A stretch of 33,457 nt of DNA, taken from an uncultured Erysipelotrichaceae bacterium. GTDB lineage: Bacteria; Bacillota_I; Bacilli_A; Erysipelotrichales; Erysipelotrichaceae. The position numbers were made by a program, and so were the translations under genes. Numbering within the stretch: position 1 is the first letter of the stretch; each line of letters begins with the position of its first letter. This document shows positions 1 through 33,457 of the stretch, one piece after another. Where the stretch lies: assembly GCA_947167125.1 (NCBI GenBank), contig CAMVGT010000029.1:1-33457 (forward strand), in the 5' to 3' direction. A model generated the notes under the pieces. It saw nothing but the letters and a program-made list of their open reading frames with translations, did not search any database and was not told the DNA's origin.

Positions 1-2786
1 GCCCACAATGCGGCATTGTAGTAGTAATCGGATGAGCTGACATCGTTGAACGGATTCTTTGATACTCCGGGATTGGGCTTTCCTGCATATCTGTAAAGGA
101 ATGTGACAACATGTTCTCTTAAACATGTTGCATTGGGTTTGAATGTGCCGTCTGCATAGCCTCCGGTGATTTTCTTTTCAGCCGCCCATAATACTGCTTT
201 GTAATAATATTTAGAGCTGTCTTTGACATCCGTGAACGGGCTCTTCATGGATTTGGGTTCGGGTTTTCCTGCAAGTCTCCATAAGAATGTGACAACTGCT
301 TCTCTGGTGCAATTATTCTGCGGTCTGAAGGTTCTGGCAAGACCGTCATTATCGGTGTACCCATTGGTGATTCCATTCAGAACTGCCCAGTAAACAGGTG
401 TGCTGTAATATTTACCCTCTGAAGGAACATCTGTAAAGCAAACCCTTATGGCAACTGTTGCCCGAAGACCATTAACCGTTGTGGCTGTTACGTTAACATA
501 TCCTGCTTTCAGGCCTTTCAATGTTCCGTCTTCACTGATTTCTGCAAACTTTTTAAGATCAACAGACCATTTCACAGTCTGATCGGCATCTGCCGGTTCA
601 ACAGAAGACGTCAGCTGCAGAGTTTCTCCGACATTAACGGTCTTTGCGAAGTATGTCAGCTCAAGTCCTGTCGGATCCGGTTTTGCCTGATTGCTGACAG
701 TCACTTTGCATGCAGCAGTAAGACCATTGGACGTTGCAGCAGTAATTGTTGCTGTGCCTGTTTTATTTGCATTAACCAGACCTTCAGAATTCACAGAAGC
801 CACATTACTGTCTGAAGATTCCCATACAACCGACCTGTTCGCGGCGTTTTCCGGAAGAACAGCAGCACTCAGCCAATATGACTGTCCAACCGTCAATGTA
901 AGCTCCGTACGGTCCAGGGTTATAGACTCAGGGACTGCAAATTCTCTTTCCCATACGCCTGCCCAGGATGCCGCATTGGACGGATACTGGCTATACAGTT
1001 CTTTTTCCGATAAGGATTTGCCGATTGCTTTGTTTGTCCATGTACCTTCAGTAAGATATGCTTCATCAAACCATTTTGTAAACTTACTTCCAAGTTTCAC
1101 AGACTTCAATGCATCCATGTTATTAAACATCCAAAGCATCGAATCAGCCTTAGACATATCGAAGTTGCTGATATCCAGATGCTCCATGCTTTTGCATCCA
1201 TTAAACATGTTGTAGAAATTCCTTGTTGATAATGTATTGAATCCGCTGACATCCACTTCTTTCAGTGCATGGCATCCTGCAAACATTTCGGAAAGGTCTG
1301 TTGCTTTTGATGTATCAAAATGACTGACATCAACAGCTTCCAGATTTTCACACCCTGCGAATACAGCGCCAATACTAGTAACATTTGATGTTATAAAATT
1401 GCTGACATCCAGTGACCGCAGTTTTTTGCAGTTTAAAAACATGCCTGAAATTAAGGTTGCATTGGAAGTATCGAAGCCGCTGACATCCAGTTCTGTAAGA
1501 TTTTCACACCCGCAGAACATGCTGTTGAAATATTTATTTGATGATGTGTCAAATCCGCTGACATCCAGTTTGCTCAGCGATTTGCAATGAAAAAACATTC
1601 CATCCATGTTTATATTTTTCTGTGTACTAAAGCCGCTGACAACTAACTCTTTAAGCGACTCGCACTGGAAAAACATGTTTTCTGTAGTTGTAACAGCTGA
1701 AGTGTCAAAACTGCTTACATCGAGTTTTTCCAGACCGAAGCAGCCACAAAACATCCTTGACATATCAGTGACAGCAGAAGTATTGAAATTACTGAGATCA
1801 AGTTCTTTCAGACTTTTGCAGTTCCAGAACATATTGGTCATACTATCAACTTTTGATGTATCGAAACTGCTGATATCGAGTGTTTCTAAACTTTCGCAGC
1901 CCCGGAACACCTCGGACATGCTCGTGACATTGGATGTGTTGAAATTACTCAGATCCAGACTTTTCAGTGCAGTGCACTTTTCGAAAAGTCCATACATAGC
2001 CGTTACATTGGATGTATCAAAACTGCTCAGATCCAGTTCTTCCAGGCTGCTGCATTCCGCAAACATATCACTGATAGCTGTTGTATGATGGGTATCAAAA
2101 TCACCAAGGTTGAGTGTTTTCAGACTGGTGCAGCCCCTGAACATTCCCCAGGCGGTGATGTTGTTTGACAGATCCAATCCGGATACATCCAGGCTGATCA
2201 GACTGGTGCAATTACGGAACATGGCACCTGTATCTGTCACTTTTGAAGTATCCAGAGAATTGACATTGACACTCTCCAGACTGCTGCAGTTATAAAACAG
2301 CTCACTCATTGACTCGACCTCTGATGTATCAAGACCGGTTAGATCGATACTGACCGCATTCGTACACCCGGAGAACCAGGTTCTCATTGCAATTGGTTTA
2401 ACCGTCTGTCCGTCGGCGACACGTACTGATTTGATTTCAGTTTTCTTTCCATACCATATTTCAATTGGAGACGTAGGAACCCACGTTTCGACTTTTGAAT
2501 ATACAGTTCCTGTATAATTATTCCCTGCGATATCGGTAAATGTACCGGTTGAGGCATTTTCATAGCTGACAGTGCTTCTGAAGAAGATCAATTCTCCCTC
2601 ATCGGTCAGTACTGCATTGCCAAATCCTTCTGAGGAACGTGCTTCTTCTGTCCCTGCTGTTTCCGCTTCCTTCTGAATGGATTCTTCCGGAATCGCTTCA
2701 GACACTTCTTCCGCTCTCACGCCTGAAGGAAACAGCGAAAGCATCACAAAAAGAGCTGTAAACATCGTCATGATTTTCCTTGCCAT
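1..2786 (-). CDS. BspA-like leucine-rich repeat surface protein with Ig-like and SLH-like domains (C-terminus cut by window edge)
   Basis: Reads on the minus strand from ATG at 2784-2786, with AGGAAAGG about 8 nt upstream, and stays open to the window edge, so the C-terminus is missing. Residues 1-25 form a signal peptide ending VRA. About 16 tandem 26-residue repeats follow (roughly 2370-1100) of the form MFxxCxxLxxLDxSxFDTSxVT, the DUF285/BspA-type leucine-rich repeat of surface adhesins. Two bacterial Ig-like (Big_2-type) domains lie at about 950-700 and 680-440. From about 432 down there are SLH-like repeats (FTDV...YW or LWA...F.P...REAVVTFLW), two complete and a third cut. Such proteins bind host or cell-wall ligands, and SLH repeats usually hold proteins to wall polymers. 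The gene diverges from the STAND gene. Domain identity is clear; the ligand is unknown. Confidence 0.88.
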   Translation of the reverse strand, partial: MARKIMTMFTALFVMLSLFPSGVRAEEVSEAIPEESIQKEAETAGTEEARSSEGFGNAVLTDEGELIFFRSTVSYENASTGTFTDIAGNNYTGTVYSKVETWVPTSPIEIWYGKKTEIKSVRVADGQTVKPIAMRTWFSGCTNAVSIDLTGLDTSEVESMSELFYNCSSLESVNVNSLDTSKVTDTGAMFRNCTSLISLDVSGLDLSNNITAWGMFRGCTSLKTLNLGDFDTHHTTAISDMFAECSSLEELDLSSFDTSNVTAMYGLFEKCTALKSLDLSNFNTSNVTSMSEVFRGCESLETLDISSFDTSKVDSMTNMFWNCKSLKELDLSNFNTSAVTDMSRMFCGCFGLEKLDVSSFDTSAVTTTENMFFQCESLKELVVSGFSTQKNINMDGMFFHCKSLSKLDVSGFDTSSNKYFNSMFCGCENLTELDVSGFDTSNATLISGMFLNCKKLRSLDVSNFITSNVTSIGAVFAGCENLEAVDVSHFDTSKATDLSEMFAGCHALKEVDVSGFNTLSTRNFYNMFNGCKSMEHLDISNFDMSKADSMLWMFNNMDALKSVKLGSKFTKWFDEAYLTEGTWTNKAIGKSLSEKELYSQYPSNAASWAGVWEREFAVPESITLDRTELTLTVGQSYWLSAAVLPENAANRSVVWESSDSNVASVNSEGLVNANKTGTATITAATSNGLTAACKVTVSNQAKPDPTGLELTYFAKTVNVGETLQLTSSVEPADADQTVKWSVDLKKFAEISEDGTLKGLKAGYVNVTATTVNGLRATVAIRVCFTDVPSEGKYYSTPVYWAVLNGITNGYTDNDGLARTFRPQNNCTREAVVTFLWRLAGKPEPKSMKSPFTDVKDSSKYYYKAVLWAAEKKITGGYADGTFKPNATCLREHVVTFLYRYAGKPNPGVSKNPFNDVSSSDYYYNAALW

Positions 2787-2802
2787 ATTCTGATCCTTTC
2801 CT

Positions 2803-2889
2803 GCATGGTTTATCCATGCTTATTCATAATTTCATTGTAAATGCATGATTCAGACATGATGTGTTTACATCAATGCATACAATTTGTAT
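2803..2889. promoter_or_regulatory. Cluster of three inverted repeats in the divergent intergenic region
   Basis: Between the surface-protein start (2786) and the STAND gene (2987) are three perfect dyads: GCATGG-N5-CCATGC (2803-2819), TGATGT-GTTT-ACATCA (2857-2872) and ATACAA-T-TTGTAT (2877-2889). All lie on the side of the surface-protein gene, the first inside its likely 5' leader. They could be operators for phase or environmental control of the adhesin, or mRNA hairpins. No convincing -35/-10 pair was found for either gene. Confidence 0.4.
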
Positions 2890-2986
2890 AAACCAATGCG
2901 ACCGGCAGGATTGTTTTTTCCGTTCCTGGCACTTTCCTGTAATATAGAAGTAAGAAATCAATGACAGAAGATAATGAGGTCTGAGT

Positions 2987-5900
2987 ATGCCTGTGAAGAT
3001 TACAAGCTATGCAATGCTGGACAGCGAAAAGGAAAAGAAGAAAACCCGCAAGGTTTTTGTGGACCGTGATGAAGCGATTGCATTCTTTGAAAAAGCACTG
3101 AATGCAGTAAAAGCAGATCCGGAAGCTGCTGATATCATCTATTTCTGGGGTGTGGGAGGAATCGGAAAATCCCATCTGATCAACCATCTCTTCAGGGAAA
3201 CCGGATATAATGCACAGACTTATGAAATGATCGATCATAAGGAAAGCCTTCTGATGAGGGACCAGTTCCGTGTCCGGTATAATCTGGATCTTTCCACCAA
3301 TGAGATCGAGATTCTTTTCAGTTTAAGAAGCAAGCTGAAAGAAGAAGTGAAGCATCGATGTCAGAAGGATTTTGACTTCTGGCTGTTTGATTATGCTTTA
3401 TTGAAATATGAAGAGAAAAGCGGAACCGAACATAAGACAAATGACAATTCCAATACAGACCGTTCATCCGGGATTATTGATCTTCTTGTTTCAGAAGCAG
3501 GCATGATCAGCGGCAAATACAATCTGTTTGATCTTGGTTCAGAACTCTCATTCATCACAAACCCGATCAATCTGGCAGTTGCAGGCTATAAGGCTTTATT
3601 CAAGAAGCTGCAGATGGAGCAGTATAAATCATTCATTGAATCTCTTGATTATCACAATTCCGAAGAGATTTTAAGACAGCTCCATGTTGCTTTCAGTATG
3701 GATGTATTAAGACTGCAGCAGATGCTGAACAAAACCGGGTTCAGAACACTGCCGTTTATCATTGCGATTGATACGGTTGAACGCTTCTTTTACAGAACGC
3801 CGGATCATACCAACAATCCGGAATATGATGTTTCCTGGCTGTTTTCAAAACCCGGTTCAAACAGTGCACACGGACTTCTTTATTCCCTTCCGTCCGTGAT
3901 CTGGGTATTGTGCGGAAGAGATCATCTTTCAGATGAATATCTCGATGAAGAATATCAGTTCCAGCTGGAACGTCTGGATCAGGAACATGTCAAAGAAGTC
4001 ATGGACGCAAGGAAGATTCATGCGTCAGATGAAATTGTTTCAGCGGTTAATGAGGTAACTGAAGGTGTTCCTGCATATCTTGATATCTGTGCGGAGCTCT
4101 GCATTGAAAAAGAAGATTCCGTCACAAAAGAGGATTTTGAAGGAGGCATCAGCCGGATTGCCGGAAGATATATGCAATTGATGTCGGATACGGACAAGGA
4201 AAATCTGCATCTGATGACCAGCCTTGGGCAATGGATTGATGAAGACTTCATTGCCATCTCCGATCTGCTCGGCAGCTTCCGGGGGCTTCAGCAAAGCTAT
4301 AACAGACTGATTCAGAAATCCTTTATTCAGTCCGAAGCAGGAAAAAGAAGAATCTTCCATAACATTGTCCGTGAAGCCTTCTATACCGATCCGGATTATT
4401 CGGCTTATTCCAAAACAAAGAATTATGAAACGATTGTTTCTTATTATCTTTCAAAACTGGAGAACCCTTCCCTTTCGGATGAAGACATTCTTTATTACAC
4501 AGACCGTGTCATATTCCTGCTGAATGACATTGTAAATAACAGGGATATGTATGAAGTCATCAAACCTTTGATTAAACATTGCAGAAACAGACTGCAGTCA
4601 GCGGATCTGCAGAAATGCATTGCCATGTATGCAATGATTGACCGCAACCGCAGTCAATATGGATGGAATGAAGAAGAGGCCATCGCTTTTGAAAATGAAT
4701 ACGGATCTGTATTGATGAACAGCGGCTATACAAAGAAAGCAGTGGATTATTATGACCGTTTATACCGGTCACGGACCGGTAAATACGGCAGAAATGCCCC
4801 GGAAACCCTCGATGCTTTATTTCAGCTGACTGTGATGTATAGGACAGAAGGCAGAATCGATGAGGCTTATGCTGTCCTCCCGCACATCCACAAACAGTAT
4901 GTTAAGCAGTATGGCGAAGAAGATCCAAGGACATTGGAAGTTCTTTCCGCTTATGCGGATATAAATGAAATGTTCCATGGACCGGGAGCTTCAGTAAACA
5001 TCTATCAGGAGATTCTTGAAAATTACTGCAGACTGTATGGAGCATCTGATCACAGAAGCGAAGAAACTTTACTGAAGCTGATCAGATCCATGCGCAGAAT
5101 GAACGATGACGGGGAGTATTCACGCATCGAAATAAGCATTACGGACAGTTCTTCCGGCAGGGATGATTCAGAAAGCAGCCGTGATCGGAATCTTCGCTTC
5201 GGACGTATGCATCAGGCCGCCGGAAACCCGGATCAGGCATTGGCATATTTCCAAAAAGCATTGGAAGAAGGTGCAGACGAAGAAGCTTTAAACGGTATGG
5301 GATTATGTCTTTATGAGTGTCAGCGCTTTGAAGATGCATATCCCCTCCTGACACAGCTTCATCAATACAATGTACAGAACTATGGTGAGAGTGATCAGAG
5401 AACCGTGACCAATCTGAAACGATTGGCTGATGTGTGCATGAAAACCGGACGTGCTGAAGAAGCACGGAAACGTTATTCATATCTTTATTCAAGAAATCTC
5501 ACTGTACTCGGTGAAGAACATGAAGAAACCCGGTTTGTACTGGGAAGACTTGCGGAGATGAATTATGAACTGGGCAATGATCATGAAGCACTCAAACAGT
5601 ATCTGAAATGGTCTGAACTGGATGTGAAAACAGATTCTTTTTACAGCCTTTCCTATTCGCCTGTTTCTGAAATGCTGATCAGGAAATGGAAAAGATTTCT
5701 TCCTTATGAAGAAGGCGCAGCATTCTACCGTGCCTACTTCAAAGAAAAAAGCGAACCCACATCATCTGATCTCAGCGACTTTGGCTTCAGATCAGTCGCC
5801 CCGGATTTCACGGATACGTTTGACGATGAAGGAATGATCGAATCATGCCAAAGAACATTCCAAAAAATGCTGAAGAAAAAAGGAATCAGTCATCCTGACA

Positions 5901-6517
5901 CTCTGAAGGCTCTTAAACAGCTTGCTCATTCTTATTACGAAGCAAATGACTATACCGAAGCAATCCGCACTTATCAGCAGCTGTGCAGCCAATATGACCG
6001 CAATCCCGCAGAATACAATTCAGACAAATCAGGAGTCCTGGAAAAGATTGCTCATTGCTATGAGCTGAAAAAAGACTATGAAAAGGCTCTTGAGATTCTT
6101 CTGGATCTCTGTGAACAGCGAAAGGATGAAGGGATCAAAGACCGGGATACGATTATGAGACTGCATAAGACCGGCGATCTTCTTTATAAATCCGGCCGCT
6201 TCCCTGAAGCATTGGAAATATGCCGCAAAGCATATCCGATGGCTTTGGAGCTATTGGGAGAAGATGATGATGAAACCCTCGATCTTCGTCTGGATACTGC
6301 ATATGCATTATTCAGACTTCAGCAATATCCCGAAGCTTTGGAAATCTTTAAAGAGCTTTATAAAACGCGTATACGGATCAATGGCGAAACAGATTATCAG
6401 ACAATACAGTGTCTTGAAGAAATCGCATTTACCTATGCGGCCATGGATGATCTGGAAAATGCGTTAATTGTACAGAACAGATATTTCGATCTGTACAATG
6501 AGAATTATCATCTCTGA
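2987..6517 (+). CDS. STAND-family NTPase with C-terminal TPR array
   Basis: 1176 residues; start ATG preceded by GAGG 7 nt upstream. The P-loop is GVGGIGKS (residues 55-62). A Walker B-like strand FIIAID (257-262) is followed by E265, and WVLCGRD (306-312) sits where STAND/AAA proteins carry a sensor strand. From about residue 550 to the end the protein is helical repeats with motifs such as YGxxxPxTLxxLxxLAxxY, the kinesin-light-chain type of TPR. STAND proteins are ligand-sensing switches in which the C-terminal repeats bind a trigger and the NTPase oligomerises. Here the P-loop begins near the N-terminus, so no nuclease, TIR, protease or HTH effector precedes it. It could be a defence or regulatory switch acting through a partner. 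A decayed AbiE locus follows directly. NTPase and TPR calls are firm; the role is open. Confidence 0.85.
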   Translation: MPVKITSYAMLDSEKEKKKTRKVFVDRDEAIAFFEKALNAVKADPEAADIIYFWGVGGIGKSHLINHLFRETGYNAQTYEMIDHKESLLMRDQFRVRYNLDLSTNEIEILFSLRSKLKEEVKHRCQKDFDFWLFDYALLKYEEKSGTEHKTNDNSNTDRSSGIIDLLVSEAGMISGKYNLFDLGSELSFITNPINLAVAGYKALFKKLQMEQYKSFIESLDYHNSEEILRQLHVAFSMDVLRLQQMLNKTGFRTLPFIIAIDTVERFFYRTPDHTNNPEYDVSWLFSKPGSNSAHGLLYSLPSVIWVLCGRDHLSDEYLDEEYQFQLERLDQEHVKEVMDARKIHASDEIVSAVNEVTEGVPAYLDICAELCIEKEDSVTKEDFEGGISRIAGRYMQLMSDTDKENLHLMTSLGQWIDEDFIAISDLLGSFRGLQQSYNRLIQKSFIQSEAGKRRIFHNIVREAFYTDPDYSAYSKTKNYETIVSYYLSKLENPSLSDEDILYYTDRVIFLLNDIVNNRDMYEVIKPLIKHCRNRLQSADLQKCIAMYAMIDRNRSQYGWNEEEAIAFENEYGSVLMNSGYTKKAVDYYDRLYRSRTGKYGRNAPETLDALFQLTVMYRTEGRIDEAYAVLPHIHKQYVKQYGEEDPRTLEVLSAYADINEMFHGPGASVNIYQEILENYCRLYGASDHRSEETLLKLIRSMRRMNDDGEYSRIEISITDSSSGRDDSESSRDRNLRFGRMHQAAGNPDQALAYFQKALEEGADEEALNGMGLCLYECQRFEDAYPLLTQLHQYNVQNYGESDQRTVTNLKRLADVCMKTGRAEEARKRYSYLYSRNLTVLGEEHEETRFVLGRLAEMNYELGNDHEALKQYLKWSELDVKTDSFYSLSYSPVSEMLIRKWKRFLPYEEGAAFYRAYFKEKSEPTSSDLSDFGFRSVAPDFTDTFDDEGMIESCQRTFQKMLKKKGISHPDTLKALKQLAHSYYEANDYTEAIRTYQQLCSQYDRNPAEYNSDKSGVLEKIAHCYELKKDYEKALEILLDLCEQRKDEGIKDRDTIMRLHKTGDLLYKSGRFPEALEICRKAYPMALELLGEDDDETLDLRLDTAYALFRLQQYPEALEIFKELYKTRIRINGETDYQTIQCLEEIAFTYAAMDDLENALIVQNRYFDLYNENYHL

Positions 6518-6769
6518 AGATGGAGATCCAGGCTGATCGAAAGTGATAAGAAAATTGCAGAAGGCGGTGATTCATTCCGTATCTTTGACATTGAAAAGAC
6601 CGTTGTTGATGTTATTTACTACCGCAATAAGATAGGCATTGAAGAAGCATCAGAAGTACTGCGTAACTACCTGAAGAGGAAGGATCGTCAGATTGACCGG
6701 CTGTACACGTATGCAAAGATGCTGCGGTGCGAAGCTGTTGTAAAAACTTATCTGGAGGTACTGATCTGA
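6518..6769 (+). pseudogene. AbiEi-family antitoxin, C-terminal remnant
   Basis: Immediately after the STAND stop codon, a frame without a start codon is open for 83 codons and ends in TGA at 6767-6769. It reads ...GDSFRIFDIEKTVVDVIYYR..., then RNYLKRKDRQIDRLYTYAK and a terminal EVLI. This matches the C-terminal domain of AbiEi, the antitoxin and repressor of type IV AbiE toxin-antitoxin systems, where an F.(I/V)Y...E(K/R)T..D...YR core and a LR.YL.RK....L..YA tail are typical. The N-terminal winged-helix DNA-binding domain is absent, so it is a broken gene. There is no spacer from the preceding gene, which points to a deletion or recombination junction at about 6517. Confidence 0.7.
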
Positions 6770-6780
6770 TCCGGATCTCC

Positions 6781-6837
6781 ATGAGTGATGCTGTAATACG
6801 GATCAGGGCATTTGCAGCAACACTTTCTGATGCATAA
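6781..6837 (+). pseudogene. Possible AbiEii-type toxin start, early stop
   Basis: Twelve bases after the AbiEi remnant, ATG opens an 18-codon frame MSDAVIRIRAFAATLSDA ending in TAA. In AbiE operons the nucleotidyltransferase toxin AbiEii starts at or overlapping the end of abiEi, and its first helix often has an (I/L)RA..xx(I/L)S pattern. Position and this short resemblance suggest the decayed 5' end of the toxin gene. The similarity is too short to be safe. Nothing else recognisable follows up to the terminator at 6895. Confidence 0.25.
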
Positions 6838-6894
6838 CAATTCACCGATTGCTGAATGGGATCCGGGTGAAGGAGACTGGAAGTAATATGCATG

Positions 6895-6925
6895 CAAAAA
6901 AGATCCCTTCTTTCGAAAGGATCTT
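6895..6925 (-). terminator. Intrinsic terminator downstream of rplI
   Basis: On the minus strand AAGATCC pairs with GGATCTT (6919-6925 with 6900-6906), enclosing a TTTCGAAAG-type loop, and is followed by a run of T (A-run 6896-6901 on the plus strand). It lies about 50 bp after the rplI stop. Confidence 0.75.
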
Positions 6926-6972
6926 AACAATGTTTATATAGGCATGTTTCACGTGTCAGCCTGTGATTACAG

Positions 6973-7410
6973 CTATTCCGCCTCTATAGTGACACTGATA
7001 CTGGCCGTTACATCATCGTAGAGTTTAATACTGAGATTATATGTGCCAAAATTCGTTATGCTGTCAGCACCGGAGATATTCCGTTTATCGATGGATACGC
7101 CTTGATCTTCCAAAGCATTCGAGACGTCTTTGGCATCAACCGAACCAAATATTTTCCCATTAGGAGCGGCCTGAGCCTTGATCGTCAAATGCATGCCGTC
7201 AATCCTGTCTTTCAGGTCTAACGCTTTCTGTCTTTCCTGGTTTTGATGAAAAATAGCAGCATCATCTTTAGACTTGTTTGGATCTTCGTCAGGAGCCACA
7301 GCAGCCAGCCCCTTTGCAATCAGAAAATTATTCGCGTATCCATCAGATACATCTATGATATCGCCTTTGTTTCCCTTGCCCGGTATATCAGCTAATAATA
7401 TAACTCTCAT
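6973..7410 (-). CDS. rplI: 50S ribosomal protein L9
   Basis: 145 residues starting MRVILLADIPGKGNKGDI; ATG at 7408-7410 is preceded by AAAGGAG 6-7 nt upstream, so longer N-terminal extensions were rejected. The N-terminal block G-x2-G-x4-V-x2-GY-x2-NFL-x3-G fits the L9 signature, and the C-terminal domain includes a KIFGSVDAKD segment typical of the rRNA-binding lobe. L9 binds 23S rRNA at the base of the L1 stalk. Length is close to the usual 148 residues. It is alone here, between an AbiE remnant and an oxidoreductase, rather than beside rpsR, ssb or dnaB, so it may be a second, diverged copy or a relocated gene. It has its own terminator. Confidence 0.93.
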   Translation of the reverse strand: MRVILLADIPGKGNKGDIIDVSDGYANNFLIAKGLAAVAPDEDPNKSKDDAAIFHQNQERQKALDLKDRIDGMHLTIKAQAAPNGKIFGSVDAKDVSNALEDQGVSIDKRNISGADSITNFGTYNLSIKLYDDVTASISVTIEAE

Positions 7411-7583
7411 TATTCTCTCCTTTCTTGGGCAGTACATGAATTTGCCCTTTTTCTTATCATATCATTTTTCTGACCGTCTACACACTGTACACCGCAGTGC
7501 ATAAGACAGAGGCTGCAGCTGAACTGTGACTGCAATGTCGAAGAAAGGACAATGCTTCAGATATCCTTGATTCCTTAATCAAC

Positions 7584-7619
7584 TGAAAAATGCCGGAAGG
7601 TCCATGACTTTCCGGCATT
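7584..7619 (-). terminator. Intrinsic terminator of the first OYE-family gene
   Basis: A perfect 10-bp stem AATGCCGGAA/TTCCGGCATT (7589-7598 with 7610-7619) is followed on the minus strand by TTTTTC, 35 bp past the stop of the oxidoreductase. Confidence 0.88.
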
Positions 7620-7653
7620 CATATGTGTTATTGAAGTATGTGACAGTGAATGA

Positions 7654-9696
7654 TCAGATGTTCAGAGCTGCTGTATAGGCACCCCAGATGGCTGTCATCA
7701 GGTTGCCTGGATGTTCCGCATCACCCAGCAGATGGACATTGTCACCCTTGATAGCTTCATAGAGTGTCTGATCGGATGTGTAGCCGACGGAAACGATGAC
7801 GGTATCTGCCGGAATCTTCTTTACTGTCTTATGGACACCCTGCAGACTCATGACAAGAGCTTTGCCGTTGATGTTGGGAACGTTTGTGGTTGTTGTTTCA
7901 ACAGTGACTTCGCCGTTTTCATAGCTGAGAACCTGGGAAGACTTCATGATGTCAACCTTGTAGTAGTCCATCAGGTCAATCAGGCAGTTGTAGTTGGCTG
8001 CGGAAAGACCTTCGACATTCAGGATGGTCGGCAGTGTTTCAACAACTGTGACCTTGTTGTTCTTTCTGGCAAGATCATATGCGATTTCGCATCCAGTGAG
8101 ACCGGCACCGATGATAACGACATTCTGATCCTTGATGTTCTGGTTGTTCAGGAAGTCGACAGCATATCTGACATTTTCTGAATCGAAGCCCGGTGTATTG
8201 AGCTTTCTTTCCTTTGCGCCGGTTGCGACAAAGATTTCATCATAGCCTTCCTTGTCTTCCGGTTTAAATTCAGTATTGAGTTTGACATTGACGTCGGTAT
8301 CCTTCATCTGTTTGCGGTACCATTCAATCAGTCTTCTGTCATCATCCTTGAAGTCAAAGGCAGCTGCCGGGATAAATACACCACCGAGCTTATCGCTCTT
8401 TTCATACAGATCCACTTCATGACCGCGCAGCGCTGCGACTCTTGCGGCTTCCATGCCGGCAATGCCGCCGCCGACAACCGCGATCTTTTTCTTTGTGTCA
8501 GCAGGTGTGATGTTGTAATGATTCTCCATGCCGCATCTCGGGTTCAGCGCACAGCTGATATCCTTTGTAGCAAGCTTTGCATAATCGATCTGGAAGATTC
8601 TTGCAAGGCAGCCGAAATGGCAGGAAATGCACGGACGGATGTCTGCTTCTTTTCCTTCATAGAACTTGTTGCCAAGATCCGGATCAGCCAGCAGAGGTCT
8701 GCCCATTCCCATCATGTCAATGCGTCCGTCCGCAATTGCTTCATCGGCAAGTTTCGGATCATCGAAACGTCCGCCGCAGATCACAGGAATATTGATGTGC
8801 TTACGGATTTCAGCGACATCATTAAGGTTCAGTGCCTTGGGCATGTAGACAGGCGGATGCGGCCAGTACCATGCGTCATAGGTACCGTTGTCACAGTCGA
8901 GCATATCATAGCCTGCTTCCTCAAGGATTTTGGCAACCTGGATGCTTTCATCCAGATCGCGTCCGAATTCTTCAAATTTCTCACCCGGAACAGCGCCTTT
9001 GTTGAAGGCTTTTGTATAGGATTTTACGGAATAGCGTACAGAAACCGGGAAGTCTTCCCCGCATTCCTTCTTGATTGCCTTTACGATTTCACAGGGGAAG
9101 CGCAGACGGTTTTCCAGGCTTCCGCCGTATTCATCGGTACGCTTGTTGTAGTTGGCAATGGTGAACTGGTCAAGCAGATAGCCTTCATGAACAGCATGGA
9201 TTTCAACGCCGTCAATGCCGGCATCCTTCGCCGCTTTGGCACCCTTTGCGAACCACTCGATGTAATTGTGAATCTCTTCCTTCGTCATTTCACGGTTGTT
9301 GTGTCTGGGATCCCAGACATTGGGAAGAGCGGAAGGTGCCGGATCATGCCAGTCTGTGCTGGAACGGCCGGACAGAGCCGAGATCATGATGAACACTTTG
9401 GAACCGTATTTATGAATGCCGTCCGCAAGATACTTCTGGTTTTCAACATAGGTTTCCAGATTGTTCATGATGGAAGGCAGATGTCCTCCGGGAGGAAGCG
9501 GTACGAGACCTGTAATGATTAAGCCTGTGCCGCCCTTTGCGCGCTCAATGTAGTAATCAGCGCCGTCTTTGGTATAGCTTCCGTCGGAATTCATCAGTCT
9601 GGGACTGAAGACGCCCATCGGCAGAAGCGCGATTCTGTTAGGCACTTCCACATTGCCGATTTTCACGGGCGAGAAAAGATGATTGTAAGCTGTCAT
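7654..9696 (-). CDS. NADH:flavin oxidoreductase / OYE-family ene-reductase with FAD/NAD module
   Basis: 680 residues; AGGAGG lies 7 nt before ATG. Residues 1 to about 345 are an OYE TIM barrel that binds FMN, with the active-site HAVH at 167-170 (one extra residue before GYLLDQF compared with the usual HxxHGYL). Four cysteines at 356, 359, 363 and 382 (C-x2-C-x3-C-x18-C) should hold the 4Fe-4S cluster. GGGIAG (409-414) is the FAD fold and IIGAGLTGCE the NAD(P) fold. This is the layout of 2,4-dienoyl-CoA reductase, enoate and cinnamate reductases and the BaiCD/BaiH bile-acid enzymes, which pass electrons from NAD(P)H through FAD and Fe-S to FMN to reduce C=C bonds next to a carbonyl. The substrate cannot be told. 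It is preceded by a strong promoter, a dyad and a tetR gene, so induction by the substrate is likely. Confidence 0.9.
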   Translation of the reverse strand: MTAYNHLFSPVKIGNVEVPNRIALLPMGVFSPRLMNSDGSYTKDGADYYIERAKGGTGLIITGLVPLPPGGHLPSIMNNLETYVENQKYLADGIHKYGSKVFIMISALSGRSSTDWHDPAPSALPNVWDPRHNNREMTKEEIHNYIEWFAKGAKAAKDAGIDGVEIHAVHEGYLLDQFTIANYNKRTDEYGGSLENRLRFPCEIVKAIKKECGEDFPVSVRYSVKSYTKAFNKGAVPGEKFEEFGRDLDESIQVAKILEEAGYDMLDCDNGTYDAWYWPHPPVYMPKALNLNDVAEIRKHINIPVICGGRFDDPKLADEAIADGRIDMMGMGRPLLADPDLGNKFYEGKEADIRPCISCHFGCLARIFQIDYAKLATKDISCALNPRCGMENHYNITPADTKKKIAVVGGGIAGMEAARVAALRGHEVDLYEKSDKLGGVFIPAAAFDFKDDDRRLIEWYRKQMKDTDVNVKLNTEFKPEDKEGYDEIFVATGAKERKLNTPGFDSENVRYAVDFLNNQNIKDQNVVIIGAGLTGCEIAYDLARKNNKVTVVETLPTILNVEGLSAANYNCLIDLMDYYKVDIMKSSQVLSYENGEVTVETTTTNVPNINGKALVMSLQGVHKTVKKIPADTVIVSVGYTSDQTLYEAIKGDNVHLLGDAEHPGNLMTAIWGAYTAALNI

Positions 9697-9712
9697 ATCA
9701 TGTCCTCCTCAT

Positions 9713-9736
9713 ATTCAGCGAATCAGTTCGCCGAAT
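9713..9736. promoter_or_regulatory. Putative TetR operator in the OYE leader
   Basis: A 24-bp near-palindrome with half-sites ATTC(A/G)GCGAA and TTCGC(T/C)GAAT separated by 4 bp. Each half matches the other at 9 of 10 positions. It lies between the -10 box (9753-9758) and the ribosome site, about 10-33 bp after the expected transcription start, where a bound TetR dimer would block elongation. The adjacent tetR gene (9820-10395) is the obvious candidate. No second copy was found near tetR itself. Confidence 0.6.
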
Positions 9737-9752
9737 ACGTTCTGTTAAATTC

Positions 9753-9782
9753 AGTATAGTCCCCGTTTTTTATGCATGTCAA
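9753..9782 (-). promoter_or_regulatory. Sigma-A-type promoter of the first OYE-family gene
   Basis: On the minus strand TTGACA (9777-9782) is separated by 18 bp from TATACT (9753-9758). It drives the OYE gene with a leader of about 50 nt that contains the dyad at 9713-9736. Confidence 0.75.
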
Positions 9783-9804
9783 TGTAAGAACATCACCTTT
9801 CATG

Positions 9805-9830
9805 AAAAAAGCACCGGTTTTACCCGATGC
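9805..9830 (-). terminator. Intrinsic terminator overlapping the tetR stop codon
   Basis: On the minus strand GCATCGG pairs with CCGGTGC (9824-9830 with 9811-9817; one G-T pair), followed by TTTTTT. The tetR stop codon (9820-9822) lies in the loop. It separates tetR from the OYE gene, so that gene relies on its own promoter. Confidence 0.8.
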
Positions 9831-10395
9831 CGTAATACTGCAGTATCATTTCCGTCTGTTTCAATGCTTCTGCTTTCAGATCAAAGCCGCCGTTTTTGCA
9901 GCACCAGTCATAGACGCATCCCCTTGAAGAACGGAGTATGATTCTTGCCGCTTCCTTCTGCAATACATCTGAAAGACCGGCGTCTTTGAGATTTTCTTTA
10001 AGCTTCTGATAGATATATCTTCCCTCCCAATAGCGGTATTTGTTCTCAGCACCGATCTGGTTGCGGAAGGTAATGGAGATGATGGAAACACCTTTCTCAA
10101 TACAGGCTTCCATCTGATAACCGATCAGACAGCGGATTCCTTCCTGAGGTGTCTTCGGGTTTTCAGCTTCATACTGTTCCTGCAGATTTTCATCAAAGGC
10201 GACATAGCCGTAATCAATGATTTCTTCTTTGGATTTGTAATGGTGATAAAGACCGCCGATGGATACCCCTGCCGCTTCCGCGATTTCCTGTACTTTGACA
10301 TTGGCAAAACCTTTTGTCTCAAACAGGCGGAATGCGCAGTCATAAATCCGTCTTTTTGTCTCTTCACGCTGTCTGTCACGCTGTGTCATGGTCAT
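9820..10395 (-). CDS. TetR/AcrR family transcriptional regulator
   Basis: 191 residues from ATG at 10393-10395 (MTMTQRDRQREETKRR). A longer frame exists upstream, but its sequence is not TetR-like. No good ribosome site precedes this ATG, so the start, or the second ATG 6 bp later, is uncertain. The N-terminal helix-turn-helix is clear: IYDCAFRLFETKGF (about 18-31), then VQEIAEAAGVSIGGLYHHYKSKEE, the standard TetR recognition block. The rest is the helical ligand-binding and dimer domain and is not subfamily-specific. It lies just upstream of the OYE gene on the same strand, with a terminator between them, and the 24-bp dyad in the OYE leader is its likely target. Probably a ligand-released repressor of that reductase. 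Confidence 0.88.
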   Translation of the reverse strand: MTMTQRDRQREETKRRIYDCAFRLFETKGFANVKVQEIAEAAGVSIGGLYHHYKSKEEIIDYGYVAFDENLQEQYEAENPKTPQEGIRCLIGYQMEACIEKGVSIISITFRNQIGAENKYRYWEGRYIYQKLKENLKDAGLSDVLQKEAARIILRSSRGCVYDWCCKNGGFDLKAEALKQTEMILQYYGIG

Positions 10396-10550
10396 GGAAG
10401 AATCATAACACAAATATACGGATTCCTGCATTTCACCCATGACAGCAGTGACAGCCATGACGGCAATCCAGATATATAGCACAATCTCAAAAACAGCAGA
10501 ACACTTCCATCCTCCCCTTTCCCATGGCATTCCTGATGCAGAAGGAGAAG

Positions 10551-10583
10551 AAAAATACCCGGCGCAAAGCATGCGCCGGATAT
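10551..10583 (-). terminator. Strong intrinsic terminator after the Rpn-like tail gene
   Basis: On the minus strand ATATCCGGCGC pairs with GCGCCGGGTAT (10573-10583 with 10555-10565; one G-T pair), then TTTTTCTTC. It lies about 25 bp past the stop of the gene ending at 10609. Confidence 0.88.
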
Positions 10584-10608
10584 TCATAATTCATTACAGT
10601 GTGATTTC

Positions 10609-10944
10609 TTAATTAAGATACAGTCTGATTTCTTCTTCCGTTATCTCAAATGCAGCAATCGCGTCGTCCAGTGAAAGCTTCCCGTTTCTGATCAGTTCTG
10701 CAATCCCTGCCAGCGTTTTGTGATTCATTGATTTCTGTGCTTCCGCAAGCTCTGCCTGAAGCTTTGCCTGTTTCTCTTCAGCCTCTGCCTGAAGCTTTGC
10801 CTGTTTCTCTTCAGCCTCTGCCTGAAGCTTTGCCAGAGTATCGTTAACAGCTTCCTGGACAAGTCCTTCGAGGAGATCTTCCATGTCCTGCACCGCCTTT
10901 CTTTCATCTTCATCCAAATGCAAGCCATAGGTATTTGTCAACAC
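10609..10944 (-). CDS. Rpn-like C-terminal tail protein, probably 5'-truncated
   Basis: 111 residues from GTG at 10942-10944, with no convincing ribosome site. The same frame stays coding-like upstream (KLLKKTEVLTNTYG) to an in-frame TGA at 10966-10968, and an ATG in a shifted frame sits at 10967-10969. A frameshifted or truncated 5' end is therefore likely. The product is all helical: an acidic segment, a coiled coil made of a repeated KLQAEAEEKQA unit, then LAGIAELIRNGKLSLDDAIA...ITEEEI. That end resembles the C-terminal regulatory tail of Rpn-family (PD-(D/E)XK) nucleases. The nuclease domain is absent. It is close to a full-length Rpn gene and its duplicate tail, so it may be a third Rpn-derived small protein or a relic. 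Family assignment is moderate. Confidence 0.5.
   Translation of the reverse strand: MLTNTYGLHLDEDERKAVQDMEDLLEGLVQEAVNDTLAKLQAEAEEKQAKLQAEAEEKQAKLQAELAEAQKSMNHKTLAGIAELIRNGKLSLDDAIAAFEITEEEIRLYLN
10750..10834. repeat. 33-bp in-frame tandem repeat, about 2.6 copies
   Basis: Units start at 10750, 10783 and 10816. The first two are identical and the third is partial (19 bp). The period is a multiple of 3, so each copy adds 11 residues (KLQAEAEEKQA) to a coiled coil. It is a site of likely copy-number variation between strains. Confidence 0.9.
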
Positions 10945-11060
10945 TTCTGTTTTTTTCAGAAGCTTTCATTGTGTTTTAAAAAAGCACATGGAGAACAGCC
11001 GCTTTGTGATTGATTGGATTTTGATTATATTTCAGCTGAGATGATTCTTTATCATAATCA

Positions 11061-11510
11061 TCAAAGTTCCGGTTCCCTGTCAAGCAGGCTGAGCTGTCCC
11101 TGTCTCATCTCCCAGAAATGACCGCATTCTCTGCAGCGGTAGATGACAACAGCCTGAGATGGAGAGAAAAAGTTGGCGCTGAGGGTAGCCCAGAACTGAC
11201 GCGATGTTCTTTCTCTGTCTCCGTTGTGGCAGTGCGGGCATTCGTAGAGAACGTTATGATCACTGACCCATTCATACCAGCCGCCGGAAACCTGATTCAG
11301 TTCATCATTATCAAGTACGATGGGGCTCTCGCTGAAATCTACGCCGCTGTTCTTAACCTTCGCTTCAATTGCTTCAACATCAATGCCGTTATCCGCAAGG
11401 ATTTTGCAGAATTCGACATCACTCACTACACCTTTGAGCTTTTCAAGAACTTCTTCCGGCAGCATGTCACGCACTTCCTTTAACAGCTGAGTATACTTCT
11501 CATTATTCAT
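11061..11510 (-). CDS. Double-glycine leader-like protein with C-terminal zinc ribbon
   Basis: 149 residues; AGGAGG lies 8 nt before ATG at 11508-11510, which fixes the start. Residues 1-77 look like a RiPP or bacteriocin leader: helical and acidic, somewhat like Nif11-type leaders, ending LDNDELNQVSGG with the GG at 76-77. In known systems a C39-peptidase ABC transporter cuts after such a GG. The remaining 72 residues hold CPHC (91-94) and CREC (126-129), a four-cysteine zinc-ribbon arrangement, with several Trp/Phe. The ribbon is unlike a usual bacteriocin core, so it may be a non-exported protein with a leader-like domain. No transporter, protease or modification enzyme is seen nearby. It sits between Rpn-derived genes. 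Function unknown. Confidence 0.75.
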   Translation of the reverse strand: MNNEKYTQLLKEVRDMLPEEVLEKLKGVVSDVEFCKILADNGIDVEAIEAKVKNSGVDFSESPIVLDNDELNQVSGGWYEWVSDHNVLYECPHCHNGDRERTSRQFWATLSANFFSPSQAVVIYRCRECGHFWEMRQGQLSLLDREPEL

Positions 11511-11683
11511 TATGATTTCCTCCTTTGTCATCGACAGTTTTCTTTTAAACTGAATCAGTTGGAAATAAATATTAATATCAATCTGACTGAACATAAAATA
11601 CAGTGCCGGAATCAAACAATGAATAATGAGACCGTTAAATGGCCAAGAAATACAGAGACAGATTTATTTCATGTGACCGTTAA

Positions 11684-11713
11684 GAAAAAAGAATGCAGCC
11701 GAAACTGCATCCT
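11684..11713 (-). terminator. Intrinsic terminator of the rpn operon
   Basis: On the minus strand AGGATGCAG pairs with CTGCATTCT (11705-11713 with 11690-11698; one G-T pair), followed by TTTTTT. It lies 85 bp past the small Rpn-tail gene and separates the Rpn pair from the double-glycine gene. The rest of the gap 11511-11797 shows no gene. Confidence 0.82.
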
Positions 11714-11797
11714 TAACGATCTGAAACATGATATTCAGATGTGTCACTCCACAGAACTGTTCTGCTCTTCTTACACCGGGCTCAATGCATCTGAAGA

Positions 11798-12019
11798 TCA
11801 GCACTGCTTCAGTCCGATGATATCCCTGACTTCTTCCCGCTCCATTCTGTACATTTCACAGATTGTTGAAACAGCATCTTCTTCACTGTCTCCGCGTTTC
11901 TTCAGCATTTCAAAATACCGAACAATCGAATGTTCTCTTTCTTCTCTGCGGCCTTCTTCTCTTCCTTTTTCACGGATATAGGCAAGATGCCTCTCTTCAT
12001 TGTATTCAAATATGCTCAT
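11798..12019 (-). CDS. Stand-alone duplicate of the Rpn C-terminal domain (RpnS-like)
   Basis: 73 residues beginning MSIFEYNEERHLAYIREKG. It is a near-identical copy of the last 76 residues of the upstream Rpn protein, which begin MSVFEYNEERHLAYIREKG, minus one GREE-type repeat and with a diverged last dozen residues. It starts 2 bp after the Rpn stop codon. GAGG sits exactly 8 nt before the ATG, and its bases lie within the last codons of rpn, so translation is probably coupled. In studied enterobacterial Rpn systems an internal start makes a small C-terminal protein (RpnS) that blocks the nuclease. This gene has the size and content of such an antitoxin but as a separate cistron. High DNA identity indicates a recent duplication. 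Confidence 0.78.
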   Translation of the reverse strand: MSIFEYNEERHLAYIREKGREEGRREEREHSIVRYFEMLKKRGDSEEDAVSTICEMYRMEREEVRDIIGLKQC

Positions 12020-12254
12020 GTTTACTGCCTCGGGAAAAGAAGTCCTCTGACATCTTCCGGCTCCATTCCGTACATTTCACAGATCGTTGAAACAGCGTCT
12101 TCTTCACTGTCTCCGCGTTTCTTCAGCATTTCAAAAAACCGAACAATCGAATGTTCTCTTTCTTCTTTGCGGCCTTCTTCTCGGCCTTCTTCTCTTCCTT
12201 TTTCACGGATATAGGCAAGATGCCTTTCTTCATTGTATTCAAATACGCTCATAT
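11815..12254. repeat. Tandem duplication of the rpn 3' end (two copies of about 205-215 bp)
   Basis: About 11815-12019 and 12037-12254 are near-identical, differing by scattered substitutions and one 12-bp unit present twice in the second copy (12175-12198) and once in the first. Both copies begin at the ATG of the C-terminal domain. It is a direct tandem duplication, open to deletion by recombination. Confidence 0.88.
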
Positions 12255-13068
12255 CCACGACCTCGCTTCTGTTTTCAAGAATAAAGTTCCTGATTGTGAA
12301 GTCTTCCGGCATTTCCTCTATTGCCTGATTGACTGCTGATGTAATGCCGGTTTCTTTACTGTATTTACGGACTGTTTCAACAAACCATTCATATTCATAA
12401 AGCTGTACACAATACTGACTGTCTTCTTTTTTCAGTCCGTTGATATTGTGCTGCGTCACAATCAGTTCAAGGGATGGGTTCCTGTCTTTATTGTAACCCG
12501 AAGCGTTTTTGTGAAACAGGTCTGACAGTCTCAGTTCTTCAATTTTTTCAGCTTTGTCCGTCCCGTTGTAAATGACATGGAAACTGGGTACCGGAAGTTC
12601 GATCGGCTCGTTTCTGTAGATATCCTTCTGCTGTACTTCAAGAATCTGATTCATGGTTGAATGCCAGTATCCCAGGAAACGGTAAGGCATATTCGGATTC
12701 AATGTGGACTGATGTTCATAAAAGCTCATATTCCATGAACCTACCAGTACACTGACATCATTCTTCATATGCATGTAGATCGCATTGTCCAGTGTCACAA
12801 TCTGAAGATCATTGACATCGGTGTAATCTGTATGCTCGATGGAATTGTAAAGTGCCAGTGTCCATTCTTTGTGTTTCTCATTTCCGAAGATAAACCGGAA
12901 TAATCTGTCTTTGATGTTCCTGTCGGCTTTTGTGCCGTAGGAAGATTTTCCAGAGATCAGTTTTTCTGTTCCGTCGCTGTAACGGACCAATGTACCTGCT
13001 TTCGCATCAGCTTCTGTGTAAAGGGAAATCATTTCAATGACGGAAGAATCTTTATGCTTTTTATTCAT
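12022..13068 (-). CDS. Rpn family PD-(D/E)XK nuclease (recombination-promoting nuclease / putative transposase)
   Basis: 348 residues from ATG at 13066-13068 (MNKKHKDSS), with AAAGGA about 10 nt upstream. An alternative ATG lies 9 bp earlier. The Rpn nuclease core is clear: DRLFRFIFGN (54-63), then MKNDVSVLVG with D104, and SFYEHQSTLNPNMPYRFLGY with E118 and Q120, the D...ExQ active site of this PD-(D/E)XK family. The C-terminal tail starts at an internal ATG (MSVFEYNEERH, 12250-12252) that has its own GAGG 8 nt upstream, followed by a charged GREEGREEGRKEE stretch. Related proteins are DNA endonucleases tied to recA-independent recombination and phage defence. A 12-bp unit encoding GREE is duplicated here compared with the stand-alone copy. 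The next gene is that duplicate tail. Confidence 0.87.
   Translation of the reverse strand: MNKKHKDSSVIEMISLYTEADAKAGTLVRYSDGTEKLISGKSSYGTKADRNIKDRLFRFIFGNEKHKEWTLALYNSIEHTDYTDVNDLQIVTLDNAIYMHMKNDVSVLVGSWNMSFYEHQSTLNPNMPYRFLGYWHSTMNQILEVQQKDIYRNEPIELPVPSFHVIYNGTDKAEKIEELRLSDLFHKNASGYNKDRNPSLELIVTQHNINGLKKEDSQYCVQLYEYEWFVETVRKYSKETGITSAVNQAIEEMPEDFTIRNFILENRSEVVDMSVFEYNEERHLAYIREKGREEGREEGRKEEREHSIVRFFEMLKKRGDSEEDAVSTICEMYGMEPEDVRGLLFPRQ
12250..12264 (-). promoter_or_regulatory. Candidate internal translation start inside rpn
   Basis: GAGG (12261-12264) stands 8 nt before an in-frame ATG (12250-12252). Initiation here would make a 76-residue C-terminal protein. The duplicated gene downstream has the same GAGG-N8-ATG geometry (12028-12031 and 12017-12019), although the bases between differ. 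This suggests that the internal start is functional. Confidence 0.55.
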
Positions 13069-13220
13069 ATCCTGCATTTCCTTTCTGTACGATGTATTCA
13101 CCTGAAAGATGCAGATTCCACGGAATTTCTTTATACTTTTTCTCCGTTTTTTCTTTTTGCGCATCCATTGATCGCATGATCCTGCACAGAATATCCCGCT
13201 GAAAGATCCGTCATAATCTT

Positions 13221-13248
13221 TTTACCGTGATGAAAGATGCGGTATAAT
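13221..13248 (+). promoter_or_regulatory. Promoter of the merR-like gene at 13271
   Basis: TTTACC (13221-13226), a 16-bp spacer and a perfect TATAAT (13243-13248), 22 bp before the start codon. The outer bases ACCG...CGGT around the spacer are complementary, a weak hint of an operator. Confidence 0.65.
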
Positions 13249-13270
13249 CTGAAACGGATGGCAAAAGACA

Positions 13271-14068
13271 ATGAAATATACAATCGGCGACGTATCTGAG
13301 GCATTGAATCTTTCACGCGAAATGATCCGCTATTATGAAAAGAACGGGGTACTGAAGCTTTCAAGAGATTCTTCAAACAACTACAGAACCTATGAGATCA
13401 TGGATATCTTCTGGCTTCTTGAATCCCTGCAGTACCGCTCATGGGGTGTGGGAATCAAGGAAATCCAGAATGTGCGCGGTGAAGATTTCCATCTGAAGAC
13501 TGCGGATCTGTTCAGTCAGTATGCAGAAGAACTGGAAAAGGAAATCCTGACCAAAACACTGCTGAAAGAAAGACTGGAGAAGATCTCTGTCAAAATGCGC
13601 AGCAGCTTCTACAATCTCGGCAATATCCATGTGGAATACATCCCCTCTTACTATTCCTTCCATCTTGTGAACGGGTATGGCGATGAATATGAAAGAATAA
13701 ATGTCAGGAAAGAAATCCGCGATGTTTTTTTCGCATCTGAGAACATCGGCTTTCTGGACAGCGGCATCCTCATCGGCGACGACTGTCAGGAATGGATCAT
13801 GACAATTGATGAGAAATATCTGAACGCCCTGCATATACCGGCTGCGGAAGGAATGACATATGAAGAAGGCGGATTCTTCCTGTGCATGAATTCCGACATC
13901 GGCGAAATCGGAAAGATGGATCTGAGCGAAGGGAAAAAGCTTCAGACCTATGCAGATGAAAAAGGATTCCGGACAGACGGAAGGCTGCGGGGAGTTCTGA
14001 TCGGCAGAGGCGAAGTGAACGGTACTTTCCGGCGCATCATGGAAATGCGGATGAAGATCATCGCATAA
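13271..14068 (+). CDS. MerR family transcriptional regulator
   Basis: 265 residues. The N-terminal winged helix is typical of MerR: YTIGDVSEALNLSREMIRYYEKNGVL (3-28), then a wing with NNYRTYE and a second helix pair to about residue 70. A coiled coil follows (about 75-110), then a domain of roughly 150 residues that could be a GyrI-like or other ligand-binding fold; its ligand cannot be read. The start codon has only a weak ribosome site but follows a perfect -10 box. A terminator closes the gene. The next gene is an OYE reductase whose promoter has the 19-bp spacer and central dyad expected of a MerR target, so this protein probably activates that gene when its ligand is bound. Confidence 0.88.
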   Translation: MKYTIGDVSEALNLSREMIRYYEKNGVLKLSRDSSNNYRTYEIMDIFWLLESLQYRSWGVGIKEIQNVRGEDFHLKTADLFSQYAEELEKEILTKTLLKERLEKISVKMRSSFYNLGNIHVEYIPSYYSFHLVNGYGDEYERINVRKEIRDVFFASENIGFLDSGILIGDDCQEWIMTIDEKYLNALHIPAAEGMTYEEGGFFLCMNSDIGEIGKMDLSEGKKLQTYADEKGFRTDGRLRGVLIGRGEVNGTFRRIMEMRMKIIA

Positions 14069-14072
14069 ACCC

Positions 14073-14085
14073 TGAAACCGTTTCA
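14073..14085. promoter_or_regulatory. Second copy of the MerR-type dyad
   Basis: TGAAAC-C-GTTTCA, a perfect 13-bp dyad preceded by CCC, five bases after the merR stop. It resembles TGAAAT-G-ATTTCA at 14173-14185 (shared CCCTGAAA...TTTCAT) and lies exactly 100 bp upstream of it. It could be an auxiliary site. It also overlaps the start of the merR 3' untranslated region, so a purely incidental hairpin is possible. Confidence 0.45.
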
Positions 14086-14105
14086 TATCCAAAAATGCAT
14101 CAAAG

Positions 14106-14148
14106 ACTGCGGAATGACTCCTGCAAACAGGAAAAACCGCAGTTTTTT
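14106..14148 (+). terminator. Intrinsic terminator of the merR-like gene
   Basis: ACTGCGG (14106-14112) pairs with CCGCAGT (14137-14143), with an inner CCTG/CAGG stem, followed by TTTTTT. It separates merR from the OYE promoter. Confidence 0.82.
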
Positions 14149-14165
14149 CATGCTGATTTTGGGGC

Positions 14166-14196
14166 TTGACCCTGAAATGATTTCATCTCTTAGAAT
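14166..14196 (+). promoter_or_regulatory. MerR-type promoter and operator of the second OYE-family gene
   Basis: TTGACC (14166-14171) and TAGAAT (14191-14196) are 19 bp apart, longer than the normal 17 and diagnostic of MerR-regulated promoters, where the regulator twists the DNA to align the boxes. The spacer contains the perfect 13-bp dyad TGAAAT-G-ATTTCA (14173-14185). Confidence 0.8.
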
Positions 14197-14222
14197 GAAA
14201 TTGTGAAAAGGAGAACAAACAA

Positions 14223-16157
14223 ATGACTACGGAATTATTCACACCCCATAATATCGGTACCTGCACAATCCCCAACAGACTCATCGTCCCTGCCATGGTC
14301 ATGAACCTCTGCACAGAAGACGGCTTCATCACCGAACGCTATATCAAATACATGGAAGAAAAAGCCAAAGGCGGCTGGGGCCTTCTGATCACGGAAGACT
14401 ATGGCGTCAATGAACATGCCAAAGGCTATAGATGCATTCCCGGTCTGTTCAAAGATGAACAGATCGAAGGCAACAGAAAGCTGACTGAAACAATCCATCC
14501 GTATGATTCCAAAATCTCCGCCCAGATCTATCATGCCGGCAGACAGTCCAGACACCTGGTCAACGGCAATGTGCAGCCTGTCGCCCCTTCTGCAATCAAG
14601 GACACATTCTGTCTTGATATGCCGAAGGAACTGACAAAAGAAGAAATCCATCAGATCGTAAAGGATTTCGGTTCCACCGCAAGAAGAGTGAAGGAAAGCG
14701 GATTTGACGGACTGGAAATCCATGCGGCGCATGGATATCTCATCTGCGAATTCCTCTCCCCCTTCACCAACAAGAGAGTTGATGAATACGGCGGATGCTT
14801 CGAGAACAGAGTCAGATTCCTCGATGAAATCTATGCTGAAATCCGTAAGAATGTAGGTCCTGACTTTCCTGTTCAGGTCCGTATCTCCGCAAATGAATAT
14901 CTGCTCGGCGGCAGAACCGAAGCTGACGCGTATGAACTGGCAAGACATCTGGATGAAATCGGTGTTGACTGCATCCATGTTTCCAACGGCATGTATGCTT
15001 CCCCGATTGAAAAGCAGATCATTGCCCCGATGTACACAAAGCATGCATTGAACATGGATGTCGCAGAGCAGATAAAAAAGCTTGTTTCCTGCCCTGTCAT
15101 TGTCACCAACAGAATCAACAATCCGAACATGGCTGACACTCTGATCAAGATGGGAAAAGCAGACTTTGTCGGTATGGGAAGAGGCTCTCTGGCTGATCCG
15201 TATCTGCCTAACAAGGCAAAAGAAGGCAGAATGGAAAACATCCGCTACTGCATCGGATGCCTGCAGGGATGCGAAGCCGGACTGCTCAATGATGACTGTG
15301 CAACATGCCTGGTCAACCCGAGAGTCGGCAGAGAATATGAAAAAGAACTGACAAAGACAGAGAATCCGAAGAAGGTCATGGTCATCGGCGGCGGTCCTGC
15401 CGGACTGATGGCTGCTGAAACTGCAGCTCTTCAGGGACATGATGTCACAGTCTTTGAGGCAAAGGATACACTCGGCGGCGCATTCAAATCCGCAGCTTAT
15501 CCGCTCGGCAAAGGCGAACTCTCCACATTTGTTTCTTCGCTCAGAAAGAGCCTGGATGATCTCAATGTTCCGGTACTGCTGAACAGTGAAGTCACGGAAG
15601 AAACAATCAGAGACTTCCATGCGGATGCCATCATTGTCGCAACAGGTTCCAGACCTCTTCATCTCACTATTGAAGGAATTGACAATGCGAATGTCTTCAC
15701 TGCGGAAGATGTTCTTCTCGGAAAGAAAGACATCGGATTCGGTCCGGTTGTCGTCTGCGGCGGCGGGGAAGTCGGTGCTGAAACAGCACACTATCTCACC
15801 CAGACAAACCAGAACATCACAGTCGTTGAAATGCAGAATGACATTCTCAATGACATGATGCCGCTTTCCAGACAGTGCCTGCTCGGCTATATGAAGGAAA
15901 CAGGAATCAAGGTCATCACCAATGCGAAAGTTTCCAGAATCACCGAGAATGCCGTCGAATATACAGACGTGAACGGTGAAACTGTTTCTGTCCCTGCTGA
16001 AACCGTGATCTCCGCATTCGGATACAGAGCATACAATCCTCTGGAAGAAACCGCGAAGAAGTACTGCAGCAATGTGCAGACAGTCGGTTCCGCAATCAAA
16101 GCAGGAAATGCACTGACAGCAGTCAGAGAAGGCTATGAAGCTGCTTTAAAGCTGTAA
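14223..16157 (+). CDS. NADH:flavin oxidoreductase / 2,4-dienoyl-CoA reductase-like OYE-family enzyme
   Basis: 644 residues; AAGGAG lies about 9 nt before ATG. The OYE barrel (1 to about 335) has the standard HAAHGYL active site (167-173). The 4Fe-4S ligands are C343, C346, C350 and C362, exactly the C-x2-C-x3-C-x11-C of 2,4-dienoyl-CoA reductase (FadH). GGGPAG (389-394) binds FAD and VVCGGGEVGAE binds NAD(P)H. It should reduce an alpha,beta-unsaturated acid, thioester or enone; anaerobic relatives act on cinnamates, 2-enoates, flavonoids and bile-acid or steroid intermediates, and which applies here is not visible. It is a paralogue of the 680-residue enzyme at 7654-9696 but has a more canonical active site and a different regulator (MerR rather than TetR), so the substrates probably differ. 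Confidence 0.92.
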   Translation: MTTELFTPHNIGTCTIPNRLIVPAMVMNLCTEDGFITERYIKYMEEKAKGGWGLLITEDYGVNEHAKGYRCIPGLFKDEQIEGNRKLTETIHPYDSKISAQIYHAGRQSRHLVNGNVQPVAPSAIKDTFCLDMPKELTKEEIHQIVKDFGSTARRVKESGFDGLEIHAAHGYLICEFLSPFTNKRVDEYGGCFENRVRFLDEIYAEIRKNVGPDFPVQVRISANEYLLGGRTEADAYELARHLDEIGVDCIHVSNGMYASPIEKQIIAPMYTKHALNMDVAEQIKKLVSCPVIVTNRINNPNMADTLIKMGKADFVGMGRGSLADPYLPNKAKEGRMENIRYCIGCLQGCEAGLLNDDCATCLVNPRVGREYEKELTKTENPKKVMVIGGGPAGLMAAETAALQGHDVTVFEAKDTLGGAFKSAAYPLGKGELSTFVSSLRKSLDDLNVPVLLNSEVTEETIRDFHADAIIVATGSRPLHLTIEGIDNANVFTAEDVLLGKKDIGFGPVVVCGGGEVGAETAHYLTQTNQNITVVEMQNDILNDMMPLSRQCLLGYMKETGIKVITNAKVSRITENAVEYTDVNGETVSVPAETVISAFGYRAYNPLEETAKKYCSNVQTVGSAIKAGNALTAVREGYEAALKL

Positions 16158-16183
16158 GAAACTGATTACTCATCCAGCAAAGC

Positions 16184-16217
16184 AAATCCCACGGGTCAGC
16201 TGCCGTGGGATTTTTTT
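16184..16217 (+). terminator. Intrinsic terminator, probably bidirectional
   Basis: AAATCCCACGG (16184-16194) pairs with CCGTGGGATTT (16203-16213), followed by TTTT. It lies between the convergent OYE gene and the small surface-protein gene. The minus-strand side has only AAA before the stem, so it is stronger for the plus strand. Confidence 0.88.
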
Positions 16218-16235
16218 GGTATTCCATTTTGACGG

Positions 16236-16544
16236 TTATTTCTTTTTATGAAATCCGATCAGGAAACCTGCAACTGCCGCAACAATCAGCGGTACAACGG
16301 TGGTCAGGATCGGATTCTGCTTTGAAGATGACTCCTGCGGCTGTGTTTCAGCAGCCGTTTTGGCTTCTGCTGCAGTTTCAGCATGATTCAGACTGTCAAT
16401 CACAGAAACACAGGTTTCATATTCCTGTATCTTCTGTACACCGGAAGTGCTTTCTTCTGCCTGAACCGGCAGAAGACTCAATGACATTAAGCAGAAGACG
16501 CCGGCAATCATGTTTGCTTTTCTGACAAATTGGTTCTTGTTCAT
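16236..16544 (-). CDS. Small secreted protein with C-terminal membrane anchor
   Basis: 102 residues; AGAGGG precedes ATG by about 8 nt. Residues 1-29 are a signal peptide with a cleavage-like PVQA at 26-29. The middle is Ala/Glu/Gln-rich and low complexity (AETAAEAKTAAETQPQ). Residues 80-97 are a single hydrophobic segment followed by HKKK. There is no LPxTG before the segment, so it is either a plain membrane anchor or a non-standard wall-sorting tail. It has one Cys in the signal peptide and one at 45. No family recognised. It is transcribed towards the OYE gene and away from thpR. Confidence 0.72.
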   Translation of the reverse strand: MNKNQFVRKANMIAGVFCLMSLSLLPVQAEESTSGVQKIQEYETCVSVIDSLNHAETAAEAKTAAETQPQESSSKQNPILTTVVPLIVAAVAGFLIGFHKKK

Positions 16545-16590
16545 TTTCTTTCCCTCTTTACTGTTTCAAGTGTATCACGGACTGTCTGAA

Positions 16591-17097
16591 TCACTGAATG
16601 ATTTCCAGACGTCCGATCTCGGTATAAACCATGCCGTTTTTCCCCTGCTTTGAATGCATTAAGGAAACAGCGTCACATTCCATCAGACTGTCCGGGATAT
16701 TCATCGGTTCTTTCAGATCACGTTCTGCCTTTCTGAGCAGAGTGATATGCGGCAGAAATGACTTCCTGTCAAAAGGAATCCGGTTTTCCGCAAACGATCT
16801 GTGCATACGGCTTACAAGCAGATTCAGTTCTTCATTTTCTTCAAAACGGAGAATATACAAATCTTTCAGTTTCTCAATCCGGAGCGGTTTGAGAAAAACA
16901 GGTTCCATGGGTATTTCTTCAAGAAGATCCATGATCCTGTCCGGATCCCCGTATTCCCCGATGAATACCAGAGTCAGATGAAGATTGGCAGAATCGATAT
17001 ACCTTCCTGTCACTCCCTTTTCCTTCAGATCATCCTGCAGTCTTTCCAGTTCAGCCCGGAATGAATCACACGGCAGTACGGCTGTAAACAGTCTCAT
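16591..17097 (-). CDS. thpR: RNA 2',3'-cyclic phosphodiesterase (2'-5' RNA ligase family)
   Basis: 168 residues. The two HxTx motifs of the 2H phosphoesterase superfamily are present: HLTL at 40-43 and HITL at 117-120, about 77 residues apart as usual. The N-terminal RLFTAVLP strand is also typical of the ThpR/LigT group. Members open 2',3'-cyclic phosphates on RNA and can ligate 2'-5' bonds. Its start codon overlaps the stop of the upstream 77-residue gene as ATGA, so the two are translationally coupled. Confidence 0.9.
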   Translation of the reverse strand: MRLFTAVLPCDSFRAELERLQDDLKEKGVTGRYIDSANLHLTLVFIGEYGDPDRIMDLLEEIPMEPVFLKPLRIEKLKDLYILRFEENEELNLLVSRMHRSFAENRIPFDRKSFLPHITLLRKAERDLKEPMNIPDSLMECDAVSLMHSKQGKNGMVYTEIGRLEIIQ

Positions 17098-17327
17098 CGC
17101 CGACTGTGCTCCTCAATTTCGATTTCATGCAGAATGGCTGTTACTCTTGTCAGATATTCATTGACAGTGAGATATCCCTGTTCATAATATGCATTCATCT
17201 TTGCAAGAACTTCATAATCCTTGTCACGGAATTTCTTCTGAATGAGATTCATAATCAGGGATGCCTGCTCCGCATCGCCCATTTCAATGATTTGCTGTGC
17301 CCGATTCAATTCTTTTGCGGTTTCCAT
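17094..17327 (-). CDS. Small helical protein coupled to thpR, function unknown
   Basis: 77 residues; AGGAGG lies 5 nt before ATG, a strong site. It is all helical and charged (METAKELNRAQQIIEMGDAEQ...), with no Cys and no membrane segment. The 4-bp ATGA overlap with thpR indicates a two-gene operon. Nothing in the sequence identifies a family. It could be an RNA-binding or adaptor protein, but that rests only on its position. A GGCAAA-AGC-TTTGCC hairpin lies 65 bp upstream. Confidence 0.75.
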   Translation of the reverse strand: METAKELNRAQQIIEMGDAEQASLIMNLIQKKFRDKDYEVLAKMNAYYEQGYLTVNEYLTRVTAILHEIEIEEHSRR

Positions 17328-17418
17328 ATATGCCTCCTGCTGACTTTATTGTAATGCAATGATCAGCCATTCAGAGCTGTATTTATAACTTGGCAAAAGC
17401 TTTGCCCGCATCAATCTG

Positions 17419-18195
17419 CTATCCAAGATCTTCTCTCAGTTCCATAAATTCATCAATCGCTTTGAGTACCGGAACTCTGTATTCTTCCGGGCCGAACACC
17501 CACTGTTCATGCTGCATGGGGAATTCCCGGATTTCCGGATTCCGGAAGTATTTTTTATAGCGTTTGAGATATTTTTCTCCCATCTTTTCCGCATAGATGA
17601 AATGAACCTTTGTATTTTCGACATGGATGTCATCCTTGAGCCATGTCAGAAGATCCGTATAGTATTCATTGCGGATGGATTCGGGTCTGAATTTTGAAAA
17701 GCATTCCATAAACCGGTCTGCCGTCTTATCATCCATTTCAAAGAAACTCTTCAGTTTTTCTTTTGACTTTGCTTTTTTCTTTTCATTTTTGTTGAAGGAA
17801 GTCAGAAGCGGAACCACCAACTTTGACTGCAGCCAGGCAGAAACTCTGCCGCTTTGATCAAGATCGGGACTGCCGAAGATAGCATGATCCAGATGCACCC
17901 TTTCCCTTTGAATCAGCTGTCCGACAAACGAACAGCCAAGAGATGACCCCAGTGCTCCGTCGATTCTTCCGTCATAATGATCCATGATATACTGTTCAAT
18001 TTTTTCTGTGACTGTTAACATGTCGGGGAAAACCGAATCGCTTCCGTCAAAGCCGTCATAATTAACACAGATCAGATGATATTTCTTTGAAAGATCATCC
18101 AGAACATTGGCAAAATTGGTCTGGTAGTCGCATGCCGTTCCCGGCAGCAGCATCAGCACCTTCCTGTTCATATTTCCCATTTCATCAAACTTCAT
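17419..18195 (-). CDS. Alpha/beta hydrolase
   Basis: 258 residues; GGAG precedes ATG by about 9 nt. The order is LLPGTACDY (oxyanion region, 16-24), the nucleophile elbow GSSLG (83-87, S85), and a late histidine in QHEQW (H229). An acid is likely near E203 (FIYAEK). A Lys-rich insert (KNEKKKAKSKEKLK) forms part of the lid at about 136-149. These show the alpha/beta-hydrolase fold; the substrate (ester, lactone or thioester) is not evident. The gene diverges from an HxlR regulator, and a TTAGT-N4-ACTAA dyad sits at its transcription start, so it is probably a repressed stress or xenobiotic gene. Confidence 0.82.
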   Translation of the reverse strand: MKFDEMGNMNRKVLMLLPGTACDYQTNFANVLDDLSKKYHLICVNYDGFDGSDSVFPDMLTVTEKIEQYIMDHYDGRIDGALGSSLGCSFVGQLIQRERVHLDHAIFGSPDLDQSGRVSAWLQSKLVVPLLTSFNKNEKKKAKSKEKLKSFFEMDDKTADRFMECFSKFRPESIRNEYYTDLLTWLKDDIHVENTKVHFIYAEKMGEKYLKRYKKYFRNPEIREFPMQHEQWVFGPEEYRVPVLKAIDEFMELREDLG

Positions 18196-18217
18196 AATCC
18201 TGCTCCTTTATTTCAAG

Positions 18218-18302
18218 TTAGTTAATACTAATTATCTGTATTGTAGCACTCCTCTTTCTCTGTCTCAATGAATTGCAGGGTATCTTCAAAGATACTGAGT
18301 AT
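18218..18302. promoter_or_regulatory. Divergent hydrolase/hxlR control region with dyads and hydrolase promoter
   Basis: For the hydrolase (minus strand), TTGAGA (18263-18268), a 17-bp spacer and TACAAT (18240-18245) form a good promoter. The dyad TTAGT-TAAT-ACTAA (18218-18231) lies right at the expected start. Towards hxlR are two overlapping dyads, GTATCTT-CA-AAGATAC (18280-18295) and ATACT-G-AGTAT (18292-18302). HxlR proteins often bind dyads built on TACT/AGTA, so the ACTAA and ATACT/AGTAT elements are candidate sites. Confidence 0.6.
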
Positions 18303-18378
18303 TCTGAAAGATCGTACTTGATGGGCTGTGAATGCGGTCATAAAATAAAACCGGTTCAATTAAGTGACTGGAGAACAT

Positions 18379-18732
18379 ATGGAAAAACAGACAACTTTGG
18401 AAGAACGGTTCGGATCCTGTCCCTATGCAACGGCCCAGATGCTCATATCCGGAAAATGGGCAGTGCTGATCCTGCATTATCTGGAAGAAGGTCCCATCCG
18501 TTTCAATGAACTTCTGCGGAAAATGCCGAAGATGACACATGCGACTTTGTCGGTTCAGCTGAAAACGCTCGAAGAATACGGACTGGTGAAGCGTGTGCAG
18601 TATGAAGCGATTCCGCCGCGGGTGGAATATTCCCTGACAGAGATCGGTGAAAAGTTCCATCCGGTGATTCAGGCGATGGAAAAATGGGGAAATGAATATA
18701 TTGAAATGAGAAACTGGGGTGATTTGAAATGA
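18379..18732 (+). CDS. HxlR family transcriptional regulator
   Basis: 117 residues from ATG at 18379 with GGAG 5 nt upstream (a GTG 15 bp earlier is less likely). The HxlR winged helix is clear: an N-terminal Cys in GSCPYATA, then ISGKWAVLILHYLEEGPIRFNELLRKMP, TLSVQLKTLEEYGLVKR, and a wing with PPRVEYSLTEIG. In YodB/HypR-type HxlR regulators the conserved N-terminal Cys senses quinones, aldehydes or disulfide stress. Here it is the only Cys, so a one-Cys switch is possible. Its stop overlaps the start of the radical SAM gene (ATGA), and the alpha/beta hydrolase is divergent. It likely controls both. Confidence 0.88.
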   Translation: MEKQTTLEERFGSCPYATAQMLISGKWAVLILHYLEEGPIRFNELLRKMPKMTHATLSVQLKTLEEYGLVKRVQYEAIPPRVEYSLTEIGEKFHPVIQAMEKWGNEYIEMRNWGDLK

Positions 18733-19622
18733 ATATGACAGGAATTGTATACAGACCTCCTTATGAAGCAGAATCGCTTCTGCTGCAGGTGACAAAGGGA
18801 TGCAGCCATAATAAGTGCACATTCTGCTATATGTATCCGGATGTGAAGTTTTCCGTCTGTCCGATCGAAGAAGTCAGAACGGATATTGCCGAAGCTGCAG
18901 AGATCAATCCGGATTATGAACGGGTCTTTCTCGAACATGGAGATGCATTTGTACTTTCAGCTGACCGTCTTCTGGAAATTGCGGATGCGATTCATGAAAA
19001 ACTGCCGAAAGTAAAAACCATTGCAATGTATGCGTCCATTCAGAACATCCGGCAGAAAACAGATGATGAACTGAAGAAACTTCATGATGCAGGAATCGGC
19101 GGTCTTGATATCGGTGCGGAAAGCGGACTGGATGAAGCGCTTGTCTATATGAACAAAGGACATACTGCCAAAGAAGCAGAAGAACAGCTGAAGCGTCTGA
19201 CAGAAGCAGGCATTGATTATTCTTTCAATGCGATCATCGGATGTGCCGGTTCGGATTTATGGAAAGAAAATGCGGAAGCGACTGCAGAACTGATCAATGC
19301 CGTTCAGCCTCACCTTCTCTTTCTCGGCACCCTGCATGCGCAGAAAGGATGCAGACTGTTTGAAGATATGAAAAATGGCACATTCAAAGAATGCACCATC
19401 GGTCAGCTTCTCGATGAACAGGAACATCTGATCCGCTGTCTGGATCTGAAAGACACGATCTATTTCGGCAGCCACCCTTCCAACCTGGTTCCGATGCTGG
19501 CAAAACTGCCAAAGCATAAGGATGAAATGATCCGTCACATTCATGAGATGAGAAAGCATTATAACAGCAATCTCGATGAAATCCCCATGCGTGCAGCAGA
19601 AGGAGCCATTCTCAACCGTTAA
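18729..19622 (+). CDS. Radical SAM protein (B12-independent, COG1032-like)
   Basis: 297 residues. The Fe-S motif is GCSHNKCTFCYMY: C25, C30 and C33, i.e. C-x4-C-x2-C rather than the usual C-x3-C-x2-C. GGLDIGAESG (about 120-129) and the following strands fit the SAM-binding barrel. No B12 domain, SPASM tail or TRAM domain is seen. Proteins of this size and start (TKGCxxNxCxFCxMY) are widespread in anaerobes and uncharacterised. It is coupled to hxlR by a 4-bp overlap and has a terminator. The reaction is unknown; a role in metabolite repair or detoxification is only suggested by the regulator. Confidence 0.85.
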   Translation: MNMTGIVYRPPYEAESLLLQVTKGCSHNKCTFCYMYPDVKFSVCPIEEVRTDIAEAAEINPDYERVFLEHGDAFVLSADRLLEIADAIHEKLPKVKTIAMYASIQNIRQKTDDELKKLHDAGIGGLDIGAESGLDEALVYMNKGHTAKEAEEQLKRLTEAGIDYSFNAIIGCAGSDLWKENAEATAELINAVQPHLLFLGTLHAQKGCRLFEDMKNGTFKECTIGQLLDEQEHLIRCLDLKDTIYFGSHPSNLVPMLAKLPKHKDEMIRHIHEMRKHYNSNLDEIPMRAAEGAILNR

Positions 19623-19627
19623 CAATC

Positions 19628-19664
19628 AATACCTGCCGGATTCATGCATGGCAGGTATTTTTTG
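19628..19664 (+). terminator. Intrinsic terminator after the radical SAM gene
   Basis: AATACCTGCC (19628-19637) pairs perfectly with GGCAGGTATT (19650-19659), followed by TTTTTT. Confidence 0.9.
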
Positions 19665-19672
19665 ATGCAGCT

Positions 19673-19894
19673 TCATTTTGCCAGAATGGCTTCCAGCCTT
19701 TCTGCAAGTTCCTGCGGGGTTTCTCTGCAGCCTCGGATGAGCCAGAACAGGAAAACATTGAAAATGCCGCCTGAGAGGAAACAGGATTTGTAATCATCAT
19801 ATTCATCTTTATGGATTTCAAGAAAGACTCTGTCAAACTGTTCTTTCACCAGATGGATCAGATCCGTGTAAACCGGGAGGCTGTGTTTTGTTTT
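19673..19894 (-). pseudogene. TetR-family regulator, C-terminal remnant
   Basis: A frame on the minus strand is open between TGA at 19895-19897 and TGA at 19673-19675 and has no start codon. It reads LIHLVKEQFDRVF..., then KSCFLSGGIFNVFLFWLIRG and CRETPQELAERLEAILAK. This is the C-terminal domain of a group of TetR regulators, where Y...F..GG..N....W...G...(T/S)PEE(L/M)A is typical. The DNA-binding half is missing and the MerR gene lies directly upstream, so the 5' part was probably lost in a rearrangement. Confidence 0.68.
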
Positions 19895-19898
19895 TCAG

Positions 19899-20753
19899 CT
19901 ACTGTGTATATTTCTCTGAAAAGATCCGGTCTGCTTCCTGCAGTTTTGAAAGATATGCGTCATAGGACGGACTGAGTCTTCTCATTGCCGGGATAAATAC
20001 TGTGTTATAGCCTTTTTCCTGCTGGAATTCCTTCAGCATTTCCTTCAGCCTTGCGGCAGGTGAATTCTTATATTCATCGCTTTCTGTAAAGGCAAGATAC
20101 TGTTCAATCATTTCCTTGTGATCCTTCATCCACTTTTCAGGATCATTGACCGCTTCTTTTACTGCCTGATCACTCAGACTGAATACTTCTTTTCCTGCAT
20201 CTGTATTCATTTCTTCAAGAAGCTCTTCAAGATCTTCGGGGACTTCAAACTGCAGACCATCCAGATATGCAATGATCTCTTCATAGGCAGCTTTCTGTTC
20301 ATCGCTCTTTACAGGTTCTTTCAGAAACTGCGCAAAATGAAGCGCAAGATAATTTCCGTAAAAACCGGGGAATGCATGAATCAGTCTGTCCGCGATGGAC
20401 TGCCTGCTTTTTGCGGCCTCTTCCTTCTTCCCTACCGCCTCATAATCCTGTGTATCCGCAAGTTCTTTCAACAATGCGATCTGTTCTTCTGTTCTGGCGA
20501 GATTCCTTTCACGCTGTTCAATCAGCTGTTCAAAAGCATCACTGTCACCAGCATCAATGAGGTTCCGGATTTCTTCAATCGATAATCCAAGATTTCTTAA
20601 AAGCACAATCTTTTTAAGACGCTCTGCGTCTTCCTGCGAGAAAATACGGTATCCGTTGTCTGAAACCTGCGGTTTCAGAAGACCTTTTGCGCAATAGTAT
20701 TCAATTGCTTTCTTTGTGGCACCTGTATGTCTGCTGATTTCGTTAATAAGCAT
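19899..20753 (-). CDS. MerR family transcriptional regulator
   Basis: 284 residues from ATG at 20751-20753 with GGAGGT 5 nt upstream; a longer upstream frame runs through the promoter and was rejected. The N-terminal MerR domain reads LINEISRHTGATKKAIEYYCAKGLLKPQ, then NGYRIFSQEDAERLKKIVLLRNLGLSIEEIRNLI (to about 70). A coiled coil follows (about 85-120), then a helical acidic domain of about 160 residues without recognisable ligand motifs. It resembles TipA/MtaN-type regulators in length. Its own promoter has the 19-bp MerR spacing, so it is probably autoregulated. No separate target is obvious; the double-glycine gene is upstream on the same strand. Confidence 0.87.
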   Translation of the reverse strand: MLINEISRHTGATKKAIEYYCAKGLLKPQVSDNGYRIFSQEDAERLKKIVLLRNLGLSIEEIRNLIDAGDSDAFEQLIEQRERNLARTEEQIALLKELADTQDYEAVGKKEEAAKSRQSIADRLIHAFPGFYGNYLALHFAQFLKEPVKSDEQKAAYEEIIAYLDGLQFEVPEDLEELLEEMNTDAGKEVFSLSDQAVKEAVNDPEKWMKDHKEMIEQYLAFTESDEYKNSPAARLKEMLKEFQQEKGYNTVFIPAMRRLSPSYDAYLSKLQEADRIFSEKYTQ

Positions 20754-20770
20754 AAACCACCTCCGTCTAT

Positions 20771-20801
20771 ACCGTAAGCCGACCCATTGGGGCATAGTCA
20801 A
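20771..20801 (-). promoter_or_regulatory. Likely autoregulated MerR-type promoter
   Basis: On the minus strand TTGACT (20796-20801) and TACGGT (20771-20776) are 19 bp apart, with CCCA-A-TGGG centrally in the spacer. A TATAGA 5 bp further on would make the spacer 24 bp, too long. The weak -10 and 19-bp spacer suit MerR control. Confidence 0.5.
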
Positions 20802-20816
20802 GATGTTTTACAAAGA

Positions 20817-20850
20817 AAAAATGCCGGCATGCAAAGATGCCGGGCATTTC
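20817..20850 (-). terminator. Intrinsic terminator of the double-glycine gene at 20866
   Basis: On the minus strand CCGGCAT pairs with ATGCCGG, extended by ATGC/GCAT with a one-base bulge, then TTTTTTC. It lies 15 bp past the stop codon and before the MerR promoter. Confidence 0.8.
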
Positions 20851-20865
20851 CACTTTGTCAGAAGC

Positions 20866-21153
20866 TTACAGTTCCCCTCTGTCAATCAGATCTTCAATCA
20901 TATCCACTGCATAAGGAACACCGTCTTTCCAGTACAGGTCATCTTCCTCATTGCCCCTTGCAGGTTCAAATCTGTATCCTTTTGACGCAAAGTATTCCTT
21001 CAGTTTTGCGATATCAATGAAATTGTCTTCCGGATCTCCGTCAGGGGCGAAAAAAACGAGTCCTTTGCCCAGCAGAGTCAGTGCGATGGATACTGTGTCG
21101 GATGTCGTTCCGCCGGAAATGCTTTCAAGAACCTGATCATTGATCTTTTCCAT
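20866..21153 (-). CDS. Double-glycine-motif small protein, start probably frameshifted
   Basis: From ATG at 21151-21153 it is 95 residues beginning MEKINDQVLESISGG, a short double-glycine signal with GG at 14-15, then a hydrophobic stretch (VSIALTLLGKGLVFFAP) and an acidic C-terminal part. The coding pattern continues upstream in frame (KAEELKEKYGLSEGQ, 21154-21198), a natural leader start, until TAG at 21199-21201. The only good ribosome site, AAGGAG (21213-21218) before ATG at 21207-21209, is out of frame by one base and stops after 8 codons. One extra base would restore a leader of about 34 residues. It may be an inactivated gene, a sequencing error, or a short form. No C39 transporter is nearby. 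Confidence 0.62.
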   Translation of the reverse strand: MEKINDQVLESISGGTTSDTVSIALTLLGKGLVFFAPDGDPEDNFIDIAKLKEYFASKGYRFEPARGNEEDDLYWKDGVPYAVDMIEDLIDRGEL

Positions 21154-21226
21154 CTGCCCTTCCGAAAGGCCGTACTTCTCTTTCAGTTCTTCTGCCTTCT
21201 ATGATTCATTATCTCCTTCTGTTGAA

Positions 21227-21268
21227 TTGGTTAACCAAATCGTATCTTTCCATAACCTTTTCTGTCAA
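21227..21268 (-). promoter_or_regulatory. Promoter and palindromic operator of the double-glycine gene
   Basis: On the minus strand TTGACA (21263-21268), an 18-bp spacer and TACGAT (21239-21244). Directly after the -10 box lies TTGGTTAACCAA (21227-21238), a perfect 12-bp palindrome, then the AAGGAG site. The palindrome is placed like a repressor operator. The binding protein is unknown; the nearby MerR or XRE proteins are candidates. Confidence 0.62.
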
Positions 21269-21325
21269 CCGCATACAGAATGTCCTGCAGATTGCATATT
21301 CCGGCAAACAGTCACCGAAAGGCAA

Positions 21326-21349
21326 GAATGATTCTGCAGGGAATCATTC
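21326..21349. repeat. Perfect 9-bp inverted repeat in a gene-free stretch
   Basis: GAATGATTC-TGCAGG-GAATCATTC. No T-run follows on either strand, so it is not a normal terminator. It lies in the gap 21269-21440, where no gene is seen. Confidence 0.5.
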
Positions 21350-21440
21350 AATAAGGTGCAGGAAGGAGTTTCACACAATCACAGAAATCACCGTGCAATC
21401 CTTAACTAAGGACTGCAGATTCAATTCCTGATCATATACA

Positions 21441-21467
21441 AAATGACCGGGGCTGCCGGTCATTTTC
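21441..21467. terminator. Bidirectional terminator-like hairpin
   Basis: AAAATGACCGG pairs perfectly with CCGGTCATTTT across GGCTG. The A and T flanks suit both strands. It most likely ends the XRE gene (stop at 21500). Confidence 0.85.
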
Positions 21468-21499
21468 AGCTGGGTCATATGAATGCTTCAGGAGTATAC

Positions 21500-22120
21500 T
21501 CAGTCAACTTCTCCCATGACCATGAATTCCCGGTCTTCGATCGAGAATTTTTTCTGGTCCATTTTCTGAATCATGAGCCTTGAGATGATGAACTCATCAG
21601 TCATAAGGACAAAATACTGTTTGTTTCCTTCATTGACAAGATAGTATTGGTGATCCAGTGTACTGATGGTTTTTCCGAATTCCTGTGTATCGAAAAGAGG
21701 AATTCCTGCCAGCAGAAGTGAGAACCAGCCGATTGCCTGGTCGGCAATGGTTTCCTTCTTTGTGTTTTTGATTCTGGTAACAGTAAGACGGATGATCTGC
21801 GCATCCGGATATTCCTCCCGGATGATTTTTTCCTTGATTTCAATCTTCTTCAGACGGGACAGCTTTTTATTTCCGTATCTGCTCTGATCGATCGCTTTCT
21901 TTGTGACAGACAGATCGATCGGACTTCCGTCATCGAGAAGATAATCGATGCTGACATTCAATGCGGCCGCAAGTGCCTTCAGATTTGTCACATCCGGCAT
22001 TCCCCTGTCGCTTTCCCACTTCGCTACAGCAGCTCTTGAGATTGCAAGTCTTGAAGCCAGTTCCTCCTGGGTATATCCTGCTTCCAGTCTTGCGCTTTTC
22101 AGTTTTTCTCCAAATGTCAT
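21500..22120 (-). CDS. XRE-family transcriptional regulator with C-terminal domain
   Basis: 206 residues from ATG at 22118-22120 (MTFGEKLKSARLEAG) with AGAGGTG upstream. The XRE helix-turn-helix is standard: LKSARLEAGYTQEELASRLAISRAAVAKWESDRGMPDVTNLKALA (about 6-50), ending LNVSIDYLLDDG. The C-terminal part (about 95-206) starts with a basic segment (KKLSRLKKIEIKEKI), contains a short hydrophobic stretch WFSLLLAGIPLF, and ends in an acidic strand-rich region. It is not a peptidase or membrane domain that I recognise. The gene has its own promoter and terminator, so its targets are not obvious. It could sense metabolites or stress. Confidence 0.85.
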   Translation of the reverse strand: MTFGEKLKSARLEAGYTQEELASRLAISRAAVAKWESDRGMPDVTNLKALAAALNVSIDYLLDDGSPIDLSVTKKAIDQSRYGNKKLSRLKKIEIKEKIIREEYPDAQIIRLTVTRIKNTKKETIADQAIGWFSLLLAGIPLFDTQEFGKTISTLDHQYYLVNEGNKQYFVLMTDEFIISRLMIQKMDQKKFSIEDREFMVMGEVD

Positions 22121-22169
22121 TTTTCTAACACCTCTGTTCTTTCTGACTGTGCAATCGATTGACACCCAC

Positions 22170-22199
22170 AATATAGCTTTTTGAGAGCGTATCATTCAA
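22170..22199 (-). promoter_or_regulatory. Promoter of the XRE gene at 22120
   Basis: On the minus strand TTGAAT (22194-22199), an 18-bp spacer and TATATT (22170-22175), about 50 bp before the start codon. Confidence 0.58.
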
Positions 22200-22219
22200 G
22201 AAACGGACTGAAGAATCAC

Positions 22220-22236
22220 TGTTACGCTTCGTAACA
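22220..22236. promoter_or_regulatory. Perfect 17-bp inverted repeat upstream of the XRE promoter
   Basis: TGTTACG-CTT-CGTAACA, followed by an A+T-rich ATATATTAA. It lies 20 bp upstream of the XRE -35 box and after the DUF5131 stop. With no T-run it is more like a protein-binding site than a terminator. The XRE protein or another regulator may bind it. Confidence 0.5.
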
Positions 22237-22286
22237 ATATATTAATTGCATGAAAAAGAGAAAAAATGACCGCATTTCTGCAGACA

Positions 22287-22973
22287 TCATTTCATTTCCT
22301 TCTGCAATCTGAGCACTTTTTCAAATGCATCCGGAAATTCCTGCACCATATTCTTTTCGCCGATGATCGGTTCAAGATCCTCTTTCATAAAGACCGGGAT
22401 CTTCTTTTCATGTGCCTGCTCCGTCAAAGACCATGCCCAATCAGGTTCTGTATGGATTTTCCTGCTTTTTGCGCCGGTCATGGTTCCTACAACAATCCAT
22501 TCAATGCCGGAAAGATCAACTCTACCCGGATCATCAAAGAGCGGCTCAAAGGTCACATGATAATGCCTGGCACGGATATGTTCTTTCAGATCATCAATCC
22601 TGTGCAGTTCGCTTCTTCTTGTGACAGTCACACCGAACCATGCATTTTCAAGATCCGTCTCAAAGTCCAGCAGCTCAGGACGCTTTGTGAGAAAGAGAAA
22701 CTGGTGCTGGGGATTGTTCCGGATTTTTTCAAAGACTTTTTCTCTCCATTCTTCTTTCCATCCGAAAAGATCGCTCATTCCGGTGAGAAGCCAGATATGC
22801 GGCTTTTTCCTGTCCATCATTCTGAGCTTGTCCTCAAAGAATTCAGGATTGGAAAAATCTTCAATCATATGCCAGCGGTTGACATTGTTGCGGGCATAGC
22901 AGTAATCACAGCCGACTGTACAGCCGATTACCAGATTCATGTTCTGAATATTGTCCTTGATGCAGATGGTCAT
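22287..22973 (-). CDS. DUF5131 (phage Gp37/Gp68-like) radical-SAM-type protein
   Basis: 228 residues; GGAGG lies 5-6 nt before ATG. Near the N-terminus GCTVGCDYCYAR gives C18, C22 and C25, the classical C-x3-C-x2-C of radical SAM enzymes. MSDLFG, FLTKRPE and VTFEPLFDDP are the conserved blocks of DUF5131/Gp37-Gp68 proteins. These are found on phages and chromosomes, and their reaction is unknown. There are no other phage genes here. The short form (usual members 230-350 residues) seems complete. A weak hairpin followed by T lies just past its stop (22263-22290). Confidence 0.82.
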   Translation of the reverse strand: MTICIKDNIQNMNLVIGCTVGCDYCYARNNVNRWHMIEDFSNPEFFEDKLRMMDRKKPHIWLLTGMSDLFGWKEEWREKVFEKIRNNPQHQFLFLTKRPELLDFETDLENAWFGVTVTRRSELHRIDDLKEHIRARHYHVTFEPLFDDPGRVDLSGIEWIVVGTMTGAKSRKIHTEPDWAWSLTEQAHEKKIPVFMKEDLEPIIGEKNMVQEFPDAFEKVLRLQKEMK

Positions 22974-22994
22974 AATATCCTCCGTACGTAAATA

Positions 22995-23023
22995 ATGGAC
23001 ATCCGTTTATACCGGATGTCCAT
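22995..23023 (-). terminator. Hairpin downstream of the cupin gene
   Basis: Perfect 11-bp stem ATGGACATCCG/CGGATGTCCAT (22995-23005 with 23013-23023), then TATTTA on the minus strand. A strong stem but a broken T-run. Confidence 0.7.
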
Positions 23024-23040
23024 CATCACTTCTGTTTTAT

Positions 23041-23397
23041 TTACTGTTCAATAATTGCGTCTTCAGCTGTATACGCTTCAAGAGAGCCTGCCTTTACCTG
23101 AATGCATACATAGCTGAGTTCAGAATCGGCAGCCGCAGTGAACTGTCTTTTTCCTTCCGGGGCAATGCGGACAAAGTCACCTGCCGCAAGCTCAACGGTA
23201 TCGCCGTCGATGACTGCAGTACCCTTTCCGGAAAGGATGATGTAGATTTCTTCATTTGCTTTATGGGAGTGAACAAACGGTACGCCTGCTCCTGCAGGAA
23301 GATGGTTGACGCTGATCTCTGCGCCTGTGAGACCCAGCAGATCATGAAGTTCGGTTCTCGGATCGTTTGCGGTGCTTACTTTTGTGTAGTTTGACAT
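23041..23397 (-). CDS. Cupin-domain protein
   Basis: 118 residues; AGGAGG lies 8 nt before ATG. A single cupin_2 barrel: the first motif HSHKANEE (H43, H45, E49 or E50) followed by IYIILSGKGTAVIDGD, and then the second-motif region AAGDFVRIAPEGKRQF, in which the usual metal-binding His is replaced. It therefore binds metal with fewer ligands than germin-type cupins, or acts as a binding protein. It lies downstream of an Rrf2 regulator. Two of the three GTTGT-N13-ACAAC sites flank its -10 box and cover its -35 box, so it is the main target of that regulator. In related bacteria such Rrf2-cupin pairs respond to electrophile or redox stress. Confidence 0.87.
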   Translation of the reverse strand: MSNYTKVSTANDPRTELHDLLGLTGAEISVNHLPAGAGVPFVHSHKANEEIYIILSGKGTAVIDGDTVELAAGDFVRIAPEGKRQFTAAADSELSYVCIQVKAGSLEAYTAEDAIIEQ

Positions 23398-23416
23398 GTA
23401 TCGTTCCTCCTCTTTC

Positions 23417-23439
23417 GTTGTGATCTTGATTGATACAAC
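23417..23439. promoter_or_regulatory. Rrf2 operator copy 1 (cupin leader)
   Basis: GTTGT-N13-ACAAC, just downstream of the cupin -10 box, at the expected transcription start. It shares the outer GTTGT/ACAAC arms and a GAT next to the left arm with the copy at 23459. Confidence 0.68.
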
Positions 23440-23442
23440 AAA

Positions 23443-23471
23443 AGAATAACGCGATTGCGTTGTGATGTCAA
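23443..23471 (-). promoter_or_regulatory. Promoter of the cupin gene
   Basis: On the minus strand TTGACA (23466-23471), a 17-bp spacer and TATTCT (23443-23448). The -35 box lies inside operator copy 2. Confidence 0.8.
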
Positions 23472-23481
23472 TAGTTACAAC
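23459..23481. promoter_or_regulatory. Rrf2 operator copy 2 (overlaps cupin -35)
   Basis: GTTGT-N13-ACAAC covering the -35 box and abutting the rrf2 stop codon. A bound dimer would exclude RNA polymerase. Confidence 0.68.
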
Positions 23482-23921
23482 TAGATTTCTTCACCGATCA
23501 GTTTATTTGCGTCTGCCATCACATCGGCAATCGTGATGCGCCGCATTTTATCCTCCATGGCATTCTGGATTTCCTCGAGCCTGTGGTCCATGATTTTATG
23601 AATATTTCTTCCGACCGGACAGAGTTCATTCGGTTCTTCATGGAAATGGAACAGCTGACCGTTTTCAACCGGTTCCACTGCGTTGTATACATCAAGAAGC
23701 GTGATTTCTTCCAATGGACGGCCGGTATCGGCGCCCCCGCTTCCCCTTTTCACTGTCACAATGCCTGCTTTTTTCAGCTGCTGCAGCAGTCTTCTGATGA
23801 CTGTCGGATTCACATTTGCGCTGGAGGCCAGCAGTTCGCTTGTGACCTTCCGTTCATTTTTAAATGTCTCGATTGCGATCAGCACATGAACCGCAATCGT
23901 AAATCTGCTTGATATCTGCAT
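23481..23921 (-). CDS. Rrf2 family transcriptional regulator
   Basis: 146 residues from the ATG at 23919-23921 (MQISSRFTIAVHVL), which has GGAG 8 nt upstream; an ATG two codons earlier is too close to that site. The Rrf2 winged helix is clear: MQISSRFTIAVHVLIAIE, then SELLASSANVNPTVIRRLLQQLKKAGIVTVKRGSGG. It has one Cys (C101, LCPVG) and lacks the three-Cys Fe-S set of IscR/NsrR, so it fits the YwnA-like group, in which a single Cys may sense oxidants or electrophiles. The same 23-bp site occurs in its own upstream region and twice at the cupin promoter, so it probably represses both genes. Confidence 0.9.
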   Translation of the reverse strand: MQISSRFTIAVHVLIAIETFKNERKVTSELLASSANVNPTVIRRLLQQLKKAGIVTVKRGSGGADTGRPLEEITLLDVYNAVEPVENGQLFHFHEEPNELCPVGRNIHKIMDHRLEEIQNAMEDKMRRITIADVMADANKLIGEEI

Positions 23922-23959
23922 ATGCATTTCTCCTTCACAATTATGTTAATACTGTTTCT

Positions 23960-23982
23960 GTTGTAATTTCAACTATCACAAC
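23960..23982. promoter_or_regulatory. Rrf2 operator copy 3 (upstream of rrf2)
   Basis: GTTGT-N13-ACAAC, 39 bp upstream of the rrf2 start, in the promoter region (a likely -10 TATTAA is nearby). It indicates autoregulation. Confidence 0.66.
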
Positions 23983-24020
23983 AGTTATCACTTCAAAACA
24001 ATTCTGTCAGATCATGATTA

Positions 24021-24046
24021 AAACGCGGCAGATCATTCTGCCGCGT
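24021..24046 (-). terminator. Intrinsic terminator of the small-ORF/lipoprotein unit
   Basis: ACGCGGCAG (24023-24031) pairs perfectly with CTGCCGCGT (24038-24046), followed by TTTT on the minus strand. It closes the group of minus-strand genes from 25071 to 24122. Confidence 0.75.
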
Positions 24047-24121
24047 CTTCATTCAATGTGATCCTGTTCCGTGTCCGGTCTTTTGGTTGCTGTCCATGAA
24101 CCGCAGTAACCGGCTGTCCGT

Positions 24122-24232
24122 TTAAGGATGCAGATCCCTCATCTGTGCTTTAACGCTCTCAATTTCTTCGCAGATTGCCATCACTCTTAATTCTGCAATT
24201 CTTTTTTCATCTTCGGACATGCTGTCATTCAT
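24122..24232 (-). CDS. Small acidic helical protein
   Basis: 36 residues from ATG at 24230-24232 (MNDSMSEDEKRIAELRVMAICEEIESVKAQMRDLHP). Its start overlaps the end of the preceding 34-residue frame by 8 bp (ATGAATGA). Both are short coiled-coil-like peptides, and the two could be halves of one protein of about 70 residues split by a frameshift. No family recognised; the weak call reflects length. Confidence 0.4.
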   Translation of the reverse strand: MNDSMSEDEKRIAELRVMAICEEIESVKAQMRDLHP

Positions 24233-24329
24233 GGCGTCTTCTTCTGTCTGAAGTTTCCTTTTCCAGATCCTCCAGTATTGCTTTAAGCCGCTCATATTCA
24301 AAAAACATCTCCCGTTTCTCATCATCCAT
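24225..24329 (-). CDS. Small charged helical ORF, possible 5' half of a split gene
   Basis: 34 residues from ATG at 24327-24329 (MDDEKREMFFEYERLKAILEDL...). The only upstream GAGAGG is 12 nt away. The reading overlaps the next ORF. If a single base were lost or gained near its end, it would join with the following frame into a coiled-coil protein of about 70 residues. Confidence 0.35.
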   Translation of the reverse strand: MDDEKREMFFEYERLKAILEDLEKETSDRRRRHE

Positions 24330-24396
24330 AGTCTCTGACTGCCTCTCTTTCTTCAATCGCACTATAGCATCCCGCATGCATGCCGGACTATGCATT

Positions 24397-25071
24397 TTAT
24401 TTAAAAGCGAAAGCTGCTGCCTGCAGATCATAGCAGCAGACATTTTCATTGATCGTTTTCATCTTCGAAACATATTCATCCAGGAATTCTGCCTGAAAGG
24501 GATAATCGCCTGTCATATATTCCGCTTCACATTCAAAGCGTGTCATCTGGATCAGATCCTTCATATTGGATGTCACATAGCGGTAAGCATCATTGTCCTT
24601 GACCGCATTCCACTCTTCCCCTGCTCCTTGCGGTCCGTCATAATCCCCTGCCATCAATACAGCATGTCTGTTGCTGAGGGAAGGATCTTCTTTTAACAAT
24701 TCCGCAAAGTCCGTTAAAGGCGCAAAGAGATAAAGATCCGCTTTGGAAAGATCTGTATCATCCTGATATGCCTCAATACCTTCAAACCATTTCGAAGCCT
24801 CATTCATCAATGCACTTTCATCCTGCACTTTTTCTGATGCATACTGATTTCCCGCAATGCCTTCCGGATCCATCACCATGATTACGGCATGATCATATTT
24901 TTCACCAAGATATTCAATGGCACAAAGGTCATCCAATAGGCCGTCTGTGTAAATGAAACATTCTTCCGCCTGAACGGTTCCGTTCTTTTCTTGACCGCAT
25001 CCTGCCGCAAAGACGGACAGAAATGCGGTAAGCGTCAATATTGAGACATAAGTTTTTTTATCTGAAAGCAT
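24397..25071 (-). CDS. Lipoprotein resembling inosine-uridine nucleoside hydrolases
   Basis: 224 residues; GGGAG lies 6 nt before ATG. Residues 1-25 form a lipoprotein signal with FAAGC (C25), so the protein is membrane-tethered outside the cell. After a short linker, FIYTDGLLDDLCAIEYL (39-55) matches the DTDxGxDD calcium site of nucleoside hydrolases except that the first Asp is Tyr41; D43, D47 and D48 remain. The C-terminal CYDLQAAAFAF resembles the closing (Y/F)Dp.Aa motif. The middle is shorter than in classical 310-330-residue enzymes. It could be a diverged, perhaps inactive or ligand-binding, member. Family call moderate. Confidence 0.6.
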   Translation of the reverse strand: MLSDKKTYVSILTLTAFLSVFAAGCGQEKNGTVQAEECFIYTDGLLDDLCAIEYLGEKYDHAVIMVMDPEGIAGNQYASEKVQDESALMNEASKWFEGIEAYQDDTDLSKADLYLFAPLTDFAELLKEDPSLSNRHAVLMAGDYDGPQGAGEEWNAVKDNDAYRYVTSNMKDLIQMTRFECEAEYMTGDYPFQAEFLDEYVSKMKTINENVCCYDLQAAAFAFK

Positions 25072-25102
25072 AAATTACTCCCTGGGATGATCACTGTTTT
25101 GA

Positions 25103-25268
25103 TCAGGGTGTCAGAATGACATGATTCGCTTCATCCCCTGCAAGTTCTTCCAAAGACGCATATAACGGAAACTGTTCTTTGAGATTCTGATACACTGCCT
25201 TTCGTGCATGAAGACGCAGTAAAAAACAGAATGATAATCATAAACTGTATGAAAAACTTCCTGACCAT
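25103..25268 (-). pseudogene. Small membrane protein gene broken by a one-base frameshift
   Basis: ATG at 25266-25268 has AAGG 7 nt upstream and begins MVRKFFIQFMIIILFF, a membrane segment. At a run of six T (about 25231-25236) the frame runs on to an early stop with unlike sequence. Removing one T gives LRLHARKAVYQNLKEQFPLYASLEELAGDEANHVILTP and a stop at 25103-25105, a convincing single-pass protein of about 54 residues. The total length (166 bp) is one more than a multiple of three, as expected. It is either a real indel, phase-variation at the T-run, or a sequencing error. The rest of the gap 25072-25301 shows nothing else. Confidence 0.58.
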
Positions 25269-25301
25269 CTATCTGCCTTCTTTCACACACGGCTTTGAAC
25301 T

Positions 25302-25967
25302 TCAGTTTCTTTTCAGTGCATAGAGATACAGGAAGAGGATCATAAACAGTTCGCCGAACATGCTGATAAAGAAGATCAGATCCGCGTTGCCTGTCGCAGG
25401 TCCAAGTGCCGAGAAGACAAACATCATGAAAGCTGACAGGAAAAGATGCGGCGTCTTCTGTCTGATCCAGACAATCACACCGACGACCATCATCGGGATG
25501 ACAGTGCCGAATGAAAGGACCATACTGATGATATTAGCCCATGCCGGTGTCGCATCGCCTGAGGCATAGCGGATTACTCCTGCAATTTCTTTCAGTTCCA
25601 GAACCGTGCAGGCTCCTTCCGCTGCCCCTGCCGCCATCAGAATACCGGTAACAATCCATACCGCATTCATGACCAGCTTTTTCAGTTCAAGCGCATAGCC
25701 GCAGATCGGAAACAGCAGCGGAATCAGAATGCCATGGGCAATAAAGCGTACAGGACTGATGGCTTTTAATATTCCTTCATTCATAAAAGAACCCATGCCG
25801 ATCACTGCCGCATCCAGAATCAGTCCCAGTGTCACAAGAAACGAGAGCAGTGCAGTCATCTGCTGATTCTTCTTCCACTGCTTGAAAAGCAGTACTGCAA
25901 TCAGCACCTCCATCAAAACAATGCACCATATGGCATACGGACAAATATTCATTAAAAACGCACGCAT
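25302..25967 (-). CDS. Multi-pass membrane protein, about seven helices
   Basis: 221 residues; AGGAGGT precedes ATG by about 5 nt. Seven hydrophobic segments are visible (about 10-28, 38-58, 70-92, 98-118, 142-162, 172-190 and 196-217), with Lys/Arg-rich loops (FKQWKKNQQ, ELKKL, IRQKTP). No Cys/His or transport motif stands out. It is not recognised. A TATAAT (26020-26025, minus strand) without a good -35 lies about 55 bp upstream. The frameshifted small membrane gene and the nucleoside-hydrolase-like lipoprotein follow on the same strand, which suggests one unit. Confidence 0.7.
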   Translation of the reverse strand: MRAFLMNICPYAIWCIVLMEVLIAVLLFKQWKKNQQMTALLSFLVTLGLILDAAVIGMGSFMNEGILKAISPVRFIAHGILIPLLFPICGYALELKKLVMNAVWIVTGILMAAGAAEGACTVLELKEIAGVIRYASGDATPAWANIISMVLSFGTVIPMMVVGVIVWIRQKTPHLFLSAFMMFVFSALGPATGNADLIFFISMFGELFMILFLYLYALKRN

Positions 25968-26051
25968 GAACTACCTCCTGACGGTTATGACCGCGATTTC
26001 AGATCTTTCTCTTTCAGTCATTATATACGAATCTGGATACCGGATTGACGG

Positions 26052-26100
26052 AAAAAGACTCCTTGAATGCAAAGTCTTTAACAATGCATGAAGGAGTCTT
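26052..26100 (-). terminator. Intrinsic terminator of the GH16 gene
   Basis: AAGACTCCTT (26055-26064) pairs perfectly with AAGGAGTCTT (26091-26100), with an inner ATGCA/TGCAT stem, and is followed by TTTTTCC on the minus strand. Confidence 0.85.
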
Positions 26101-26123
26101 CTTTCAATTGATTAAATGGATGA

Positions 26124-29100
26124 TCAGCTGACCTTTTCGACAACAATATCGTCAAGTGTGATGACGGAAGGCTGTGCCTCGCCGATTTTGCCCATGGAGA
26201 TGAACAGACCGGCATCGGTGTTGGTTTCCTGATTCATCGTGAATGTGAAACTGTATTCTTTTGTTTCCTCATCCAGAGTGACGGTACTGCCGCCGTACCA
26301 GGAATAGGTCGAAGACATCACATTGAATGAGATATCTCTTGCGACGCTGGAGCTTCCTTTGAATGTAACCTTGTAGGTGCCGCCCTGTTCGATGACAAGG
26401 CCGAAGTGCTTCAGCTGCACGTTCCAGTCTGCGTCGCCGACACTCTCGATTCTCATGACAGCTTTGCCGTCTTCAACAGCCAGTGTGCCGACTGCCGGTG
26501 AGAATGCATCGCCGAATCCTTCCCAGCCTTCTGTGCCGTTTTCAAAGTCACCGTTGGAAAGAATGTTTTCACCCGGTTTGATGTCAGGAATTTCATCCGC
26601 CGGCATTTCGGATTCATCGATCTTTTCAAGGCTGATGTTGTCGATGAAGATTCTGTGCTGCTGTGCGATTCTTACTCCGTTGACTGCACCCATGGAGATG
26701 GAGAATACGGAAATCGGATCGCTCTTGGGTTCGGTTGCCGGATTCATCTTGAAGTACAGCTCATATGTCTGCCAGTCAGCAGATACATCAACTGCCTGCT
26801 GCAGATACGGTGTCCAGTCATCGCCGCGCTTGTTGCCGTCACGCTGGATTGCGACAAGGATCTTTCTGTCAAGCGAGCTCTTCATATCAAGACTCAGCTT
26901 GTAGCACTGTCCTTCATCCAGAGGGATGCCTTCCTGCTTGAGCTGGATGTGCCAGTCAGCGTCGCCGGTATCGTTGATTGTGATATCGAAGGCGTTGTCT
27001 TCCTGCTGAGAGTCGATGATGCTTGTCGCATTGTCAGGATTGTAGAAGTAAGCTTCAAAGCTTGTCATGCCGGCATTGAAGGTACCGTTCTTGATCAGAG
27101 CGTCTTCAACCAGACGGACATTGTCGAGGTAATAGGTTCCTGCTTCATTGAACGTGAAGCGGAAGTCTTTGTCATAGTCTGTATCAAGTGTTGTGAAGGT
27201 GTAGTTCTGTTTCTGTGTTTCACCTCTCAGCACCATATCCCACTGCTGGCCGCCGCCTTCAACTGTAACATTGACGCCTTCCTTACCTTCGATCTCAAAG
27301 CTCAGGGCATAAGCGACGCCTGGTGAAGTCGGAACATCTCTCTGAAGGATGACAACCGCAGGATCGGTGACATCAATCTTCAGTCTTCTTCCGTCTTCCA
27401 GCGGTGTGACACTGACATCAGCACTGCCTTCGACTTCCCAGAATTCCTTCCGGTCGCTGCCTTCCTGGAATTCGCCGTTATAGATGTAGTTGCCGTCGGA
27501 AAGAACACTCTTGCCTTCTTCTTCAGCCTTAGGCGCATATACATACTTCACGCTTGCGTGCAGAACGATTTCTTCGCCATCAACTTTAACAGGGATTTCG
27601 ATATCCTTTGTGACAGCCTGCTTTTCAAGGCGGACATTGGAAATATGGATTGCCGGTGTCGGAGCAGTATTGCCGAGGTTGAACTCGAAGACACTGGTCG
27701 CATCGTTTTCTCCTTCCATCGTGAAGACATATTCATAGTGCTGCTTTTCTGTTGTGGCAGTGAACTTGGTGTCATTGAGGTAGCGTACCCAGCCGCTGTC
27801 CTCGCCGCCTTCGATGGCGATGAGGCCTGTGCGCTCTTCATCCGCATAAGCATCGAAACTTGCGACATAGGTCGCGCCTTTCTGCAGCGGAACATCTCTC
27901 TGCAGAAGTTGGATACCGTATGTTTCCGTGCCGGCATTTTCAGTTGTGATGATGACTTCGCCGTTCGCTGTATCGGCTGCGCCGACACCGCCCTGGGAAG
28001 TCGCGAATACCCATGGATCAAGTCCGCTGAAGGAGGAGTTGAGCAGGTAGTTGCCTGTCTCATCCGCTTCACGCATTACTTCCGGTTCCTTTTCAGGAGG
28101 CTGGACGTTTTCGTCATAGGAATCCTTCTGATAGACTCTGACATAGTCAATGTCATATTCCTGGTCTTCGTAAGTTGTTGTTTCATCCGGATAGCCTACC
28201 CAGCTGCCGCCGATGGCAAGGTTCAGGATGACATAGAACGGCTGGTCGAACGGTGCGGGATATGTGACTGTTCCCTTGCCTTCGGTTGTGGAATACCAGT
28301 CGCCTGTTTCAAAGAACTTGACGCCGTCAATGTACCAGGCGATGGAGCCGGGCAGCCATTCAACCGCGTATGTATGATATTCAGCAGCGTAGTCAGGTGA
28401 GGAAACGGTATGTGTTCCCTGCTTCTGGCTGTGGGGGTTGCCGAAATGGATTGTGCCGTAAGCCAGATCAGTCTGCTGACCCATGACTTCCATGATGTCG
28501 ATTTCGCCGCATCTCGGCCACTGGCCGTAGAGGCTTTCATTTGTCGGCATCATCCAGAATGCGGGCAGATATCCTTTGCCTGTAGGAACCTTGCAGCGGG
28601 CTTCCACAATGCCGTATTTGAAGTCATGCTTGTTCATTGTGTTGACACGGCCGGAATAGTAATTATCGCCATCCTTGACAGGCTTGATGACAAGGTGGCC
28701 GTCTTCAACATAGAGCACTTCATCAGAATCAATATAAGCCTGCAGCTCAGCGTTTACCCAGCCCGGTGAATGGAGTTCAACATTCCAGTCATCACGGTTG
28801 AGTTCTGTGCCGTCGAAGTTTTCTTCCCACTGCAGTGTATATCCGCTGTAATCGATCTCTTCGCCTTCCGCCTTTGCCTCAGTGACCGGCGCAAGACCTG
28901 CGCTTAACGCACCTGCAAGGAACAGCGACAGAGCTTTCTTTGCCTGTCTGAATCTCATGAAAGCGGCGCCGGCGCCGATCAGCAGAGCGGTGATCATCAT
29001 CGCTGTCCATGTGCCTGAAGAAGAATGATCGGAAGTATCCGGCGCTTTGCTTGATCCGCCTTTATCCGGTTTTGTCTTATCATCAGCCGGCTTTTCATCA

Positions 29101-29465
29101 TCAGCAGGCGGTGTGACGGGCTCTTCTTCGGATACCGGTGTCAGTTCCACAACAGCGGAAGCCTTCTGACCTGCCTCTGCTGCGTCTTTGACTGTCCAGT
29201 TCTGCTCTCCTGCCTCTCCGTTTCCGGAAATAACTTTGGCTGTATAGCCTTCAGGAATGTCTCCGGTAATGGTGATGCTTTCGATGTCTTCTGTGGATGT
29301 GTTGTCGAGTTCGACTGTTTCGGTGATGATGTCATCCCCGGTGTATTCTGTTTTATCCGTGCTTCCTGTGATGACAGGTTCTTCAGCTAACACGAGCGTT
29401 GAGCTCAGCATAAAAGCGCTGACGGATAAAGCCAGAAGCCGATGGATTCTGGTTGAACTGCTCAT
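26124..29465 (-). CDS. Secreted GH16 beta-glucanase-like protein with internal sortase-like anchor and CBM-like domains
   Basis: 1113 residues from ATG at 29463-29465 (a TTG 21 bp earlier lacks a ribosome site). Order: signal peptide (1-27, ending VLA); a small beta domain (about 33-112); a Pro/Asp/Lys-rich linker; KAPDTSD (140-146), a membrane helix (about 151-169) and RFRQAKK, which together look like a sortase sorting tail; then a second hydrophobic segment ending APVTEAKA (about 178-199) that looks like another signal peptide. The GH16 domain (about 208-470) has the catalytic EIDIME (E321, D323, E326) of endo-beta-1,3(4)-glucanases (laminarinase/lichenase). Four CBM4/9-like domains of 120-150 residues follow, each opening with a (F/Y)-x-NG or N-x-F element and closing with (D/N)(N/D)(I/V)xxxK. 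It should bind and cut beta-glucans at the cell surface. Confidence 0.88.
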   Translation of the reverse strand: MSSSTRIHRLLALSVSAFMLSSTLVLAEEPVITGSTDKTEYTGDDIITETVELDNTSTEDIESITITGDIPEGYTAKVISGNGEAGEQNWTVKDAAEAGQKASAVVELTPVSEEEPVTPPADDEKPADDKTKPDKGGSSKAPDTSDHSSSGTWTAMMITALLIGAGAAFMRFRQAKKALSLFLAGALSAGLAPVTEAKAEGEEIDYSGYTLQWEENFDGTELNRDDWNVELHSPGWVNAELQAYIDSDEVLYVEDGHLVIKPVKDGDNYYSGRVNTMNKHDFKYGIVEARCKVPTGKGYLPAFWMMPTNESLYGQWPRCGEIDIMEVMGQQTDLAYGTIHFGNPHSQKQGTHTVSSPDYAAEYHTYAVEWLPGSIAWYIDGVKFFETGDWYSTTEGKGTVTYPAPFDQPFYVILNLAIGGSWVGYPDETTTYEDQEYDIDYVRVYQKDSYDENVQPPEKEPEVMREADETGNYLLNSSFSGLDPWVFATSQGGVGAADTANGEVIITTENAGTETYGIQLLQRDVPLQKGATYVASFDAYADEERTGLIAIEGGEDSGWVRYLNDTKFTATTEKQHYEYVFTMEGENDATSVFEFNLGNTAPTPAIHISNVRLEKQAVTKDIEIPVKVDGEEIVLHASVKYVYAPKAEEEGKSVLSDGNYIYNGEFQEGSDRKEFWEVEGSADVSVTPLEDGRRLKIDVTDPAVVILQRDVPTSPGVAYALSFEIEGKEGVNVTVEGGGQQWDMVLRGETQKQNYTFTTLDTDYDKDFRFTFNEAGTYYLDNVRLVEDALIKNGTFNAGMTSFEAYFYNPDNATSIIDSQQEDNAFDITINDTGDADWHIQLKQEGIPLDEGQCYKLSLDMKSSLDRKILVAIQRDGNKRGDDWTPYLQQAVDVSADWQTYELYFKMNPATEPKSDPISVFSISMGAVNGVRIAQQHRIFIDNISLEKIDESEMPADEIPDIKPGENILSNGDFENGTEGWEGFGDAFSPAVGTLAVEDGKAVMRIESVGDADWNVQLKHFGLVIEQGGTYKVTFKGSSSVARDISFNVMSSTYSWYGGSTVTLDEETKEYSFTFTMNQETNTDAGLFISMGKIGEAQPSVITLDDIVVEKVS

Positions 29466-29637
29466 AGTCCTTTTTACTCCTTCCAATTACAAAAAAAAGC
29501 TTATGATTCCCCCTGTATTCTGAGCTGTCCGATCCCTTATTGGCTGTAATGCGGCTGTGTTCAATGATTGTTTCATTACTGCCGGGCATACGTATCGTTC
29601 GTATCAAAACACATTGCGAACCATATACTCCTGACGT
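29466..29637 (-). promoter_or_regulatory. Long 5' leader of the GH16 gene
   Basis: About 165 nt lie between the predicted start of transcription and the ATG. They contain a direct repeat CGTATC-GTT-CGTATC (about 29591-29605), preceded by the palindrome ATACGTAT, which may bind a sugar-responsive regulator. No coding frame and no known riboswitch fold was recognised. Confidence 0.35.
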
Positions 29638-29638
29638 C

Positions 29639-29667
29639 ATTATATAAACCGATCGTGGAAATGTAAA
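29639..29667 (-). promoter_or_regulatory. Promoter of the GH16 gene
   Basis: On the minus strand TTTACA (29662-29667), a 17-bp spacer and TATAAT (29639-29644). An imperfect dyad GCGT-T-TATA-C-ACGC (29676-29689) lies just upstream of the -35 box, where an activator could bind. Confidence 0.78.
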
Positions 29668-29737
29668 CATAATAGGCGTTTATACACGCATGAATTCATA
29701 TATATGCACAATTTATAAAATGTTATGCGTATATCAA

Positions 29738-29772
29738 AAAGAGAAAGAGCGAAACCATAACAATCTCTTTCT
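29738..29772 (-). terminator. Intrinsic terminator of the XRE membrane-regulator gene
   Basis: On the minus strand AGAAAGAG pairs with CTCTTTCT (29765-29772 with 29742-29749), followed by CTTTTTG. It lies about 35 bp past the stop. Confidence 0.72.
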
Positions 29773-29806
29773 TCCTCTTTTCTATCTGTCACAGTGATTA
29801 TTCAGA

Positions 29807-30319
29807 TCAGCTGTTTCCTTTATTGAGAAGCCTCATTTTGAATTTTCTGATTTCTGAAGCATATCTGCTTGTGAAAATAACACCGATGATCATCATTCCG
29901 AATGCGACTCCGAGACCAAACCCGGCAATTGCTGAATATGGGGATACCTCACCAAGATCCAGTGCTGTAATCACCAGGAATGCGATAAATCCAATCAGCC
30001 CGGCAATAAACAGCCAATGCATTCTTCTGATCAGTCTTGCTTTTTCTTCGCTGCTGTAATCTGCGACCTGCAATACAGTCTCTTTCAGTTCCTTATCCAT
30101 CTGCTCACTTTTCCTTTCTCCGCTCAGGATTTCACGGAGATCAGTTTCATAAAGATCGGAAAGTTCAATCAGGATATCAAGATCCGGCATATTGTTTCCA
30201 GTTTCGCACCGCGATACCGTTCTGCGTGAGACTCCCATCTTCTCTGAGAGTTCCTCCTGTGTCAGTCCTTTTTCTTTTCTCAGTTGCTGCAGGAGCTTTC
30301 CTGTTTTCATCATGTCCAT
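29807..30319 (-). CDS. XRE-family regulator with two C-terminal membrane helices
   Basis: 170 residues; AGGAGG lies 10 nt before ATG at 30317-30319 (two further ATG codons follow within 12 bp). The HTH is LLQQLRKEKGLTQEELSEKMGVSRRTVSRCETGNNMPD (about 9-46), followed by LDILIELSDLYETDLREILSGE. Residues about 100-121 and 127-148 are membrane helices, followed by a basic tail (RKFKMRLLNKG). It is a membrane-bound one-component regulator that may sense envelope or cell-wall state. A perfect dyad covers its ribosome site and another lies upstream, so autoregulation is likely. The neighbouring extracellular protease and GH16 genes are possible targets. Confidence 0.85.
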   Translation of the reverse strand: MDMMKTGKLLQQLRKEKGLTQEELSEKMGVSRRTVSRCETGNNMPDLDILIELSDLYETDLREILSGERKSEQMDKELKETVLQVADYSSEEKARLIRRMHWLFIAGLIGFIAFLVITALDLGEVSPYSAIAGFGLGVAFGMMIIGVIFTSRYASEIRKFKMRLLNKGNS

Positions 30320-30332
30320 AGGTCACTGACCT
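30320..30332. promoter_or_regulatory. Perfect dyad overlapping the ribosome site of the XRE gene
   Basis: AGGTCA-C-TGACCT, 13 bp, directly before the start codon and including part of the AGGAGG site. With a one-base centre it cannot form a hairpin, so it is better read as a DNA operator. Confidence 0.45.
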
Positions 30333-30354
30333 CCTTTGCGTTTTCACAATAATG

Positions 30355-30367
30355 CGGAATCATTCCG
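30355..30367. promoter_or_regulatory. Perfect 13-bp dyad upstream of the XRE gene
   Basis: CGGAAT-C-ATTCCG, 36 bp from the start codon, in the promoter region. It has the same architecture as the AGGTCA dyad (6-1-6) but a different sequence, so the two are probably for different proteins. Confidence 0.45.
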
Positions 30368-30450
30368 GATTACAGGACATAAAGTGAGCAGAATGCCCTG
30401 TTTTCCTGATGAGACATGCCGTGTCCCAATGATTTTATGCAGTTTTGACA

Positions 30451-31206
30451 TCAGTCAGCACAGTTTTCTTCAATTTCGCTGATGACTCTGGTGATCGGAA
30501 TAATCAGACTCAGATGTTCATATCCGTATTCTGAAAGGTCCGTCATAAAGGCGGCATTGGAAAGACCGATCACTTCTCCGTCAAGATTGAAAGCCGGTCC
30601 GCCGGAGTATCCGGACCTGAGATCCGCGTCGCATGCGATATATCTTCCATCCGGATCCATCTGCTGATAGAACTCTTCTTCCGGTTTCAGGCACTGTCCT
30701 GTGCAGAAGTCAAAAGGCTTTCCATCGGCAGGATTGCCGATCATCACCAGCTTGTCACCGGCCTTGATTTCGTCAGAATTGCCGAAACTGACAGACTTTC
30801 CATGAATCCCGTCCGCTTTTATGACCGCAATATCATTTGCGTCATCCGTAAATATAATCGTTCCGGTATATTCATTGCCTTCCTGATCCATGAGGGTGAA
30901 TTCTTCTGTATCATATAACACATGCGCATTTGTAATGACATATGTACCGTGATACAGAAATCCCGTGCCGTTATTGCCTGAGGGCGTAAAGATGCAGATG
31001 GTGGATTCAAGTCCGTTTTGATAAACAGTCTCAATTTGTTCTTCTTCACTTGGAACTTCAGGTTCAGCTTCCTGCGTTTCTTCCGGTACAGCTGTCTGCT
31101 CTTCTGCAGCAGGTTCCACAGGTTCTGTTTCTTTTGGGCCGCATCCGCTGATGCATAAAGCACCCGCAAACAAAGCTGTATATAAGGCAGATGTCCGGTA
31201 TCTCAT
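30451..31206 (-). CDS. Trypsin-like serine protease lipoprotein
   Basis: 251 residues from ATG at 31204-31206 with AAAGGA 8 nt upstream (the codon before is TTG). Lipobox CISGC (C22) tethers it to the outer face of the membrane. A Glu/Pro-rich linker (about 25-60) precedes a chymotrypsin-fold domain with the triad in TNAHVL (H95), DDANDIAVI (D125) and SGYSGGPA (S201). It lacks the PDZ domain of HtrA/DegP, so it is a compact S1-type protease, possibly with a narrow specificity. It would act on surface or secreted proteins. Upstream are two coupled small genes; downstream is the XRE membrane regulator. Confidence 0.88.
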   Translation of the reverse strand: MRYRTSALYTALFAGALCISGCGPKETEPVEPAAEEQTAVPEETQEAEPEVPSEEEQIETVYQNGLESTICIFTPSGNNGTGFLYHGTYVITNAHVLYDTEEFTLMDQEGNEYTGTIIFTDDANDIAVIKADGIHGKSVSFGNSDEIKAGDKLVMIGNPADGKPFDFCTGQCLKPEEEFYQQMDPDGRYIACDADLRSGYSGGPAFNLDGEVIGLSNAAFMTDLSEYGYEHLSLIIPITRVISEIEENCAD

Positions 31207-31227
31207 CAATCAATTCCTTTCTATGCG

Positions 31228-31515
31228 TCAGCTTCCCTGCGTGGCAGCTGATTGACTGTAAATCTTCATAAAGCGGTTTTTGTTGAAAATCAGGAAGCTG
31301 TATGTCTCCCCGTTTCTCATTTCAAATGTCGCCATCGGGAATACAATCCATTTCCATTTCAAAGAAATGATATCTTCTCTTTTCAATACAAGATTCCTGT
31401 ATTTGGGGTCCACTGTCACCTTCCCGGTTTTATATGTGAGAGTGCTGTCATCGAGAATCAGTCCTCCCCCAAGGATACCGTTATGACAGAGGCTGCTTAC
31501 AAAATATGATTTCAT
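31228..31515 (-). CDS. Small beta-rich protein, possible PH-like domain
   Basis: 95 residues. Its ATG overlaps the upstream stop as ATGA, so it is coupled to the 108-residue gene. Alternating hydrophobic strands (GGLILDDSTLTYKTGKVTV, LVLKREDIISLKWKWIVFPMATFEM, GETYSFLIFNKNRFMKIY) suggest a small beta barrel followed by a helix, as in bacterial PH/GRAM-like domains. No signal peptide. The PH idea is by shape only. Confidence 0.62.
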   Translation of the reverse strand: MKSYFVSSLCHNGILGGGLILDDSTLTYKTGKVTVDPKYRNLVLKREDIISLKWKWIVFPMATFEMRNGETYSFLIFNKNRFMKIYSQSAATQGS

Positions 31516-31838
31516 TTTTCTTTGCCTTCCTGACTGCTTAAGGCATGCAGTCTTCTTTTAAGCAGCGGAATTCCCTCTTCCATCCACCATTCATTGGCAA
31601 CACCGCCCGAGCTCATTCCGCCATGTGCAAACTGTTCAATGACCGCAAAATCCATATAGTCATCAGTCAGAGGTTTGCCCGCAAGCGAAAAGTATTCTTC
31701 TTTGATCCATTCTTCCAGTTCATCTTCAGAGATCAGATCCTTCTTCTCTGCTTTTTCTTTCAGATAGTCCCAGAAATACGGATCTCCCCGAAATCCCCAT
31801 TGTTTCGGTTTTTCTTCAAATATCACTGACAGTTTCAT
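31512..31838 (-). CDS. Uncharacterised protein coupled to the PH-like gene
   Basis: 108 residues; GGGGAGG lies about 6 nt before ATG. It is acidic, with aromatic motifs KPKQWGFRGDPYFWDYLKE at the start and FAHGGMSSGGVANEWWMEEGIPLLKRR near the end. The conserved-looking GGMSSG...EWW block suggests an active or binding site, but the family is not recognised. No membrane segment. Followed by the 95-residue gene with a 4-bp overlap. Confidence 0.68.
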   Translation of the reverse strand: MKLSVIFEEKPKQWGFRGDPYFWDYLKEKAEKKDLISEDELEEWIKEEYFSLAGKPLTDDYMDFAVIEQFAHGGMSSGGVANEWWMEEGIPLLKRRLHALSSQEGKEK

Positions 31839-32198
31839 GTTTTACCTCCCCAGGTTTCTGCATAAAGGTTCAGGAATGATCCGTCACTTCTCCAGGACGT
31901 TTATTCATAATCGGGATCGCAGTATTCTGCGGTGAGACGGAAACAGCTGCTTCAGTGATTTGCCGGCGAGAACGAGCAGCGTCTGCCGATGCATTGATTG
32001 TTCTGTGAGGAAAAGCGGCATACGGTTTCCTGTTTTTGTCATTATACCATTCCTGCTGTTCTTTGGTGGAACAGCCGCATTCTGATCATTCACCTATCAA
32101 AAAAACCGGAGGCCTTTTTCATCGGCTTCCGGATCACAAATGAAAAATCAAATATATGCTCTGTTCTGTCTCTTTCTCACACAGATCTCAGCAGTATT
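31839..32198. other. Gene-free stretch with terminator and low-quality frames
   Basis: About 360 bp without a convincing gene. A 62-codon minus-strand frame (31905-32093) is basic and low quality. A second minus-strand frame over the same bases (ending near 31877) starts ECGCSTKEQQEWYNDKN directly after a stop and has no start codon. This may be a decayed gene. The terminator at 32097-32132 is the only clear element. Confidence 0.5.
32097..32132 (-). terminator. Intrinsic terminator after the DUF4177 gene
   Basis: On the minus strand CCGGAAGCC pairs with GGCCTCCGG (32124-32132 with 32106-32114; one G-T pair), then TTTTTTT. It lies about 70 bp past the stop at 32199. Confidence 0.82.
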
Positions 32199-32408
32199 CT
32201 ACATTTCTGATGCATCGAACCTTCTTTTGAAAATGCACACCAGGCTTTTGGTTGATCCGTAGCTCTGGGCTGAGGGTGTACAGCTGACCAATTCCCAGCC
32301 ATTGTTTCCAAGCACGTTAAATTCGTCTTCAAGCTGATAAACATCAACATTTCCGCCGAAGAAACCTGTCACATCAAAAGACATCACTCTGTATTCGAAC
32401 TTTTCCAT
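32199..32408 (-). CDS. DUF4177 family small protein
   Basis: 69 residues; GGAGG precedes ATG closely. The pattern EKFEYRVMSFDV...LEDEFNVLGNNGWELVSCTPS...LVCIFKRRF is that of DUF4177 (WEYKVV...LN.LG..GWELVSV...FKR). The function of this family is unknown; members are short cytoplasmic beta-alpha-beta proteins. Confidence 0.82.
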   Translation of the reverse strand: MEKFEYRVMSFDVTGFFGGNVDVYQLEDEFNVLGNNGWELVSCTPSAQSYGSTKSLVCIFKRRFDASEM

Positions 32409-32438
32409 ATTGCCTCCTTACCTGTTCAGTTCTGCAGA

Positions 32439-32849
32439 TCATCCTGTATAGGCATCCTCTGCTGTATTTTTAAAATTCTGCTTTGCCAGCCATTCTTCTT
32501 CCTCGGGTGTTTCGGGGATATCGATTCTTTCGATTTTGAAGATGACAGGTCTTGTGCCGTCATTGCAGCAGGTGATCATCATGCGGTCATCATTGGTCCA
32601 GCCTTTCATGATGGAGCCTCCCTGCAGAGCTGTGTAGACATATCTGCTGACCGCATCCCATGCTTCCCCGCAGAATCTGCCGTTCATCAGATGATAGAAA
32701 TCATCCTGTTCGGGTGTGCGTTTCAGCACAAAAGTATCTCCTGCATGAAAGAAAGGACAGGGACCGGATTTCGGATCCGCCAGGTACTTTTCCTGAAGAT
32801 CCGCAAAGACCTTGGTCTCAAGAACTGTGATTTTGCATTCGTGCTTCAT
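32439..32849 (-). CDS. TIGR04076 family protein
   Basis: 136 residues; GGAG lies 8 nt before ATG. It has the TIGR04076 layout: CKITVLET at the start, CPFFHAGDTFVL, then RFCGEAWDAVSRYVYTALQGGS and a closing CCNDGTRPVIFKIERID. Cysteines at the C-x-FxxGD and CCNDG positions may bind metal. The family is common in anaerobes, with no known reaction. Confidence 0.82.
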   Translation of the reverse strand: MKHECKITVLETKVFADLQEKYLADPKSGPCPFFHAGDTFVLKRTPEQDDFYHLMNGRFCGEAWDAVSRYVYTALQGGSIMKGWTNDDRMMITCCNDGTRPVIFKIERIDIPETPEEEEWLAKQNFKNTAEDAYTG

Positions 32850-32871
32850 TTCTGCTTCTCCATTTTAAAAA

Positions 32872-33408
32872 TCATTCCTTATTTGCCGGAAAGGAATTGA
32901 ACCATGCCCTTTCCTCAAATGCTTTCTTCTTCGCTAAAACCGGTTCGCTTTCCGCAATTCCGACAGGCAGAAAACATACCAGCTCATAGCCGTCCGGCAC
33001 ATTCAGTATCTTAGCCATCTGATCGCAGATTCTGTCATCATCGGTGATATGGCCTTCATACCAGCAGCTCTGATACCCGAGCTCCACAATCGCCAGCAGC
33101 ATATTTTCAATCGCAGCCGAATAATCCTGTACGGCAAAACATTTATCTCTGTATGCATTGATCCGCTGTGTCAGAACACAGATGGCTGCAGGAGCTGTTT
33201 TCGCAACCGGAGGATCAATTGCATTATGCAGTTTTTTCAGTATGTCCGCATCATCAACCGCGATCAGTGAGGTTGTCTGGGTATTGCAGCCGGAGGGGGC
33301 TTCCAGACCGGCCTGCATGATTTTAATCAAATCCTCCCTGGGTACAGGGATATCCTTATAATTTCCCCTGTAGCTGTGTCTGCAGCGGATCGCTTCTAAA
33401 ACATTCAT
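32872..33408 (-). CDS. Nitroreductase family protein
   Basis: 178 residues. The start MNVLEAIRCRHSYRGNYKD is the FMN-binding RxSxR motif of nitroreductases. GLEAPSGCNTQTTSLIAV (34-51) is the second FMN/phosphate block, and the central YSAAIENMLLAIVELGYQSCW helix is also standard. Length is typical of the short NfsA/FRP-like proteins in anaerobes. It should transfer hydride from NAD(P)H to a nitro, quinone or flavin substrate; the natural one is unknown. The ATG has no clear ribosome site and overlaps the TAA of an upstream frame (TAATG), which implies translational coupling to the gene beyond the window. Confidence 0.9.
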   Translation of the reverse strand: MNVLEAIRCRHSYRGNYKDIPVPREDLIKIMQAGLEAPSGCNTQTTSLIAVDDADILKKLHNAIDPPVAKTAPAAICVLTQRINAYRDKCFAVQDYSAAIENMLLAIVELGYQSCWYEGHITDDDRICDQMAKILNVPDGYELVCFLPVGIAESEPVLAKKKAFEERAWFNSFPANKE

Positions 33409-33457
33409 TAGTGAACGCAGGAGACCCCGTCCATAATCTCTGATTTGGGCGGGGAGG
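33408..33457 (-). CDS. Possible C-terminal end of an upstream gene (cut by window edge)
   Basis: The frame entering the window at 33457 on the minus strand reads SPPKSEIMDGVSCVH and ends in TAA at 33408-33410, sharing one base with the nitroreductase ATG. The stop-start overlap and the absence of a ribosome site for the nitroreductase make a real upstream gene plausible. Too short to identify. Confidence 0.3.
   Translation of the reverse strand, partial: SPPKSEIMDGVSCVH

Follow-up and report, generated by a model that had tools for sequence, protein, structure and literature searches.

Why would a gene that may encode both a toxin and its antitoxin in the same codons be followed by a second, separate copy of the antitoxin part? 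The question is raised by a 33,457-nt stretch of DNA from an uncultured, probably gut-dwelling Erysipelotrichaceae bacterium (the window, hereafter), in which a candidate Rpn nuclease gene with a predicted internal start stands directly before a small cistron that repeats its 3' end (Table 1). Our preferred reading, to which we give a probability of roughly 0.45, is that of an Rpn gene-within-gene toxin-antitoxin locus with an extra module, kept mainly as an off-register antitoxin and as a donor of tails. In other words, the shifted fit of the separate near-copy behind rpn suggests that it may be there for other variants of the toxin and not for its own.

Table 1. Features of the rpn locus, in positions of the window.
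Feature	Positions	Strand	Basis
rpn: candidate nuclease of the Rpn family (PD-(D/E)XK type), 348 aa, possible toxin (RpnL)	12022..13068	-	profile matches, conserved residues, model
Internal Shine-Dalgarno GAGG, 8 nt ahead of the internal ATG	12261..12264	-	sequence; Glu codon GAG in relatives
Module U1 within rpn: predicted internally started RpnS, 76 aa	12022..12252	-	Met conservation, helix prediction
Four-residue repeat zone of U1 (61-nt spacer, leader to tail)	12136..12196	-	sequence comparison
Shine-Dalgarno GAGG of the downstream cistron, within the last rpn codons	12028..12031	-	sequence
Module U2: rpnS-like cistron standing alone, 73 aa, shorter than U1 by one 4-aa repeat	11798..12019	-	ORF, alignment, model
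Four-residue repeat zone of U2 (49-nt spacer)	11915..11963	-	sequence comparison
Intrinsic-terminator-like hairpin, 11 pairs, T-rich tail, past the small cistron	11689..11714	-	terminator scan

As judged by computation, the window appears to encode a distant Rpn nuclease, whose role as a toxin is putative. The NCBIfam model TIGR01784 matches the gene at E 7e-7 with 29.3 bits, short of the 52.1 set as its curated cutoff, and is matched by 29 of 44 relatives at E <= 0.001; PF04754 reaches E 0.09. A profile of 44 relatives aligned with hhalign to E. coli RpnC at E 1.1e-5 and to RpnE at 5.5e-4, over 63-65 columns around ExQ. Residues D104, E118 and Q120, which we take by analogy to be the catalytic residues of a PD-(D/E)XK-type site, are kept in 154, 154 and 153 of 155 rpn genes, and an AlphaFold2 model of the protein (mean pLDDT 82) shapes the module region as a long helix (280-317) plus two helices. 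Neither rpn nor the small ORF had a match at E <= 1 in PADLOC-DB 2.0.0 (2023), a library that may hold no Rpn model. We favour the start at 13068 over an in-frame ATG upstream at 13164, because similarity to the rpn start on contig C86 ends at about 13119, short of that ATG. At its end, contig C86 carries the opening 54 nt of a near-identical rpn that differs by one base from the second rpn of this genome, on contig C127; this piece is either one more rpn copy or sequence that precedes C127.

Inside rpn, the internal ATG that begins at 12252 appears to be a start in its own right. Its Met is kept in 143 of 155 distinct full-length rpn genes, a set of non-E. coli loci, the bulk of them from reconstructed genomes of animal-gut Bacillota, with exact duplicates taken out and close relatives left in. 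The Glu codon of the Shine-Dalgarno, four residues before this Met, reads GAG in 138 of the 139 genes with both residues, against 33% of the other Glu codons (1345/4131; p 5e-64) and 20-45% in the five further columns where Glu occurs 100 times or more. The base preceding it is G in 120 of the 139 genes, and the Ala just before it is written GCG in 94 of 104 cases versus 917 of 2886 elsewhere. The resulting DNA reads GGAGGT at a suitable distance from the internal ATG, a spelling that comes from the choice of codons and bases ahead of the internal Met and is not required by the protein alone. Selection on the internal start of rpn looks real, and codon usage in the relatives points to strong selection of the Shine-Dalgarno itself. 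An internal antitoxin start of the kind known from RpnL/RpnS systems appears nearly universal in the rpn genes sampled, marked by the near-absolute use of one Glu codon.

The small cistron behind rpn has, for first codon, the counterpart of the internal Met, and 60 of 72 residues are identical between U2 and U1, with one gap of four residues. At the nucleotide level, leader (54/56) and tail (89/105) are largely identical, and the U2 spacer is 12 nt shorter. The GAGG of U2 was not copied from that of U1: it is formed by the end of rpn, CCG AGG CAG TAA (stop codon at 12024-12022), and the same Shine-Dalgarno sequence stands ahead of both downstream copies on contig C127. Since U2 starts 2 nt past the rpn stop, it is probably translated from the rpn mRNA. 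The protein is predicted to form three helices (8-42, 46-57 and 61-72; mean pLDDT 78), and a profile of the module matches the RpnA small-form structure 7th0 weakly (E 0.58). Past U2, the hairpin in Table 1 is the longest of four terminator-like sites in 11500-13400 on both strands, where 1.0 would be expected. The initial annotation had described an Rpn nuclease with an internal ATG, a near-copy of its 3' end beginning at that Met, a GAGG 8 nt upstream of either ATG and a duplication into a separate gene. Our computations support the nuclease, both distances are exactly 8 nt (12264-12261 and 12031-12028), and the similarity of leader and tail makes U2 a true duplication, in a separate cistron of a recurring kind.

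Such cistrons have been described before. In E. coli, RpnS made from internal starts blocks RpnL, and RpnS also exists as a separate gene, with second copies behind rpnE (ypaA) and rpnC that arose independently; these copies can be removed by deletion or fusion (Zhong et al., 2023, PMC10327210). The arrangement is therefore a known one in a new lineage, and not a new one as first proposed; what is new is an array with two tail types and the frequency of repeat mismatch. The locus shares with the E. coli systems of that study the layout of a nuclease gene inside which translation of a small antitoxin begins (predicted here, as are its three helices), and, with rpnE-ypaA and rpnC in particular, four-residue repeats in the first helix and a second copy of the module downstream; copy loss by deletion, or by fusion of the rpn body to the downstream module, is a further likeness. 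It differs from them in its distant sequence (hhalign E 1.1e-5 to RpnC) and its Erysipelotrichaceae genome, in a sister locus whose rpn is followed by two copies that differ in tail type, and in that the copy's Shine-Dalgarno is supplied by rpn's own end. A Gram-positive rpn, that of Clostridioides difficile, resembles ours in that a small form was made from it in E. coli from a predicted internal start, but no downstream copy is reported for it in the main text of the same work (Zhong et al., 2023, PMC10327210). K-12 RpnE was inactive in the assays of Kingston et al. (2017, PMC5350276), and RefSeq carries a pseudogene flag for K-12 ypaA and for 11 of 13 fetched E. coli copies downstream of rpnE.

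Downstream copies recur in other genomes, which sets aside the concern, raised in the initial annotation, of a one-off duplication. The count of stand-alone C-terminal ORFs suggested there gave 26 cases among 144 rpn loci (window and sister locus counted in) where the gene's own C-terminal part is copied at most 1.5 kb downstream, compared with 8 of 361 other mechanical ORFs of at least 180 residues in the same loci (p 2.4e-9). These 144 are the 155 rpn genes minus 11 with less than 300 nt of downstream sequence, and one of the match listings behind them was sampled in part; in the genus searched, 29 of 70 genomes have an rpn match. A few of the 144 were included on account of a C-terminal match seen beforehand; in the set not chosen on copies, 11 of 71 loci have one (8 of 79 were left out as too short or near an edge, and L041 had been left out earlier). 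An upstream copy of the module was found at one rpn locus only, near a contig start, the mean sequence at hand being 920 nt upstream and 1428 nt downstream. The N-terminal part is copied downstream in 3 of 144 rpn, all within the whole-rpn head-to-tail arrays of genome G789 (L106, L255, L256 and L279), an amplification unlike the module copies. When five broken or cut copies are removed from the 31 matched (L083, L240 twice, L256 and the second of L237), 26 usable ones remain, from 23 loci. The residue aligned to the internal Met is Met in 25 of them, L129 being the exception and hence absent from the dN/dS and nearest-module counts given below, and a GAGG lies 7-11 nt ahead of the aligned Met in 20.

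The copies and their parents seldom agree in the number of repeats. Differences in the repeat zone were taken from alignments, since end-to-end lengths include tail differences. Read in this way, the zone is unequal in 22 of 26 pairs, and the mismatch is a multiple of four residues in 20 of those 22, ranging from -28 to +24; the second copy of L050 has another tail and gives an ambiguous difference, and L277 differs by 7. Zero net length difference was found in four pairs (L042, L130, L254 and L258). In E. coli, rpnE and its downstream copy are unequal in 13 of 13 sampled pairs, K-12 ypaA having one repeat more (KLEG), and rpnC and its copy in seven of seven, by +8, -12, -10 or -14, the last two not being multiples of four. 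From 5,371 and 5,390 matching records, the E. coli strains were chosen by hand among evenly spaced rows so as to cover a variety; some share one length pair and are thus not independent, and L165, a partial rpnE, was left out of the count. Repeat mismatch is usual in the pairs checked, both here (22/26) and in the E. coli sample (20/20). Shuffling 12 E. coli rpnE pairs gave 0.9 equal pairs expected by chance versus 0 observed, so that parent length is not tracked and no active avoidance is shown. Within this genome, the spacers of the modules across both loci (61 nt in U1, 49 nt in U2, then 73, 37 and 37 nt) differ by multiples of 12 nt, the repeat variation of RpnL/RpnS systems, and neither the window nor the C127 locus holds a downstream copy with the spacer length of the other's rpn. 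The main text of Zhong et al. (2023, PMC10327210) holds no comparison of repeat numbers between parents and downstream copies.

This bears directly on the proposal of the initial annotation that the small cistron is a dedicated antitoxin, which would raise the antitoxin dose against its own nuclease. U2 is adjacent to rpn, intact and equipped with its own Shine-Dalgarno, of the 25 copies that have a Met in the aligned position, 22 have their own parent as nearest module (L256, a fragment of a broken rpn, being left out), the four pairs of equal net length would suit a cognate role, and a tagged product of the downstream rpnE copy has been detected (Zhong et al., 2023, PMC10327210). Against it stand the unequal repeat numbers of most pairs, U2 itself being one repeat short, and the published finding that one added repeat abolished RpnC inhibition unless both partners carried it (Zhong et al., 2023, PMC10327210). 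As stated, the proposal is unsupported, and we consider it unlikely. The mismatch and the one-repeat result with RpnC mean that an antitoxin dedicated to its own toxin is not the default, and that an off-register antitoxin doubling as a cassette donor fits better; such a register rule would extend, by analogy, the one published example, RpnC with one repeat added (PMC10327210).

In the off-register reading, the long form would be a PD-(D/E)XK nuclease that dimerises via its C-terminal helices, and the short form, consisting of these helices alone and started at the internal Met, would pair with the nuclease tail and keep the nuclease inactive. The downstream cistron would repeat the short form in tandem, under a ribosome-binding site of its own. 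We read U2 as off-register in view of its first helix, which is shorter than that of U1 by one four-residue repeat: U2 would be weak or inactive on its own parent nuclease and could neutralise Rpn variants of lower repeat number. As a donor, it would make the rpn tail changeable by recombination through the shared leader.

It could also be that repeat-rich 3' ends duplicate often and that the copies are tolerated without any role. Copies are indeed gained and lost between strains, with breakpoints that vary by locus, broken ones occur (L083, L240), the mismatch does not exceed that of shuffled pairs, and pN/pS of the window pair alone (U1/U2) is 0.45, close to the expectation for a decaying copy; the two pairs of contig C127 give 0.31 and 0.48, the latter for V2, one of its two copies. 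However, dN/dS between internal and downstream modules is 0.25 when pooled over 25 pairs, below the value of about 0.5 or more expected with one member free to decay, so that the copies look constrained as a group. The argument is stronger for the group than for the copy in the window, and gene conversion could lower dN/dS too. The frequency of the aligned Met and of the GAGG ahead of it, and the occurrence of downstream copies at 26 loci versus an upstream copy at one, likewise speak against mere tolerance, which we regard as quite unlikely. Part of this evidence also weighs against the off-register reading: repeats mutate fast, so the mismatch may be drift, four of 26 copies equal their parent in length and most are nearest to it, and the values for the window pair and for V2 approach that of a decaying copy. 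The same holds for the pseudogene flags on most rpnE copies, for the rpnC differences outside multiples of four and for the lack, in both loci of this genome, of a copy that matches the other rpn in spacer length.

The role of donor may have left traces in the second locus of this genome. On contig C127, a second rpn is followed by two copies, V2 and V3, of two tail types. The window rpn equals the C127 rpn over 692 nt ending 71 nt into the module, after which the tails differ (68/105); the tail of the window rpn agrees with V2 at 101 of 105 positions, and that of the C127 rpn with its own copy V3 at 98 of 105. From these alignments we conclude that tails have been exchanged between the two loci. 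Among the 26 rows, 23 are closest to their parent and three are closer to the module of another locus (V2, the L064 copy and the second L050 copy), the L064 copy having a length equal to that of the rpn module of L091, in a different genome. In E. coli strains without the downstream gene, its tail type sits on rpnE in six of six fetched; this single-copy state reflects either the loss of one copy or an ancestral single copy, and the direction is not settled. That the modules matter just as recombination templates for switching the rpn tail, a reading that partly overlaps our own and draws on the exchanged tails, the three rows nearer to a module elsewhere and the six E. coli strains, is improbable, as silent donors need no Shine-Dalgarno, yet most copies have one, and the E. 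coli change may have run in either direction. Two more Rpn-like genes were seen in the same genome: a complete one (L039, 2171-3037, minus strand), whose N-terminal part is different and which has a module of repeats and tail, and another visible just as a tail at a contig end (L040).

If the off-register reading is extended to all downstream rpnS copies, these could form a bank of antitoxins that share start and leader and carry another repeat number or tail, protecting against Rpn nucleases of other registers, from siblings or incoming genes, and recombinable into rpn. We put this forward tentatively, as a rather doubtful generalization. In such a bank, toxin and antitoxin, being encoded by the same codons, would switch jointly in a single step. 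If off-register, the copies would provide a natural example of a toxin and an antitoxin whose specificity changes in one recombination event while the two always match, and a few natural cassettes of a single genome could serve to tell off-register from dedicated antitoxins. Polymorphic toxins with orphan C-terminal cassettes and shufflon-type tail switching also place alternative C-terminal modules after a complete gene, and a common leader would allow recombination. The locus resembles these systems in having such modules and a leader that would permit recombination. It differs from them in two respects: the downstream modules are mostly open cistrons, with GAGG and ATG in 20 of 26 usable copies, where silent donors would lack a start, and the rpn module would be antitoxin and toxin tail at once.

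A few other genes of the window deserve mention. At 10609-10944 (minus strand), a small ORF with KLQAEAEEKQA repeats and the end LIRNGKLSLDDAIAAFEITEEEIRLYLN has an Rpn-type-like tail without a nuclease, its library matches being sub-cutoff only. At 2987-6517 (plus strand) lies the gene of a 1176-aa STAND-like protein with many TPR repeats and, by eye, a P-loop-like start (GVGGIGKS), which defence models match weakly. Two further ORFs on the minus strand encode bacteriocin-like peptides, one at 11061-11510 with sub-cutoff library matches only and the other at 20866-21153 with no Pfam match at E <= 0.01; they carry the leaders LNQVSGG and LESISGG, respectively, presumably of the double-glycine type.
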